The position numbers and the translations under genes were made by a program. A stretch of DNA of 64,000 nt, taken from contig NC_015391.1 in NCBI RefSeq assembly GCF_000195575.1, positions 346,501-410,500 on the forward strand. Reading direction: 5' to 3'. A model generated the notes under the pieces. That model saw only the letters and a list, made by a program, of their open reading frames with translations, was not told where the DNA came from and did not search any database. Below are positions 1 through 64,000 of the stretch, in pieces; the stretch's first letter is position 1, and each line of letters opens with the position of its first letter. This stretch comes from Carnobacterium sp. 17-4. Lineage in GTDB: Bacteria; Bacillota; Bacilli; Lactobacillales; Carnobacteriaceae.

Positions 1-1887
1 GCGACAAAAATGCAGTTAGTGGAAGATTTGTATCGTCCATTCAAACAAAAACGACGTACAAAAGCCACGATAGCTAAAGAAAGTGGCTTAGAACCTCTAG
101 CACAATGGTTGTTGTCATTTCCAACGACCGATGTACAAGTGGAAGCTGAAAAATACGTCAATGAAGAACACAAAATTGCTACAGGTGAAGAGGCATTAGC
201 TGGAGCACACGAAATTATTGCTGAACGAATTGGGGATGAACCAACTTACAGAACTTGGATTCGGGAATACAGTTCTAAAAATGGGGCAATCAAAGCTAAA
301 GTTAAAAATGCTGATAAAGATGAAAAAGGAACTTTTGAAATGTACTATGACTACAGCGAACCGTTGACAAAAGTTGCATCTCATCGTATTTTAGCGATGA
401 ATCGCGGAGAAAAAGAAGATATCTTAAAAGTTTCTTTTGATTTGAACGAACAAAAAATTCATGAGTATTTGGAAAAACAATTAATTGAGCAGTCTAATTC
501 CACTGCGGTTCCTTTTATAAAAGCAGCTTTTGAAGATAGTTATAAACGGTTCATCGGACCATCTATTGAACGTGAGATCCGTGCAGAATTAACAGAAAAA
601 GCTGGAGAACAAGCCATTCATATTTTTGGAGAAAATCTACGTAATTTATTACTACAAGCCCCACTAAAGGGTAAGATTGTTTTAGGATTAGATCCGGCTT
701 ACCGTACAGGTTGTAAACTCGCGGTTATTGATCCGACAGGGAAGGTGCTTGCGATTGATGTGATTTATCCACACAAACCAGCAGGTGCAGCTGCACGTGC
801 TGAAGCCGCAGTTAAATTCAAAAAATTGATTGACTCGTATCAAGTTGAAATGATCGCAATTGGAAACGGAACAGCTAGCCGTGAATCTGAAACCTTTGTT
901 TCGGAAAACTTAAAAGAAATGGAACGACAAGTTTTCTACGTGATTGTAAATGAAGCGGGTGCATCTGTTTACTCAGCAAGTAAGACAGCTCGTGAAGAGT
1001 TCCCTGATCTGCAAGTTGAGCAAAGAAGTGCGGTTAGCATTGCCCGCAGATTGCAAGATCCTTTAGCTGAACTTGTAAAAATTGACCCTAAATCAGTTGG
1101 TGTTGGTCAATACCAACATGATGTTTCTCAAAAACGCTTGGAAGAACGCTTGGATTTTGTTGTAGAAACGGCAGTTAACCAAGTGGGTGTAAATGTAAAC
1201 ACTGCAAGTACACCTTTATTGCAACACGTTGCTGGATTAAATAAAACAACAGCTACCAATGTTGTGGCTTACCGTGAAGACAATGGTCGCTTTGAAAGTC
1301 GTGCTCAATTGAAAAAAGTTGCTCGCTTAGGCCCTAAAGCTTATGAACAAGCTGTAGGATTCTTACGCATCATTGACGGAAAAAATGTCTTAGACAATAC
1401 AGGTATTCATCCAGAAACCTATAAAGAGGCAAAACAAATTTTAGAATTAGCTGGATTAACTTTATCAGATGTTGGGAGTCTAGAAGCCAAGAAAGTTTTG
1501 GAGAAAATGGACGTAGCAGCATTGGCTGAGCAAGTTGGTTTAGGTAAAGAAACTGTAAAAGATATGCTACAGGCATTGTCAAAACCTGGCCGTGACTTAA
1601 GAGATGAAATGTCAGCTCCGTTATTGCGTACAGATGTTTTAAGCATGGAAGATTTAATACCGGGTATGGAATTAGAAGGAACGGTTAGAAATGTGGTTGA
1701 TTTTGGAGCATTTGTAGATGTCGGAGTCAAACAAGATGGAATGGTTCATATTTCTAAATTAAGCAAAGGCTACATTCAACATCCAACAAATGTTGTTTCT
1801 GTAGGCGATGTTGTGACGGTTTGGGTTGATAGTGTGGATCTGAAAAAAGGTCGAATCGCCTTAACAATGTTGAAACCAAAAGAATAA
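1..1887 (+). CDS. tex: Tex family RNA-binding protein, 5'-truncated by the window
   Basis: The reading frame is open from base 1 (codons for A-T-K precede the first Met at 10), so the true start lies upstream; Tex proteins are usually a little over 700 residues and about 628 are visible here. Seen in order: the helical N-terminal part, a YqgF/RNase H-like domain starting near the GLDPAYRTGCK motif, a helix-hairpin-helix region, and a C-terminal S1 RNA-binding domain (GTVRNVVDFGAFVDVG followed by MVHISKLS). The family binds nucleic acid and is thought to act in transcription or RNA metabolism; its exact role in Gram-positives is not settled. A strong terminator follows at once, so it is the last gene of its transcript. 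Identification is firm; function is only known at family level. Confidence 0.95.
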   Translation, partial: ATKMQLVEDLYRPFKQKRRTKATIAKESGLEPLAQWLLSFPTTDVQVEAEKYVNEEHKIATGEEALAGAHEIIAERIGDEPTYRTWIREYSSKNGAIKAKVKNADKDEKGTFEMYYDYSEPLTKVASHRILAMNRGEKEDILKVSFDLNEQKIHEYLEKQLIEQSNSTAVPFIKAAFEDSYKRFIGPSIEREIRAELTEKAGEQAIHIFGENLRNLLLQAPLKGKIVLGLDPAYRTGCKLAVIDPTGKVLAIDVIYPHKPAGAAARAEAAVKFKKLIDSYQVEMIAIGNGTASRESETFVSENLKEMERQVFYVIVNEAGASVYSASKTAREEFPDLQVEQRSAVSIARRLQDPLAELVKIDPKSVGVGQYQHDVSQKRLEERLDFVVETAVNQVGVNVNTASTPLLQHVAGLNKTTATNVVAYREDNGRFESRAQLKKVARLGPKAYEQAVGFLRIIDGKNVLDNTGIHPETYKEAKQILELAGLTLSDVGSLEAKKVLEKMDVAALAEQVGLGKETVKDMLQALSKPGRDLRDEMSAPLLRTDVLSMEDLIPGMELEGTVRNVVDFGAFVDVGVKQDGMVHISKLSKGYIQHPTNVVSVGDVVTVWVDSVDLKKGRIALTMLKPKE

Positions 1888-1922
1888 GTGATATATTTTA
1901 GCATAAATATTCGTATATAGAG

Positions 1923-1955
1923 AAGAGGCTGGGATTTTTTCCCATCCTCTTTTTT
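1923..1955 (+). terminator. Intrinsic terminator after tex
   Basis: Twelve-base arms (1923-1934 and 1940-1951) with one mismatch close over a T-rich loop and are followed by a T run. It ends the tex transcript. Confidence 0.85.
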
Positions 1956-1970
1956 CGTAACGGCTTTTAG

Positions 1971-1999
1971 TTGTGAGACAACGTATAAACTTGTAAAAT
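1971..1999 (+). promoter_or_regulatory. Putative sigma-A promoter for sprT
   Basis: TTGTGA (1971-1976), 17-nt spacer, TAAAAT (1994-1999). It lies after the tex terminator and about 55 nt before the sprT start. Confidence 0.5.
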
Positions 2000-2057
2000 A
2001 AACCATAAGTAAACAGATTAGGAAGCAAAATGAAAATTGGAAAAGGAAGAGTAAGTT

Positions 2058-2513
2058 ATGAATCAAGCGGAACTACAAACCTTAGTGGAAAAGACCTCAC
2101 ATGATTTTTTTGGGTTACCTTTTCAACATGAAGCAGTATTTAATCCTCGTTTGCGCACAACTGGAGGACGCTATCATCTAAAATCCCATAATCTAGATTT
2201 TAATCTAAGGATTTTAGAAGCTTTTGGATTGGAAGAATTTTTAGGAGTGATCAAGCATGAATTATGCCATTACCATTTGCATTTATCAGATGCTGGTTTT
2301 CAACACAAAGACAAAGAATTCAAACAATTGTTAACAGCTGTTGGTGGATCAAGATTTGTAAAATCGTTAAGCAAACCTCAGGCAGTAAAGAAAAAACTAC
2401 TTTACAAATGCCAAGGATGTTCTCAAGTGATTTACCGACAGCGCAAAGTTAATACACAGAAATATGTTTGTGGTCAATGTAGAGGTAAATTAGTGTATAT
2501 TGAGATTCAATAG
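2058..2513 (+). CDS. SprT-like zinc metalloprotease-fold protein
   Basis: 151 residues. The zincin motif HELCH is at residues 67-71 and a C-terminal zinc ribbon is formed by C118/C121 and C138/C141 (CQGC and CGQC), the usual SprT-family layout. In eukaryotes the related Spartan protease degrades DNA-protein crosslinks; the bacterial SprT-like proteins have no firmly assigned substrate. The start at 2058 follows AAGGAAGAG with good spacing. It is 29 nt upstream of the beta-helix gene, with an AGGAGG site between, so the two may share a transcript. Cytoplasmic: no signal peptide. Family assignment is firm. Confidence 0.9.
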   Translation: MNQAELQTLVEKTSHDFFGLPFQHEAVFNPRLRTTGGRYHLKSHNLDFNLRILEAFGLEEFLGVIKHELCHYHLHLSDAGFQHKDKEFKQLLTAVGGSRFVKSLSKPQAVKKKLLYKCQGCSQVIYRQRKVNTQKYVCGQCRGKLVYIEIQ

Positions 2514-2542
2514 GAAACGAGCGGACCTTAGGAGGGAAGAGA

Positions 2543-3964
2543 ATGAATCAAGAGCAAGCGATCCAGCAAAAATTAACGGCTATTTTTCCAATGTACGAAA
2601 GTCCAATGCAAAAACAACGAGCAATTAAGCAAACGGAAGACTTGTTTCGTACGTTAACTGGCAGATTGGCTGAACCTAAAATGAATGGCCTAAAGATAAA
2701 TGGCCCCAGTAGGACTAAGACTGACTTTACTACAGAAAGACCTGTCTTGGTCGATCAAAATGGAAAAGTTTCTCCACTTTGGAAAATAGTATTAGACTAT
2801 GAAATGACTTGGTTGGAAAATAAATTAACGACTGTTTCAGTAGTTGATTATGGGGCAATCGGAGATGGTAAATTAGATTGTACAAAAGCTTTTAAAAAAG
2901 CACTTTCCTCCGGGTATAGACGTGTCCTCGTACCACCAGGCAAATATGTCGTTAGAGGAATTGAGCTCCCTTCTTGTACAGAATTGATTGGAAGTGGCAT
3001 AGACGAAACTGTTCTCATTTTGCATAAAGATGCTCCTAAAAAAACACGATTGATCACAAATAAACACTATTTAAATGGAAATCATCACATTCGTATTGAA
3101 GGAATGAGTTTAGACTGGAACGTTGCAAGATTGAAGGGGCATGAAAAAACAGCTAGTGGTGGGACATTTTCCAGTGGCATTACCTTAGCTCACGTTAAGT
3201 ATGCACTCGTTCGTAATGTGAAAATCAGTGACCCAGGACTGCATGGCATTGATGTCACATCTCCAGTATACAATTATCTTGGAGATGGTCTTAGAGCAAG
3301 AGGTGGTAGTGAGTATATCTGGATAGACCAAATTGAAGCCAGTGGTTTTGGCGATGATGGGATAACGACTCACCATAGTGATTATATATTCATCTCTAAC
3401 TCTTATGCTCATCATCCTAGTGGTCGTGCTCATAAAAAGGGCTATTCAAACTCAAATGGAATTGAGATCGATGACGGTTCACAACATGTCACCTTGACGA
3501 ATAACCATACGGCTTTTTGTTTTGGAGGAGTCGAAATAAAAGCACATGAAACAAGCTCTGCAGCCTCCGATACCCAAATCATTGGCCATTTTTCGGACCA
3601 CGATAACCGCTCATACAATTTTAGACACATTGGTCACCACCAAGCAGAAGAGTCGTATTCTATGTCAGCATTTGGTATACGGGCAACCTTTCTTGCAGCT
3701 TGCTACCCTCAAGTGACAAAGTTGTATACAGCCTCGACTCCAAGAGCGCTAGTAGTATCAGCTTATCAAAAAGTAGCGATCCATCATTTTTTCACAATAA
3801 CAAAACTTGAAAATCGTTTAGATAAAATTGCTTTATCTGTTCAATACCGTGCAGGAGAAGTAGCCATCAAAGAAATTCGATTAAAAAATTATGAAGGAGC
3901 TAAAAAACCTATTCGTCTCGGGAAAGAAACTGGACGGGTATATATAGATGATGGAAATGAATGA
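2543..3964 (+). CDS. Right-handed beta-helix (pectate-lyase/GH28-like) protein
   Basis: 473 residues. After about 90 residues of unrecognised N-terminal sequence comes the opening typical of Pectate_lyase_3/GH28-type beta-helix proteins (VVDYGAIGDG, then a PPGKY strand), followed by repeated strand-turn units and a GFGDDGITTHHSDY segment resembling the acidic active-site turn of GH28 enzymes. About 70 further residues follow the helix. Such proteins cleave or bind acidic polysaccharides, and also serve as phage tailspikes, but no phage gene is nearby. No signal peptide or membrane segment is visible, which is odd for a polysaccharide enzyme. The start follows a perfect AGGAGG site (2530-2535). 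The fold call is good; substrate and activity are unknown. Confidence 0.75.
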   Translation: MNQEQAIQQKLTAIFPMYESPMQKQRAIKQTEDLFRTLTGRLAEPKMNGLKINGPSRTKTDFTTERPVLVDQNGKVSPLWKIVLDYEMTWLENKLTTVSVVDYGAIGDGKLDCTKAFKKALSSGYRRVLVPPGKYVVRGIELPSCTELIGSGIDETVLILHKDAPKKTRLITNKHYLNGNHHIRIEGMSLDWNVARLKGHEKTASGGTFSSGITLAHVKYALVRNVKISDPGLHGIDVTSPVYNYLGDGLRARGGSEYIWIDQIEASGFGDDGITTHHSDYIFISNSYAHHPSGRAHKKGYSNSNGIEIDDGSQHVTLTNNHTAFCFGGVEIKAHETSSAASDTQIIGHFSDHDNRSYNFRHIGHHQAEESYSMSAFGIRATFLAACYPQVTKLYTASTPRALVVSAYQKVAIHHFFTITKLENRLDKIALSVQYRAGEVAIKEIRLKNYEGAKKPIRLGKETGRVYIDDGNE

Positions 3965-4002
3965 GATAAAATGTTGAAACCATCTTTTTTTTCAAGCTTT
4001 TA

Positions 4003-4011
4003 TGGTATGAT
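4003..4011 (+). promoter_or_regulatory. Extended -10 promoter for pncB
   Basis: TG-G-TATGAT gives an extended -10 element about 35 nt before the pncB start; no good -35 is seen at the standard spacing. Confidence 0.45.
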
Positions 4012-4044
4012 AAAAAGGAAAAAATGAGAGTTAGGGGAAGAGTA

Positions 4045-5523
4045 ATGAATACGATATATCCAGATGACAGTTGGGCATTACACACTGATCTATACCAAAT
4101 AAATATGATGAAAACGTATTGGGAACTCGGAAAAGCAGATTCACATGCGGTTTTTGAATCCTATTTTAGAAGCAACCCTTTTAATAGTGGGTATGCTATT
4201 TTTGCTGGCTTAGAACGCATTGTACAGTACATTCAAAAATTAAAGTTTACATCAAGTGACATTGATTACTTAAGAAGTTTAAACACATACCCAGAAGGAT
4301 TTTTAGATTATTTAAAAGATTTTAAATTCAAAGGAACAATTCGTTCGATGGTTGAAGGAGAAGTTGTTTTTGCAGGTGAACCGCTTATTCAAGTAGAAGG
4401 TCCTTTAGCAGATTGCCAACTAGTTGAAACAGCTATTTTAAATGTTTTGAATTATCAGACCTTGATTGCAACCAAAGCATCTAATATCAAATCAATTGTA
4501 AAAGATGAGCCTGTTTTAGAATTTGGTACACGAAGAGCACAGGAAATGGATGCGGCTATTTGGGGAACAAGAGCTGCTTTTATTGGAGGGTGCGACGCTA
4601 CCAGCAATACACGTGCAGGCAAAATATTTGATATACCGGTGAGCGGAACACATGCACATTCATTAGTACAAGTTTACCGGAATGATTATGATGCATTCAT
4701 AGCGTATGCTACGACACACAAAGATTGCGTTTTTCTCGTTGATACTTATGACACATTGAAATCGGGTGTGCCAAATGCTATACGAGTTGCAAGAGAACTT
4801 GGTGACAAAATCAACTTTTTAGGTGTGCGTATTGATAGTGGAGACATGGCATACATTTCAAAAAAAGTACGTCAACAACTTGATGATGCTGGATTTACTG
4901 AAGCAAAAATATATGCCTCAAATGATTTAGATGAAAAAACAATTTTAAATTTAAAAATGCAAGGTGCACGGATCGATGTTTGGGGTGTAGGAACCAAACT
5001 GATTACTGCTTATGATCAACCTGCTCTGGGAGCTGTTTACAAATTGGTTTCCATTGAAGATGAACAAGGCAATATGGTGGATACATTGAAACTTTCCAGT
5101 AATGCTGAAAAAGTTTCAACTCCTGGTAAAAAACAAGTATGGCGTATCACTAAGAATGATGATGGGAAGTCAGAAGGCGATTACATCACTCTTTGGGAAG
5201 AAAGACCCGATCAAAAGGAAGAATTGTTCATGTTCCATCCGGTACACACATATATTAATAAAACAGTAACGAATTTTAGTGCTAGACCTCTGCTGAAAGA
5301 AATTTTTGTAGATGGAAAATTAGTATATGATTTGCCAAAATTAACGGAAATTAAAACGTATGCTGAAGTCAGTCTAGGAATGCTTTGGGAAGAGTACAAA
5401 CGCAGCTTGAATCCGGAAGCTTACCCAGTAGATTTATCTCAATCAGCGTATCATCATAAAATTAAGTCCATTGAAAAAGCACGTGATGACGTGAATAAAA
5501 TGTCGAAAAAACCAATTATCTAA
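4045..5523 (+). CDS. pncB: Nicotinate phosphoribosyltransferase
   Basis: 492 residues from ATG 4045, chosen because AGGGGAAG (4034-4041) lies just before it; an in-frame ATG at 4024 would add seven residues but has no ribosome site. The enzyme makes nicotinate mononucleotide from nicotinate and PRPP, the first step of the Preiss-Handler salvage route. Family hallmarks include LHTDLYQINMM at the N-terminus, the EFGTRRAQ segment, GTHAHS, and the IDSGD phosphate-binding loop. The next gene, nadE, catalyses the last step of the same route, so the pair supplies NAD from exogenous niacin. Each has its own promoter and a terminator lies between them. Confidence 0.95.
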   Translation: MNTIYPDDSWALHTDLYQINMMKTYWELGKADSHAVFESYFRSNPFNSGYAIFAGLERIVQYIQKLKFTSSDIDYLRSLNTYPEGFLDYLKDFKFKGTIRSMVEGEVVFAGEPLIQVEGPLADCQLVETAILNVLNYQTLIATKASNIKSIVKDEPVLEFGTRRAQEMDAAIWGTRAAFIGGCDATSNTRAGKIFDIPVSGTHAHSLVQVYRNDYDAFIAYATTHKDCVFLVDTYDTLKSGVPNAIRVARELGDKINFLGVRIDSGDMAYISKKVRQQLDDAGFTEAKIYASNDLDEKTILNLKMQGARIDVWGVGTKLITAYDQPALGAVYKLVSIEDEQGNMVDTLKLSSNAEKVSTPGKKQVWRITKNDDGKSEGDYITLWEERPDQKEELFMFHPVHTYINKTVTNFSARPLLKEIFVDGKLVYDLPKLTEIKTYAEVSLGMLWEEYKRSLNPEAYPVDLSQSAYHHKIKSIEKARDDVNKMSKKPII

Positions 5524-5535
5524 CAGTAAAATAGT

Positions 5536-5567
5536 AAAAAAAAGAATCAGTTAATGATTCTTTTTTT
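5536..5567 (+). terminator. Terminator between pncB and nadE
   Basis: AAGAATCA and TGATTCTT arms around a short loop, with A tract before and T tract after. Confidence 0.8.
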
Positions 5568-5601
5568 GAAATTAGAAATATTAGAGCCGTAAAAAGAACT
5601 A

Positions 5602-5610
5602 TGCTATACT
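5602..5610 (+). promoter_or_regulatory. Extended -10 promoter for nadE
   Basis: TG-C-TATACT sits about 38 nt before the nadE start codon; the -35 region is weak. Confidence 0.45.
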
Positions 5611-5647
5611 ACGTTTAACGATTAATCAAAGAGGAGAGGCTACAGTT

Positions 5648-6475
5648 ATGTCAGATTTGAAAAACCAAATTATTGAGGAAATGCGTGTTCGTCCATCTAT
5701 TGATCCAAAGGTTGAAGTGCGAAAAAGTGTGGATTTTCTAAAAGACTATTTGAAGAAACAGTCATTTTTAAAAACGCTAGTATTAGGTATTAGTGGAGGA
5801 CAAGATTCTACATTAGTTGGGAAATTAAGCCAGTTGGCTATGACAGAATTGCGCGAAGAGACTGGAGACAATGATTATCAATTTATTGCTGTACGTCTTC
5901 CTTATGGCGAACAAGCAGACGAAAAAGATGCTATGGATGCAATAGCTTTTATTGAAGCGGATAAAGTAGTTAAAGTGAATGTAAAGCCTGGAGTAGATGC
6001 AACAGTAAAAACACTAGAAGATAGTGGGACATCTGTGAGTGATTTTGTAAAAGGAAATATCAAAGCTCGTCAACGTATGATTATTCAATATGCGATAGCT
6101 GGAAGTCATAATGGGACAGTAGTAGGTACGGATCATTCTGCGGAATCGGTTACTGGCTTTTTCACAAAATTTGGAGATGGCGGTACCGATATTAATCCTA
6201 TCTTTAGATTAAACAAGCGTCAGGGAAAAGCTTTATTAGAAGAACTAGGGGCGCCTGAACATCTATACAAAAAAATCCCAACTGCTGATTTAGAAGAAAA
6301 TAAACCTTCTTTACCAGATGAGAAAGCTTTGGGTGTCACTTACGATCAAATTGATGATTACTTAGAGGGTAAAGATGTGCCAGAAGAAGCAGCGCAAAAA
6401 ATTGAAAATTGGTACGTGAAAACAGAACATAAACGTCATCTTCCAATCACTATTTTTGATGATTTTTGGAAATAA
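5648..6475 (+). CDS. nadE: NH3-dependent NAD+ synthetase
   Basis: 275 residues, the usual length of the ammonia-dependent form (no glutaminase domain). It amidates nicotinic acid adenine dinucleotide to NAD using ATP and ammonia. The PP-loop ATP-binding motif SGGQDST is at residues 49-55; further hallmarks are GTDHSAE and the substrate loop TADLEENKP. The start follows GAGGAGAGG with good spacing. It pairs functionally with pncB just upstream. Confident call. Confidence 0.96.
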
Positions 6476-6511
6476 AAAAGAACCAGGAATATATGGAGAT
6501 AGGAGACACTT

Positions 6512-6543
6512 AAAGGCTGGGAAATTTATTCCAGCTTTTTTCT
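6512..6543 (+). terminator. Terminator after nadE
   Basis: AAGGCTGG (6513-6520) pairs with CCAGCTTT (6531-6538), followed by a T run. Confidence 0.75.
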
Positions 6544-6603
6544 GTTACAGACAACCATTATTCATTTATGACTGTTCAAAAATTAGATAAAGAGGTGAAA
6601 GTA

Positions 6604-7554
6604 GTGGAAATGGAAAAATTGTCACTTGTGGTTCCTTGTTACAATGAGGAGCAAACAATCCCCCTTTTTTTTGCTGCAGTTGAAAAAATCCGGCCAACCT
6701 TAGCAAATATAAGTATTGAATATATTTTTGTTAACGACGGTTCGAAAGACCAGACATTAACTGTGTTGAGAAAAATGGCATTAAAATACCCCGATGCTAT
6801 CCGATATTTATCCTTTTCGCGAAATTTTGGAAAAGAAGCTGCATTATTTGCAGGACTGGAGCATGCTACGGGAGATTACGTAGCAGTAATGGATGTTGAT
6901 TTGCAAGATCCTCCGGAACTATTGCCTCAGATGCTTAATCTTATACGTCAGGAAAAATATGATTGTGTAGGAACTAGAAGGGTAAGTCGAAAAGGTGAGC
7001 CGGCTATCCGGTCATTTTTAGCCAAAGAATTTTATCGGCTCATGAACCGCATTTCAGCGGTTGAATTTGTGGATGGAGCGCGTGATTACAGATTAATGAC
7101 TCGTCAAATGGTCGAGGCCATTCTTTCCATGACGGAAGTTAACCGTTTTTCAAAAGGGATTTTTAGCTGGGTAGGATTTGATACAACTTATTTAGAGTAT
7201 GAAAATAAAGAGCGTGCTGCCGGAAAAACGTCTTGGTCACTATGGTCCTTATTTAAATATTCGTTGGATGCAATTGTTGATTTTTCCGATATTCCATTGG
7301 CAATAGCTTCTTTTGTAGGATTATTTTCCTTTTTTATTGCCCTGTTCTTTATGGTCGTGATTGTTATCCGAACGGTTTTATTTGATGACCCAACAGCCGG
7401 CTGGCCTTCTTTAGTTACCATTATATTGGCTATTGGTGGATTGCAGCTATTTTGTTTAGGAATAGTAGGCAAATATTTAGGAAAAACCTATTTGGAATCA
7501 AAGAAAAGACCCATCTACATTTTGAAAGAAACCGACAAAAATAAAAAAAATTAA
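6604..7554 (+). CDS. Membrane family-2 glycosyltransferase (GtrB/DPM1-like)
   Basis: 316 residues from GTG 6604, preceded by GAGGTG (6592-6597) at good spacing; an in-frame ATG at 6568 has no ribosome site, and ATG 6610 is also possible. The GT-A domain opens with SLVVPCYNEEQTIP and carries the metal-binding motif VMDVDLQDPPEL. Two hydrophobic segments at the C-terminus anchor it. Family members usually load a sugar from a nucleotide donor onto undecaprenyl phosphate, for later use outside the cell. It lies 36 nt before an LTA-synthase-like gene with no terminator between, suggesting joint work on a surface polymer or glycolipid. The sugar used cannot be read from sequence. Confidence 0.85.
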   Translation: MEMEKLSLVVPCYNEEQTIPLFFAAVEKIRPTLANISIEYIFVNDGSKDQTLTVLRKMALKYPDAIRYLSFSRNFGKEAALFAGLEHATGDYVAVMDVDLQDPPELLPQMLNLIRQEKYDCVGTRRVSRKGEPAIRSFLAKEFYRLMNRISAVEFVDGARDYRLMTRQMVEAILSMTEVNRFSKGIFSWVGFDTTYLEYENKERAAGKTSWSLWSLFKYSLDAIVDFSDIPLAIASFVGLFSFFIALFFMVVIVIRTVLFDDPTAGWPSLVTIILAIGGLQLFCLGIVGKYLGKTYLESKKRPIYILKETDKNKKN

Positions 7555-7590
7555 CGACAAATCAAGAATTTTTTAGTGAAGGTGTATGAA

Positions 7591-9489
7591 ATGAGAAAAC
7601 TAAAAGGAAAACAAATGAGTTCGTCTACGTACCGCTATCCAACTGTTTTTAAAGAGTGTTTGAATACGGTCTTACTAGGTTTGATTGCTTCATTTATAGG
7701 AAATTTCTTATTGCAATTTTTTCAAAATCAATACAGTTTTTCTTTAGCCGTAAAATTTGCCTTTCAATGGCATACAGAGATGTTTTTAATAGGGGTATTT
7801 TTGCTGTTTACTATCTACTTATGGATAACAGCCATAGGTGGTTCGCGTTGGTTGAGTACCCTTACTCTGACAGTTGCGGTAGTCGCAACAGGTATAACGA
7901 CACAACAAAAAATGGCTTTACGTGGCGAGCCTTTGTATCCATCTGACTTGACCATGATTCAAGAGTTGCCTTTTTTGATCCAAATGATCGATAGCAAGCT
8001 GCTTTTAGTCATCAGTATTTTTCTAATCAGTGCCATCATACTAAGCATATCTATTTTTATTAAGCATAAAAAGAGGTCAAAAACCTTTATTGATTCTAAA
8101 CAAAAAAAATGGAATTGGTTTGTACGAGGCGTCACATTCATTGTGACAAGCGCTATTCTTTTTTATAGTCTAGGGTTTAATCAGCCGAGTAATTTGGTGA
8201 AAGCTGCTTATGACCGACATGCTTACTGGATTCCTTACAGTCAGCAAATGAATTATTACAACAATGGTTTCATAGGTGGATTTTTATATAACCTGGGTGT
8301 AGAAGCTATGACCAAACCAACAGGGTATTCAGAAGAACAAATAATAAAAATTGTTCAAGAATATGAAGAAAAAGCAGTTAAAGTAAATCAGACAAGATTA
8401 GCATCACTAAAAGACGTAAATATTATTTATGTCATGAATGAAAGTTTTTCAGATCCCACAGCTCTTGAAGGAGTTACCGTTTCAAAAGACCCGATTCCGA
8501 AGCTACGAGCATTAAAGGACACTTCCTTAAGTGGAACGATGTTATCTCAAGGTTATGGAGGTGGAACAGCTAATATCGAATTCGAAGCCTTAACGGGCTT
8601 GTCAATGGAGCCGATGACTGCTAGTTTAACAACTCCTTATACGCAATTGGTTTCTAGGATGAACGAGTTGCCATCAGTTGTTTCTTATCTGAATCAGCAG
8701 GGTCATGCCACAACGGCTATTCATCCGTATGATACAACGATGTATAAACGAAATGAAGTTTACCAAAAATTAGGGTTTAAAACGTTTTTGACGGAAACAA
8801 CTATGGAGTTTGTGGGTAAAAAAGATCGGAATCCGTATATTTCAGATGAATCCGCTTATCAAGAAGTCTTGCAACAAATGAAAACAACACAAGAGCCTGA
8901 TTTTATCCATCTGGTTACGATGCAGAACCATATGGTTTACAGCGGTAAATACCCTAATACAAACTATTCTGCTCAAGGGACAGGAAATGCTAGAGAAGCA
9001 GCCAATTACCTACAAGATCTAGCATATAGTGATGATGCATTAAATGAATTTTTAGAAACAATAGGTCAATCAACTGAAAAAACGATCGTTGTTTTTTGGG
9101 GAGACCACCTGCCAAGTTTTTATAATGAGACTGTAGTCGAAACGAATGGACGTTTAAAAATGCACCAAACGCCATTGCTCATCTATTCTAATTTTGCTGA
9201 AAACTACGATACAATGGGAACCATTAGTCCTATTTATTACATGAATCATATTTTAGACATTGCAAATGCTCAAGTTACTCCTTACCATGCTTTTTTAATG
9301 GAGTTGGAAGAGGCCTTGCCTGCTTTTGAAAAAGGGACATACCTTGAACGTGATTCAACAGTTGTAGCTGCAAAACGAGGAGACCTTTCAAAAAACACAC
9401 AAGAGTTGTTAAAGATATACGATATGATTCAATACGATGTTACGGTAGGTGAAAATTATAGTAAAGCACATGATTTTTTTGAAGATTAA
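7591..9489 (+). CDS. LTA synthase-like membrane phosphotransferase (sulfatase fold)
   Basis: 632 residues from ATG 7591 (GAAGGTG just upstream; a GTG at 7576 is less likely). Five hydrophobic segments in the first 200 residues are followed by a large extracellular sulfatase-type domain, the architecture of LtaS and MdoB-like enzymes that move glycerol phosphate between lipids and polymers. The domain starts at NIIYVMNESFSDP; the probable catalytic threonine is T326 in GGGTANIEFEALTG, and VVFWGDHLPSFY carries later metal ligands. The loop around the threonine differs from that of classical LtaS, so it may modify another glycerol-phosphate polymer or a glycolipid. It probably shares a transcript with the glycosyltransferase upstream. 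Fold is sure, substrate is not. Confidence 0.85.
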   Translation: MRKLKGKQMSSSTYRYPTVFKECLNTVLLGLIASFIGNFLLQFFQNQYSFSLAVKFAFQWHTEMFLIGVFLLFTIYLWITAIGGSRWLSTLTLTVAVVATGITTQQKMALRGEPLYPSDLTMIQELPFLIQMIDSKLLLVISIFLISAIILSISIFIKHKKRSKTFIDSKQKKWNWFVRGVTFIVTSAILFYSLGFNQPSNLVKAAYDRHAYWIPYSQQMNYYNNGFIGGFLYNLGVEAMTKPTGYSEEQIIKIVQEYEEKAVKVNQTRLASLKDVNIIYVMNESFSDPTALEGVTVSKDPIPKLRALKDTSLSGTMLSQGYGGGTANIEFEALTGLSMEPMTASLTTPYTQLVSRMNELPSVVSYLNQQGHATTAIHPYDTTMYKRNEVYQKLGFKTFLTETTMEFVGKKDRNPYISDESAYQEVLQQMKTTQEPDFIHLVTMQNHMVYSGKYPNTNYSAQGTGNAREAANYLQDLAYSDDALNEFLETIGQSTEKTIVVFWGDHLPSFYNETVVETNGRLKMHQTPLLIYSNFAENYDTMGTISPIYYMNHILDIANAQVTPYHAFLMELEEALPAFEKGTYLERDSTVVAAKRGDLSKNTQELLKIYDMIQYDVTVGENYSKAHDFFED

Positions 9490-9504
9490 GTGCTTTACTT
9501 TTTT
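9461..9504 (+). terminator. Terminator straddling the stop codon of the LTA synthase-like gene
   Basis: GTAAAGCAC (9461-9469, inside the gene) pairs perfectly with GTGCTTTAC (9490-9498, just after the stop codon), followed by six Ts. Confidence 0.75.
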
Positions 9505-9506
9505 GC

Positions 9507-9535
9507 TTGCTTTTTTGGTCTATACCATTTATAAT
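9507..9535 (+). promoter_or_regulatory. nagA promoter with NagR/YvoA-type operator in the spacer
   Basis: TTGCTT (9507-9512), 17-nt spacer, TATAAT (9530-9535). The spacer contains TGGTCTATACCA (9516-9527), very close to the known NagR/YvoA palindrome TGGTCTAGACCA. A repressor bound there would block polymerase. The GntR-type regulator is the third gene of this operon. Confidence 0.75.
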
Positions 9536-9563
9536 AATAAAAAAGAGCAAAGGAGAATACAAA

Positions 9564-10694
9564 ATGGCTAATGTACTAATAAATGCAACTATTTACACAG
9601 GAAAAGAAAAAGTTGAAAATGCGTTTATTCGCTTTTCAGAAGAAATTTTAGCTGTAGGAAAAATGAGTGAGTATAAAAAAGAATCAACAGATCAAGAACA
9701 AGATGCTGCTGGAAAAATAATTTTACCAGGTTTTATTGATGTTCACAGTCATGGTGGTTATAGCTATGACAACATGGACAGCAGTGCAGATGAGATCAAT
9801 CAGATGCTTCAAGAAATGTATAAAGAAGGCATCACTTCTTACTTTGCAACAACAATGACACAGTCTTATGAAGCAATTGATAAAGCACTTATCGCCATCA
9901 ATGAAGCAGCTAGTAAAAATCCTGTGATTCAAGGAATTCATTTAGAAGGTCCATTTGTATCAAAAGAGTTTAAAGGAGCACAACCAGAAGAATTCATTCG
10001 CATACCAGATGCAAAACAAATGGAAAAATGGAATAAATTAAGTGGAAATCGTATTCGCTTAGTCACTTATGCTTCTGAAACTAGTGATGCGTCAGAATTT
10101 GAAGATTATTGTATGAATAATAACGTTGTTCTTTCAATCGGTCACAGCAATGCAACTAGAGCTCAGTTGATGGACTCTAAAGCCTCTCATATTACACATT
10201 TGTATAATGCACAAAGAGGGCTGCATCATCGCGAGCCAGGAGTAACAGGACATGCGTTTCTAGAAGACTCAATTTATACAGAAATGATTGTTGACGGCTA
10301 TCATATTCATCCTGATATGGTCAACTTAGCGTATAAAATTAAAGGACCAGACCGGATTGAAGTCATCACGGATTCGATGCGTGCAAAAGGTTTACCTGAT
10401 GGCGAGAGCGAATTAGGCGGGCAAAAAGTCCTAGTAAAAAATAATCAAGCAAGATTAGAAGATGGAACGTTAGCAGGAAGTGTATTGACGTTTAATGATG
10501 CATTTAAAAATATTATGGCTTTTACAGGTTGCTCCATTGAGGATGCTGTGAAAATGACTTCTGTCAATCAAGCAAGAGAATTTGGTTTAAGTAAAAAAGG
10601 CAGTCTCGAAGCGGGTAAAGATGCCGATATGATCGTAATGAATAGTGAATTTGATGTAGAGCATACATTTAGTTACGGAAAAATGGTTTATTAA
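9564..10694 (+). CDS. nagA: N-acetylglucosamine-6-phosphate deacetylase
   Basis: 376 residues from ATG 9564, preceded by AAGGAG (9550-9555); the longer frame back to TTG 9507 would start inside the promoter and is rejected. An amidohydrolase that removes acetate from GlcNAc-6-phosphate. Metal and substrate motifs are visible: HSHGG near the N-terminus, HLEGPF, SIGHSNA, THLYNA and the catalytic aspartate in VITDSM. Its product, glucosamine-6-phosphate, is the substrate of the next gene, nagB. Expression is likely controlled by the operator in the promoter and relieved when amino-sugar phosphates accumulate. Confidence 0.96.
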   Translation: MANVLINATIYTGKEKVENAFIRFSEEILAVGKMSEYKKESTDQEQDAAGKIILPGFIDVHSHGGYSYDNMDSSADEINQMLQEMYKEGITSYFATTMTQSYEAIDKALIAINEAASKNPVIQGIHLEGPFVSKEFKGAQPEEFIRIPDAKQMEKWNKLSGNRIRLVTYASETSDASEFEDYCMNNNVVLSIGHSNATRAQLMDSKASHITHLYNAQRGLHHREPGVTGHAFLEDSIYTEMIVDGYHIHPDMVNLAYKIKGPDRIEVITDSMRAKGLPDGESELGGQKVLVKNNQARLEDGTLAGSVLTFNDAFKNIMAFTGCSIEDAVKMTSVNQAREFGLSKKGSLEAGKDADMIVMNSEFDVEHTFSYGKMVY

Positions 10695-10727
10695 ACTAGA
10701 ATCGAAAAGAAAAGGTGGAAATTAAAA

Positions 10728-11435
10728 ATGGAAATAATTATTGTGAAAGATAACGTAGAAGGCGGAAAGAAAGCATTTGAATTGATTAAAGAAGGTATGG
10801 AACAAGGAGCAAAAGTATTAGGATTAGCTACAGGAAGTACACCTGTTTCGTTGTATCACGAAATGATCCAAAGTGACGTGGATTTTTCAGATATGACCGC
10901 TCTTAATTTAGATGAATATGTTGGACTTGCTCCTACAGATCCTCAAAGCTACCATTATTTTATGGAAGAACAGTTATTTTCTAAGAAACCATTCAAAGAA
11001 ACATTTGTGCCCAATGGAATGGCTAAAGATGCAAAACAAGAGTGTGAACGCTATGATCAAATTATTGAAAAACACCCAATTGATATTCAAATTTTAGGTA
11101 TTGGAAGTAATGCACATATTGGATTTAATGAACCAGGTACTTCTTTTGATTTAACAACGCATAAAGTAGAATTAGTGCCATCTACTATTGAAGCAAACAA
11201 ACGCTTTTTTGATAATGCTGAAGACGTTCCACGTTTAGCTTATTCAATGGGAATCAAATCAATTATGCAATCTGAAAAGATTATTTTAATGGCGTATGGT
11301 GAAACAAAAGCAGAAGCTATTAAAAAAGCTGTAGAAGGACCTGTAACGGAAGAAGTTCCGGCAAGCATCTTGCAAAATCATAAGAATGTGATTATGATTG
11401 TAGATGAAGCAGCAGCGAAATTAATGCAACGATAG
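10728..11435 (+). CDS. nagB: Glucosamine-6-phosphate deaminase
   Basis: 235 residues, typical of the short Gram-positive form that lacks the E. coli allosteric tail. It converts glucosamine-6-phosphate to fructose-6-phosphate and ammonia, feeding recycled wall or scavenged amino sugars into glycolysis. Hallmarks: GLATGSTP phosphate loop, NLDEYVGL with the catalytic aspartate, and [14 protein letters not shown]. It starts 33 nt after nagA with an AAAGGTGG site and ends 10 nt before nagR, so all three form one operon. Confidence 0.96.
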
Positions 11436-11445
11436 GAGCGAACTC

Positions 11446-12162
11446 ATGGCTAAGGCGACACCAATTTATATTCAAATTCATAATCAAATAAGAAAAATGA
11501 TAGAACAAGAAGTTTGGAAAATAGGAGAGCGTATTCCTTCTGAAAGAGATTTAGCTATCCAATTTAATGTCAGCCGAATGACCTTGAGACAAGCCGTACA
11601 AACTCTGGTAGATGAAGGAATATTAGAGCGAAAAGTAGGCTCTGGAACCTATGTATCCAATAAAAAAGTACAAGAAAAAATGGCTGGTATTCAAAGTTTT
11701 ACCGACATTATGACTTCACAAGGAAGAAAACCTACAAGTAAAACGATTTCTTATCATGTCAAGCCTGCTAGTGTAAGTGAAGCAGAAAATTTAAAGCTTG
11801 AACCAGAAGAAATGGTTTTAAGAATGGAACGCATTCGATACGCAGATGATATTCCTATTTGTTTTGAAGTGGCTACGATTCCGTATCATCTTGTTGAATC
11901 ATTAGGAAAACAAGAAATTACTAAATCACTTTATAAAGTTTTAGAAGCGGAACAAGGCATCACGGTTAAACGAGCGGAACAAACAATTTCCGCTATGCGT
12001 GCTTCTGAAAAAATTGCGGAGTATTTATCTATAAAACGTGGCGAATCGATTCTTCAGTTGAAACAAATCAGTTACTCAGAAGAAAACTTGCCATTTGAGT
12101 ATGTTCGTACTCAATACGTTGGGGAAAGATTTGAATTTTATTTAGAAAAGGATTTACGCTAA
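11446..12162 (+). CDS. nagR: GntR/HutC-family transcriptional repressor, NagR (YvoA)-like
   Basis: 238 residues: an N-terminal winged helix-turn-helix (IPSERDLAIQFNVSRMTL, roughly residues 30-50) and a C-terminal UTRA effector domain. In Bacillus the orthologue represses amino-sugar genes and is released by glucosamine-6-phosphate or its acetylated form. Here it is the last gene of nagA-nagB-nagR, and a NagR-type palindrome lies in the operon promoter, so it should autoregulate. The start follows TAGGAG. The last codons and stop form one arm of the operon terminator. Confidence 0.9.
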   Translation: MAKATPIYIQIHNQIRKMIEQEVWKIGERIPSERDLAIQFNVSRMTLRQAVQTLVDEGILERKVGSGTYVSNKKVQEKMAGIQSFTDIMTSQGRKPTSKTISYHVKPASVSEAENLKLEPEEMVLRMERIRYADDIPICFEVATIPYHLVESLGKQEITKSLYKVLEAEQGITVKRAEQTISAMRASEKIAEYLSIKRGESILQLKQISYSEENLPFEYVRTQYVGERFEFYLEKDLR

Positions 12163-12187
12163 GCAACAATTAGCGTAAATTTTTTTG
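12152..12187 (+). terminator. Terminator of the nag operon, overlapping the nagR stop codon
   Basis: Perfect ten-base arms ATTTACGCTA (12152-12161) and TAGCGTAAAT (12171-12180) with a T run. The first arm includes the end of the nagR coding sequence. Confidence 0.85.
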
Positions 12188-12226
12188 CTGTTAAAGTTCC
12201 TCAGTCCAGTCAAAACTAAATTGCAA

Positions 12227-12255
12227 TTGTATTTTAGCCATTAAGTTTGTATAAT
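12227..12255 (+). promoter_or_regulatory. Sigma-A promoter for the tagO-like gene
   Basis: TTGTAT (12227-12232), 17-nt spacer, perfect TATAAT (12250-12255), giving a leader of about 30 nt before ATG 12293. Confidence 0.65.
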
Positions 12256-12292
12256 GAGAGCAAGAATGGCTTTGAAAGTAGGTTTCTTTTTT

Positions 12293-13381
12293 ATGTATGA
12301 TATGTTTCAAGTATTGGTGTTCTGCTTATTAACGATCATAATCAGTTTTATGCTGACGCCGCTAATAAAAAAATTGGCATTAAAAGTAAATGCTATAGAC
12401 AAGCCTGGCGAAAGACGAGTAAATGTAAAGGCGATGCCAACTTTAGGTGGATTGGCGATCTACTTGTCTTTTTATTTTTCCCTATTTTTTCTACAGCCGA
12501 TTCCAATTAAACAAGTTCTACCGTTATTTATTGCTTCTACGGTAATTATTATTACAGGAATGATCGATGATTTAATCGAGATTTCTCCAAAAATGAAGCT
12601 TTTGGGTATCATAATAGCTGCATTAATCATTTACTATGTAGCTGATATACGAATGGATCTCGTCACCTTACCATTAATTGGAAAAATACAGTTGGGAGTC
12701 TTTAGCTTACCCATAACGTTAATATGGATATTAGCTATTACGAACGCTGTCAATTTAATAGATGGCTTAGATGGGTTAGCAACTGGAGTTTCAATTATTG
12801 CTTTAACAACCATGGGTATTATTGGATTCTTCTTTTTAACGATAGCTGATGTAGCTGTTCCAATCATGATTTTCACTCTTGTTGCAGCATCCATTGGATT
12901 TTTGCCCTATAACTTTTTTCCAGCGCGTATTTTTTTAGGCGACACAGGTGCTCTATTTTTAGGCTTTATGATATCTATTATGTCGCTTCAGGGACTGAAA
13001 AACGCAACATTGATCACCGTTATCATACCGGTTGTCATACTAGGCATACCGATTACAGATACGGTTGCAGCTATATTGAGAAGACGGTTAAATCGAAAAC
13101 CAATTTCGAGTGCGGATAAAATGCATTTGCACCATCGTTTAATGACGTTAGGCTTGACCCACAGACAAACGGTACTTGCTATTTATAGTATTGCCGCTAT
13201 GTTTTCATTAATTGCATTGATGTATCCTTTGTCTACTTTTTGGGGATCTATTATGTTAACGGTAGGCTTACTGCTTGGGCTGGAGTTGTTCATGGAATTA
13301 ATTGGGTTAGTTAGCGAAGAAAGAAGACCCTTATTATCTAGATTTAGACGTTTTGCAAAAAAATTAAATCGAAAAAGATAA
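12293..13381 (+). CDS. tagO: Undecaprenyl-phosphate GlcNAc-1-phosphate transferase (TagO/WecA family)
   Basis: 362 residues from ATG 12293; upstream in-frame ATGs at 12254 and 12266 overlap or crowd the promoter and are rejected. A polytopic membrane enzyme with about ten hydrophobic segments. Motifs of the family are present: KPGERRVN and PTLGGLAIY, GMIDDLIEISP, NLIDGLDGLATG, FLGDTGALFLGF and HLHHRLM. It starts wall teichoic acid or another undecaprenyl-linked glycopolymer by moving GlcNAc-1-phosphate to the lipid carrier on the inner face of the membrane. It converges on an LCP ligase gene, whose family attaches such polymers to peptidoglycan; that shared job is an inference. The specific sugar is assumed from the family. 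Confidence 0.9.
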   Translation: MYDMFQVLVFCLLTIIISFMLTPLIKKLALKVNAIDKPGERRVNVKAMPTLGGLAIYLSFYFSLFFLQPIPIKQVLPLFIASTVIIITGMIDDLIEISPKMKLLGIIIAALIIYYVADIRMDLVTLPLIGKIQLGVFSLPITLIWILAITNAVNLIDGLDGLATGVSIIALTTMGIIGFFFLTIADVAVPIMIFTLVAASIGFLPYNFFPARIFLGDTGALFLGFMISIMSLQGLKNATLITVIIPVVILGIPITDTVAAILRRRLNRKPISSADKMHLHHRLMTLGLTHRQTVLAIYSIAAMFSLIALMYPLSTFWGSIMLTVGLLLGLELFMELIGLVSEERRPLLSRFRRFAKKLNRKR

Positions 13382-13383
13382 CT

Positions 13384-13428
13384 AAAAAAACGGGTACAAG
13401 ACTTTTAAGTCTTGTACCCGTTTTTTTT
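13384..13428. terminator. Bidirectional terminator between tagO and the LCP gene
   Basis: A perfect 14-base inverted repeat (13391-13404 with 13407-13420) flanked by seven As on one side and eight Ts on the other, so it can stop transcripts from both converging genes. Confidence 0.9.
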
Positions 13429-14476
13429 AGTAAGCGTAATTTGTTAGGCCGTTTGTTTCAAATTCATAATCTTCATCATCTCGTTCATCTAAAGAATCTA
13501 ATCCAAGAGCTACTCGGAAACGATGACTGACAAAATCAACGCTGTCTGGATAAAGTTCAACCAGACTTGCTCCATTCATTGTGAAATCTGTCCATTCAAA
13601 GGTATAAGAGTTAAAGGCGTAAGAGCCCTCTAATCCTGTCTGAGCTATCCCTAGCATTTCATTAAAGGTCAAATCAGTACGCATGTTTGAACCAACTGCT
13701 TCTATGACATCTGTATATTTTGAAATGGAACCAGCACTTAAGGCTTTTTCAACAATTGCTTGTATCAACAATTGCTGTCTTTCTCCACGCATAACATCAT
13801 TATCAATTTTTCTTGTGCGAGCCAAGGCTAACGCTTCTTCACCATTTAATGTTTGGTAACCTTCTTCTAAGGTGATTTGATTCATCTTGCCATCAGAATT
13901 TTGTTCTGAAAAAGCTATTGGAACATCCATTTCAATGCCGCCTAATGCATCTATGATTTTCAAAAAGGCGTCAAAATCAAAGGTCACATAGTAATGAATA
14001 GGAACATCTAACAATTCTTCAACGGACTCAATTGTTGCTTGTTCTTCTCCCTTACCATAAGCTGCATTGATTTTATCCTCACGCACGTATTCTCCTTGAT
14101 ACATGATTGGAGTATACGTGTCTCTAGGGATACTGACCATGTTAACTTCATGATTATTTGGGTCGATAGTCAAATAGATTAGCGAATCGGTTCTTGCACT
14201 TCCAAGGTCGCGTTCTTCTGTATCATCAATACCCATGATTAAAATAGAAGTGGTTTCTTTAATTGGATCTACTACAACTTCTTTACTACGGTCTAGTTCA
14301 TGATAAGAATCGTCAATTGTTTTTTGAGCAGTTGCATAAAGCTTAGCTGCATAAACCGCTGCCCCTAAAATAATAATCATAATTGGAATCAAGATACTAA
14401 GAATAATCGTATTCTTTCTTTTTTTTCGTTTATCAATATATGACGCACTTCTACTAGTATTAGGATGTTTCTTCAC
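13427..14476 (-). CDS. LytR-CpsA-Psr (LCP) family cell-wall polymer ligase
   Basis: 349 residues from GTG 14476, which has AAGGAG at seven bases; the ATG two codons earlier (14482) is only one base from that site. A basic cytoplasmic tail is followed by one membrane segment (about residues 22-45) and an extracellular LCP domain with SILIMGIDDTEERDLG, RTDSLIYLTI, SIPRDTYTP and later ALALARTRK with the conserved arginines. LCP enzymes transfer undecaprenyl-linked polymers such as wall teichoic acid or capsule to peptidoglycan. The C-terminal tail is acidic. The gene stands alone, converging on tagO. The family is certain; which polymer it handles is unknown. Confidence 0.9.
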   Translation of the reverse strand: MKKHPNTSRSASYIDKRKKRKNTIILSILIPIMIIILGAAVYAAKLYATAQKTIDDSYHELDRSKEVVVDPIKETTSILIMGIDDTEERDLGSARTDSLIYLTIDPNNHEVNMVSIPRDTYTPIMYQGEYVREDKINAAYGKGEEQATIESVEELLDVPIHYYVTFDFDAFLKIIDALGGIEMDVPIAFSEQNSDGKMNQITLEEGYQTLNGEEALALARTRKIDNDVMRGERQQLLIQAIVEKALSAGSISKYTDVIEAVGSNMRTDLTFNEMLGIAQTGLEGSYAFNSYTFEWTDFTMNGASLVELYPDSVDFVSHRFRVALGLDSLDERDDEDYEFETNGLTNYAY

Positions 14477-14625
14477 ACACATTCTCCTTCAGAAAATCAT
14501 TTGCTTTTGGACTGATCAAGTGGTACTTGTTATCTAGGCGCATATAGCCTAAAATATCCTGTTTATTTTATCACGAATGAATACAAGTAGGAAGATTATT
14601 CGGAAATGTAATCATTTCTTAATAT

Positions 14626-15264
14626 TTAATTTACAATCCTTTCGTCACAATAAACATCTTCTCCTAGTTTAAATGTTACTTGACCATTGAGCCACTCAAT
14701 AACGTTAGCTTGGAAATCAGTTAATTGTTCGTGATCAATGAGACATAAAAAAGAAACAACATCAGTATAAACAATATCCTTAATAGCATAGTTCGCCTCA
14801 CGTAGAGAGTTTTCCAATTTTCCCGAGGCTGGATAAGCAACAGTAATCGTTACTTGAGTGTGTAGTCGTCTTTCAACAACTCCAATCGCATTTAAACCTT
14901 GGCTGACAGCTTTTCCATAAGCACGTATCAAACCTCCTGCACCAAGTTTGATACCTCCAAAATAACGTGTAACAACAACCACAACGTTTTTAAGATCTCT
15001 TTTCTTTAGAACTTCTAACATAGGAACCCCGGCCGTACCAGAAGGTTCTCCGTCATCGTAAGCACGTTGAATTTCATTATGATCGCCAATTAGATAAGCT
15101 ACACAATTATGGTTAGCTTTGCTATGTTCTTTTTTTATAGACTGAATAAATTCTTGAGCTTGTAATTCATCTGATACACGTTTTAAATGACAAATAAAAC
15201 GAGACTTTTTTATTTCAAATTCAAATTGTCCATCTTTTTCAATGGTATAGTAATGAGTTAACAT
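14626..15264 (-). CDS. YigZ/IMPACT family protein (YvyE-like)
   Basis: 212 residues. The N-terminal UPF0029/IMPACT domain is recognised by KSRFICHL, then ANHNCVAYLIG, YDDGEPSGTAGVPML, and VTRYFGGIKLGAGGLIRAYG; a small C-terminal domain follows (about residues 140-205). Bacterial members are widespread, cytoplasmic and of uncertain function; the eukaryotic relative IMPACT is a translation regulator. The start follows AAAGGAC. It lies 144 nt upstream of the LCP gene on the same strand and about 180 nt from divergent degV. Family is certain, role unknown. Confidence 0.9.
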   Translation of the reverse strand: MLTHYYTIEKDGQFEFEIKKSRFICHLKRVSDELQAQEFIQSIKKEHSKANHNCVAYLIGDHNEIQRAYDDGEPSGTAGVPMLEVLKKRDLKNVVVVVTRYFGGIKLGAGGLIRAYGKAVSQGLNAIGVVERRLHTQVTITVAYPASGKLENSLREANYAIKDIVYTDVVSFLCLIDHEQLTDFQANVIEWLNGQVTFKLGEDVYCDERIVN

Positions 15265-15388
15265 AGTTAGTCCTTTCCTTAAACTAAGTAAGTGTCTTAT
15301 ACAAATAGTGTACCGTTAGTATAAGAATTGAACAAGAGCAATAGAAAAGTGATCTACTAAAGAAGGAGTTTTAACAAAAAAAAAAGTA

Positions 15389-15397
15389 TGATATAAT
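15389..15397 (+). promoter_or_regulatory. Extended -10 promoter for degV
   Basis: TG-A-TATAAT, an almost ideal extended -10, about 50 nt before the TTG start. A TTTTAA at 15369-15374 could serve as a weak -35 with 17-nt spacing. Confidence 0.6.
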
Positions 15398-15446
15398 TTT
15401 AACTTGGCCACTAGACTGTGGGAAAAATTAATAGTGAGGCGATAAA

Positions 15447-16298
15447 TTGAAAATTGCAGTGGTAACAGACAGTACAGCTTATTTAACTGATGAACAGTGT
15501 GAAAAGTATTCCATTTATAGATTACCGTTATCGGTTATAATGGAAAAAGAAATTATTGAAGAAACAAAAATAGACCCTGCTACTTTCTTTGAAAAAGTTA
15601 AAACAATGGAGACTTTACCGACAAGTTCACAACCACCTATAGGTGAAGCATCAGTGTTATTTAATGAGCTATTTAAAACGTATGATGCTGTTATAAGTAT
15701 TCATTTATCGAGTGAGCTGAGTGGAACTTACAATACGATAAAAAGTTTAGCTGCTATCTATGAAGATTTTAAAATTTACCCATATGATTCGGGAATCAGT
15801 TGTTCAGCACAAGGTTACTTTGTATTAGAAGCAGCAAGAATGGCTAAAGAAGGTTTTACCGTTGAAGATATTTTTCATACATTTGAAAAAATACAAAAAA
15901 CCTTGCAGGCTTATTTTGTGGTAGATGATTTAAATCATTTGGTTCGCGGAGGACGACTGTCTAATGGGTCAGCAATGATTGGTTCATTATTGAAGATAAA
16001 ACCTATTTTGCATTTCGAAGATAAAAAAATTACGGTTTTTGAAAAAATAAGAACGAAGAAAAAGGCTCTTAAAAGAATCGAACAACTATTAGGAGAAGAT
16101 GTCGCAAAAGGTTATCCGATCGTTACAACGATTATTCATGCTAATGCTGAGCAAGAAGCTCTAGCGTGGATGGAAGATTTAAAACAGCAGTACCCAACAT
16201 TACGTTATGAGATCAGTTACTTTGGTCCAGTTATCGGCACACACTTAGGTGAAGGTGCTTTAGGTATAACTTGGGCAGAAGATCAGACAAGCAAATAA
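15447..16298 (+). CDS. DegV family fatty acid-binding protein
   Basis: 283 residues from TTG 15447, with GTGAGG (15434-15439) seven bases before; no better start exists in the frame. Family motifs: KIAVVTDSTAYL at the N-terminus, LPTSSQPPIGE, IHLSSELSGTY, and HLVRGGRLSNG. DegV/FakB-type proteins bind a fatty acid; some present it to the kinase FakA so that host or environmental fatty acids can be used for lipids. Whether this copy works with FakA is not shown here. A terminator follows before comFA. Confidence 0.9.
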   Translation: MKIAVVTDSTAYLTDEQCEKYSIYRLPLSVIMEKEIIEETKIDPATFFEKVKTMETLPTSSQPPIGEASVLFNELFKTYDAVISIHLSSELSGTYNTIKSLAAIYEDFKIYPYDSGISCSAQGYFVLEAARMAKEGFTVEDIFHTFEKIQKTLQAYFVVDDLNHLVRGGRLSNGSAMIGSLLKIKPILHFEDKKITVFEKIRTKKKALKRIEQLLGEDVAKGYPIVTTIIHANAEQEALAWMEDLKQQYPTLRYEISYFGPVIGTHLGEGALGITWAEDQTSK

Positions 16299-16364
16299 AG
16301 CCATTATATTATTTTATACAAGTAAAAAGTGAATGACATTATAGAACGAATAGTTGAATAGGTA

Positions 16365-16400
16365 AAGGTTTGGGATAAATAGAATCCCGAGCCTTTTTTT
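16365..16400 (+). terminator. Terminator between degV and comFA
   Basis: AAGGTTTGGGAT pairs with ATCCCGAGCCTT (one mismatch and a wobble), followed by seven Ts. Confidence 0.75.
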
Positions 16401-16429
16401 GCGTACAGTAAAAAAGAGGTGATGGAAAA

Positions 16430-17779
16430 ATGGATCATTTTTTGATGGGAAGAGAGTTATTAATGAGTGAATTAAAAGAAGACTTTCTTAAAGAATTTAA
16501 AGGTATAACTTCAAAAGGTTTTATGGAAGTAGGCCAACAACTGACTTGCCGGCGCTGTGGATCTAATCAACCAAAAGATCGACAAGCAGCTCCTTGCACT
16601 TGTGGAAAAAATTGTTTTTATTGTATTCGCTGCCTTCAGATGGGGAAAGTTAAACGATGTAATACGCTGTATCATGCTCCTGAAAAAAACCAGTTTATCC
16701 TTATAAAAGAACCCATTTTGACTTGGAAAGGTCAACTATCGCAGCAGCAGGAACGTGCATCTAAAGAGATTGAAACAACTATAAAGACTGGGCAAACAAG
16801 ACTAATATGGGCTGTGGCTGGTGCTGGGAAAACAGAAATGCTTTTTAAAGGAATAGAATGGGCAATCAAAAGTGGAAAAAGAGTTTGTATTGCTTCTCCA
16901 AGAACGGATGTGTGTCTGGAATTAACCCCTCGTCTAAAAAGCGCTTTTCAACCTGTAGAACAAATCACTCTTTATGGAGAGATGGAAGAAGGTTACAGAT
17001 ACACCCAATTAGTTATTGCGACTACTCATCAGCTTTTGCGATTTAGAGAGGCATTTGATGTCTTAATCATCGATGAAATTGACGCTTTTCCGTTTAATAC
17101 AGATAAAGCCTTACAATTTGCTGCACAGAAAGCTAAAAAAACTACAGGAACCATTATTTATTTATCTGCCACCCCAAACAAACAAATGAGACAAGATATT
17201 GTACAAAAAAAATTAGCCGCTTCAGTATTACCAGCGCGCTATCATGGGTTTGCGCTACCTGAACCTAAAGCTATTTGGGTAGGCGATTGGCGTAAATCTA
17301 TTATGAAACGAAAAAAAAAAGCTGTGATTTTCAAAGAGATTCAGCGTTTATTACAAGCAAAACGCCGATTCCTCGTATTTGTACCTAATATTGAATTAAT
17401 GCTTGAATTTTCGCGCTGTCTTGCAGAATTTTTCCCAGACTGTTCATTTACAAGTGTTTCTTCAGAGGATGAGCAGCGCAAAAAAAAAGTACAGAAGATG
17501 CGTGATGAAAACTATCAGTTCATGCTGACAACAACTATTCTGGAGCGAGGTGTTACTTTTCGAGATATTGACGTTCTTGTTTTAGGTGCTGAAGACCGGA
17601 CGTTCACAGAAGCTGCATTGATTCAAATTGCCGGTCGTGTTGGAAGACATCGTGATTTTCCAATAGGAGAAGTTCGTTATCTCCATTATGGACAAACAAA
17701 AGCGTTGAAAAATGCTATTAGCCAAATAAAAAAGATGAACCACTTAGCTCGTGAAAGGGGATTATTGATAGGAAAATGA
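16430..17779 (+). CDS. comFA: Competence DNA-translocase ATPase ComFA
   Basis: 449 residues. An N-terminal zinc-finger region has cysteines in the pattern CRRCGS, CTCGKNCFYCIRC. A superfamily-2 helicase core follows: Walker A VAGAGKTE, DEAD-like IDEIDAF, SATP, and the C-terminal TTTILERGVTF and GRVGRH motifs. ComFA is thought to help pull single-stranded DNA into the cytoplasm during transformation. It overlaps comFC by four bases (ATGA). The start follows AAGAGGTGA. No convincing promoter lies between the degV terminator and the gene. Confidence 0.93.
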   Translation: MDHFLMGRELLMSELKEDFLKEFKGITSKGFMEVGQQLTCRRCGSNQPKDRQAAPCTCGKNCFYCIRCLQMGKVKRCNTLYHAPEKNQFILIKEPILTWKGQLSQQQERASKEIETTIKTGQTRLIWAVAGAGKTEMLFKGIEWAIKSGKRVCIASPRTDVCLELTPRLKSAFQPVEQITLYGEMEEGYRYTQLVIATTHQLLRFREAFDVLIIDEIDAFPFNTDKALQFAAQKAKKTTGTIIYLSATPNKQMRQDIVQKKLAASVLPARYHGFALPEPKAIWVGDWRKSIMKRKKKAVIFKEIQRLLQAKRRFLVFVPNIELMLEFSRCLAEFFPDCSFTSVSSEDEQRKKKVQKMRDENYQFMLTTTILERGVTFRDIDVLVLGAEDRTFTEAALIQIAGRVGRHRDFPIGEVRYLHYGQTKALKNAISQIKKMNHLARERGLLIGK

Positions 17780-18462
17780 ACTGTCTGTGGTGCGGAAAAA
17801 CAACTAAAGAAGTCTTACACTTAAGAGAATTGTTGTCTTTTACCAGAGTTGAACCAACTGTTAGATGTCATTCTTGTTCTAGTAAACTAGTGTCGTTACA
17901 AAATGGTCCTGTTTGTCTAGGGTGCAGCCGGCACTGGGTAGAAGAAGGGCTCTGTCCAGATTGCAAGAAATGGAAAGCTGATTATCCAGGCTATGACTTC
18001 AAACATACAGCATTATATCAATACAATACGTTCATAAAAGAGTGGATAGAGGCTTACAAATACACGGGTGATTATCGACTAGGGGAATTATTCAAAAAAG
18101 AAATTCAATTCTTTTTTTTAAAGCAAAAAAAACAAGTTATCCCCATACCAATAAGTGATAAAAGCAAACAATTAAGAGGGTTCAATCAAGTAGAAGGTAT
18201 GCTGGACTTTGCCGGAGTAACCTACACATCGGTTTTGATTCATTGCGGAACCGGAGAGAAACAATCAAGTAAAGATCGAAAAATGCGTATGCTATCTCCC
18301 CAGCCGTTTGTGGTTGATAAAAGTCTTCAAATTAGTATAAAAGGAAAACATCTAATCCTAGTGGACGATATCTATACGACTGGCCGAACTTTTTTTCACG
18401 CAGCCGACTGTCTAATGAGAAGTGGGGCACAAAGTATTGAAACATTTTCTGTTTCTCGCTAA
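17776..18462 (+). CDS. comFC: Competence protein ComFC (phosphoribosyltransferase fold)
   Basis: 228 residues. Paired cysteines at the N-terminus (CLWCGK, CHSCSS, CLGCSRHW, CPDCK) form likely zinc sites, followed by a PRTase-type domain with the hallmark LILVDDIYTTGRTF near the C-terminus. ComFC partners ComFA in DNA uptake. Its ATG overlaps the comFA stop codon, showing tight translational coupling. Length and layout match family members. Confidence 0.93.
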   Translation: MNCLWCGKTTKEVLHLRELLSFTRVEPTVRCHSCSSKLVSLQNGPVCLGCSRHWVEEGLCPDCKKWKADYPGYDFKHTALYQYNTFIKEWIEAYKYTGDYRLGELFKKEIQFFFLKQKKQVIPIPISDKSKQLRGFNQVEGMLDFAGVTYTSVLIHCGTGEKQSSKDRKMRMLSPQPFVVDKSLQISIKGKHLILVDDIYTTGRTFFHAADCLMRSGAQSIETFSVSR

Positions 18463-18487
18463 ATTTAGCCCAATGTAATCGATTTTA

Positions 18488-18516
18488 TTTGCAATCTATT
18501 GGTGTTGATATATAAT
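18488..18516 (+). promoter_or_regulatory. Sigma-A promoter for hpf
   Basis: TTTGCA (18488-18493), 17-nt spacer, TATAAT (18511-18516). The roughly 75-nt leader holds a small CTGATT/AATCAG hairpin. Confidence 0.55.
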
Positions 18517-18598
18517 TAATTTAAGCATATCATCATTTGAGTGGTCCAATTGATGATGCTGATTCTGATACACAATCAGATGAAAGGGGAGAGTGTTT

Positions 18599-19141
18599 AT
18601 GTTTAAATATAATGTCCGTGGCGAAAATATTGAGGTAACTGCAGCTATTCGTAGTTATGTTGAAAAAAAAGTGGGGAAAGTTGAAAAATATTTTAATGAT
18701 GTACCTGAAGCAACAGCCCACGTTAATTTAAAAACGTATTCCGATAAAACGGCTAAAGTGGAGGTAACAATTCCTTTACCTTATTTAGTTCTACGCGCGG
18801 AAGAAACCTCGCCTGATTTATATGGAAGTATTGATTTGGTAACAGATAAACTTGAACGCCAAATGAGAAAATATAAAACTAAAGTTAACCGCAGATCTCG
18901 CGGATCCAACGTTGTTGTTCCACCTGCTTTACCAGGAGAAGAGGAAGAATTAATGGAAGATGAAGTGAATATCGTTAGAACGAAACGCTTATCATTGAAA
19001 CCAATGGATAGTGAAGAAGCTGTGTTACAAATGGACATGTTAGGACATAATTTCTTCATTTTTGAAGATGCAGACACAAATGGTACAAGTATCGTATACC
19101 GTCGTAAAGACGGAAAATATGGATTAATTGAAACCGAATAA
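18599..19141 (+). CDS. hpf: Ribosome hibernation-promoting factor, long form
   Basis: 180 residues from ATG 18599, spaced well from AAGGGGAGAG; GTG 18593 is too close to it. The N-terminal HPF/YfiA domain (about residues 1-100) binds the decoding region of the 30S subunit. The C-terminal domain (about 120-180, RTKRLSLKPM then MLGHNFFIFED) dimerises and lets two 70S ribosomes pair into a 100S particle. This long form is usual in Firmicutes and rises in stationary phase or stress. It is a single-gene transcript with its own promoter and terminator, and precedes secA as in many relatives. Confidence 0.95.
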   Translation: MFKYNVRGENIEVTAAIRSYVEKKVGKVEKYFNDVPEATAHVNLKTYSDKTAKVEVTIPLPYLVLRAEETSPDLYGSIDLVTDKLERQMRKYKTKVNRRSRGSNVVVPPALPGEEEELMEDEVNIVRTKRLSLKPMDSEEAVLQMDMLGHNFFIFEDADTNGTSIVYRRKDGKYGLIETE

Positions 19142-19159
19142 CTTAAAATGCTGAAAATG

Positions 19160-19207
19160 AAAAAACTTCAAGGCAAGAGAAACTTCTTTCTTGCCTTGAA
19201 GTTTTTT
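19160..19207 (+). terminator. Strong terminator after hpf
   Basis: A near-perfect 17-base inverted repeat (arms ACTTCAAGGCAAGA and TCTTGCCTTGAAGT at its core) followed by a T run. Confidence 0.9.
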
Positions 19208-19431
19208 AGATTTTCTTTTATTGCTAAAAAAGCATCTAGATAAGGAACGCTTAATGTGGATAAAAAGGTTTCAATTGTGAATCAGTAATGATAGAATTAA
19301 TAAGAATATTGACTATTGTCATAAAAATCGAAAATTCTAGCGTAAAGCTGAAGTCAACTAGTCTACTAACAAAATGAAACTTAACTTAAACTAAACAGAA
19401 ATATAGATAAAGATATAGGGGAGAAAGATTA

Positions 19432-21960
19432 ATGGCTAATTTTTTACGTAACTTAATTGAGAACGATAAAAAAGAATTAAAAAGCTTAAGCAAAATAGCT
19501 AAGCAAGTTGAAGAATTTGCAGATGTAATGGCTAATTTGTCAGATAATGAACTAAAAGCAAAAACACCTGCATTGAAGAAAAGATACCAAGATGGAGAAA
19601 CGTTAGATGCTTTACTGCCTGAATCTTTTGCGGTTGTCAGAGAAGCAGCTAAACGTGTACTAGGGTTGTATCCATATCACGTACAATTAATGGGTGGGGT
19701 TACGCTACATCGTGGAAACATTCCTGAAATGAAAACTGGTGAAGGTAAAACGCTAACCGCAACAATGCCTGTTTATTTAAATGCGTTAACAGGAGAAGGC
19801 GTACACGTTGTCACAGTAAATGAATATTTATCTAGTCGTGATGCTACTGAAATGGGAGAGTTATATGAATGGTTAGGCCTAACAGTAGGCTTAAACTTAA
19901 ATTCAAAATCTTCAGAAGAAAAACGTGAAGCTTATTTAGCGGATGTTATGTATAGTACGAATAACGAATTAGGATTTGATTATCTTAGAGATAATATGGT
20001 TGTTTACAAAGAACAAATGGTGCAAAGACCATTAAATTATGCGATTGTCGATGAAGTCGATTCTATTTTAATTGATGAAGCTAGAACACCATTGATCATC
20101 TCAGGTCAAGCAGCGAAATCGACAGCTCTATACAATCGAACAGATTTCTTTGTTAAAGGATTAAAAGAGGAAGAAGATTTCACAATTGACATTCCATCTA
20201 AAACGATTGCTTTAACGGAAACTGGAATTGAGAAAGCTGAAAAAACGTTTAGAATAGATAATTTATATGATGTGGAAAATCAAGCGCTGACACACCATAT
20301 CGATCAAGCTTTAAGAGCTAACTTTATTATGCATCATGACGTAGATTACGTTATTCAAGATGGTAAAGTAATGATCGTAGACCAGTTTACTGGTCGTATT
20401 ATGGAAGGTCGTCGCTATTCTGATGGTTTGCACCAAGCTATTGAAGCTAAAGAAAATGTAGAAATACAGAATGAATCAAAAACAATGGCGAATATAACAT
20501 TCCAAAACTACTTCCGTATGTACAGAAAATTAGCAGGTATGACAGGTACAGCTAAGACAGAAGAAGAAGAGTTCCGTGAAATTTACAACATTCACGTAGT
20601 GTCTATACCAACAAATAAACCATTGATTCGTGATGACAAACCAGATTTACTTTACCCAACATTGGAAAGCAAGTACCATGCTGTGGTTGCAGAAATCAAA
20701 GAACGGCATGCTAATGGCCAGCCAGTATTGGTAGGAACGGTAGCTGTTGAAACATCTGAACTAATATCCGGTTATTTAAGAAAAAATAACATTCCTCATC
20801 AAGTTTTGAATGCTAAGAATCACTTTAAAGAAGCTGAAATTATTACAAATGCTGGTCAAAAAGGTTCAGTTACAATTGCGACCAACATGGCTGGACGTGG
20901 AACAGATATTAAATTAGGTGCAGGTGTTCGTGAAGTAGGCGGACTATGTGTTATTGGTACAGAACGACATGAGTCACGTCGTATTGATAATCAATTGCGT
21001 GGACGTTCTGGACGACAAGGAGATCCTGGGGTTACTCAATTTTATCTTTCATTAGAAGACGAATTAATGAAGAGATTTGGTTCAGAACGTATCCAAGCTG
21101 TTCTTGAAAGACTTAAAGTGAGTGAAGAAGATGCTGTAATCCAAAGTAAAATGATTTCACGCCAAGTTGAATCTGCTCAAAAACGTGTGGAAGGAAATAA
21201 CTATGATACACGTAAAAATGTTTTGCAGTATGATGATGTCATGCGTGAGCAACGCGAAATTATGTACAATCAACGACTAGAAGTGATCATGGCTGAAGAT
21301 TCATTGAAACATGTCACTGTTCCAATGATCCAACGTACGATAGCACGTATTGTACAAATCAATACTCAAGGACCAAAAGAAGAGTGGAAATTACAAACTA
21401 TTCTTGATTTTGCACAGGCTTCTCTAGTTCACCCAGATGATATTGCCATGAGTGATTTAGAAGGTAAAACAGTTGAAGAAATTGAAACAGTCTTATTGGA
21501 CGCTGCAAAATCAATCTATGCTGAAAAAGAGAAACAATTAAATGGTAAAGAACAAGTTCTAGAATTTGAAAAAGTTGTTATTTTACGTGTAGTGGATAGC
21601 AAATGGACAGAGCACATTGATACAATGGAACAACTGCGCCAAGGTATTGGTCTGCGTGCATATGGACAAAGCAATCCATTAGTTGAGTACCAAGCAGAAG
21701 GGTTCAAATTGTTTGAAGAAATGATTGGTTCTATTGATTACGAAGTGACTCGTCTATTAATGAAATCACAAATTCGTCAAAACTTACAAAGAGAACAAGT
21801 TGCCAAAGGAACAACGGCACGTTCAACAGGTGACGGACAAGTTGTTAAAGAAGCACAAAAAAAACCAATGAAAATAGATAGTTCAAAAGTAGGGCGTAAT
21901 GATCCTTGTCCATGTGGAAGCGGTAAAAAGTATAAAAATTGTCATGGAAAATTGGATTAA
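19432..21960 (+). CDS. secA: Protein translocase ATPase SecA
   Basis: 842 residues, full length. It drives preproteins through the SecYEG channel by ATP hydrolysis. Visible motifs: Walker [10 protein letters not shown] near residue 105, [20 protein letters not shown], the second nucleotide-binding fold with [13 protein letters not shown], and the [15 protein letters not shown] segment. The C-terminal metal-binding motif C-x-C-x8-C-H ([16 protein letters not shown]) is intact. The start follows GGGGAGAAAG. The upstream 220 nt hold no clearly readable promoter. prfB follows, separated by a hairpin. Confidence 0.97.
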
Positions 21961-22015
21961 ACAAACCATTAGTGATTTGTTCAATTATCATATCAACTAA
22001 AAAATATAATATAGA

Positions 22016-22051
22016 AAAGAACACGATTTGTAAGATGAGTCGTGTTCTTTC
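22016..22051 (+). terminator. Possible terminator between secA and prfB
   Basis: Perfect 11-base arms AAAGAACACGA and TCGTGTTCTTT; the following T run is short and broken, so readthrough into prfB is likely. Confidence 0.55.
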
Positions 22052-22069
22052 TAAATTGGAGTGAAGATA

Positions 22070-23183
22070 ATGGAATTAAGTGATATTAGAAATAATTTAG
22101 AAACTGCGGATAAAAAAATAAACGGTTTTGGGAGGTCTCTTTGACTTAGAAACATTAGAAAGAGACATTGCTGAATACAATGATAGAATGACAGAACCCA
22201 CATTTTGGGATGATGCACAAAAAGCTCAAGCGATTATCAATGAAGCAAATGAGTTGAAAGAAAAATACAATCAATATAAAGATCTTTTAACTGAAAAAGA
22301 GGAATTAGACCTATTACTAGAAATGGTAAAAGAAGAAAACGATGAAGAACTAGTAAAAGAATTGGATAGTAAAATCAATCCCTTCTTAGATAAACTAGAT
22401 CAATATGAGTTGGAACTACTATTGAGTGACCCATATGATAAGAATAATGCGATTATTGAGCTGCATCCAGGAGCAGGTGGAACTGAATCACAAGATTGGG
22501 GCAACCTGCTGCTTAGAATGTATACACGCTGGGCTGAAAAAAGAGGATTTAAAATTGAAACACTGGATTACCAATCTGGTGATGAGGCAGGGATTAAAAG
22601 TGTAACTCTGCTGATTAAAGGAATGAATGCTTATGGTTACTTGAAAGCTGAAAAAGGCGTTCATCGTTTAGTACGAATTTCCCCATTCGATTCTGCAGGT
22701 CGCAGACATACTTCTTTTGTTTCAATTGATGTTGTACCCGAACTAGATGACAGTGTGGATATAAAAATCAATTCGGATGATTTGAAAGTGGATACCTATC
22801 GGGCAAGTGGAGCTGGTGGACAGCACATTAATACAACAGATTCAGCTGTCCGAATCACGCATATGCCAACTGGAGTTGTAGTGGCTAGTCAAGCACAACG
22901 TTCACAATTAAAAAATAGAGAACAAGCAATGAGCATGCTAAAAGCGAAATTGCATCAACTTGAGGTAGAAGAGCATGAAAAAGAAATGGCCGCTATTAGA
23001 GGCGAACAGTTAGAAATTGGTTGGGGATCACAAATTAGATCCTATGTCTTCCATCCTTATTCAATGGTAAAAGATCATCGGACAAATTATGAAACAGGTA
23101 ATATCAGTCAGGTTATGGACGGCGGAATTGACCCGTTTATACAAGCTTATCTGAGAAGTAAAATCTCAACAACTGAAGAATAA
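22070..23183 (+). CDS. prfB: Peptide chain release factor 2, with programmed +1 frameshift
   Basis: Read as 22070-22141 joined to 22143-23183, giving 370 residues, the normal RF2 size. The ATG at 22070 follows GGAG; 24 codons later the frame meets an in-frame UGA (22142-22144) in the context CTT-TGA-C, with an internal Shine-Dalgarno-like GGGAGG just before it. Slipping one base on CTT continues as DLETLERDI. This is the classic autoregulatory site: scarce RF2 lets the ribosome pause at UGA and shift. The SPF stop-codon recognition tripeptide ([11 protein letters not shown]) and the catalytic GGQ loop ([11 protein letters not shown]) are both present. Confidence 0.95.
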
Positions 23184-23192
23184 TAAAGAAAA

Positions 23193-23240
23193 GTCAAAAT
23201 TCCGACAAATTTAGCTGAATTGTCAGAATTTTGATTTTTT
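23193..23240 (+). terminator. Terminator after prfB
   Basis: GTCAAAATTC at 23193 pairs with GAATTTTGAT ending near 23235 as part of a long imperfect stem, followed by Ts. Confidence 0.8.
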
Positions 23241-23552
23241 CGTTTGTAACAAAAGAAATCTACCGAATCCCAAAATTAGAGTTCATTAGATGGGTAAGTG
23301 GTAGGGATTATCCTTATTAAACCGTTTTTTATAAAAAAAAGTAAAAAAAAGAACTGGAAATCATTCAGTACATCTAAATAAGACAGTAACGTTACAGAAA
23401 TAATACAGATTGAAATGAATTTGTAAAGTAAATACAACTGACAGAAGTTTTTATAGTGCTATAATGATTAAGCATTGAGGCAAAATACCCATGGCGGTAG
23501 AAGAAACACCTGAATTGTGTGTTAGAAACTAAAAAAGTTAGGTGATAAAAAA
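23241..23552 (+). promoter_or_regulatory. Leader region and promoter of ftsE, with a possible 13-codon uORF
   Basis: Promoter: CTGACA (23438-23443), 16-nt spacer, TATAAT (23460-23465). In the leader, ATG 23491 with GAGG ten bases before opens a 13-codon frame (MAVEETPELCVRN) ending at 23532, 20 nt before ftsE. CACCT (23507-23511) could pair with the ftsE ribosome site AGGTG (23540-23544). From 23241 to 23437 I see nothing recognisable. Confidence 0.45.
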
Positions 23553-24239
23553 ATGATTGAAATGCAAAATGTCTACAAGAAGTATCCTAACGGTATTACA
23601 GCTATTAATGGTTTATCTGTTCGTATAGAGTCAGGTGAATTTGTATATGTTGTCGGGCCTAGTGGAGCTGGTAAATCAACTTTTATAAAGATGATTTATC
23701 GTGAAGAAAAAGCAACTAAAGGTACAATTAAAGTCGGAGATTTTGATTTAATGACTATTAAAGAAAAAAACATTCCTTTTTTAAGACGTTATGTCGGAGT
23801 TGTATTCCAAGATTTTAAATTACTTCCAAAATTAACAGTGTATGAAAATATTGCCTATGCGATGGAAGTTGTCGAAAAAAACCCTAAAGCCATTCAAAAA
23901 AGAGTATTAGAAGTTCTCGAACTAGTCGGTCTAAAACACAAAGTACGTATGTTTCCTAATGAATTATCAGGTGGAGAGCAACAGCGAATTGCCATTGCAA
24001 GAGCTATTGCAAATACGCCTCATGTCTTAATTGCAGATGAGCCAACTGGGAACCTTGATCCAGATACATCATGGGAAATCATGAAAATTTTGGAAGAAAT
24101 CAGTAATCAAGGAACAACTGTAATTATGGCAACTCATAATAGTCAAATCGTTAACGTTGTTAAACACCGTGTACTTGCGGTTGAGAATGGACGCATTGTC
24201 CGAGATCAATTGGAAGGAGATTACGGTTATGAAGCCTAG
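23553..24239 (+). CDS. ftsE: Cell-division ABC-type ATPase FtsE
   Basis: 228 residues. An ABC ATPase with Walker A GPSGAGKST near residue 40, signature LSGGEQQRIAIARA, and Walker B VLIADEPTGNLD. With FtsX it does not transport but relays ATP hydrolysis across the membrane to a peptidoglycan hydrolase. It overlaps ftsX by 11 bases and is followed by a PcsB/CwlO-type hydrolase, the expected partner. The start follows TTAGGTGAT. Confidence 0.96.
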   Translation: MIEMQNVYKKYPNGITAINGLSVRIESGEFVYVVGPSGAGKSTFIKMIYREEKATKGTIKVGDFDLMTIKEKNIPFLRRYVGVVFQDFKLLPKLTVYENIAYAMEVVEKNPKAIQKRVLEVLELVGLKHKVRMFPNELSGGEQQRIAIARAIANTPHVLIADEPTGNLDPDTSWEIMKILEEISNQGTTVIMATHNSQIVNVVKHRVLAVENGRIVRDQLEGDYGYEA

Positions 24240-25116
24240 AACAGCAAAAAGACATGTTATTGATAGTTTGAAAAGTTTGAAGAGAAATGGCTGGATGTCA
24301 TTTGCAGCTATTAGTGCTGTAACAGTAACTCTACTATTAGTTGGATCATTTATTGCAATGTTAATGAACGTAAATAAGCTAGCTACTGATATTGAAAATG
24401 ATGTAAGTGTTAGAGTATATATTGATTTAGCCGCAAATGAAGAACAACAACAACAATTACAGTCAGAATTAGAAACACTTGATAATGTGGAATCAGTTGA
24501 ATTCTCAAGTCGTGAAGATGAATTAGAGCAAGTAGTCGGCAGCTATGGTGATGAATTTAATTTATTTGATGGAGACGATAATCCTTTATACGATGTATAT
24601 ATTGTAAATACAGATGATCCAGAAAATACAGCACCTGTTGCAGAACAGATTGAAGAGTTAGATTACGTCACTCAAGTCAATTATGGTGGAGCAACTGCAG
24701 ATAACTTATTTAAAACGATGAATACGGTTCGTAACGTTGGAGCAGTCGTGATTGTTGCGTTGATTCTGACAGCTGTATTTTTAATTTCAAATACGATTCG
24801 AATCACAATCTTTTCACGCCGTACTGAGATTGAAATTATGAAATTAGTCGGTGCAACAAATTGGTATATCAGATGGCCTTTCTTAATTGAAGGAGCTTTA
24901 ATAGGGCTGATTGGTGCAATTATACCAGTAACGATTTTGAGCTTTGTATACGTTGCATCATTTGATGTACTAACAAATTTCTTAAAAGGTACGTATTTTG
25001 CACTCCTAACGCCAAATCCATTTTTATACCAAGTTGGCGGATTAATGCTGGCAATCGGGATTATTATCGGTGCAATCGGATCATTCATGTCAATTAGAAA
25101 ATTCTTAAAAGTATAA
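24229..25116 (+). CDS. ftsX: Cell-division membrane protein FtsX
   Basis: 295 residues from ATG 24229, which has AAGGAG nine bases upstream and overlaps the ftsE stop; earlier in-frame starts lie deep in ftsE and are rejected. One N-terminal membrane segment, a large extracellular loop of about 120 residues that in related species contacts the hydrolase, then three more membrane segments in the C-terminal FtsX domain (RRTEIEIMKLVGATNWYIR). Together with FtsE it should switch on the hydrolase encoded just downstream. Confidence 0.95.
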   Translation: MKPRTAKRHVIDSLKSLKRNGWMSFAAISAVTVTLLLVGSFIAMLMNVNKLATDIENDVSVRVYIDLAANEEQQQQLQSELETLDNVESVEFSSREDELEQVVGSYGDEFNLFDGDDNPLYDVYIVNTDDPENTAPVAEQIEELDYVTQVNYGGATADNLFKTMNTVRNVGAVVIVALILTAVFLISNTIRITIFSRRTEIEIMKLVGATNWYIRWPFLIEGALIGLIGAIIPVTILSFVYVASFDVLTNFLKGTYFALLTPNPFLYQVGGLMLAIGIIIGAIGSFMSIRKFLKV

Positions 25117-25171
25117 TGACTTTAACTAAAGACAAAAACTAAACTATTTGGGAAAACGGGGGATAACAAAA

Positions 25172-26383
25172 TTGAATAAAAAGTTCATTAATATAGCATT
25201 AGTTGCAGCATTAGGTTTTTCAACCTATGTTGCACCTATGACAGCATTTGCAAGTACAGATGAGGATATCCAAACATCTACAGAAAAATTGGTTGATCTA
25301 GAAAAGAAAGAAGCTTCAGCAGAATCTCAATTAGCAACCATTACAGCTACCATCACTGATAACGAAAACAACGCGAAATCTTTGATGTCTGAAATGAAAA
25401 AAACACAAACAAGTTTAAACGAGTTGGAAACAGAAGTTTCTGATTTGACTACTGCTATTGAGCAACGCGAAGCTAAATTGCAAGATCAAGCACGCTCTGT
25501 ACAAGTTGATGGAGATAATCAAAATTATGTAGATTTTGTACTAAATGCTGACTCAATTGCTGATATTATTGGACGCACTGATGTCGTTTCCCAAATTGTA
25601 TCTGCAAATCAAGATTTAGTAAAAGCTCAAGCAGCTGATAAAGAAGCTGTAGCTACAAAACAAAAAGAAACTGAAAAAAAAGCTGAAGAGCAAACTTTAT
25701 TGGCTGCAAAATTGGAAGCCTCTAAGACTGACTTAGAACAACAAAAATTAGAAAAAGAAGCAGTTGTTGCATCTATTGCTGCTGAAAAATCTATTGTAAC
25801 AAATGAAAAAGAAAAATTTCTAGCTGTTAAAGCAGCAGCAGAAAAAGGGGCAGAAGAATTAGCGCTTGTTAAAACAACGTCTTCTGTTAAAAATACAAGT
25901 TCTGCAACTGTTGAATTAACGAGTTCTGAAACTAAAGCAAATGAGGCTTCAGAATTAACAGCTAAACCAATTGAAACAAAAAAAGCTGATTCAACAGCAA
26001 CAGCAGTAACTTCTTCAAATGGTTCATGGGCAACAATTAAAAGTGCTGCCTATGGGGTTATTGGAACACCGTATCTTTATGGTGGAACAACTACCAGCGG
26101 TTTTGACTGTTCTGGTTTCACTAGCTATGCATTTGCAGCAGCTGGTATCAGTCTTCCACGTACAGCAGGCGCTCAATACGCAGCTTCAACAAAGATTTCA
26201 CAATCTGAAGCACAACCTGGTGATTTAGTATTCTTTAACCAAACAGGAAGTATTGATCACGTAGGTATCTATCTTGGAAACAATCAATTCATTGGTTCAC
26301 AATCGTCAAAAGGTGTTTCAGTTACAACGATTAGTCAAGCTTACTGGGCTCAATACTTGGTTGGTTTTGGCCGTATAAACTAA
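25172..26383 (+). CDS. Secreted coiled-coil NlpC/P60 peptidoglycan hydrolase (PcsB/CwlO-like)
   Basis: 403 residues from TTG 25172, preceded by CGGGGGA. A signal peptide ends near AFA-ST (about residue 30). Residues about 30-220 form a long coiled coil rich in K, E and Q; then a Ser/Thr/Ala-rich linker and a C-terminal NlpC/P60 domain with the catalytic Cys in GFDCSGFTSYAF and the His in SIDHVGIYLGNN. Such enzymes cut the peptide stem of peptidoglycan and are held inactive by the coiled coil until FtsEX activates them. Its position right after ftsEX supports that role. The catalytic domain is NlpC/P60 as in CwlO, not the CHAP domain of pneumococcal PcsB. Confidence 0.9.
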   Translation: MNKKFINIALVAALGFSTYVAPMTAFASTDEDIQTSTEKLVDLEKKEASAESQLATITATITDNENNAKSLMSEMKKTQTSLNELETEVSDLTTAIEQREAKLQDQARSVQVDGDNQNYVDFVLNADSIADIIGRTDVVSQIVSANQDLVKAQAADKEAVATKQKETEKKAEEQTLLAAKLEASKTDLEQQKLEKEAVVASIAAEKSIVTNEKEKFLAVKAAAEKGAEELALVKTTSSVKNTSSATVELTSSETKANEASELTAKPIETKKADSTATAVTSSNGSWATIKSAAYGVIGTPYLYGGTTTSGFDCSGFTSYAFAAAGISLPRTAGAQYAASTKISQSEAQPGDLVFFNQTGSIDHVGIYLGNNQFIGSQSSKGVSVTTISQAYWAQYLVGFGRIN

Positions 26384-26435
26384 ATCACTTAATAAAATAC
26401 AGATTTTTTTTCTGATCGTTTCCCAAAAACGTTTT

Positions 26436-26476
26436 AAACCAATCGCTAACATCGTGTTAGCGATTGGTTTTTTTTT
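26436..26476 (+). terminator. Terminator after the NlpC/P60 hydrolase gene
   Basis: Perfect 15-base arms (AAACCAATCGCTAAC at 26436-26450 with its complement at 26456-26470) followed by a T tract. Confidence 0.92.
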
Positions 26477-26612
26477 AGATAAAAAAATAAATATGGGGTA
26501 TAAACTGCTTTTTATTGTAAAAATCATGTAAACTATATTTAGAAATAGATAAATTCATGATTATATTGATTTAGTTTGATAAAATAGAAAAGAAGAGAAG
26601 GAGTAGATGCAA

Positions 26613-27791
26613 ATGGCAGCAAATTTTTTAATTGCGCTAGTGCTATTTTTTATCCAACCTACATTTTTAGTGGGTTTAGTTTTTGCAATTTGGACAAGTC
26701 ACCGTAGGATCAACCATGAAAGAAGTAATCATCGTGTTGCTGTTTATAATACATTGTATGAAATTAAAAACTATTTAATTTTAGGACTTCTTTCTGGAGT
26801 AATTGGTTCAATTCTTTTAACCATTGTTGGCATTCCACTTACAATGGATTGGATTATTGTGTATCAAATTGTAACAATTTTGAGCTTGGTTGTTGGTTAT
26901 CGGTTTGTTCATCCGATATTTACAATTTCAATCAGTTCATTAATTCTGTTAGGACTACCATTAGTTTTAGCCAGTCATGATTTTTCTTTTATACCGAATA
27001 ACTGGTACCAACCTTTAAGTCAAAGTGAATTTATCGGTATGCCATTATTTATGAATAGCTTCATTATTCTTATTTTTTTATTAGGGGCTTCTATTTTTAC
27101 CATTAAAAGAAAAGCGGATACTCATTTATCTGCTCGCTTTTTAAAAACAAAACGAGGAAAACGGATTGCGAAATATCCAATAAAACCTTTTTGGGTATTG
27201 CCATTGTTATTAGTTGTTCCAGGTGAAGGTTTCCAAGCATTCTTTAGCTGGTGGCCAGTCTTTTCAATTGGAAACGAATTGTATTCTTTCTTTTGGTTGC
27301 CGATTTTAATCGGTTTTCAATTCACTATCCAATCTCAAGTGCCAAAAGCTGCTGTTTCCAAGTTAGTTAATGATTTAGTAGTAATAACAGGAGTGGCAGT
27401 GATTATTGCCATCGCTTCTATTTGGCTTCCTTATGCTCCGATTTTTGGATTTGTGTTCTTGATTATTGGTGGAGGGATTGTATTATATCGTCACCGTAAA
27501 CGAGAAAAAAACTGGAATGTTCTTTTTGGACCCGCTGAAAACGGGATAAAAATTATTGGTATTCGTCCAGATACGCCAGCGGAAAAAATGAATTTGGTAG
27601 TTGGAGACACAATTGTTTATTGCAATAATATGCCTATTGAAACCGAATCTGATTTTTATCAAGCATTATCAAAGAACAGTGTCTATTGTCATTTGAAAGT
27701 TAGAGGTATAGATGGTGAGCTTCGCTTAACTGAAACAGCTATTTATGCAGACTCTCCTCATGAAATTGGCGTAGTAATCTTAGAAAAGTAG
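26613..27791 (+). CDS. minJ: MinJ-like polytopic membrane protein with C-terminal PDZ domain
   Basis: 392 residues from ATG 26613, nine bases after AAGGAG; ATG 26607 is only three bases away from it. About seven or eight hydrophobic segments fill the first 300 residues, and residues about 310-390 form a PDZ-like domain (IRPDTPAEKMNLVVGDTIVY). Bacillus MinJ has the same size and layout and links DivIVA to MinCD at the division site; it too lies near ftsEX. The gene ends 48 nt before phoP without a terminator, so they could be cotranscribed. The symbol is by similarity of layout and context. Confidence 0.75.
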   Translation: MAANFLIALVLFFIQPTFLVGLVFAIWTSHRRINHERSNHRVAVYNTLYEIKNYLILGLLSGVIGSILLTIVGIPLTMDWIIVYQIVTILSLVVGYRFVHPIFTISISSLILLGLPLVLASHDFSFIPNNWYQPLSQSEFIGMPLFMNSFIILIFLLGASIFTIKRKADTHLSARFLKTKRGKRIAKYPIKPFWVLPLLLVVPGEGFQAFFSWWPVFSIGNELYSFFWLPILIGFQFTIQSQVPKAAVSKLVNDLVVITGVAVIIAIASIWLPYAPIFGFVFLIIGGGIVLYRHRKREKNWNVLFGPAENGIKIIGIRPDTPAEKMNLVVGDTIVYCNNMPIETESDFYQALSKNSVYCHLKVRGIDGELRLTETAIYADSPHEIGVVILEK

Positions 27792-27839
27792 GTTAAGGCA
27801 AAAAGGGAAGATTAAAAATATCAATATAGGCGGGATAAA

Positions 27840-28565
27840 ATGAAAAAAGTATTAATTGTCGATGATGAACAATCTATTTTAACATTGTTAGCTTTTAATC
27901 TAGAAAAAGAAGGTTATCAAGTAGATACAGCTTTGGATGGTTTAGAGGGATATGAAATGGCCGTTGCTCATCCTTATGATTTTATTATTTTAGATTTAAT
28001 GCTTCCATCAATGGGTGGGATGGACATTTGTAAAAAATTGCGACAAGAAAAGATTGAAGCACCAATAATGATGTTAACAGCTAAAGATGATGAACTTGAA
28101 AAAATTATCGGTCTTGAATTAGGTGCGGATGATTATATGACTAAACCATTCAGTCCTCGTGAAGTGCTTGCGAGAATGAAAGCAATCATGAGACGGATGA
28201 GCAGTAAAAGTAAGGCAGAAGAAGCTTTAAAAGAGTCGAATAGTACAGCAGAACAGGATGAATTAATTAAAGTAGGAGATATTCAAATAGACCCTAGCCA
28301 GTATGAAGTAATTGTAAGAGGAAAAAAAATAGATGTTACTCCAAAAGAATTCGAATTACTGATGTATATGATCAAACGAATCAATCGTATTCTAAGCAGA
28401 GAACAATTGCTGGATGCAATATGGAACTTTGATTATGCAGGTGAAACCAGAATTGTTGATGTACACATTAGTCACTTAAGAGAAAAAATAGAAGTAGACA
28501 CAAAGAATCCTACTTATATTCGAACAGTAAGAGGTTTTGGCTATAAATTTGAGGCTCCTAAATAA
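27840..28565 (+). CDS. phoP: OmpR-type response regulator, PhoP-like
   Basis: 241 residues. Receiver domain with the acidic pair D8/D9, phosphoacceptor D52 (FIILDLMLPS) and the conserved lysine in TKPF; C-terminal winged helix (PKEFELLMYMI, then VDVHISHLREKI and TVRGFGYKF). It overlaps the kinase gene by one base and sits just upstream of two phosphate-transport operons that carry PhoP-box-like repeats, so it most likely activates them when phosphate is short. Confidence 0.92.
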   Translation: MKKVLIVDDEQSILTLLAFNLEKEGYQVDTALDGLEGYEMAVAHPYDFIILDLMLPSMGGMDICKKLRQEKIEAPIMMLTAKDDELEKIIGLELGADDYMTKPFSPREVLARMKAIMRRMSSKSKAEEALKESNSTAEQDELIKVGDIQIDPSQYEVIVRGKKIDVTPKEFELLMYMIKRINRILSREQLLDAIWNFDYAGETRIVDVHISHLREKIEVDTKNPTYIRTVRGFGYKFEAPK

Positions 28566-30340
28566 TGAGGAAACTTCAATTTCGAATCCTAGCTATTTTT
28601 ATTGCGATATTCACTATTTTTAGTTTGTCAATCGGTCTTTACTCGATTAATTTACTACAAGATTATGCTAGTAATAGTCAAGAAGAGGAGTTGATCAAGC
28701 AGGCTAAAACAATAGCAAGCTTACTTCCTATGAATGTTGATGATCCGACAAACTTGGAAGCTGCAACAAATGAGGCAACAGCTCTTGAGATGCAATCAGA
28801 TGAAAGATTAACGATCATTGATCTTTCTGGTGTTGTCGTTTTTGATACAGCAACAAATGAAGAAACATTGGAAAACCATAGCAATCGTGAAGAATTTCAA
28901 GCGGTATTAGCTGGAAATGAAGTAGGTGTTTCAGCCAGGAATAGCGAAAGTACAAATGAAACGCTGTATTACGTTGCAGTTCCTTTGCTGGGAGAGCAAA
29001 ATGAATTAGCAGGTGTCTTGCGATTATCTAGACCAGTAGCTGAAATCAATCAAATTAGTGAACAAATAAAAACCTCTCTATTACTGTTTAGTTTATTAGC
29101 TCTTATTTTAACTACATTAATCACACTAATTATAACAAAACGCATTGCAAAACCGATCAATGATATTATGACCGTTGCTAAAAGTCTTTCTGATAAACAG
29201 TATGAGGTTAGGTATAAAGGGAATGCATATGGTGAGGTGGCAGATTTAGGGCAAACGATAAATGAACTAGCAACAAGTTTAGAAGAACAAACGCAAGAAA
29301 TCGAACAAAATGACAAACGGCTTTATGAATTGATCAATCATTTGGTTATTGGTGTGATGCTGATAGATGAACATCGAACTATAAAAATGGTGAATCCTGC
29401 AATGAGTGTTATTCTAGGGGAAGATGTCACCAAACTTGTTGGAAATTCTTACGTCGAAGCAACAAAGAGCTATGGATTAAGCCACTTGATTGAAATAGCT
29501 TACCAAAAAAATGAAAAACAAAATGATGAAATTTATTTTTATTATCCCAAAGATAAAATTGTTGATGCGAATATTGTTCCAATTGACGGGAAAGAACCAG
29601 GAGAGCAGAACTTAATTGTCTTGTTGTATGACATTACAGAAATTAGAAGGCTTGAAAAAGTACGGACAGATTTTGTAACCAATGCTTCACACGAATTAAA
29701 GACACCTGTTACAGCTCTTAAAGGTTTCTCAGAGACATTGTTGGATGGAGCAATGGAAGACAAAGAAGTACTGAAACAATTTTTAGAAATTATGTTGGCT
29801 GAAAGCAGTCGCTTAGATTTTTTAGTGAATGATATTCTAGAGTTGTCGAAACTGGAACAAAAACAAGTGCCTATGAACATGCAAGAAGTCAATCTTACCG
29901 AAGCAGTATTATCTACCTTTCAACTCGTGAAACAAACAGCAGATGAAAAAGAGATGAAACTGAACTTAATTGAAGAAGATACTTTGTTTATTACAGTGGA
30001 CAGCAGTCGATTAAAACAAATATTGGCTAATCTCATTAATAATGCAGTTGTCTATACTCAAGATAGCGGAGAAGTAACGGTTACTATAAGAAAAGAAAAT
30101 AATCAAGCTGTTATCTTGGTTTCAGATAATGGAATTGGAATACCTGAAGATGAACAAGATCGGATCTTTGAACGGTTTTATCGAGTTGATAAAGCCCGTA
30201 GTCGTAATTCTGGCGGAACGGGATTGGGATTATCTATAGTGAAGTATTTAGTGGAAAACTTGAATGGATCGATTGCCGTTGAAAGTAAACTTGGGTTAGG
30301 AACAACTTTCATTGTAAGACTGCCTATACAACCAAAATAA
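28565..30340 (+). CDS. phoR: Sensor histidine kinase, PhoR-like
   Basis: 591 residues. Two membrane segments (about residues 8-30 and 170-195) enclose an extracellular sensor domain; then HAMP, a PAS domain, a HisKA dimerisation domain with phosphoacceptor H376 (NASHELKTPVTALKGF) and a HATPase domain with N, G1 (VSDNGIGIP) and G2 (GGTGLGLSIVK) boxes. It is the partner of the PhoP-like regulator with which it overlaps. PhoU proteins encoded downstream commonly relay the transport state to this type of kinase. A strong terminator follows. Confidence 0.92.
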   Translation: MRKLQFRILAIFIAIFTIFSLSIGLYSINLLQDYASNSQEEELIKQAKTIASLLPMNVDDPTNLEAATNEATALEMQSDERLTIIDLSGVVVFDTATNEETLENHSNREEFQAVLAGNEVGVSARNSESTNETLYYVAVPLLGEQNELAGVLRLSRPVAEINQISEQIKTSLLLFSLLALILTTLITLIITKRIAKPINDIMTVAKSLSDKQYEVRYKGNAYGEVADLGQTINELATSLEEQTQEIEQNDKRLYELINHLVIGVMLIDEHRTIKMVNPAMSVILGEDVTKLVGNSYVEATKSYGLSHLIEIAYQKNEKQNDEIYFYYPKDKIVDANIVPIDGKEPGEQNLIVLLYDITEIRRLEKVRTDFVTNASHELKTPVTALKGFSETLLDGAMEDKEVLKQFLEIMLAESSRLDFLVNDILELSKLEQKQVPMNMQEVNLTEAVLSTFQLVKQTADEKEMKLNLIEEDTLFITVDSSRLKQILANLINNAVVYTQDSGEVTVTIRKENNQAVILVSDNGIGIPEDEQDRIFERFYRVDKARSRNSGGTGLGLSIVKYLVENLNGSIAVESKLGLGTTFIVRLPIQPK

Positions 30341-30378
30341 CTAGTTATAGGCAATGCATCATTAAATTAAATTGTAGT

Positions 30379-30414
30379 AAAAAAAGCCTTGAGTAAATCT
30401 CAAGGCTTTTTTTT
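30379..30414 (+). terminator. Terminator after phoR
   Basis: Arms GCCTTGAG and CTCAAGGC extended by A and T tracts on both sides. Confidence 0.9.
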
Positions 30415-30420
30415 ACTTGT

Positions 30421-30459
30421 TTAACAAATTGTTGAACGAATTTTAACAACCACTTACAA
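30421..30459 (+). promoter_or_regulatory. PhoP-box-like repeat array 1 upstream of pstS1
   Basis: Four hexamers at exact 11-base steps: TTAACA (30421), TTGAAC (30432), TTAACA (30443), TTACAA (30454). This matches the known PhoP box pattern of TT(A/T/C)ACA direct repeats one helical turn apart. It begins right after the phoR terminator. Confidence 0.7.
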
Positions 30460-30498
30460 CAAGTAGAAACTCTATATCGATAGGCAAATACAACAATA

Positions 30499-30545
30499 TT
30501 TACACAAAGTTAATACTCTTTACAATAATCTACAAAAACATTACA
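30499..30545 (+). promoter_or_regulatory. PhoP-box-like repeat array 2 upstream of pstS1
   Basis: TTTACA (30499), TTAATA (30510), TTTACA (30519), TCTACA (30529), ATTACA (30540): five related hexamers 9-11 bases apart, about 95 nt before the pstS1 start. The promoter -10 is not clear; TAAGAT near 30577 is a candidate. Confidence 0.6.
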
Positions 30546-30638
30546 TAAAGCGAGAGTAAAATTAATATTCATTCGTTAAGATATGTATGTGGACAAGGGG
30601 TATGGGTGTCCAACACTAATACTAAAAGGATGGGTAAA

Positions 30639-31541
30639 ATGACTATTACAAAACTATCAAAATTAACTTTAACTTTAGGCTTAGGCTTAACATTAGCAGC
30701 TTGTGGAGCAGAATCAGATTCTGCAGGTTCATCAGAAAACACGGAAGAATTTGACACAACGCAAACAATCAATGTTATTTCACGTGAAGATGGTTCTGGT
30801 ACTCGTGGAGCATTTACTGAAATCACAGGCGTACTAGTTGAAGATGGCGATACTGAAACAGATAACACGTATTCTGGAGCGACTATTCAAAATAGTACTA
30901 GTGGTGTTATGACAACAGTAGCTGGAGACCCAGCATCAATCGGGTACATCTCTTTAGGTTCATTAGATGACAGTATTAAAGGTGTGAACATTGAAGGCGT
31001 AGAAGCAACTCCTGAAACCGTACAAGATGGTTCATATGCTATTTCTCGTCCATTCAATATTGCTTACAATGGAGAACTAAGTGAAGTTGCTCAAGATTTC
31101 TGGACATACATTATGAGTGCTGAAGGACAAGAAGTTGTTGTAAACGAAGGATACGTTGAAGCGGTAACAGATGCACCTGCATATGAAGCAGCTGAAGACA
31201 TGACTGGAAATATCAGTATTGTTGGTTCAACTTCAGTAACACCAGTAATGGAAGTTCTAGTTGAAGAATATACAGCTCTTAACCCAGAAGTTACAATCGA
31301 TGTTACATCAAACGGTTCTTCTGCTGGTATGACTGCTGCAATGGACGGATCGGCTGATATTGGAATGGCTTCTCGTGAATTAAAAGATGAAGAATTAGAA
31401 GTGTTAACAGCTGAACCACTGGCTATTGATGGTATCGCTGTAATTGTTAATAATGAAAACTCTGTTGAAGATTTAACAATGGAACAAGTAAGACAAATCT
31501 TTACAGGTGAAGTAACAACTTGGGATGAAGTTGCTAAATAA
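30639..31541 (+). CDS. pstS: Phosphate-binding lipoprotein PstS, circularly permuted form
   Basis: 300 residues from ATG 30639, with AGGA eight bases before; GTG 30606 and ATG 30630 are less well placed. A lipoprotein signal ends at LAAC. The mature protein begins with what is normally the second half of PstS (INVISREDGSGTRGAF, then IGYISLGSLDDS and SRPFNIAYNGE), followed by what is normally the first half (ISIVGSTSVTPVMEVL, TSNGSSAGMTAAMDG, IGMASRELKDEE, and IFTGEVTTWDEV at the very end). All phosphate-contacting loops (GSTSVTP, GSGTR) are present, so it should bind phosphate and deliver it to PstC1A1B1. The order is the reverse of PstS2 in this window. Confidence 0.88.
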   Translation: MTITKLSKLTLTLGLGLTLAACGAESDSAGSSENTEEFDTTQTINVISREDGSGTRGAFTEITGVLVEDGDTETDNTYSGATIQNSTSGVMTTVAGDPASIGYISLGSLDDSIKGVNIEGVEATPETVQDGSYAISRPFNIAYNGELSEVAQDFWTYIMSAEGQEVVVNEGYVEAVTDAPAYEAAEDMTGNISIVGSTSVTPVMEVLVEEYTALNPEVTIDVTSNGSSAGMTAAMDGSADIGMASRELKDEELEVLTAEPLAIDGIAVIVNNENSVEDLTMEQVRQIFTGEVTTWDEVAK

Positions 31542-31558
31542 TAACTAGGTAAAACATA

Positions 31559-31588
31559 AAAATAACCAGAGAGATTCTGGTTATTTTT
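31559..31588 (+). terminator. First terminator-like hairpin between pstS1 and pstC1
   Basis: Perfect ten-base arms AATAACCAGA and TCTGGTTATT followed by a short T run. It would limit readthrough from pstS1. Confidence 0.75.
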
Positions 31589-31629
31589 ATGAAGTGAGTT
31601 TCAGTCAATTGGGAAATTGACAAATGAAT

Positions 31630-31670
31630 CCAGCCTATCAACTTGTATCCATCAAGGTAGGCTGGTTTTT
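31630..31670 (+). terminator. Second terminator-like hairpin between pstS1 and pstC1
   Basis: CCAGCCTA (31630-31637) pairs with TAGGCTGG (31658-31665), extended by CTTG/CAAG inside, followed by five Ts. Confidence 0.75.
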
Positions 31671-31780
31671 CATATATGGGGATAAAAGTAGGTAAAAAAA
31701 TTTACAATTATCCATAAATACAATTGAAAAAGAATGTGTTTATGGATGATTTATTCTGTTTTATGTTAAAGGAGATCAAT

Positions 31781-32641
31781 ATGAAGACGAAAAAATTAGA
31801 TGGATTTATGAAAGGTGTCTTTTTTGTATCTGCACTGACATCGGTCTTAGCTATCGTTTTAATCTGTATCTTTATTTTTGCAGGTGGCGTTCCATTTATG
31901 ATTGAATATGGAGTGTTTGATTTTTTATTCGGTCAAAAATGGGCACCATCTAATACCCCAGCCTCATTTGGGATATTGCCAATGATCATGGGTTCATTAG
32001 CTGTAACATCTGGTGCGATTGTTGTTGGGGTGCCAATAGGGATTTTAACGTCTATCTTTATGGCAAAGTTCTGTCCAGCTTGGTTATACAAAATTCTTAA
32101 GCCAGCTGTTAACTTAATGGCAGCTATACCTTCTATCGTTTATGGATTCTTTGCTTTACAAGCTATTGTACCAATCATGCGTAATCTAGTCGGTGGTACA
32201 GGGATGAACATGCTGACAGCCATCATCTTACTTGGGATTATGATCTTACCAACGATTATTGGATTGTCCGAATCATCTATACGAGCTGTTCCTAGAAGTT
32301 ATTATACTGGGAGTATGGCTCTAGGAGCGACACACGAACGCTCAGTCATGAAAGTAGTAGTACCTGCTGCTAAATCTGGAATCATCTCCTCAGTTATTTT
32401 AGGAATTGGACGTGCAATTGGAGAAACCATGGCCGTCGTTTTAATCGCTGGAAACCAACCTATTATGCCAGAAAGTTTAACTTTAGGTGTTCGTACATTA
32501 ACAACGAATATTGTACTGGAAATGGCTTATGCAAGTGGTTCGCACAGAGAAGCACTTATTGCAACGGCAGTAGTATTGTTTGTATTTATTTTAATCATTA
32601 ATGGTACTTTCTTAATCATTAAGAAAAAGGGGGCTAAATAA
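31781..32641 (+). CDS. pstC: Phosphate ABC transporter permease PstC (copy 1)
   Basis: 286 residues from ATG 31781, with AAAGGAG at 31768-31774; the longer frame back to TTG 31724 lacks a ribosome site. About six membrane segments and the ABC-permease EAA-type loop (ALGATHERSVMKVVVPAAKSGI). With PstA1 it forms the channel energised by PstB1. Two hairpins separate it from pstS1, so it is expressed by partial readthrough or from a weak promoter of its own. PstA1 starts three bases after its stop. Confidence 0.93.
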   Translation: MKTKKLDGFMKGVFFVSALTSVLAIVLICIFIFAGGVPFMIEYGVFDFLFGQKWAPSNTPASFGILPMIMGSLAVTSGAIVVGVPIGILTSIFMAKFCPAWLYKILKPAVNLMAAIPSIVYGFFALQAIVPIMRNLVGGTGMNMLTAIILLGIMILPTIIGLSESSIRAVPRSYYTGSMALGATHERSVMKVVVPAAKSGIISSVILGIGRAIGETMAVVLIAGNQPIMPESLTLGVRTLTTNIVLEMAYASGSHREALIATAVVLFVFILIINGTFLIIKKKGAK

Positions 32642-32643
32642 TC

Positions 32644-33459
32644 ATGGCCAGTAAATTAATGAGAAGTTTAATTTATTTAGCAGCAGCCATAACTTTTGGG
32701 TCCTTGTTTTATATCGTAGCATTTATTTTAGCAAAAGGGATACCTTATATTACTCCTGAAATGTTTGCTTGGAAATATACAACAGATAATGTTTCATTGA
32801 TGCCATCTCTAATTACAACCCTTATTGTAGTGGGTATGACTTTACTGATTGCAACTCCGCTTGGTGTATTTACAGGATTTTATTTAGTAGAGTATGCAAA
32901 AAAAGGAAATAAAGTCGTTGAAGTTATTCGTATTGCAACGGATACCTTAGCAGCTGTTCCTTCTATTGTTTATGGTCTTTTCGGAATGTTGTTTTTTGTC
33001 ACCTTTTTAAACTTTCAATATTCCGTCTTAGCTGGAGTACTAACTTCGGTAATAATGGTTTTACCGTTGATTATTCGTTCCACAGAAGAAGCATTGCTGT
33101 CAGTAAACGACTCTTTACGAGAAGCGAGCTTTGCTTTAGGAGCGGGCAAATTAAGAACAATATTTAGAGTAATATTACCTGTTTCTATGCCTGGAATCTT
33201 ATCAGGTGTCATTCTAGCAAGTGGACGAGTTGTTGGTGAGACAGCTGCATTATTGTATACGCTAGGAAGCTCAACAAACTTACCAGATAGTCTCTTTTCA
33301 TCAGGAAGAACGTTAGCCTTGCACATGTATGTTCTATCAAGTGAAGGAATGCATGTAAATGAATCCTATGCAACAGGAGTTGTTCTGATTTTATTTGTTT
33401 TAATTATTAATGGTTTGTCAACATTTTTGAGTAATAGACTGACAAAGGGGACAAAATAA
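32644..33459 (+). CDS. pstA: Phosphate ABC transporter permease PstA (copy 1)
   Basis: 271 residues with about six membrane segments and the cytoplasmic loop [23 protein letters not shown] that docks on PstB. Partner of PstC1. Its stop codon overlaps the pstB1 start by one base (TAATG), so translation is coupled. It is shorter than PstA2 (294 residues), mainly at loops. Confidence 0.93.
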
Positions 33460-34211
33460 TGAGTAAATTAAGTATTAAAAACATGGATTTATTTTATGGT
33501 GAGTTTCAAGCCTTGCACAATGTGAACTTAGAAATTCCTAAAAACCAAATTACAGCTTTTATTGGACCGTCTGGATGTGGCAAATCAACGTTAATCAAGA
33601 GTTTAAATCGGATGAATGATTTGATTGAAGGCTGTAAGATAGAAGGATCCATTTTATTAGATGAAGAAAATATCTATAAAAAAGACTTTGATGTCAATGA
33701 GTTACGTAAAAAAGTCGGTATGGTTTTTCAACAACCGAATCCTTTTCCAATGAGTATTTACGATAATATTGCTTATGGGCCAAGAACACACGGTATCAAA
33801 GATAAAAAAACGTTGGACGCGTTAGTTGAAAAAAGCCTTCGAGGAGCAGCCATTTGGGAAGAAGTAAAAAATGATTTGAAAAAAAATGCGCTGTCTTTAT
33901 CAGGTGGACAACAACAAAGAATCTGTATTGCACGTGCGTTAGCAGTTGAGCCTGAGATCTTACTGATGGATGAACCTACAAGTGCATTAGATCCTATTTC
34001 GACTGCTAAAATAGAAGAGCTGGTTACAGTGTTGAAAGAAAGTTACACCATTGTAATGGTTACACACAACATGCAGCAGGCTTCTCGTGTATCAGATAGA
34101 ACAGCCTTTTTCCTAAATGGAAAAATTGTCGAAACTGGTGAAACAAGAAAAATATTTACAAATCCTCAACAAAAACAAACAGAAGATTATATCTCAGGAC
34201 GTTTTGGTTAA
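33459..34211 (+). CDS. pstB: Phosphate ABC transporter ATPase PstB (copy 1)
   Basis: 250 residues. Walker [11 protein letters not shown], signature [15 protein letters not shown], Walker [14 protein letters not shown], and the PstB-specific [13 protein letters not shown] segment. It powers phosphate import through PstC1A1. The terminal ISGRFG is typical of the family. phoU1 follows after 30 nt. Confidence 0.95.
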
Positions 34212-34241
34212 TCATCTTAATAAGAAATGGAGAGAAATGAT

Positions 34242-34907
34242 TTGAGAAGAGTATATGAAGAAGATCTGGCAAATTTGCATGTTCATTTTTCGGAGATGGG
34301 TATGATGGTTAATGAAGCAGTTTATAAGTCAGTCAAAGCATTTACTAACCACGACAAAGAACTTGCCCAGCAAGTGATCGATAACGATATCATGATCAAC
34401 GCACGTGAAACTGAATTAGAAAAAAAATGTTTTGAATTGATTGCATTACAACAACCTGTTACAAGTGATTTACGTAAAATAGTAACAGTTATGAAAGCTA
34501 GTGCTGATTTAGAAAGAATGGGGGATCATGCAGTAAGTGTTGCAAAAGCCGCTATTCGAGTTAAAGGTACAAAACGTGTTCCAAAAATTGAAGCTGATAT
34601 AGCAGAGCTTTCAGAGAAAGTAAAAGTGATGGTTGAAGGTGTGTTAGAAGCCTACATCAAGGAAGATGCCAACAAAGCAAAGAATTTATCAACGGCTATT
34701 AACGATATTGATCATGAATTTTATGGCATTTACCAACAATGTATTGATGAAATGAAAGCAGATCCTGAATTGATTTTAGGGGCAACAGATTATATGTTGG
34801 CTGCAAGATATTTAAAGCGTATCGGTGATTATGTTACAAATATCTGTGAATGGATCGTCTATTTAAAAACGGGTAAAGTTGTAGAATTAAATACAAGTAA
34901 AGGATAG
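34242..34907 (+). CDS. phoU: Phosphate signalling protein PhoU (copy 1)
   Basis: 221 residues from TTG 34242, with GGAGAG seven bases before; this start gives MRRVYEEDL, matching MRRVFEEEL at the start of the second PhoU in this window. The frame also has ATG 34227. Two PhoU three-helix repeats are visible, each with an E-x3-D metal-site pattern (for example ERMGDHAVS and RIGDYVTNI). PhoU links transporter state to the sensor kinase and damps import when phosphate is plentiful. It ends the first pst operon. Confidence 0.9.
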   Translation: MRRVYEEDLANLHVHFSEMGMMVNEAVYKSVKAFTNHDKELAQQVIDNDIMINARETELEKKCFELIALQQPVTSDLRKIVTVMKASADLERMGDHAVSVAKAAIRVKGTKRVPKIEADIAELSEKVKVMVEGVLEAYIKEDANKAKNLSTAINDIDHEFYGIYQQCIDEMKADPELILGATDYMLAARYLKRIGDYVTNICEWIVYLKTGKVVELNTSKG

Positions 34908-35009
34908 AAAGAAATATTTTGAGCTGCTTTCTATAAAAAAATAAGTGTATTTAAATTGGAGAGAGGTAAAAAAACTCTCATTTGATTTGGTGGCCAATAA
35001 ACTAAAAAG

Positions 35010-35072
35010 GCAAAGAAAAAAGCGTAGACCAGAGATGAAACTCGATCTAACGCTTTTTTCTTTGCTCTTTTA
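35010..35072 (+). terminator. Terminator after phoU1
   Basis: Fourteen-base arms (35012-35025 and 35050-35063) around a 24-nt loop, ending in TTTT. The stem is A/T-rich at its base. Confidence 0.75.
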
Positions 35073-35111
35073 ATTTAAAAAAGCTAAAATGATAATAAGG
35101 TACATTGTGCC

Positions 35112-35150
35112 TTTACACAAAATTTACAATTACGCTATTTAATTTTTACA
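35112..35150 (+). promoter_or_regulatory. PhoP-box-like repeats upstream of pstS2
   Basis: TTTACA at 35112, 35123 and 35145, with a degenerate CTATTT at the 35134 position: exact 11-base steps, the PhoP-box pattern. It lies 57 nt before the pstS2 start, so the second pst operon should answer to the same regulator. Confidence 0.7.
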
Positions 35151-35206
35151 ATAGTACGTTATTATTAGGAAGTATGTAATTTAGGTAAATGCCTAGGAGG
35201 TATAAT

Positions 35207-36070
35207 ATGAAATTAATAAATAGTCGATTTCTGTTGATCATTGCATTTGGATTTATTCTAACAGCATGTGGACCTGTAGTAGAAGAAGAATCGATTACTG
35301 CAGTTGGGTCATCTGCTTTGCAGCCACTTGTAGAAGCTGCTGGTGAACAATTCAGTTCTGAAAATGTTGGGAAATTTATTAATGTACAAGGCGGAGGTAG
35401 TGGAACTGGGTTAAGTCAAATTGCTGCTGATGCAGTAGAAATTGGGAATTCAGATATTTTTGCTGAAGAAAAAGAGGGCATTGATGCCTCTAAATTGGTT
35501 GATCATCGTGTGGCTGTTGTCGGAATCACACCAATTGTGACACCCGGAACTGGAGTTACTGATATTAGTATACAAGAACTGCAAGACATCTTTACTGGTA
35601 AAATTACTAACTGGTCAGAATTAGGCGGGAAGGATTTACCAATAACGGTTTTAAATCGTGCAGCTGGTAGCGGAACACGTGCTACATTTGAACAATGGGT
35701 CTTAGAAGAAGGTCAAAACAGTATTATTACACAAGAGCAAGAATCAAGTGGAACAGTACGTCAAATTGTTGCTAGTACGCCTGGAACAATCAGTTATGTA
35801 GCTTTCTCATATGTAAATGAAGATGTGGTCGCTTTATCAATAGATGGGGTAGAACCAACAGATGAAAATGTAAAAACAAATGAATGGCCGATTTGGTCTT
35901 ATGAACACATGTATACGAATGGAGAACCAACTGGTTTAACAAAAGAATTTCTAGATTACATTTTATCGGACGAAATTCAAGCTACACTGATTGGAGCTTT
36001 AGGCTATATTCCAACTAGTGAAATGGAAGTTGAACGAGATGTTGAAGGAAATACAGTACCTATAGAATAG
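35207..36070 (+). CDS. pstS: Phosphate-binding lipoprotein PstS (copy 2, standard order)
   Basis: 287 residues from ATG 35207, with a perfect AGGAGG eight bases before. Lipobox LTAC near residue 21. The mature domain runs in the standard order: ITAVGSSALQPLVE, VQGGGSGTGLSQI, IGNSDIFAEE, IFTGKITNWSELGG, then VLNRAAGSGTRATFE and ISYVAFSY. It resembles streptococcal PstS closely from memory. It starts the second pst operon, which has its own PhoP-box-like repeats. A long hairpin separates it from pstC2. Confidence 0.95.
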   Translation: MKLINSRFLLIIAFGFILTACGPVVEEESITAVGSSALQPLVEAAGEQFSSENVGKFINVQGGGSGTGLSQIAADAVEIGNSDIFAEEKEGIDASKLVDHRVAVVGITPIVTPGTGVTDISIQELQDIFTGKITNWSELGGKDLPITVLNRAAGSGTRATFEQWVLEEGQNSIITQEQESSGTVRQIVASTPGTISYVAFSYVNEDVVALSIDGVEPTDENVKTNEWPIWSYEHMYTNGEPTGLTKEFLDYILSDEIQATLIGALGYIPTSEMEVERDVEGNTVPIE

Positions 36071-36112
36071 ATCATTAAATAAAATGAATAATGAGATAGA
36101 AAAGATAGCATG

Positions 36113-36156
36113 AAGCTGAAGACGATTTTTCAATATGAAAAACCGACTTTCAGCTT
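36113..36156 (+). terminator. Long hairpin between pstS2 and pstC2
   Basis: AAGCTGAA (36113-36120) pairs with TTTCAGCTT (36148-36156), extended inward by GATTTTTC/GAAAAACC with small mismatches. No real T run follows, so it is more likely an mRNA-stabilising or partial attenuating element than a full terminator. Confidence 0.55.
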
Positions 36157-36186
36157 GTTGTATTTGAGATAAGAGGAGGGCTTCTT

Positions 36187-37107
36187 TTGGAAGAGATTCA
36201 AGCAAGATTACTTGGAAACTCAAAAAAAGGCAGACTGGAAAAATTAGGAAAAACCGTTAGTTTTATTTGTATCGCTATTATCGTACTTGTAGTTGTGTCG
36301 ATCTTGTATTTCGTTACGAGCAAAGGTCTTTCTACTTTCTTTACTGATGGAGTTTCTTTTTGGGGCTTTTTAACTGGTTCAATCTGGAATCCAGGAAATG
36401 TTAGTGAAGAAGGATTGCCTCTGGTAGGTGCACTTCCAATGATTACAGGGTCATTTTTAGTGACACTGCTATCGGCAGCACTAGCGACACCATTTGCAAT
36501 CGGTGCGGCAATTTTCATGACTGAAATTTCACCATCTACTGGGAAAAGAGTTTTACAGCCGGTAGTTGAATTATTAGTAGGTATCCCATCTGTTGTTTAC
36601 GGATTTATTGGGCTGACCGTCGTTGTTCCTTTTGTTCGTTCTATTTTTGGAGGAACGGGTTTTGGTATTTTGTCTGCTACTTTTGTGTTATTTGTTATGA
36701 TTCTGCCAACCGTAACCAGCATGGCAGTGGACGCTTTAAATGCTGTACCAAGATATTACCGTGAAGCATCTCTTGCTATGGGTGCAACAAGATGGCAAAC
36801 TATTTATAAAGTTGTTTTAAGAAGCGCAATGCCAGGATTGTTGACAGCTGTTGTTTTTGGAATGGCTCGTGCCTTTGGAGAAGCTCTTGCTGTTCAAATG
36901 GTTATTGGTAATGCTGCTTTGATGCCGACAAGTTTAGTGACTCCGGCGTCAACATTAACAAGTATTTTGACTATGAGCATGGGAAATACAGTAATGGGAA
37001 CCTTAGAAAATAATGTTCTTTGGTCATTAGCCTTGATTCTAATGGTTATGGCACTATTCTTTAACATCTTAACTCGTTGGATTGGTAAGAAAGGGGCTAT
37101 AAAATAA
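36187..37107 (+). CDS. pstC: Phosphate ABC transporter permease PstC (copy 2)
   Basis: 306 residues from TTG 36187, six bases after GAGGAGGG. About six membrane segments and the EAA-type loop (AMGATRWQTIYKVVLRSAMPGL). Pairs with PstA2, whose ATG overlaps its stop codon by one base. It is about 20 residues longer than PstC1 and clearly diverged from it. Confidence 0.93.
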   Translation: MEEIQARLLGNSKKGRLEKLGKTVSFICIAIIVLVVVSILYFVTSKGLSTFFTDGVSFWGFLTGSIWNPGNVSEEGLPLVGALPMITGSFLVTLLSAALATPFAIGAAIFMTEISPSTGKRVLQPVVELLVGIPSVVYGFIGLTVVVPFVRSIFGGTGFGILSATFVLFVMILPTVTSMAVDALNAVPRYYREASLAMGATRWQTIYKVVLRSAMPGLLTAVVFGMARAFGEALAVQMVIGNAALMPTSLVTPASTLTSILTMSMGNTVMGTLENNVLWSLALILMVMALFFNILTRWIGKKGAIK

Positions 37108-37991
37108 TGAATGCAAAAAAATGGGATAAATTCGCAGTCGGTGTCTTATATGCTTTATCTATGTTCATCGTTCTTATTTTATTCAGCCTACTAGCCTTTA
37201 TTTTATGGCGAGGTGTACCACAAATTTCATGGGAATTTTTAACTCAACCTGCAAGATCATTCCAAGTGGGCGGCGGGATAGGAATTCAATTATTCAATTC
37301 GTTTTACTTGTTACTTTTAACGATGGTGATTAGTGCACCCTTAGCGTTGGGTGCTGCCATTTATTTATCAGAATATGCAAAACAAAACTGGGTGACAGAT
37401 ATCATCAGGACAGCGATAGAAGTGCTGAGTTCCTTGCCTTCCATAGTTGTTGGGCTTTTTGGATTTTTGATCTTTGTTATTCAATTTGATTTTGGCTTTT
37501 CAATCCTTTCTGGTGCTCTTGCATTAACGATCTTTAACTTGCCATTGTTAACGCGAACGATAGAAGACTCACTGCAAGCCATACCCGGTGTTCAAAGAGA
37601 AGCTGGATTAGCTTTAGGTTTGTCTCGTTGGGAAACAGTCACTCGCATTATTTTACCTGCAGCGTTACCTGGTATTTTAACAGGAATGATCTTAGCTGCT
37701 GGACGTATTTTTGGTGAAGCAGCAGCATTGATTTACACTGCTGGACAAAGTGCACCGGCATTAGATTTTGCTAACTGGAATCCACAATCGATCACAAGTC
37801 CATTAAATATTATGAGACCAGCTGAAACACTGGCTGTTCATATATGGAAAATCAATAGTGAAGGTGTTATGCCCGATGGAGCACAAGTATCGGCAGGAGC
37901 TTCCGCTGTTCTAATCCTTGCAGTATTATTATTTAATTTAGTCGCTCGTTACCTAGGAAGAAAACTTCAAAAGAAAGCTACTTCTGCTTAG
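37107..37991 (+). CDS. pstA: Phosphate ABC transporter permease PstA (copy 2)
   Basis: 294 residues, about six membrane segments, coupling loop LALGLSRWETVTRIILPAALPGI. It has a longer loop before the last segment (AGQSAPALDFANWNPQSI) than PstA1. Start overlaps the pstC2 stop codon. pstB2 follows after 55 nt with an AAGGAGG site. Confidence 0.93.
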   Translation: MNAKKWDKFAVGVLYALSMFIVLILFSLLAFILWRGVPQISWEFLTQPARSFQVGGGIGIQLFNSFYLLLLTMVISAPLALGAAIYLSEYAKQNWVTDIIRTAIEVLSSLPSIVVGLFGFLIFVIQFDFGFSILSGALALTIFNLPLLTRTIEDSLQAIPGVQREAGLALGLSRWETVTRIILPAALPGILTGMILAAGRIFGEAAALIYTAGQSAPALDFANWNPQSITSPLNIMRPAETLAVHIWKINSEGVMPDGAQVSAGASAVLILAVLLFNLVARYLGRKLQKKATSA

Positions 37992-38046
37992 CAAAAGAAA
38001 TGAATTGTGGAAGTATGGCTTCAGTTAGATAAGGAGGATTTAAGGA

Positions 38047-38853
38047 ATGCCCAATCAAGCTAACTTAGAGACAAATGTTTTAAAAATGGCCCCCGGTGCG
38101 AAGATTGATTTGTCTACCGAAGATTTACATGTATGGTATGGAGATAATGAAGCAATCAAAGGTGTTTCGTTAGAATTTGAAGAAAATAAAATCACCTCTC
38201 TTATCGGACCAAGTGGATGTGGAAAATCAACTTACTTGCGTTCTTTAAACCGGATGAATGATGAAATCGAATCTGCTAGAGTAACAGGAAAAATCATGTA
38301 CGAAGGCATTGATGTAAATGCTTCAAATATCGATGTATATGAAATGCGTAAAAATATTGGAATGGTATTTCAACGTCCTAACCCATTTAGTAAATCGATT
38401 TATGACAATATTGCCTTTGCTTTAAGACGACATGGAGTCAAAGATAAAAATACGTTAGATGAAGCAGTGGAAACCAGTTTAAAACAAGCCGCTTTATGGG
38501 ATCAAGTGAAAGATCAATTAAATAAAAGTGCCTTGGCCTTATCTGGAGGACAACAACAACGTTTATGTATCGCAAGAGCAATTGCTCTTAAACCAAATAT
38601 TTTATTATTAGATGAACCAGCAAGTGCATTGGATCCAATTTCTACTAGTCAAGTAGAAGAAACACTACTGCAATTGAAAGAAGATTATTCAATTATTATC
38701 GTTACTCACAATATGCAGCAAGCTTCAAGAATCAGTGATTATACAGCTTTCTTTTATGTTGGAAACGTGATTGAGTACGATGAAACGAGAAAAGTTTTTA
38801 CTCGTCCAAAAATTCAAGCAACAGAAGATTATGTATCTGGTCATTTTGGGTAG
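38047..38853 (+). CDS. pstB: Phosphate ABC transporter ATPase PstB (copy 2)
   Basis: 268 residues with an N-terminal extension of about 25 residues before the ABC domain. Walker [11 protein letters not shown], signature [14 protein letters not shown], Walker [14 protein letters not shown] (Ala where the other copies have Thr). It is immediately followed by a third PstB, the tandem arrangement known from streptococci and lactobacilli, where the two may form a heterodimer or alternative homodimers. Confidence 0.94.
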
Positions 38854-38864
38854 GAGGAAAAAGA

Positions 38865-39629
38865 GTGAGTAATGAAAAATTTATTATTGAATCTAAAGAT
38901 GTTCATTTATACTATGGAAATAACGAGGCGCTAAAGGGCGTTTCCTTAGACTTTAAGCCACGAGAAATTACTGCCTTAATTGGTCCAAGTGGTTGTGGGA
39001 AATCTACTTTTCTAAGAACCTTAAATCGGATGAATGATTTAATTCCGAATGTGACGATCACAGGTAATGTAACATTTGAAAATAAACAGATTTACAGTCC
39101 TAAAATGGATACTGTCGAACTAAGAAAAAAAGTAGGAATGGTATTTCAACAACCGAATCCTTTTCCTTTTTCAATCTATGAAAATGTTGCTTACGGTTTG
39201 AAAATCGCAGGGATGAAAGACAAAGCTAAGATAGATGCTATTGTAGAAGAAAGCCTGAAAAAAGCAGCAGTTTGGGAAGACGTTAAAGATAAATTGCATA
39301 AAAGTGCTCTTTCACTTTCAGGTGGACAACAGCAACGGGTTTGTATTGCACGAGTATTAGCAATTGAACCATCTGTGATTCTATTGGATGAGCCGACAAG
39401 TGCTCTAGATCCTATCTCAAGCGCAAAAATTGAAAACATGCTATTAGAACTAAAAAAAGATTATACCATGATAATTGTTACCCATAACATGCAACAAGCA
39501 TCAAGAATATCTGATAATACAGCATTTTTCTTAAATGGACACTTGATTGAGCATGGGGAAACAAGACAAATTTTTACAAGTCCTAAAGAAAAAGAAACAG
39601 AAGACTATATTTCTGGACGTTTTGGGTAA
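38865..39629 (+). CDS. pstB: Phosphate ABC transporter ATPase PstB (copy 3)
   Basis: 254 residues. Walker [11 protein letters not shown], signature [15 protein letters not shown], Walker [14 protein letters not shown]. By eye it is closer to PstB1 than to PstB2 ([16 protein letters not shown] and the ISGRFG end are shared). It begins 11 nt after pstB2; the start is a GTG at 38865 preceded by AGGAGG. Confidence 0.94.
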
Positions 39630-39670
39630 TTCGTTGCATAATTAAGAAAATGGTATAGGAGTGATGGAAA

Positions 39671-40351
39671 GTGAGACGAGTATTTGAAGAGGAACTAAAT
39701 GATTTACACGTTCATTTTTTTGAAATGGGAAAAATGGTTAATGAAGCAATCTATAAATCAGTAAAAGCCTTTGTAAATCATGATAAAGAGCTTGCTCAAG
39801 AAGTGATTGTCGGAGACTTAGAAATTAACAGACACGAAGTTGAGTTAGAGAAACAATGTTTTGAAATGATTGCATTACAACAACCGGTTACAACAGACTT
39901 AAGAAAAATTGTAACGGTTATGAAAGCTTGTGCGGATCTTGAAAGAATGGGTGATCATGCGGTCAGTATTGCAAAATCTACTATTCGAGTAAAAGGAAAT
40001 AAACGCATTTATGAAGTTGAAGCAGAGATTGCTGAAATGTCTGAAAAAGTCAAAGTGATGGTTCAAGGCGTTTTAGATGCATATGTAAATTTTGATGCAG
40101 AAAAAGCTGAAAAAGTAGCTTTAAGTGATCGATCAGTAGATAAAGATGCAAAAAGAATTCATCATGACTGTATTGAACACATGAAAGCTGATTCAGATAT
40201 TGTATTAGGAGGAACAGACTATATGCTGGTTGCTGGATACCTAGAACGAATTGGGGATTATGTAACAAACATCTCTGAGTGGATCGTTTATTTGGATACT
40301 GGTAAAGTAGTTGAATTAAATACTCATAACAAAAGTACTCCTATAAACTAA
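39671..40351 (+). CDS. phoU: Phosphate signalling protein PhoU (copy 2)
   Basis: 226 residues from GTG 39671, with AGGAG upstream. Strongly similar to PhoU1 over its whole length (HVHFFEMGKMVNEAIYKSVK; ERMGDHAVSIAKSTIRVKG). It ends the second pst operon. Two PhoU proteins could report separately on the two transporters. Confidence 0.93.
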   Translation: MRRVFEEELNDLHVHFFEMGKMVNEAIYKSVKAFVNHDKELAQEVIVGDLEINRHEVELEKQCFEMIALQQPVTTDLRKIVTVMKACADLERMGDHAVSIAKSTIRVKGNKRIYEVEAEIAEMSEKVKVMVQGVLDAYVNFDAEKAEKVALSDRSVDKDAKRIHHDCIEHMKADSDIVLGGTDYMLVAGYLERIGDYVTNISEWIVYLDTGKVVELNTHNKSTPIN

Positions 40352-40356
40352 ATATA

Positions 40357-40396
40357 GAAAAAAACGGCTGGAATAATATTCTAGTCGTTTTTTTTT
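40357..40396 (+). terminator. Terminator after phoU2
   Basis: AAACGGCTGGAA pairs with TTCTAGTCGTTT around a short loop, followed by a long T run. Confidence 0.85.
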
Positions 40397-40494
40397 AGCA
40401 CATAATGAGACGCGTAAAACCAAGCATCTTTTGCTTTATTTGGTTTTCTATGTTAGGATTATAAAAATTTACCAAAGGGAAGGAATGAAATGAG

Positions 40495-41139
40495 ATGGGA
40501 ATGCATCAATACATTAAAAGCTTGAGTGATTTAGAAAACATCTTTCGCTGTCCTGGAAAGTTTAAATACGAAGATCACTCTGTCGCAGCTCATTCGTTTA
40601 AAGTTACTCAAATTGCACAGTTTCTAGGAACTGTAGAAGAACAAGCAGGCAATGAAATCAATTGGAGAGCACTATATGAAAAAGCGCTCAATCATGACTA
40701 TACAGAACTTTTCATAGGAGATATTAAAACGCCTGTTAAATATGCGACACCTGAATTAAGAGGAATGTTAGCAGATGTTGAAGATTCAATGACGGACAAC
40801 TTCATAAAAAAAGAAATTCCAAAAGAATTCCAAGCTGCGTATTTTGAACGATTAAAAGAAGGAAAAGATGAAACTTTAGAAGGTCAAATTTTATCTGTTT
40901 CAGACAAAGTTGATCTACTTTATGAATCTTTTGGGGAAATTCAAAAGGGAAATCCGGAACGAGTTTTTACTGAAATTTATGAAGAATCTTTAAAAACAAT
41001 TTTAGAATTCAGACATTTGACGAGCGCGCATTACTTTTTGAAAGAAGTGCTACCTGATTTATTAAGTGGGAATTTTACGAATCAAGATCAATTACAAAAA
41101 ATAACGCAACGAATTGTTAATGACTCATTAAGTGACTAA
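40495..41139 (+). CDS. HD-domain hydrolase, YfbR-like 5'-deoxynucleotidase
   Basis: 214 residues. Metal ligands of the HD fold are at H33 (AAHSFKV), H67-D68 (NHDYTE) and D137 (SVSDKVD), almost the same numbering as in E. coli YfbR, which removes phosphate from deoxynucleoside 5'-monophosphates. A C-terminal helical extension goes beyond the YfbR core. The start follows GGAAGGA. It lies before uvrA, where uvrB often stands in other Firmicutes. Activity here is inferred from the motifs only. Confidence 0.8.
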   Translation: MGMHQYIKSLSDLENIFRCPGKFKYEDHSVAAHSFKVTQIAQFLGTVEEQAGNEINWRALYEKALNHDYTELFIGDIKTPVKYATPELRGMLADVEDSMTDNFIKKEIPKEFQAAYFERLKEGKDETLEGQILSVSDKVDLLYESFGEIQKGNPERVFTEIYEESLKTILEFRHLTSAHYFLKEVLPDLLSGNFTNQDQLQKITQRIVNDSLSD

Positions 41140-41204
41140 CAGGTGATTGATGATGAACAAACGTTCGCCAAAGATAATAAAATATGATAAACTAGTAAGA
41201 TAAA

Positions 41205-41234
41205 GGTAGGATGCATGTAGCTATCCTATTTTTT
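41205..41234 (+). terminator. Terminator after the YfbR-like gene
   Basis: TAGGAT (41207-41212) and ATCCTA (41223-41228) arms followed by TTTTTT. Confidence 0.7.
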
Positions 41235-41304
41235 GTGTTTTCGTTAAACTATTCTTATAAACTAAATTTGAAGCATTAAAAATAACTAAAAAGGAAGTAA
41301 GCAA

Positions 41305-44169
41305 ATGGCACATGATAAAATTACTGTCAAAGGCGCGCGTTCACATAATCTGAAAAACATTGATGTAACGATACCAAGAGACAAACTAGTAGTTGTTACC
41401 GGATTATCAGGGTCAGGTAAGAGTTCTTTAGCTTTCGATACTTTATATGCTGAAGGACAAAGACGTTATGTTGAAAGTCTTTCAGCGTATGCTCGTCAAT
41501 TTCTTGGTCAAATGGATAAACCAGATGTGGATAGTATAGATGGATTAAGTCCGGCTATCTCGATCGATCAAAAAACAACCAGTAAAAATCCACGTTCTAC
41601 AGTAGGAACGGTAACGGAGATCAATGATTATTTAAGATTATTGTATGCTCGTATTGGTCATCCTATTTGTCCAAATGATGGTACGGAGATTTCTAGTCAG
41701 TCTGTTGAGCAAATGGTGGACCGTGTACTAGAATATCCTGAGGGAACAAGAATCCAATTACTAGCTCCTATTGTTGTTGGAAAAAGAGGTCAGCACAAGA
41801 AAGTTTTTGATAAAGTTAAAACTGAAGGCTACGTTCGTGTAAGAGTAAACAAAGAAATGTATGATATTACTGATGATATTGAGTTGGAAAAAAATAAAAA
41901 ACACGATATTGAAATTGTTATTGACCGAATTGTAGTCAAAGAAGGCATCCGTTCGCGTTTATTTGATTCCTTCGAAGCAGCCTTACGCTTAGCAGAAGGG
42001 TATGCGATTGCGGATATTATGGGTCAAGAAGAAGTATTATTTAGCGAGCATTACGCATGTCCTTACTGTGGGTTTACTGTTGGTGAATTAGAACCTCGAT
42101 TATTTTCATTTAATGCACCATTTGGTTCTTGTCCCGATTGTGATGGACTAGGCATTAAATTAGAGGTAGATGTTGATTTAGTTGTGCCAGATAAAAGCTT
42201 ATCGTTGAAAGACGGAGCTATTTTGCCATGGAATCCGATTAGTTCAAATTATTATCCGCAAATGTTGGAACAAGCCTGTAAACATTTTAACATTGATATG
42301 ACCATTCCATTTGAAGAATTGCCCGAAGAAGAACAAGATTTTGTTTTAAAAGGTTCAAAAGGAGAATTGTTCCATTTTCATTATAAAAATGATTTTGGCG
42401 GTGTACGTGATGTCGATATCCCATTTGAAGGTGTATTGACGAATATTGAAAGACGGTACCGTGAAACAAGCAGTGATTTTACAAGAGACCAAATGAGGTT
42501 GTACATGACGGAATTGGCTTGCCAATCTTGCGGTGGAAAACGATTAAATCCAGAAGCATTATCTGTAAAAGTTGCTGGAAAAGATATTGGGGAAGTTTGT
42601 GAATATCCGATTGAAAAATCGATGCAATTTTTCGAAGAATTATCTCTATCTGAGCATGATGTCATTATTGCAAAGCCTATCTTGAAAGAAGTAAACGATC
42701 GATTGAGTTTCTTGAAGAATGTTGGGTTGAATTATTTAACCCTAAGTCGAACTGCAGGTACTTTATCTGGGGGAGAAGCACAGCGTATTCGCCTGGCAAC
42801 TCAGATTGGATCTAATTTGTCGGGTGTTTTATATATACTAGACGAGCCTTCAATAGGGCTGCATCAAAGAGATAACAATCGGCTTATTGAATCATTGCAA
42901 AAAATGCGTGATTTAGGAAACACACTGATTGTTGTTGAACATGATGAAGACACTATGAGAGCTGCCGATTATTTGATTGATATAGGTCCTGGTGCGGGTG
43001 AAAAAGGCGGAGAAATCATGGCCATCGGAACACCTGAAGAAGTCGCTAATAATAAGAATTCCTTAACAGGTGCTTACTTATCGGGGAAAAAATTCATACC
43101 TGTTCCTAAAGAGCGAAGGGCAGAAGATAAAGGTGTCATTCGTGTTAAAGGAGCAGCTGAGAACAACTTAAAAAATGTAAATGTTGATTTTCCACTAGGC
43201 CGTTTTGTAGCTGTTACGGGTGTTTCGGGTTCTGGTAAGAGTTCTTTAGTCAATTCTATTTTGAAAAAGACATTATCTCGTGATTTAAATCGTTCAAAAC
43301 AAAAACCGGGGAAATACAAATCGTTAGAAGGTCATAAAGGATTAGAAAAAGTTATTGATATTGACCAAAGTCCAATAGGGCGTACACCTCGAAGCAACCC
43401 AGCAACGTATACAAGTGTATTTGATGATATGCGCGATTTATTTGCTCAAACAAATGAAGCTAAAATAAGAGGGTACAAAAAAGGGCGGTTTAGTTTCAAT
43501 GTGAAAGGCGGACGTTGTGAAGCATGTAGAGGAGATGGGATTTTAAAAATCGAAATGCATTTCCTTCCTGATGTCTACGTACCGTGTGAAATTTGTCATG
43601 GGACACGTTACAATTCAGAAACATTAGAGGTCAGATACAAAGGGAAAAATATCTCTGAGGTGCTGAACATGACAATAGAAGAAGCGGTTGTCTTTTTTGA
43701 AAATGTTCCTAAAATTCGTAAAAAATTACAAACAATCATCGATGTTGGATTGGGATATGTAACTCTTGGGCAACCGGCTACTACACTATCAGGTGGGGAA
43801 GCGCAACGAATGAAGTTGGCTAGTGAACTGCGTAAAAGTTCAAATGGAGATAACTTCTATATCTTAGATGAGCCTACTACAGGATTGCATACAGATGATA
43901 TTGCGCGACTATTAGTGGTACTAAATAGATTAGTTGAAGCTGGCAACACCGTTTTAGTCATTGAACATAATTTGGATGTGATTAAAACAGCGGACTATGT
44001 GATCGATTTAGGACCAGAAGGTGGAGCTGGCGGAGGTACGATTATCGCTACTGGAACCCCAGAGGAAGTTGCTAAGGTCAAGAAAAGCTTCACTGGACAA
44101 TACTTGAATGAAATTTTGAAAAGAGATAAAAAACGCGAAAAAATGATTGAACAGTCAATTGGAAATTAA
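41305..44169 (+). CDS. uvrA: Excinuclease ABC subunit A
   Basis: 954 residues, full length. It finds bulky DNA lesions with UvrB in nucleotide-excision repair. Two ABC modules: Walker [15 protein letters not shown] near residue 32 and [12 protein letters not shown] near 640; two signatures ([13 protein letters not shown] and [13 protein letters not shown]); and two zinc sites (CPYCG with [12 protein letters not shown] with CEICHG). The start follows AAGGAAG. It has its own transcript here. uvrB is not adjacent. Confidence 0.97.
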
Positions 44170-44267
44170 GAGTTGTTTAACAAAACGGTTTTGGAATTTA
44201 AAAGAAATTACTTCCGGAATGAACTACTCTACCAACATTAACAAATGCGCGTAAAATCAAATTGTAC

Positions 44268-44316
44268 AAAAAGGACGAATTTAGCTGTGATCAATCAGCT
44301 GAATTCGTCCTTTTTA
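44268..44316 (+). terminator. Terminator after uvrA
   Basis: Thirteen-base perfect arms (44268-44280 and 44303-44315), extended inward by AGCTG/CAGCT. Confidence 0.9.
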
Positions 44317-44379
44317 AAGTATTTCTTTTTTAAATTTAGTTGTTTCATGTTAAACTTAGCGTGAAAACTGACCTCCTGT

Positions 44380-44447
44380 TCAGACTATGTAACGATAGTA
44401 AAATCGTACTTAAGTCCTATGACAAATTTCCTTAGATGACGCATAAT
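44380..44447 (+). promoter_or_regulatory. Promoter of the liaXYZ-like operon with possible LiaR/CesR site
   Basis: ATGACA (44419-44424), 17-nt spacer, CATAAT (44442-44447). Just upstream is the palindrome ACTTAAGT (44408-44415), with the CT-NN-AG core of LiaR/VraR/CesR sites, and a TCAGACT half-site at 44380-44386. The leader to ATG 44541 is about 90 nt. Confidence 0.45.
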
Positions 44448-44540
44448 AATGGTAACAACAAAGACAGTATACAACTAACTTTTAACATTATCAGGCAAAC
44501 ACTACTAGAGGAATTAGAAAATTTTAAGGAGGAAATGACC

Positions 44541-46127
44541 ATGAAACAAAGAGAAAGAATACTCGAACTAGTTAAACAAGGGATCATCTCTACTGAAGAA
44601 GCCTTAGTTTTACTAGAAAATGCAGCAAAAAAAGAAGGTAAAGAAGCAATTAAAAAAGAACAAGCTCATACGCAAGAGAAAACAGATACACCACCTAAAC
44701 CTGAAACACCATTTTTTAATGAAGAAACAGAAACTGATTCAGAGTTCTTAAAATCAGAAGAAACTAGTCAAGATGAAGCGTTTTCTGCTGAAGAGCAAAA
44801 GGATCGTGAGCAGCTTGAAAAGATATTAGAAAGTTTATCTAATGAAGCATCGTCTTATTCTGCTGAATTAGATGAAAAGAATCTGGAAATTGCTACACTT
44901 AAAGCTAAACTTAAAATGGTAAAAGAAAAATTAATGGTACTTGAAACCAAAGAAGATTTAGATGAATTACATCCTGAAAAAGCTCCTGAAATGAATCAAA
45001 TGAAAAATGAAATCACTGAATTAGAAGTTCAACTGAAAGATTTAGAAGAAGACAAAGGTGAATTAGAAAATCAATTGAGAACTGTAAAAAGAAAACAATG
45101 GGGTACTCAAAAGAAACAAATTTCAGAAAAATTTGAGATACCAGAAGATTGGAAAGAAACAGCCAATGAAACATTGAATCAAGTAACAGGAAAAGTAGTG
45201 GATACTGGAAATCAATTTGGTAAGTTCATGAAAGAAACGTTCTCCACAGTGATGGAAAATATGGACTGGAAAGACGTTAATGTTCGTGTACCAGGTTTAG
45301 CTTCAACAAAATTCACACATGAGTTTAATTATCCTGAAAGTACAGCATCTATTTTAGATGTAAAAGTTGCAAACGGAAATGTACTATTTAAAAACTGGGA
45401 CAGCCAAGATATCAAAGTTGAAGCTGATGTTAAAATTTATGGTAAATTAGACACTGCAACACCATTAGAAGCATTTGAAAAACGTAGCACGGTGGAAGTG
45501 ACTGATGAAAAAATGGTATTCCATGTTCCTAACAAACGGATACGTTGTGACTTAGTATTCTACCTTCCTGAAAGAGTATACGATCATACCGCAATCAATC
45601 TTTTGAATGGAAATGTGAAATTTGAAGATTTTGAAGGAAAAGATTTCTATGTTAAATGTACAAATGGCAATGTATTTTTCCAAAATCTAACGGCTACCAT
45701 GTTAGAAACTGATGGTGTTAATGGTACCGTTACAGTATTAGATAGCACAGTAAGAGATCTGATGGTGAAAAGTGTTAATGGCGGAATCGTTGCACAGGGT
45801 AAAATTAAGAGTGGAAATCTTTCAACGGTTAATGGTACTGTAAAAGTTACATTAGAAGGTGAAGATTTAACACGTATGGCAGCTTCTTCTGTTAATGGAA
45901 GTGTAAAAGTTTCTTTTCCTAAACAGTATAGTATAGAAGGCGAAGCAAAAAGTAATTTAGGAACGATTCAAAATAGAGTTGGGAATCTTGAAACTATTAA
46001 GGAAAGAAAAGATCGTACAAGTCAACTTCTAGAGTTTAGAAGAATAGCGGATACGCAACTATTAGTGTTGAAATTAGAAACAACAACAGGTAATATTTTA
46101 TTAAAAGAAGCAGATGAACTAGTTTGA
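44541..46127 (+). CDS. liaX: LiaX-like protein (SHOCT-like N-terminus, DUF4097 beta-strand repeats)
   Basis: 528 residues from ATG 44541, with AAGGAGG eight bases before; the 35-residue upstream extension in frame has no ribosome site and crosses the promoter. Residues 1-35 form a short SHOCT-like helical module (ERILELVKQGIISTEEAL), then an acidic stretch, a coiled coil (about 80-190), and a C-terminal DUF4097 domain with repeated short beta strands (TSSVNGSVKVSF-like units). Enterococcal LiaX has this layout and senses antimicrobial peptides and daptomycin at the surface; Bacillus YvlB is related. No signal peptide is seen, as in LiaX. Followed by liaY- and liaZ-like genes. Confidence 0.85.
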   Translation: MKQRERILELVKQGIISTEEALVLLENAAKKEGKEAIKKEQAHTQEKTDTPPKPETPFFNEETETDSEFLKSEETSQDEAFSAEEQKDREQLEKILESLSNEASSYSAELDEKNLEIATLKAKLKMVKEKLMVLETKEDLDELHPEKAPEMNQMKNEITELEVQLKDLEEDKGELENQLRTVKRKQWGTQKKQISEKFEIPEDWKETANETLNQVTGKVVDTGNQFGKFMKETFSTVMENMDWKDVNVRVPGLASTKFTHEFNYPESTASILDVKVANGNVLFKNWDSQDIKVEADVKIYGKLDTATPLEAFEKRSTVEVTDEKMVFHVPNKRIRCDLVFYLPERVYDHTAINLLNGNVKFEDFEGKDFYVKCTNGNVFFQNLTATMLETDGVNGTVTVLDSTVRDLMVKSVNGGIVAQGKIKSGNLSTVNGTVKVTLEGEDLTRMAASSVNGSVKVSFPKQYSIEGEAKSNLGTIQNRVGNLETIKERKDRTSQLLEFRRIADTQLLVLKLETTTGNILLKEADELV

Positions 46128-46159
46128 AAAAATGTGAAAACTCAGAGAGGTGAATGAAA

Positions 46160-46465
46160 ATGAAAAAATTGACTAAATCAAGAGACAATAAAATGGTGAG
46201 CGGTGTCTTAGCTGGTATCGCAGAATATTTCGGCTTTGATCCAACAATGCTCCGTATTATTTATGGAGCAGCTACTTTAATCGGAGTCGGTTCGCCGTTT
46301 ATTCTGTACATCGTGCTAGCTATTGTGATTCCAGAAGCTCCTAGAACGAATAATTCAGAAAATACAGGTACGTATGGATTCAAACCAGGAAATAATCGAC
46401 CAGAAAAAAAAGAACCACGTAAAGAAGCTGAGAAAGTTAAAGAGGAAGACTGGAGTGACTTTTAG
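46160..46465 (+). CDS. liaY: PspC-domain membrane protein, LiaY-like
   Basis: 101 residues from ATG 46160, nine bases after GAGAGG; ATG 46154 is too close. Residues about 1-60 form a PspC domain (NKMVSGVLAGIAEYFGFD, then a membrane helix LIGVGSPFILYIVLAIVIP), followed by a charged tail rich in K, E and N. In enterococci LiaY connects LiaX to membrane remodelling. Its stop overlaps the start of the next gene. Confidence 0.85.
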   Translation: MKKLTKSRDNKMVSGVLAGIAEYFGFDPTMLRIIYGAATLIGVGSPFILYIVLAIVIPEAPRTNNSENTGTYGFKPGNNRPEKKEPRKEAEKVKEEDWSDF

Positions 46466-46815
46466 TGAGATTCTGGCAAAAAATTGTTGTTAATGCCTTG
46501 ATTTTCTTAGCCTTAGCTGGTTTTTTGCAAAATATGTTCTACGTGGAAAGCGTATGGGTAGCGTTAGGAGCAAGTCTTGTCTTGGCCATTTTGAATATGG
46601 CTATAAAGCCGATATTGTTTATCCTATCCTTACCTATTACTCTTTTAACTCTTGGACTATTCACTATCGTTATTAATGCAGCCATGTTGAGTTTGACCGC
46701 TGCAATTGTAGGTAGCGGATTTGAATTTTCATCATTTGGAGCAACGATGCTTGTTGCTATCTTGATGTCGCTAGTCAATATGTTATTAAATAGTCAAATA
46801 AGACAACCTAAGTGA
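46465..46815 (+). CDS. liaZ: Phage-holin-family-IV-like membrane protein, LiaZ/YvlD-like
   Basis: 116 residues from GTG 46465 (GGAG nine bases before), overlapping the stop of the liaY-like gene by one base. Four hydrophobic segments cover almost the whole protein. It belongs to the YvlD family, labelled phage holin superfamily but found in chromosomal yvlBCD/liaXYZ operons, not a lysis gene. Function in the envelope-stress response is unproven. Confidence 0.83.
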   Translation: MRFWQKIVVNALIFLALAGFLQNMFYVESVWVALGASLVLAILNMAIKPILFILSLPITLLTLGLFTIVINAAMLSLTAAIVGSGFEFSSFGATMLVAILMSLVNMLLNSQIRQPK

Positions 46816-46840
46816 TTTGGCAATATGAGAAAAGGTGTAT

Positions 46841-46881
46841 TAAGACCCGAGTTTTCTAAATTAGATGTCGGGTCTTTTTTT
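46841..46881 (+). terminator. Terminator after liaZ (first)
   Basis: AAGACCCGA pairs with TCGGGTCTT, followed by a T run. Confidence 0.85.
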
Positions 46882-46904
46882 AATACATTTTACCAAAATA
46901 ATCA

Positions 46905-46956
46905 GATAGTCATAGGAGCTGAGACGGTTGTTTCATTTCCTATGACTATTTTTTTG
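46905..46956 (+). terminator. Second terminator in the liaZ-hprK gap
   Basis: Perfect 12-base arms ATAGTCATAGGA (46906-46917) and TCCTATGACTAT (46938-46949) followed by Ts. The rest of the 322-nt gap holds only the hprK promoter. Confidence 0.8.
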
Positions 46957-47035
46957 TTTTTAAAAGAAAATTAAACTTATAAAATGAGTAATGTTGAAGC
47001 TTTTATTTTTTTGAATAGGTTTTCTTTCTATTTCC

Positions 47036-47064
47036 TTTAAACAGAAGGATTAAAATGGTAAAAT
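47036..47064 (+). promoter_or_regulatory. Promoter of the hprK-lgt-gpsA-galU operon
   Basis: TTTAAA (47036-47041), 17-nt spacer, TAAAAT (47059-47064) preceded by TGG (extended -10). Confidence 0.5.
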
Positions 47065-47137
47065 GAGAATCATGTAGGGGTTTTAAACTATTAAAAATGA
47101 AAGTAAAAAAAGATCTTTAAACAGAGGAGAAAAAATT

Positions 47138-48073
47138 ATGACCAAAAGTGTAACTGTAAAACAATTAGTAGACTCTCTGAAGTTAGAAGTACATAACGGA
47201 GAGGAATTTCTTGATCGCAAAATTTTAACAGATGATATTTCACGACCTGGTCTTGAACTTACTGGTTATTTTAATTATTATCCTCAAGAACGGATACAAT
47301 TATTCGGTAGAACGGAAATTTCTTTTTCTGAGCAAATGACTAGTGATGAACGGTTAATTGTGATGCGAAGAATGTGTCAGCCAGATACACCTGCATTTCT
47401 TATTTCAAGAGGACTAACTCCTCCGAAAGAGTTGGTACAAGCAACAACTGAAAAAAGCATTCCTTTACTCTTATCTCCACAATCAACTACGCGTTTATCT
47501 AGCAATGTAACGAATTTCTTAGAAGCTGAATTAGCTGAACGTATTGCTATGCATGGTGTGCTAGTAGATATTTATGGAATGGGTGTTATGATCACTGGAG
47601 ATAGTGGAGTAGGTAAAAGTGAAACGGCTTTGGAATTAATTAAAAGAGGACACCGACTTGTAGCCGATGACCGCATTGAGTTGTATGTAATCGATGATAA
47701 AAAAATCGTAGGAGAGCCACCTGAAATTTTAAGTCATTTAATGGAGATTCGTGGAATAGGTATTATAGATGTCGTCAATCTATTTGGGGTTGGATCAATC
47801 CGTTTAAGTAAAGTGGTTAATTTAGTGGTTAATTTAGAACTTTGGGATAAAGAAAAAACGTATGATCGATTAGGTAGTGGAGATGAAAAACAACGTATTT
47901 TAAATGTTGATGTACCCAAAATTTCGATTCCAGTTAGAACGGGACGTAATTTGGCAATCATTATTGAAAGTGCAGCGATGAATACCAGAGCAAAAATCAT
48001 GGGGTACAATGCTACTGAAACATTCGAACGCAATTTAGAAAAATTAATCAAAAAAAATTCAACTGAACAGTAA
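47138..48073 (+). CDS. hprK: HPr kinase/phosphorylase
   Basis: 311 residues. It phosphorylates HPr of the PTS on Ser46 when glycolytic intermediates are high, and so controls carbon catabolite repression through CcpA, and removes the phosphate when phosphate is high. Walker A GDSGVGKS is at residues 154-161, followed by HRLVADDRIEL and the HprK signature MEIRGIGIIDV. The N-terminal domain (1-130) is also present. First gene of an operon with lgt, gpsA and galU, a standard arrangement in lactic acid bacteria. Confidence 0.97.
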   Translation: MTKSVTVKQLVDSLKLEVHNGEEFLDRKILTDDISRPGLELTGYFNYYPQERIQLFGRTEISFSEQMTSDERLIVMRRMCQPDTPAFLISRGLTPPKELVQATTEKSIPLLLSPQSTTRLSSNVTNFLEAELAERIAMHGVLVDIYGMGVMITGDSGVGKSETALELIKRGHRLVADDRIELYVIDDKKIVGEPPEILSHLMEIRGIGIIDVVNLFGVGSIRLSKVVNLVVNLELWDKEKTYDRLGSGDEKQRILNVDVPKISIPVRTGRNLAIIIESAAMNTRAKIMGYNATETFERNLEKLIKKNSTEQ

Positions 48074-48089
48074 GATTGGAGATTAAAGT

Positions 48090-48938
48090 ATGAGCAATCT
48101 GTTAGGAGCAATTAATCCAATTGCCTTTTCATTAGGACCTCTTGATGTATATTGGTACGGAATCATTATCGCTGCAGCTATATTTGTAGCAATTTTTTTA
48201 AGTACACGAGAGGCTGAAAAAAGAGGAATTGATGGAGAGCATATCGTGGATATGGCTCTTTGGGCGCTCCCGATAGCTTTCATTGGAGCACGTTTGTATT
48301 ATGTAGTATTTGAATTAGACTATTATCTTCAAAATCCTGGTGAAATCATAGCAATTTGGAATGGTGGTATAGCGATTTATGGTGGCTTGATTGCGGGGGG
48401 ATTAACTGTCTACTGGTACACAAAGAAACATGGGATTCCGCTTTGGTTAATGTTGGATATTTTAGCACCAAGCGTATTGCTAGCGCAAGCAATTGGACGT
48501 TGGGGCAATTTTATGAATCAAGAAGCTCATGGAGGAGAAGTAACAAAATCGTTTTTAGAAAATCTATTCTTGCCTGAATTTATTATTAATCAGATGGAAA
48601 TTAACGGTCTGTACTACCAACCTACTTTTTTATATGAGTCTGTATGGAGTTTAGTTGGTTTTGTACTAATTGTTATCTTGCGAAATAAGAAACATTTATT
48701 TAGACAAGGTGAAGTGGCATTGAGTTATGTACTATGGTATTCTCTTGGACGTTTCTTTATTGAAGGTCTTAGGACAGATAGCTTATGGATTTTTGATTTT
48801 ATTCGTGTGTCGCAAGCTTTATCTGTTGTTTTATTTATAGGAGCACTCAGCCTATGGATTTACAGAAGAAGAGATTACCCGCCTGTTCCGTATTATTTAG
48901 ATGGAATGAACCAACCAGAAAAGAAACAGTCGAAATAA
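48090..48938 (+). CDS. lgt: Prolipoprotein diacylglyceryl transferase
   Basis: 282 residues, seven membrane segments. It moves a diacylglyceryl group from phosphatidylglycerol to the lipobox cysteine of prolipoproteins, such as the two PstS proteins of this window. The Lgt signature GRWGNFMNQEAHGG is near residue 135; PTFLYESVWSL and LGRFFIEGLRTDSL are also conserved. It begins 16 nt after hprK. The C-terminal tail is short and charged. Confidence 0.96.
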   Translation: MSNLLGAINPIAFSLGPLDVYWYGIIIAAAIFVAIFLSTREAEKRGIDGEHIVDMALWALPIAFIGARLYYVVFELDYYLQNPGEIIAIWNGGIAIYGGLIAGGLTVYWYTKKHGIPLWLMLDILAPSVLLAQAIGRWGNFMNQEAHGGEVTKSFLENLFLPEFIINQMEINGLYYQPTFLYESVWSLVGFVLIVILRNKKHLFRQGEVALSYVLWYSLGRFFIEGLRTDSLWIFDFIRVSQALSVVLFIGALSLWIYRRRDYPPVPYYLDGMNQPEKKQSK

Positions 48939-48953
48939 AGGAGCCTGAGTAAA

Positions 48954-49958
48954 ATGTCAAAGAAAGTAGCCGTTTTAGGAGCTGGTTCTTGGGGAACTGC
49001 TTTAGCAATGGTATTAGAAGAAAATGGAAATGATGTTCGTATATGGAGTCATAAAGCAAAACAAGCAGATGAAATTAATCTTAAACACACCAATAAATTT
49101 TATTTGCCTGCAGTTGTTTTAGCTGACAGGATTAACGCAACTCATCATATTGAAGAAGCGATTAAAGATGCCGAAGTGATTGTTTTTGTGGTTCCAACAA
49201 AAGCTATTCGTGAAGTCGCTAAGAAAGTTGCACCATTTTTAACTAAGCCAACGGTCATTGTTCATGCAAGCAAAGGGCTAGAGCAAGAGAGTCACAAACG
49301 TATTTCAGAAATTTTAGAAGAAGAAATTCCCGAAAGCAAACGTCAAGCGGTTGTAGCTTTATCGGGTCCTAGTCACGCTGAAGAAGTTGCGCTTAAAGAT
49401 TTAACGACAATAACAGCAGCCTCAAAAAATGACGAAGCTGCTAAAATCGTACAAGAATTATTTATGAACGATTACTTTAGAATTTATACTAACGATGATA
49501 TTATCGGCGTTGAATTGGGTGCAGCTTTGAAAAATATTATTGCAGTAGGAGCCGGAGCACTTCAAGGATTAGGTTATGGCGATAATGCAAAGGCAGCTTT
49601 AATGACTAGAGGGTTAGCTGAAATAAGCCGCTTAGGTGTAGCCTTTGGTGCAGATCCAATCACTTTTCTTGGATTAAGTGGTGTAGGGGATTTAATTGTC
49701 ACTTGTACAAGTATCCATTCTAGAAACTGGCGAGCTGGTCACATGTTAGGCAAAGGAAACAGCTTGAAAGAAGTTCTTGAAAGTATGGGAATGGTAGTAG
49801 AAGGAATTGCAACCACTAAAGCAGCATATGAATTAGCTCAGGAAAAAGGGATTGAGATGCCAATTACTGCAGCAATTTACGAAGTATTGTATAATGGAGC
49901 TAAAGTTGAAGATATTATTGTCTCATTGATGCAACGAGAAGGAAAATCAGAAGCATAA
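48954..49958 (+). CDS. gpsA: NAD(P)H-dependent glycerol-3-phosphate dehydrogenase
   Basis: 334 residues. It reduces dihydroxyacetone phosphate to sn-glycerol-3-phosphate, the backbone of phospholipids and teichoic acids. Rossmann motif [10 protein letters not shown] at the N-terminus; catalytic lysine in [13 protein letters not shown]; substrate segment [13 protein letters not shown] followed by SRNWRAG. It begins 15 nt after lgt in the same operon, so lipid-related steps are grouped. Confidence 0.96.
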
Positions 49959-50003
49959 GGAAATAAATACCCATTATCTAAATCAATTGGAGGAATAAAA
50001 GAC

Positions 50004-50885
50004 ATGCAAAAAGTACGTAAAGCGATTATCCCCGCAGCAGGATTAGGAACACGATTTTTACCAGCAACAAAAGCTATGGCTAAAGAAATGTTACCAATTG
50101 TAGACAAACCAACGATTCAGTTTATTGTAGAAGAAGCAATTAACTCTGGGATTGAGGATATTTTAATTGTAACTGGGAAAAGCAAGCGACCTATTGAAGA
50201 CCACTTTGACTCAAATCCAGAACTGGAAGCTAATCTAAAATCTAAAGGAAAAATGGAACTTTTAGAATTAGTCGAAGAAACAACTGGCTTAAATTTATTT
50301 TTTGTTCGCCAATCTTATCCAAAAGGTTTAGGCGATGCAGTTTTACAAGCCAAAGCATTTGTCGGAAATGAACCATTTGTTGTTATGCTTGGAGATGATT
50401 TAATGGAAGATGAAGTTCCGCTAACCAAACAACTGATTAACGGATACGACAAAACCCATGCATCAAATATTGCCGTAATGAAAGTGCCTCATGAGGAAAC
50501 CTCAAAATATGGAATTATTGATGTGGAAGGACAAGTAGACGAAACAACTTATAATGTTCGTCGTTTTGTTGAAAAACCAAATCCAGAAGATGCACCAAGT
50601 GATTTAGCGATCATTGGACGTTACTTATTAACTCCTGAAATCTTTGATATTTTAGAAACACAAGAACCAGGTGCTGGAAATGAAATTCAACTAACGGATG
50701 CAATCGATACTCTAAATAAAACGCAACGTGTTTTTGCACATGAGTTTAAAGGAACCCGTTATGATGTTGGAGATAAATTTGGCTTCTTGAAAACAAGCAT
50801 CCAATATGGCTTGAGACACCCAGAAATAAAAGATTCTTTAAATGAATACATTATTGAATTAGGCAAAAAATTAGAAGCTGAATAA
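50004..50885 (+). CDS. galU: UTP-glucose-1-phosphate uridylyltransferase
   Basis: 293 residues. It makes UDP-glucose from glucose-1-phosphate and UTP, for glycolipids, teichoic acid decoration or exopolysaccharide. The nucleotide loop [19 protein letters not shown] is at residues 11-29; MLGDDLM and [11 protein letters not shown] are further hallmarks. Last gene of the hprK operon, followed by a perfect terminator. The glucose-1-phosphate supplier, pgcA, lies 1.9 kb downstream. Confidence 0.96.
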
Positions 50886-50898
50886 CAGATATTAAATA

Positions 50899-50945
50899 AA
50901 ATACAAAGAGGTGAGCGAAAAATCGTTTACCTCTTTGTATTTTTC
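50899..50945 (+). terminator. Terminator after galU
   Basis: Perfect 13-base arms (50900-50912 and 50929-50941) ending in a T run. Confidence 0.9.
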
Positions 50946-50981
50946 TGCCTTGAACAAGACCTATTAAAAATACCACCTATA

Positions 50982-50990
50982 TGCTATACT
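50982..50990 (+). promoter_or_regulatory. Extended -10 promoter for the TPR gene
   Basis: TG-C-TATACT, 35 nt before the start codon; no clear -35. Confidence 0.45.
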
Positions 50991-51024
50991 GATTAGTAAA
51001 TGTTACTTTAGAGGAGGATTGCAT

Positions 51025-51456
51025 ATGTCTGAAATTGAAAATCAAAAGGCGACGATTATAGAAGTTATTCCAACAAGTGAATTTTATTTTAAGCGTGGAA
51101 TTGCTGCATTTCAAAAAAATGAAATGGATCGTGCAAAAAAATACTTCTCACGAGCAGTAACTTTATCAAAAAACGAAGAGGAAAGTATTTTTGCCTCTTG
51201 CCAATTAGCTATTTGTTATCAACATACTGGTGAATACGATGAATCAATCAAAATTTTAGATGAACTAATTAAAAACAGTGGCGATATTTTCGCAGAAGCC
51301 TACTATTTCCAAGCCAATAATTATGCTTTTTTAGAAGATTTAGAGCAGTCATTAATATTAGTGGAACAATACCTGACTCTAGACCCAGACGGTGACTTTG
51401 TTGACGAAGCATCTGAGTTGCAAGAAACACTAAAAATGGAATTAAATGAATTTTAA
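51025..51456 (+). CDS. Small tetratricopeptide-repeat protein
   Basis: 143 residues from ATG 51025, seven bases after GAGGAGG. About three TPR-like helical pairs: FYFKRGIAAFQKNEMDRAKK, then CQLAICYQHTGEYDESIKIL, then AYYFQANNYAFLEDLEQSLI. TPR proteins act as protein-binding adaptors; no partner can be read here. Cytoplasmic. It is commonly found near trxB in related genomes as far as I recall. Own promoter; no strong terminator before trxB. Confidence 0.8.
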   Translation: MSEIENQKATIIEVIPTSEFYFKRGIAAFQKNEMDRAKKYFSRAVTLSKNEEESIFASCQLAICYQHTGEYDESIKILDELIKNSGDIFAEAYYFQANNYAFLEDLEQSLILVEQYLTLDPDGDFVDEASELQETLKMELNEF

Positions 51457-51561
51457 TAGCAAATGCTTATTTACTTCTAATTTGTAAGCAAAAAAATAGC
51501 GATTATTTCCAAAAAGGTGTAAAGTAAGATTAAACGATTAAGGAAAATGAGGGGTTTTATA

Positions 51562-52527
51562 ATGGAAACAGAAGAAAAAATTTATGATGTTGTTGTTATT
51601 GGAAGCGGCCCAGCAGGGATGACAGCTGCTTTATATGCTTCAAGATCAAATTTATCTACGCTGATGTTGGAACGCGGAGTACCCGGCGGACAAATGATCA
51701 ATACAGCAGAAATTGAAAATTATCCTGGGTTTAATAGTATCGCAGGACCAGAGTTATCTGAAAAGATGTTTGAAGGTTCTAAGCAATTTGGAGTAGAGTA
51801 TGCGTATGCTGATGTTAAAGAAATTCAACAAGGAACAGAATACAAAACAATTATTGCTGGAAAAAAAATCTTTAAAACACGCTCAATCATTATTGCAACT
51901 GGTGCAGAACACCGTAAATTAAGTGTTGGTGGCGAAAATGAATACAATGGCCGTGGTGTCTCTTACTGTGCCGTTTGTGATGGAGCTTTTTTCCGTAATA
52001 AAGAGTTAGTAGTTGTTGGCGGAGGAGACTCGGCTGTTGAAGAAGGAACTTATTTAACTCAATTTGCTAAAAAAGTTACAATCATTCACCGTCGTGATGA
52101 GCTAAGAGCTCAAAAAATCCTTCAAGATAGAGCTTTTAAGAATGAAAAAGTTGATTTCATTTGGGATTCTACCGTAGAAAATATTTATGGTGATGAAAAC
52201 AAAGTAACAGGTGTCAAAGTTAGAAACGTTCATACAAGTGAAGTCACAGAATTTCCTGCAGATGGCGCATTTATTTATGTCGGTATCTTGCCAAACACAG
52301 ATAAATTTAGAGACTTAGGTATTACGGATGAAGAAGGTTGGATTCCAACTAATGAAACAATGGAAACTTCACAACCTGGAATTTTTGCTATTGGAGATGT
52401 TCGTTTAACTCCTTTACGTCAAGTTGCAACAGCTGTTGGTGACGGTAGTTTAGCAGGTAATGCTGTCTTCCACTATGTTGAGAAACTAAAGGAAAGCTTA
52501 GAAGCAAAAGCGATTAGTTCAAAATAA
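51562..52527 (+). CDS. trxB: Thioredoxin reductase
   Basis: 321 residues from ATG 51562, with GGGG seven bases before. A flavoprotein that passes electrons from NADPH to thioredoxin. FAD motif GSGPAGMTAALYASR, redox-active CAVC in YCAVCDGAFF near residue 140, NADPH motif VVGGGDSAVEEG, and second FAD motif AIGDVRLTPLRQ. It supports thiol balance in the cytoplasm. A terminator follows. Confidence 0.96.
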   Translation: METEEKIYDVVVIGSGPAGMTAALYASRSNLSTLMLERGVPGGQMINTAEIENYPGFNSIAGPELSEKMFEGSKQFGVEYAYADVKEIQQGTEYKTIIAGKKIFKTRSIIIATGAEHRKLSVGGENEYNGRGVSYCAVCDGAFFRNKELVVVGGGDSAVEEGTYLTQFAKKVTIIHRRDELRAQKILQDRAFKNEKVDFIWDSTVENIYGDENKVTGVKVRNVHTSEVTEFPADGAFIYVGILPNTDKFRDLGITDEEGWIPTNETMETSQPGIFAIGDVRLTPLRQVATAVGDGSLAGNAVFHYVEKLKESLEAKAISSK

Positions 52528-52559
52528 TAGCAAAGTAAAAATAATTTTAAAAAGTAACA

Positions 52560-52594
52560 AAAAAAGAAACAAGAGAAATCTTGTTTCTTTTTTT
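52560..52594 (+). terminator. Terminator after trxB
   Basis: AAAAGAAACAAGA and TCTTGTTTCTTTT arms followed by Ts. Confidence 0.88.
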
Positions 52595-52707
52595 GTGGAA
52601 ATAATCGTTACCCATATTGATTATTTTTTGCAATTAGAATGGTTAATGAACTATAAAAAGGTCAACCGATTATTTGAATTGAAAAGTGTGCTAGGATGAA
52701 TAAGAAG

Positions 52708-52735
52708 TGGTATACTTACAAGGGAAGCGTTAACG
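52708..52735 (+). promoter_or_regulatory. pgcA promoter with cre-like site at the transcription start
   Basis: Extended -10 TG-G-TATACT (52708-52716). Right after it, GGGAAGCGTTAACG (52722-52735) matches the CcpA cre consensus TGNAANCGNTNNCA except for its first and last base. A site there would repress when bound. Confidence 0.4.
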
Positions 52736-52776
52736 AAAAAATTAAAAACTACTAATTATGTAAAGGGTGAATTGAA

Positions 52777-54504
52777 ATGAGCTGGAGAGAGACTTATCAA
52801 CTTTGGGAAAATTTTAATGATTTAGAAACTGAATTAAAAGAAGAATTAAAATCTTTAAAAGATGATTCGGATACATTAGAAGATGCATTTTATGCTCCTC
52901 TAGAATTTGGAACGGCAGGCATGCGCGGAATCATTGGTGCAGGTGTTAATCGTATGAATGCTTACACAGTAAGACAAGCAACAGAAGGGCTAGCTCTTTT
53001 TATGGACAGCCTTGGAAATGAAACGCAAAAACGTGGAGTCGCAATCGCTTATGATTCAAGACATAAGTCTCCAGAATTTGCTATGGAAGCTGCAAGAACA
53101 CTTGGAGCACATGGAATTCCAGCTTTTGTTTTTGAAAGTCTTCGTCCAACACCAGAATTATCTTTTGCTGTTCGTCATTTAAATGCATTTGCAGGAATCA
53201 TGATTACTGCAAGTCACAACCCAGCTGAATATAATGGGTACAAAGTGTACGGAGAAGATGGTGGCCAAATGCCGCCTAAAGAAGCAGATGCTTTAACAGC
53301 CTATGTTCGCAGTGTCGAAAATATTCTTGAAATTGAAGCATTATCACAAGAAGACCTTGAATCACAAGGACTACTTACGATTATTGGAGAAGATGTAGAT
53401 AGCGAATACTTAAAAAATGTGGAAAAAGTTACGGTTAATTCAGAGTTAGTGAAGGAAATGAGCAAAGAGATGAAATTAGTCTATACGCCACTTCATGGAA
53501 CTGGAAAAATGTTAGGCGAAAGAGCTTTGAAAAATGCCGGATTTGAATCTATTTACCTTGTTCCAGAACAAGCTGAAGCAGATCCTGATTTCCCGACTGT
53601 TAAATCTCCTAATCCTGAGGAACCTGGCGCATTTGAATATGCAGTCAATTTAGGTCAAGAAATTGATGCTGATGTATTAGTGGCAACAGATCCAGATGCT
53701 GACCGATTGGGAATAGCTGTTAAGACTGCAGAAGGCCATTATGAAGTGTTAACAGGAAATCAAATTGCAAGTTTGATGCTACACTATTTATTAACTGCAC
53801 AAAAAGAAGCAGGCACATTACCAACTAACGGAGTGGTTCTTAAGTCGATTGTTTCTAGTGAATTGCCTACGCAAATCGCAGATAGTTTTAATGTCAAAAT
53901 GGTGGACGTTTTAACAGGGTTTAAATTTATTGCTGAAAAAATCAAGCAATATGAAACTGATGGCAGTCAAACTTTCTTGTTCGGTTTTGAAGAAAGCTAT
54001 GGTTACCTGGTGTCACCATTTGTACGTGACAAAGATGCCATTCAAGCTCTTGTGCTGATTGCAGAAGTAGCTGCTTATTATAAACAAAAAGGCGATACAT
54101 TATACGATGGATTGAAACAAATTTTCCATAACTATGGTCACTTTAAAGAAAAAACAATTTCCATCAGCATGCAAGGCATTACCGGAGCTGAAAAAATTAA
54201 AGCGTTAATGGTGAAATTCCGTGAAGAGTCACCAAAAGAATTTGCTGGAATTGAAGTTGAATGCGTAGAAGATTTTTCAATCTCCAAACGTACGCTTCAT
54301 GATGGGACAATTGAAGATATTGATATGCCTACAGCTGATGTCTTGAAATACAAATTAGTCGACAACAGTTGGATTGCTATCCGTCCTTCAGGAACAGAAC
54401 CAAAAATCAAATTCTACATTGGTGCATGTGATGATTCAGGCGTAGAGATTGAAAATAAAGTTATTCGTCTTGAAGAAAGCATCAATTCAATTGTGAAGGA
54501 ATAA
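52777..54504 (+). CDS. pgcA: Alpha-phosphoglucomutase (phospho-sugar mutase family)
   Basis: 575 residues. It converts glucose-6-phosphate and glucose-1-phosphate into each other. The phosphoserine loop TASHNPAEYNGYK, metal loop ATDPDADRLGIAV, sugar-binding GFEESYGYL and phosphate-binding RPSGTEPKIKFYI are all present. The size and motifs fit the PgcA type of Firmicutes. With GalU it gives UDP-glucose. Its promoter carries a cre-like site, hinting at carbon control. The start follows AAAGGGTG. Confidence 0.95.
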   Translation: MSWRETYQLWENFNDLETELKEELKSLKDDSDTLEDAFYAPLEFGTAGMRGIIGAGVNRMNAYTVRQATEGLALFMDSLGNETQKRGVAIAYDSRHKSPEFAMEAARTLGAHGIPAFVFESLRPTPELSFAVRHLNAFAGIMITASHNPAEYNGYKVYGEDGGQMPPKEADALTAYVRSVENILEIEALSQEDLESQGLLTIIGEDVDSEYLKNVEKVTVNSELVKEMSKEMKLVYTPLHGTGKMLGERALKNAGFESIYLVPEQAEADPDFPTVKSPNPEEPGAFEYAVNLGQEIDADVLVATDPDADRLGIAVKTAEGHYEVLTGNQIASLMLHYLLTAQKEAGTLPTNGVVLKSIVSSELPTQIADSFNVKMVDVLTGFKFIAEKIKQYETDGSQTFLFGFEESYGYLVSPFVRDKDAIQALVLIAEVAAYYKQKGDTLYDGLKQIFHNYGHFKEKTISISMQGITGAEKIKALMVKFREESPKEFAGIEVECVEDFSISKRTLHDGTIEDIDMPTADVLKYKLVDNSWIAIRPSGTEPKIKFYIGACDDSGVEIENKVIRLEESINSIVKE

Positions 54505-54541
54505 AAAATAACGGAAAAACAACGCAAAGTAACTAAATTTA

Positions 54542-54596
54542 TACTGACCCTTAAATGTTAGACCAAAAATCTAGCGTTTGGAGGTCAGTTTTTTTA
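54542..54596 (+). terminator. Terminator after pgcA
   Basis: ACTGACC pairs with GGTCAGT as the base of a longer imperfect stem, followed by a T run. Confidence 0.82.
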
Positions 54597-54698
54597 TGTA
54601 ATCTAGAATACAAAAATGTCGTACCTTTGGCAAATTGACTAAGGATTGATTAAGTTTCAAGGAAAAGCTTGAGATAACTATACACGACACACCCGGCA

Positions 54699-54707
54699 TG
54701 CTATAAT
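54699..54707 (+). promoter_or_regulatory. Extended -10 promoter for rapZ-yvcK-whiA
   Basis: TG-C-TATAAT, a near-ideal extended -10, 45 nt before the rapZ start. Confidence 0.6.
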
Positions 54708-54751
54708 GAGTTAAGTGAAGTCCAAAGAACCAAAAGAAAGAGGCGAATAAG

Positions 54752-55639
54752 ATGGTAGATAGTCTACAATTAGTCATTCTTACTGGAATGAGTGGAGCAG
54801 GTAAAACAGTGGCAATGCAGAGTTTTGAGGATATGGGTTATTTTTGTGTGGACAATATGCCGCCAAGCTTACTGCCGAAATTTTGGGAATTAGTTAAAGA
54901 ATCTGGTAAATTAACAAAAATTGCTTTAGTGATTGATTTACGTTCGAGAGCCTTCTTTGAAGAAATCGTAACAGCTTTGGAATCTATGGATAATACCTCT
55001 TTTGTGACCACAAAAATAGTCTATTTAGATGCAAGTGATGAAGAATTGGTTTCTCGTTATAAAGAAACACGACGCACACATCCTTTAGCAATGAATGGAC
55101 GTCTTATTGTAGGAATAAAAAAAGAAAGAGAATTATTAGAAGACATAAAAGGGCGAGCACAAATTGTGATTGATACAACGAAATTGACGCCACGACAATT
55201 AAGAGAAAAAATCAATAGTAATTTTAAAACTGTTGATACTGAGTTATTTAGAATTGAAATGGTATCATTTGGATTCAAATATGGCTTACCAATTGATGCA
55301 GATGTAGTGATGGATGTCCGCTTTTTACCTAATCCTCATTATATTGATAGTTTAAGACCATTAACAGGTCAAGATAAACCTGTTTATGACTATGTAATGA
55401 AACAACCAGAAACAGAAATATTTTATCGTAAATTTACAGATTTATTAGAGTATATTTTGCCGGGATACAAAAAAGAAGGTAAAAACAATGTTACTATCGC
55501 AATTGGCTGTACGGGTGGAAAACACCGTTCAGTAGCCTTAGTTGAACGGATTGCTCAGAAAATTGAAATCGATGGGTACCCTGTCCATGTAACTCATCGC
55601 GATAAAGGAAAGGTTAAAGAATCGGTGAATCGTTCATGA
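54752..55639 (+). CDS. rapZ: RapZ/YvcJ family nucleotide-binding protein
   Basis: 295 residues. Walker A GMSGAGKT at the N-terminus (residues about 11-18), and the C-terminal RapZ domain with [13 protein letters not shown]-like sequence, then [10 protein letters not shown]. In E. coli RapZ targets the small RNA GlmZ for decay and so controls GlmS; in Bacillus YvcJ is a GTPase that affects competence. Here it starts the conserved rapZ-yvcK-whiA operon; its stop overlaps the yvcK start. The role in this organism is not known. Confidence 0.93.
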
Positions 55640-56652
55640 TACAAGAAAGAAAGAAAAATAGACCTAAAATTGTGGTCATTGGCGGAGGTACTGGATTACC
55701 TGTAATTTTGAATGGTTTAAAATCAAAAGAAGCAGATGTAACAGCCATTGTAACTGTTGCTGATGATGGAGGAAGTAGCGGAACGTTAAGGAACTATGCC
55801 AATATCGTTCCGCCAGGAGATATTCGTAATGTGTTGATCTCTCTTTCCAATATTCCTCCTGTTCAAAAAGAAATTTTTCAGTATCGATTTGATACAAATG
55901 ATAACTTTTTAGCAGGACACTCAATTGGGAACCTGGTCATTGCGGCTATGTCTGAAATGAGAGGAAGTATTTTTGAAGCCATTCAATTATTGTCTAAAAT
56001 GATGTTAGTAGAGGGACACGTTTACCCAGCAGCAGAAGAACCTTTAACGTTGCATGCTATTTTTGAAGATGGGTCTAAAATTTCAGGCGAATCAAAAATT
56101 GCCAAAGAAAGAAAAAAAATAGAACGTGTATATGTAACAACAGTAGAAGATGATCATAAAGCTAAAGCTTCTAGAAAAGTCATTGCAGCTATTCATGATG
56201 CAGATATGGTTGTTTTAGGACCAGGAAGCTTATTCACGAGTATTTTACCCAATCTAATGATTGATGATTTAGGGGAAGCGGTTAAAGAGACTGAAGCAAA
56301 AGTTGTTTACATTTGCAATATCATGACTCAGCTTGGCGAAACCGAAAATTTTACGGATGCTGATCACATATGTGTGTTGCATCAACACTTAGGAAAAAAA
56401 TTCATTGATACGGTTTTGGTTAATATCGGTGAAGTTCCGGAAAACTATATGGATACCGAACGCTATAATGAGTACTTAGTACAAGTAGCCCATGATTTTA
56501 AAGGATTAGCTGAGGAAGTTCCTTCTATTATATCGGATGATTTCCTTGAATTAAGAGACCAAGGAGTCTTTCATAATGGAACAAAAGTTGTGGATGAATT
56601 ATTTAAAATAGCTTTTGATAATAGACGATTAGAAAAAAGAAATAATTACTAA
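55636..56652 (+). CDS. yvcK: Gluconeogenesis factor YvcK/CofD-like
   Basis: 338 residues. N-terminal [17 protein letters not shown], then [14 protein letters not shown] and PPGDIRN, the hallmarks of the CofD-like family. In Bacillus YvcK is needed on gluconeogenic carbon sources, binds UDP-sugars and affects cell-wall synthesis. It overlaps rapZ by four bases and precedes whiA by 34 nt. Confidence 0.94.
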
Positions 56653-56686
56653 ATAAAGGAATAAATAATAGAAAGGGGGTTACTCC

Positions 56687-57643
56687 ATGTCTTATGCCTC
56701 AGAAGTAAAAAAAGAATTGACTCAATTAGAAGTTCATAGGGAGCACGCTAAAGCTGAGTTAGCTGCGTTAATTCGCATGAATGGAACGGTTGGCTTAGTT
56801 GATAAAAAATTTATTTTAAACGTACAAACTGAAAATGCAGCTATTGCAAGAAGAATCTATGTGTTGTTGAAAGATCATTTTGATGTTGAAAGTGAATTGT
56901 TGGTTCGGCGGAAAATGAAATTAAAGAAAAACAATGTGTATATTGTACGGTTAAAACACGGAACGAAAGAGGTTCTCTCAGATTTATCTATTATGGAGGG
57001 AATGTCTTTTCATAGCCATGTTTCAGACGAAGTAATGATGAATACTCAAAAAGTAAAATCGTATTTACGAGGCTCTTTTTTAGCAGGAGGATCCGTGAAT
57101 AATCCAGAAACAAGTCGTTATCATCTTGAAATTCATTCGAGTTATGAGGAACATAATGATGATATTTGTCAAATGATGAATCAATTCGATATGAACGCTC
57201 GTACATTAGAAAGACGAAATGGGTATATTACTTATTTGAAAGAAGCAGAAAAAATTGCGGATTTTTTAGCTTTAATTGGCGCAACAAGTGGAATGCTTAA
57301 GTTTGAAGATGTACGAATCATCAGAGATATGAGGAATTCAGTAAATCGTTTAGTCAATTGTGAAAATGCCAATCTAAATAAGACGATTGATGCGGCAAGT
57401 AAACAAATTGAAAGCATTAAATTTATTGATGAGATGATTGGATTAGATAAAATTCCCACAAAACTAAGAGAAATCGCACTTGTGCGTTTAGAATATCCAG
57501 AAGTAACGCTAAAAGAATTAGGAGAAATGATTCCTAGCGGGACAATTAGTAAATCCGGAATCAATCATCGTTTGCGCAAGCTGAATGAGATGGCAGAAAA
57601 CTTAAGAACTAAGGAACATACAAGATCCGTTGTAGGCAATTAA
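56687..57643 (+). CDS. whiA: DNA-binding protein WhiA
   Basis: 318 residues. The N-terminal part resembles LAGLIDADG homing endonucleases without nuclease activity ([14 protein letters not shown]), and the C-terminal part is a helix-turn-helix ([20 protein letters not shown]). It regulates sporulation in actinomycetes and affects division and nucleoid layout in Firmicutes. The start follows AAAGGGGG. Last gene of the operon; no strong terminator is seen, only a small TAGACT/AGTCTA hairpin (57696-57712) before a T-rich stretch. Confidence 0.95.
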
Positions 57644-57820
57644 AAAAATATATGTATAAAGACATGAAAGAAATTTATCGTTTCGGAGAGAAATGTAGAC
57701 TTGGTCAGTCTATAAATTCTGCTTGTTTTTTCATTATAACTGGGCTACACTGTAATAGTTGGTATTTTGGCGATTGTCAAAATAGGATAGCTTCTTAAAC
57801 AAGTTCGTTTGAGTATAGCA

Positions 57821-57892
57821 GTCCCCTTAGTGTAATGGATATCACGCAAGATTCCGATTCTTGAAATGGGGGTTCGATTCCCTCAGGGGGCA
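57821..57892 (+). tRNA. tRNA-Arg, anticodon CCG
   Basis: A full cloverleaf can be drawn: 7-bp acceptor stem (GTCCCCT with AGGGGGC, one G-T pair), a short D arm, anticodon stem CAAGA/TCTTG with loop TTCCGAT (anticodon CCG, reads CGG arginine codons), variable loop AAAT, and T arm GGGGG/CCCTC with loop TTCGATT. The 3' CCA is not encoded. It stands alone between whiA and a dihydrouridine synthase gene. Confidence 0.93.
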
Positions 57893-58207
57893 TTTAAGCG
57901 TGCCTAACGATGTTGGTATAACAATACTTTGAAATGTGTGTCGTACAATTACCACATACTATTGAAGTGAATACATGTAAAATTCAGACCCGAATTTCGT
58001 GGGAATACTTGCGATTTTTGGATCTTTTTTTCTATCTCATTTGTTCTGCAATATCTCTTGTAATTTTCATTGGTTGGACTTATTTTACAAATGGCTGTAT
58101 AATTCCAACTGTTAAAAAATCATTATTGAACGGATATATATATAGTTTGTGTATATACAATTTGGGTGAAGGTATGAGCTAATAGCCCGTTATGGAAGGA
58201 TCGATTA
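57893..58207. other. Intergenic region without a supported gene
   Basis: These 315 nt separate the tRNA from the dus gene. An open frame at 57934-58182 (82 codons, one hydrophobic stretch) exists but has no ribosome site and unusual composition, so I do not call it. There is no clear terminator, repeat or integrase remnant. The final part (58140-58207) is AT-rich and probably holds the dus promoter. Confidence 0.5.
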
Positions 58208-59194
58208 TTGAAAATGAAAGAAAATTTTTGGCAAGATTTGCCACGTCCGTTTTTTGTATTGGCACCGATGGAAGATGTAACGGATGTTGTGTTTCGTCAT
58301 GTAGTGAGTGCAGCAGGTAAACCAGATGTGTTTTTTACAGAGTTTACAAATACCGTTAGTTATTGCCATCCAGAAGGGCGCGATAGTGTACGTGGTCGTT
58401 TAACCTTTACTGAAGATGAACAACCGATGGTAGCTCATATATGGGGAGACGAACCAGAACACTTCCGCCAAATGAGCATTGGTATGGCAGAACAAGGTTT
58501 TAAAGGAATCGATATTAATATGGGCTGCCCGGTACCAAATGTAGCAGGTAAAGGAAAAGGTAGTGGTCTTATTCGTCGTGCTACTGTTGCTGCAGATTTA
58601 ATCCAAGCAGCAAAAACAGGAGGACTACCGGTAAGTGTCAAGACCCGATTGGGTTATACAAATATCGATGAATGGCGTGATTGGTTGACACACGTTTTTG
58701 AACAAGATATTGCTAATCTTTCTATCCATTTACGGACAAGAAAAGAAATGAGTAAGGGCAATGCGCACTGGGAAATGATTTCAGAAATAAAAAAATTGCG
58801 TGATGAAATTGCACCTCAGACACTTTTGACGATTAATGGAGACATTCCAGATCGCGAAACAGGTTTGAAACTTGTTGAAGAATATGGTGTGGACGGCGTT
58901 ATGATTGGGCGTGGTGTTTTTCATAACCCTTATGCATTTGAAAAAGAACCAAAAGAGCACAGCAGCCAAGAATTGCTGAATTTATTTAGATTGCACTTAG
59001 ATCTTTTTGATAAATATACCGTTGATGAACCCCGTGCATTCAGACCACTTCGTCGTTTTTTTAAAATCTATGTTCGTGGTATTCGTGGAGCGAGTGATTT
59101 AAGAGTGCAGTTGATGGAAACAGAAACAACGAATCAAGCCCGTGCATTACTTGATGAATTTGAAGAAAAGAATAAGGATATTTTAGGGGAATAA
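58208..59194 (+). CDS. dus: tRNA-dihydrouridine synthase
   Basis: 328 residues from TTG 58208, seven bases after GGAAGGA; ATG 58214 two codons later is also possible. A flavin TIM-barrel enzyme that reduces uridines in tRNA. Motifs: [13 protein letters not shown] at the N-terminus, [20 protein letters not shown] with the catalytic Cys, VKTRLGY, and [15 protein letters not shown]. The exact Dus subtype and tRNA position cannot be fixed from this reading. It follows a tRNA gene, which may be chance. Confidence 0.92.
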
Positions 59195-59353
59195 AAAGAG
59201 TATCGCTCTATTAAGATTAATTTTTTTATGGTGGATAAAAGATGAAGTAGATAATAACCTTTTAGAAGCTTATGATTTTTTGAATAAAATATTTATGTTA
59301 TAATTATTTTATTGAAAATGATTGAATTGTATTAAAGTTTTTAAGGTTGTTTT
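59195..59353. other. AT-rich intergenic stretch after dus
   Basis: First part of the 319-nt gap before clpP. I see no gene or strong signal; the rest of the gap is taken up by a terminator and the CtsR-controlled promoter. Confidence 0.4.
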
Positions 59354-59388
59354 TGTGATTAGAGTATAAATTCTAATCACTTTTTTTT
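59354..59388 (+). terminator. Terminator upstream of clpP
   Basis: Perfect arms GTGATTAGA (59355-59363) and TCTAATCAC (59372-59380), followed by eight Ts. Confidence 0.9.
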
Positions 59389-59409
59389 CAAAGTTAGCAA
59401 ACGAAAAAA

Positions 59410-59439
59410 ATTGACCTTTTTTGACCAATGGAGTAAAAT
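59410..59439 (+). promoter_or_regulatory. clpP promoter with CtsR operator
   Basis: ATTGACC-TTT-TTTGACC (59410-59426) is the CtsR heptad direct repeat, read on the complementary strand. It overlaps the -35 TTGACC (59411-59416), which pairs with TAAAAT (59434-59439) at 17-nt spacing. This predicts heat-shock derepression of clpP. Confidence 0.85.
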
Positions 59440-59513
59440 ATACTTAGTAACTCATAGTGTGAATCGTTTAATTGCACTATAAAAGAAACGAATAATTGAG
59501 GAGGAAACAAATT

Positions 59514-60107
59514 ATGAATTTAGTCCCTACAGTAATCGAACAGTCATCAAGAGGTGAACGTGCCTATGACATTTACTCACGTCTTTTAAAAGACCGTATT
59601 ATCATGTTAAGTGGTCCAGTAGACGATGATCTAGCAAATGCTGTAATCGCTCAGCTATTATTTTTAGATGCACAAGATTCTGAAAAAGATATTTATATTT
59701 ATATTAATTCTCCAGGTGGTAGTGTAACTGCTGGTTTAGCGATTTTTGATACAATGAACTTTATTAAAGCAGATGTACAAACTATAGCAATGGGAATGGC
59801 TGCTTCAATGGGTAGTTTCTTATTGACAGCTGGTACAAAAGGAAAACGTTACGCATTACCGAATGCTGAAATTATGATTCACCAACCATCAGGCGGATCT
59901 CAAGGGCAAGCTACTGAAATTGAAATTGCTGCTCGTCACATTCTTAATACACGTGAACGCTTGAATAAAATTTTATCAGATCGCACAGGACAACCGATTG
60001 AAGTAATCAAACGCGATACAGATCGTGATAACTATATGTCTGCAGAAGATGCAAAAGCTTATGGTTTGATTGATGAAATCATGGAAAACAGCTCAGCTTT
60101 AAGCTAA
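59514..60107 (+). CDS. clpP: ATP-dependent Clp protease proteolytic subunit
   Basis: 197 residues from ATG 59514, nine bases after GAGGAGG. The catalytic triad is S98 (GMAASMGS), H123 (IMIHQPSGG) and D172 (DRDNYM), the usual positions. It forms the 14-mer barrel fed by ClpC, ClpX or ClpE, and degrades misfolded and regulatory proteins. A CtsR operator covers its promoter. A single-gene unit with its own terminator. Confidence 0.97.
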
Positions 60108-60151
60108 ATAGTGTAGACTCGTTTAGATAAGTAATATAAGTGAAGAGTAAA

Positions 60152-60192
60152 GAAAAAAGAGATTAGAGCAACGCTTCAGTCTCTTTTTTTTT
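60152..60192 (+). terminator. Terminator after clpP
   Basis: AAAAAAGAGA and TCTCTTTTTT arms around an 18-nt loop, followed by Ts. Confidence 0.8.
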
Positions 60193-60230
60193 GCTCTATT
60201 AGTCAGTGAAATGATTATAAGTTGAATCCA

Positions 60231-60259
60231 TTTAATTGATCCAATATTATCTGTATAAT
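60231..60259 (+). promoter_or_regulatory. Promoter of the DsbA-like gene
   Basis: TTTAAT (60231-60236), 17-nt spacer, TATAAT (60254-60259); start codon about 33 nt further. Confidence 0.55.
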
Positions 60260-60291
60260 AGAATTAACAAGTGAAAAAGGGAGGATATTTG

Positions 60292-60819
60292 ATGGATATC
60301 AGTAACATAAAGGCAGACAAAGTAAATACCGCTTATGGAATTAAAATTGGAAGTGATGACGCTCCAGTTAAAGTGATTGAATTTATTAATTTAAAATGCC
60401 CTTATTGCAAAATGTGGTATGAAGATTCAAAAGATGTATTAACCGAATATGTTTTTGCTGGGAAAGTACAGCGAATCATTAAGCATTTTGATAAAGAAAA
60501 ACCGAGTTTAAAAAAAGGGAATATTGTGCACCGTTATTTAGATTATTCAAATCCTGAAAAAGCGCTTGAAGACATCGATTTCTTTTTTGCTCACCAAGAT
60601 GAGTGGGGAAATTTAGAATCGTTTGATGATATAGCTGCTTATGTAGTTGAGAAAAGAAAATTAACCTTACAATCAAATGAATTGGCAGCTCAAGAAATTA
60701 TCCAAGAGGCGAACCAAGCAAATGTTGTATTTGTACCAACCGTGTTTATTGGTGAAGAAATTTTTGATGAGCATATTACGCAACAAGAACTCAAAAACTT
60801 GATTGAAGCGCGCATTTAA
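60292..60819 (+). CDS. DsbA-like thioredoxin-fold protein
   Basis: 175 residues from ATG 60292, six bases after GGGAGGA; GTG 60271 upstream would start before the ribosome site. Active-site CPYC at residues 36-39 after an EFINLK strand, a helical insert (about 60-120), and a cis-proline strand NVVFVPTVFIGEE. It has no signal peptide, so it should work in the reducing cytoplasm, as a reductase or isomerase rather than a disulfide former. It lies next to clpP but with separate promoter and terminator. Substrate unknown. Confidence 0.85.
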   Translation: MDISNIKADKVNTAYGIKIGSDDAPVKVIEFINLKCPYCKMWYEDSKDVLTEYVFAGKVQRIIKHFDKEKPSLKKGNIVHRYLDYSNPEKALEDIDFFFAHQDEWGNLESFDDIAAYVVEKRKLTLQSNELAAQEIIQEANQANVVFVPTVFIGEEIFDEHITQQELKNLIEARI

Positions 60820-60884
60820 AAAATAGCTTGTGAAAAAGACATATCTTCTACACAATTTTAATGGAAAACTTATAAACATAATAG

Positions 60885-60913
60885 TTGAAAGATTAATAGA
60901 TAACTGGTACAAT
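60885..60913 (+). promoter_or_regulatory. Promoter of the cggR-gap operon
   Basis: TTGAAA (60885-60890), 17-nt spacer, TACAAT (60908-60913). It gives a leader of about 170 nt with a TAGCACT/AGTGCTA hairpin (60935-60953) near its start. Confidence 0.6.
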
Positions 60914-61033
60914 TAACGTTGTGAGAGATGGTAATAGCACTTTTTTAGTGCTACTGTTGAATGATAAGAAAACATGTACAGGAAACTGAAAGTTTGATTT
61001 TCATTTTGATTCTCTTGTTTTTTTAAGTAGCAA

Positions 61034-61073
61034 TGGTCGCTGAACGACTAACGCGGTCACAAAGCGACCAACG
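61034..61073 (+). promoter_or_regulatory. Putative CggR operator: two 19-bp repeats at 20-bp period
   Basis: GGTC-N7-GACTAACG (61035-61053) and GGTC-N7-GACCAACG (61055-61073). The two-copy, 20-bp-spaced inverted half-site design equals that of the Bacillus CggR operator (CGGGAC-N6-GTC repeats), although the bases differ. It lies between promoter and cggR, where CggR acts as a roadblock. Confidence 0.6.
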
Positions 61074-61089
61074 TAGGAAGAGGTCGCTT

Positions 61090-62127
61090 ATGCAAAATGT
61101 ATTATCTGTTATTGAAGAAGTCATTCCAGATATCATGTATACACTGCAGAATCGTTACCACATTTTGCGCAATGTTTTTTTATTGGGTCCTGTTGGAAGA
61201 AGAGTTGTATCTGATCGTATGGGGATTACAGAACGTGTTCTACGTACAGAATCAGAAGGCTTAAAGAAACAAGGGCTGATAAAAACTTCAAAAATGGGAA
61301 TGGAGCTAACCGAAAAAGGGGAATCCGTTTACCACCAATTAGATCAGTTAATGGGTCAACTTTTGGGGATGAAAGAGAAAGAGAAAAAACTCGCTTCTTA
61401 TTTGGAGATTGAACACTGTGTGATTATTTCTGGTGATGTAGATGAACAGTCGAAATTACATGAAGAGATGGGTCGTGCTGCAGTAGAAGCTTTAGACTTT
61501 TTACTTCCGGAAGGCGATAATATTATTGCTATTATGGGTGGTACTACTATGGCAGAAGCGGCAAATCAAATGAATGAAACTCTTTCTCGCAAAAGAAAGT
61601 TAATGTTTGTTCCTGCCAGAGGTGGATTAGGAGAATCAGTCGATATTCAAGCTAATTCAATTAGTGCTTTAATGGCACAAAAAACAGGTGGCAAAAACCG
61701 TGTTCTTTATGTTCCGGAACAAGTAAGCGTAGAAACATATAAACCGCTATTACAAGAACCGGGAATAAAAAAAACACTTAAGCTGGTTGATGATGCGAAT
61801 TGTGTTTTATATGGCATCGGAGACGCTAAGCTTATGGCAGAACGCAGAGGGATGAAAGAAGAGGTTCTAGCTCTGATTGAAACTAAAGCAGCAGTTGGGG
61901 AAGCGTTTGGAGAATTTTACAATCAGTCTGGTGAAGTGGTCTATAAAATACCACGCATTGGTTTGCAATCTGGAAAACTGGCAGATATTGCTAGTGTGAT
62001 CGCAGTAGCTGGTGGTAAATCCAAAGCAAAAGCAATTGAGGCTCATATGAAAAAGGCACCACGCCATACGTGGCTCATCACAGATGAGGGTGCTGCTAAC
62101 GAGATTTTAACAGGGATAACCCTTTAA
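61090..62127 (+). CDS. cggR: Central glycolytic genes regulator CggR (SorC family)
   Basis: 345 residues from ATG 61090, eleven bases after AGGAAG; an in-frame ATG at 61033 would translate the operator-like repeat and is rejected, because homologues begin near MQNVLSVIEEV. An N-terminal winged helix (GPVGRRVVSDRMGITERVL) is followed by a SorC sugar-phosphate-binding domain (AIMGGTTMAEAANQM; GIGDAKLMAERRG). In Bacillus CggR represses the gapA operon until fructose-1,6-bisphosphate binds. Here gap follows 41 nt later and pgk after it. Confidence 0.93.
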   Translation: MQNVLSVIEEVIPDIMYTLQNRYHILRNVFLLGPVGRRVVSDRMGITERVLRTESEGLKKQGLIKTSKMGMELTEKGESVYHQLDQLMGQLLGMKEKEKKLASYLEIEHCVIISGDVDEQSKLHEEMGRAAVEALDFLLPEGDNIIAIMGGTTMAEAANQMNETLSRKRKLMFVPARGGLGESVDIQANSISALMAQKTGGKNRVLYVPEQVSVETYKPLLQEPGIKKTLKLVDDANCVLYGIGDAKLMAERRGMKEEVLALIETKAAVGEAFGEFYNQSGEVVYKIPRIGLQSGKLADIASVIAVAGGKSKAKAIEAHMKKAPRHTWLITDEGAANEILTGITL

Positions 62128-62168
62128 AATAAATATATTGCATGATTCCTAAAGGAGGAAATCTATTT

Positions 62169-63173
62169 ATGACAGTTAAAGTAGGTATCAACGGTTTTGG
62201 ACGTATTGGACGTCTTGCATTCCGTCGTATTCAAGAATTAGAAGGTATTGAAGTGGTAGCAGTTAACGACTTAACAGATCCAAAAATGTTAGCTCACTTA
62301 TTAAAATATGATACAACACAAGGACGTTTCAACGGTGACGTTGAAGTTAAAGATGGCGCATTTACTGTTAATGGTAAAGACGTTAAAGTTTTAAGCAACC
62401 GTAACCCAGAAGAACTTCCATGGGGAGAGCTTGGAGTTGAAATCGTATTAGAATGTACTGGTTTCTTCACTACTCAAGAAGCTGCTGAATTACACATCAA
62501 AGCAGGAGCTAAAAAAGTTGTTATTTCTGCACCAGCAACTGGTAACATGAAAACAATCGTTTACAATGTAAACCACGAAATTCTTGACGGTTCTGAAACA
62601 GTTATCTCTGGTGCTTCTTGTACTACTAACTGTTTAGCTCCTATGGCTCAAGTACTAAATGACAAATTTGGTATTGAATTAGGATTAATGACAACTATCC
62701 ACGCTTACACAGGTGACCAAAATACATTAGATGCTCCACATCCAAAAGGCGACTTCCGTCGTGCTCGTGCTGCAGCAGCTAATATTATTCCTAACACAAC
62801 TGGTGCTGCTAAAGCAATCGGTGAAGTATTACCAGAATTAAAAGGTAAATTAGATGGAGCTGCACAACGTGTTCCTGTTGCTGCTGGTTCATTAACTGAA
62901 TTACAAACAGTATTAAGAACAAAAGTAACTGCTGAAGAAGTAGATGCAGCAATGAAAGCAGCTGCTAACGAATCTTACGGATATACTGAAGACGCAATCG
63001 TTTCTTCTGATATCTTAGGAATGTCATTCGGTTCATTATACGATGCAACACAAACGAAAGTTATCACTGTTGGTGACAAACAAATCGTTAAAACTGTTGC
63101 TTGGTATGACAACGAAATGTCATATACTTCACAATTAATTCGTACTTTAGAATACTTTGCTAAATTAGGTTAA
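62169..63173 (+). CDS. gap: Glyceraldehyde-3-phosphate dehydrogenase
   Basis: 334 residues from ATG 62169, ten bases after AAAGGAGG. NAD-binding [14 protein letters not shown] at the N-terminus; catalytic C151 in [11 protein letters not shown]; later SWYDNE-type end ([13 protein letters not shown]). It makes 1,3-bisphosphoglycerate in glycolysis. Codon use looks like that of a highly expressed gene (many GTT, GCT, GGT, CGT, AAC, CAC). Cotranscribed with cggR; a hairpin separates it from pgk. Confidence 0.97.
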
Positions 63174-63210
63174 TCTTTAACGAGAAACTTAAATTAGGAT
63201 AGAGAATAGT

Positions 63211-63250
63211 AAAAAGCGGGGAGGCAGCGCGCTTCCTCGCTTTTCTTTTT
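63211..63250 (+). terminator. Hairpin between gap and pgk
   Basis: AAAAGCGGGGAGGC (63212-63225) pairs with GCTTCCTCGCTTTT (63231-63244) with wobble pairs, then a broken T run. Likely a partial terminator or processing site that lets some transcripts reach pgk. Confidence 0.7.
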
Positions 63251-63298
63251 TCAAAGATTAGTATTTACACATAATTACTCTTTAGAGGAGGAACCTTA

Positions 63299-64000
63299 AT
63301 GGTAAAAAAAGTTGTAACTGATTTAGACCTTAATGGTAAAAAAGTTTTAGTGCGTGCAGACTTCAACGTTCCAATGAAAGACGGAGTTATTACTAATGAC
63401 AACCGTATTCAAGCAGCATTGCCAACTATTCAATATATTATTGAACAAGGTGGGAAAGTAGTGTTATTCTCTCACTTAGGAAAAGTAAAAACTGAAGAAG
63501 ATAAAGAAGGTAAAAGTTTACGTCCAGTCGCTGATCGTTTAAGCGAATTATTAGGAAAAGATGTAACATTTGTACCTGAAACACGTGGCGAAGTATTAGA
63601 AACTGCTATTGCTGGATTAAACACTGGTGATGTATTAGTAGTTGAAAATACACGTTTTGAAGACATCGATGGTAAAAAAGAAAGCAAAAATGATCCTGAA
63701 CTTGGGAAATATTGGGCTGGCTTAGGCGATGTTTTTGTTAATGATGCATTTGGTACGGCTCACCGTGCGCATGCTTCTAACGTAGGGATTGCTTCAAATC
63801 TTGAAAGTGCTGCTGGCTTCTTGATGGATAAAGAAATCAAATTTATCGGTGGCGCAGTTGACGAACCTAAACGTCCATTCGTGGCAATTTTAGGTGGAGC
63901 AAAAGTTAGTGATAAGATTGGTGTTATCGAAAACTTATTAAGCAAAGCAGATAAAGTTCTTATCGGTGGCGGAATGACGTATACTTTCTATGCTGCAAAA
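63299..64000 (+). CDS. pgk: Phosphoglycerate kinase, 3'-truncated by the window
   Basis: 234 codons are visible from ATG 63299, eight bases after GAGGAGG; the frame is open at the window edge, and full-length Pgk is about 395 residues. It makes ATP and 3-phosphoglycerate from 1,3-bisphosphoglycerate. Motifs seen: [14 protein letters not shown] at the N-terminus, [26 protein letters not shown] and [15 protein letters not shown]. It continues the glycolytic cluster after gap. Confidence 0.97.

Follow-up and report, generated by a model that had tools for sequence, protein, structure and literature searches.

The first of two phosphate-binding protein genes in a stretch of the Carnobacterium sp. 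17-4 chromosome raises the question of whether its product, PstS1, is a circular permutant of the PstS family and, if so, where the chain was cut and what became of phosphate binding. The stretch analyzed, hereafter the window, comprises 64,000 nucleotides (positions 346,501 to 410,500 of NC_015391.1). Taken together, our analyses make it very probable that the pstS1 product is a functional phosphate-binding lipoprotein and a naturally occurring circular permutant of PstS, likely of single origin through duplication and spread with pstCAB. The features on which the argument turns are the following, in window coordinates.

27840..30340, + strand: phoP and phoR two-component genes directly upstream of pstS1, in the same order as pneumococcal pnpRS-pst1 (PMC4913102, PMC6722419)
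30639..31541, + strand: pstS1, gene for the permuted phosphate-binding lipoprotein (300 aa and stop codon)
30639..30704, + strand: signal peptide and lipobox LAAC of PstS1, read from the sequence, with probable lipidation of Cys22
30762..31160, + strand: C-D half of PstS1, residues 42-174, by alignment to 4q8r residues 120-243
31044..31067, + strand: predicted lobe 2 to lobe 1 crossover strand, residues 136-143 (SRPFNIAY), model strand 97-104 (model numbering + 39)
31161..31199, + strand: new joint of old C-terminus to old N-terminus, residues 175-187 (13 residues)
31200..31535, + strand: A-B half of PstS1, residues 188-299, by alignment to 4q8r residues 3-113
31407..31448, + strand: predicted long hinge strand, residues 257-270, model strand 218-231, with the hinge defined as in PMC12421899 and PMC5439949
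31724..34907, + strand: pstC1 (likely start ATG 31781), pstA1, pstB and phoU, by TIGR02138 and TIGR00974; cognate transporter of the permuted PstS
35189..36070, + strand: pstS2, ordinary block order, the built-in control

PstS1 is thus encoded together with pstC, pstA, pstB and phoU, as befits a member of the family. Downstream of pstS2 lie pstC2, pstA2, two pstB genes and a second phoU; the two pstB genes of this second pst operon adjoin each other (38047-39629), and two adjacent pstB genes are also reported for Enterococcus faecalis (PMC12096839). A perfect Pho-box-like repeat, TTTACACAAAATTTACA, is found upstream of pstS2 at 35112-35128, and upstream of pstS1 there is only a weaker version, TTTACACAAAGTTAATA.

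The halves of PstS1 are exchanged along the chain

The pstS1 open reading frame runs from an ATG at 30639, with AAGGATGG on its 5' side, to a stop codon at 31539-31541. Behind the signal peptide comes the C-D half, which forms the C-terminal half of an ordinary PstS and carries, in order, the motifs SREDGSGTR, IGYISLGSL, SRPFNIAY and SAEGQEVV; to it belong most of lobe 2, the second crossover and those helices of lobe 1 with which a canonical PstS ends. The joint that follows is of typical length for the group (median 13 aa, range 11-78, across 79 permuted proteins) and leads into the A-B half, N-terminal in an ordinary PstS, with the motifs IVGSTSVTP, TSNGSSAG, IGMASRELKDEE and IFTGEVTTWDEV; this half supplies the bulk of lobe 1 and, beyond a crossover, the strand and helix with which lobe 2 begins.

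The initial annotation had proposed, from the conserved blocks, that PstS1 is a circular permutant with the order C-D-A-B instead of A-B-C-D, and rotated alignments, profile matches and the predicted fold all bear this out. Swapping the halves of PstS1 raised its local alignment scores against nine canonical PstS proteins from 146-315 to 257-572 (1.4- to 1.9-fold; shuffled sequences reached at most 61-79). Among all possible rotations, the highest-scoring one began at residues 170-191 with each of the nine. In phmmer searches, canonical PstS proteins in the PDB matched PstS1 in two stretches of reversed order, whereas 4h1x matched residues 41-298 in a single colinear stretch (E=3e-84). The family profile TIGR02136 likewise matched in two stretches (E=2.4e-58), with profile positions 30-156 falling at PstS1 residues 180-299 and the remainder of the profile coming first; because the match is split by the swap, its score of 197.7 bits lies below the curated cut-off of 206.6. 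PF12849 also matched in two stretches, at 121.6 bits and above its cut-off. Homology to TIGR02136 and PF12849 therefore extends over both halves, but not in the ordinary profile order, which makes PstS1 a permuted variant of the PstS family rather than an ordinary member. With its C-D-A-B order and a cut between a lobe 2 helix and the SRExGSGT strand, PstS1 fits the 4h1x-type group, and PstS2, put forward as a normal-order control, does have the ordinary order of blocks.

Predicted fold and position of the cut

An AlphaFold2 model of PstS1 residues 40-300, built on eight permuted sequences, reached a pLDDT of 93 and a pTM of 0.84; the matches of an earlier model, made with the signal peptide and 7 sequences (pLDDT 63), were excluded from the fold evidence. 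Structure prediction had been suggested as a check on the permutation, and the model does fold as a two-lobed PstS, with both lobes and all phosphate loops intact as anticipated. Foldseek superimposed the model on 4h1x over its full length, with 257 residues aligned at a TM of 0.96 and an rmsd of 1.1 A, and VIA-align gave a Z of 37.4 over 257 residues. With canonical PstS structures, on the other hand, the sequential VIA-align alignment covered one half only: in 1twy, 4gd5 and 4q8r it was the C-terminal half that paired with model residues 1-136 or 1-137 (Z 12.2 for 1twy and 11.1 for 4q8r), and in 9l8j it was residues 2-118 that paired with model residues 147-261 (Z 8.5). Unrelated type II proteins such as OpuAC aligned sequentially along nearly the whole model (Z 9.4-10.2, 207-216 residues). 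This sequential alignment is as expected if the permuted chain keeps the type II topology, as the model suggests, the modest Z values being support for that reading and not proof of it.

The position of the cut differs from that first proposed. The last aligned residue of PstS1, 298, pairs with 4q8r residue 113, and residue 44 pairs with 4q8r residue 120; PstS1 R49 pairs with 4q8r R125. The equivalent of 4q8r R125 in SAR11 PstS is P169, in a protein with its hinge at 102-117 and its second domain at 112-278 (PMC12421899), and in Xanthomonas PhoX the ligand arginine is R159, with a hinge strand at 93-108 and domain II at 101-251 (PMC5439949). We read PhoX R159 as the probable equivalent of PstS1 R49 from the R..GT motif that they share. 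Because these published limits of lobe 2 enclose the aligned cut, the cut is placed inside that lobe, and in the model 30 residues follow the long hinge strand 257-270 before the C-terminus is reached. The cut is ~30-45 residues past the hinge strand: the first crossover strand leads into a helix, and the loop behind this helix, still within lobe 2, holds the new ends. The claim of the initial annotation that the termini sit at the inter-domain hinge is therefore not upheld, either by alignment to published domain limits or by the model, and we reject a hinge location, since the predicted strand ends 30 residues before the C-terminus. Its companion claim, that the lipid anchor is attached to the other lobe, is correct: the N-terminus is now on lobe 2, where we place the tether by the lobe limits given in the literature rather than by measured distances. 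The moved anchor may in turn change how PstS1 docks on PstC1A1, as the initial annotation suggested.

The consequences for chain topology can be set out as follows. A canonical type II chain begins with the lobe 1 core, goes on to a strand and helix of lobe 2 and the core of that lobe, and ends with a strand and helix of lobe 1; a cut just before the lobe 2 core would make the chain begin with this core, go on to the strand and helix of lobe 1 and the core of lobe 1, and end with the strand and helix of lobe 2. The permuted PstS would thus have the same type II pattern with its pseudo-symmetric lobes exchanged, and this preserved pattern may explain why the swap is inconspicuous in structure classification. 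On this reading lobe 1 is continuous after the swap and, because the cut falls within it, lobe 2 is now the discontinuous lobe, bearing both ends and the exit of the lipid tether. More tentatively, and with less than even confidence, the cut may exploit the pseudo-twofold symmetry itself, the new N-terminus being the symmetry mate of the old one, so that the permutation is silent in topology but flips the tethered lobe and, with it, the permease subunit on the side of the tether. If this were true, permuted PstS would need its own PstC/PstA clade, and other binding-protein families may hide silent permutations.

Phosphate binding and membrane anchoring

Among the permuted proteins, the residues equivalent to PstS1 S197, S227, S245, R49, S53 and G54 are invariant, and T55 is conserved in 77 of 78. 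The GSTS, GSSAG, ASR and R..GSGT positions, mapped to ligand contacts through PMC12421899 and PMC5439949, are near-invariant in 78 permuted proteins, these being counts for the permuted side only, as the canonical C-D columns are partly gapped by truncated matches. The permuted protein is also the sole PstS detected in 23 genomes of families f4, f6 and f18 when two PstS families are searched. For the pneumococcal counterpart, genetic data are available: SP_2084 is the PstS of Pst1, which PnpRS activates (PMC6722419), the induction of pst1 at 10 uM phosphate is about 210-fold, deleting pst1 cuts the low-phosphate uptake rate about two-fold, and encapsulated cells need pst1 or pst2 (PMC4913102). 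Given the near-invariant contacts, the genomes with a permuted PstS only, and the pneumococcal genetics, phosphate uptake is the best-supported role, and it is the role that PstS1 would be expected to play in Carnobacterium sp. 17-4. As no phosphate loop is lost, PstS1 should bind its ligand and close as an ordinary PstS does, and it would hand phosphate on to its own transporter, PstC1A1B, with PhoPR probably in control.

A lipobox was recognized by a simple pattern in 66 of the 79 permuted proteins, and the spacer between the cysteine and the domain has a median of 20 residues (quartiles 15-23) versus 15 (7.5-20.5) in canonical proteins. The other 13 comprise four that appear to have a transmembrane-like N-terminus as their anchor (L099, L116, L117 and L121), and others that appear to have a signal peptide but no lipobox; in L101, L122, L123, L095 and L109, which also have no lipobox, there are acidic low-complexity joint linkers of 64-78 residues or acidic C-terminal tails. 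With 13 of 79 proteins lacking a lipobox, lipid anchoring on lobe 2 is frequent without being required, and an adaptive account based on anchoring loses weight.

Distribution of the permuted form

In the order to which the window belongs, about 71 of 295 genomes carry the permuted form by match-table count, in families f1, f3, f4 and f6. One further carrier was found in the class, and across the phylum (398 genomes) 13 carriers from ten families lie outside the order; those named include Desemzia, Marinilactibacillus, and MAGs labelled Oscillospiraceae and Anaerolineaceae. The loci fetched yielded 79 distinct C-D-A-B proteins, 49 A-B-C-D proteins and two tandem fusions, numbers that reflect what was fetched and not natural frequencies. 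These proteins and the crystal structure 4h1x bear out the suggestion in the initial annotation that the same order exists in databases.

Several of these loci show arrangements of their own. L007, a contig from an Anaerolineaceae-labelled MAG (Chloroflexota), carries a permuted pstSCAB-phoU operon followed by a two-component system, which may reflect lateral transfer or a binning error. A contig classed as viral in IMG/VR has a permuted pstS at its edge (L154:2971-3885), next to a large ORF resembling a conjugation-type ATPase; this stretch may be part of a mobile element or of a host flank. In another genome (G224), two permuted paralogues surround a helicase-like gene (L100:4017-4925 and 8562-9476), with no pstCAB beside them in the fetched stretch. 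In L096, L101, L112, L121, L122 and L123, the permuted pstS stands after phoU instead of at the operon front, giving pstC-pstA-pstB-phoU-pstS within the fetched stretch, in the group without a lipobox.

Origin of the permutation

Trees were built with FastTree and 60 bootstraps after the halves had been put back in ordinary order, and the long-branch L089 was left out. A clade of permuted PstS was present in all three main trees, with monophyly in 58/60 bootstraps for the concatenation, 54/60 for the C-D half and 27/60 for the A-B half. The transporter partners divide in the same way: PstC proteins accompanying permuted and canonical PstS split cleanly (0/110 misplaced), as do PstA proteins (0/37 misplaced). 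PstS1 of the window falls in the permuted clade and its partners in the matching PstC/PstA clade (4h1x is absent from these trees), and in our sample permuted PstS and the distinct PstC/PstA clade always travel together. The simplest reading is a single permutation event, inherited and moved together with the operon. The permuted form most likely arose once; we infer that the gene was duplicated in tandem, that the copies fused and that the outer halves were lost, after which permuted pstS would have spread with its pstCAB partners.

Two single ORFs in pst operons (L083:4850-6430 and L084:3632-5224, both on the - strand) encode two fused PstS copies in the order A-B-C-D-A-B-C-D. They come from two species of one genus (G823 and G864), and each is a single lipoprotein whose copies are ~75% identical, with a repeat unit of 735 nt. 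Such a tandem fusion is the classic intermediate of permutation by duplication and shows that the first step happens, which does not make it the ancestor of the permuted clade. We rejected the G823/G864 fusion as a direct ancestor, as it clusters with a canonical PstS and joins the permuted clade in only 1/60 bootstraps (with three genomes sampled from that order), and no direct fused intermediate of the permuted clade was found among the fetched loci. The occurrence of canonical, permuted and separate fused-tandem forms in one gene family opens the duplication route to study.

Alternative explanations

A trivial source of the unusual order would be an assembly or sequencing rearrangement at 30.7-31.5 kb, but four further genomes of the genus share the order, with 86-96% identity, and it is also present in the 79 distinct proteins and the crystal structure; with independent assemblies in agreement, such an error is ruled out for practical purposes and its probability is negligible. 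It might also be argued that pseudo-symmetry has been misread and that each half is really the other lobe, diverged, a view with which the sequential alignment of the permuted chain to ordinary type II proteins would agree. However, each half pairs with one particular canonical half, with an identity of about 40% where the match is closest, and hhalign of the A-B against the C-D half profiles detected no similarity, that is, no internal homology between PstS halves. The assignment of the halves is therefore unambiguous, and a misreading is hardly credible.

Several independent permutations at a favoured site are improbable, although the site corresponds, by pseudo-symmetry, to the normal N-terminus, PstS has undergone an independent tandem fusion in a related genus, and the A-B half taken alone backs monophyly weakly. 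Against repeated origin stand the single cut site (C-terminal ends within 5 residues of one common point in 76 of 79 permuted proteins), the monophyly of the concatenation and the exact match of the PstC/PstA clades. That the permuted protein has left uptake to become a sensor, or to bind another ligand, is very improbable; in its favour, the genome also has an ordinary PstS2 with its own operon, but the near-invariant binding residues, the 23 genomes in which no other PstS was detected and the contribution of the orthologous pneumococcal operon to low-phosphate uptake (PMC4913102) argue otherwise. Selection for moving the membrane anchor to the other lobe would be compatible with a single-origin, phosphate-binding permutant, and the shift of the tether to lobe 2, the prevalence of the lipobox and the longer median spacer fit such selection; yet the spacer ranges overlap broadly, 13 proteins have no lipobox and neutral fixation fits the data equally well, so that this explanation is tenable but unlikely.

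Comparison with known systems

The swapped order is not new to databases because 4h1x dates from 2012, and a natural permutation in a core nutrient-uptake protein of many Bacillota, including a human pathogen, provides a clean system for asking whether the choice of tethered lobe matters. Since the split matches fall below the TIGR02136 cut-off, permuted PstS can be under-annotated, or mis-aligned in phylogenies. In the literature on PstS, 4H1X and SP_2084 within reach, which excludes subscription papers and permutation databases, no paper describing the permutation was found; the string 'permut' is absent from PMC4913102, and PMC2861598 makes no mention of a similar swap in Lactococcus OpuAC.

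The closest known system is SP_2084 of Streptococcus pneumoniae Pst1 (PDB 4h1x, titled PstS 2 in its entry), which has the block order, cut and fold of PstS1 (TM 0.96, 53% identity) and the same place behind a two-component system and before pstC-pstA-pstB-phoU; the two differ by sequence divergence only. Canonical PstS proteins, such as Clostridium perfringens PBP-1 (4q8r), pneumococcal 4exl and PstS2 of the window, share with PstS1 the lobes, phosphate loops, operon and lipoprotein type, but their halves are in the opposite order and their N-terminus is on lobe 1, whereas that of PstS1 is on lobe 2. The tandem-fused proteins also belong to a pst operon, and their middle C-D-A-B portion is colinear with the permuted protein, but they contain two full copies and group with a canonical PstS. 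Treponema pallidum MglB-2 (Tp0684; PMC4990184) is likewise a naturally permuted ABC binding lipoprotein with Gram-positive relatives, for which adaptation through anchoring has been proposed (PMC4990184). It represents an unrelated event, however; MglB-2 has a type I fold and a sugar ligand, and its N-lobe cut adds a fourth crossover, whereas the PstS cut keeps the type II pattern. Permutation of a binding protein as such has a precedent in MglB-2.
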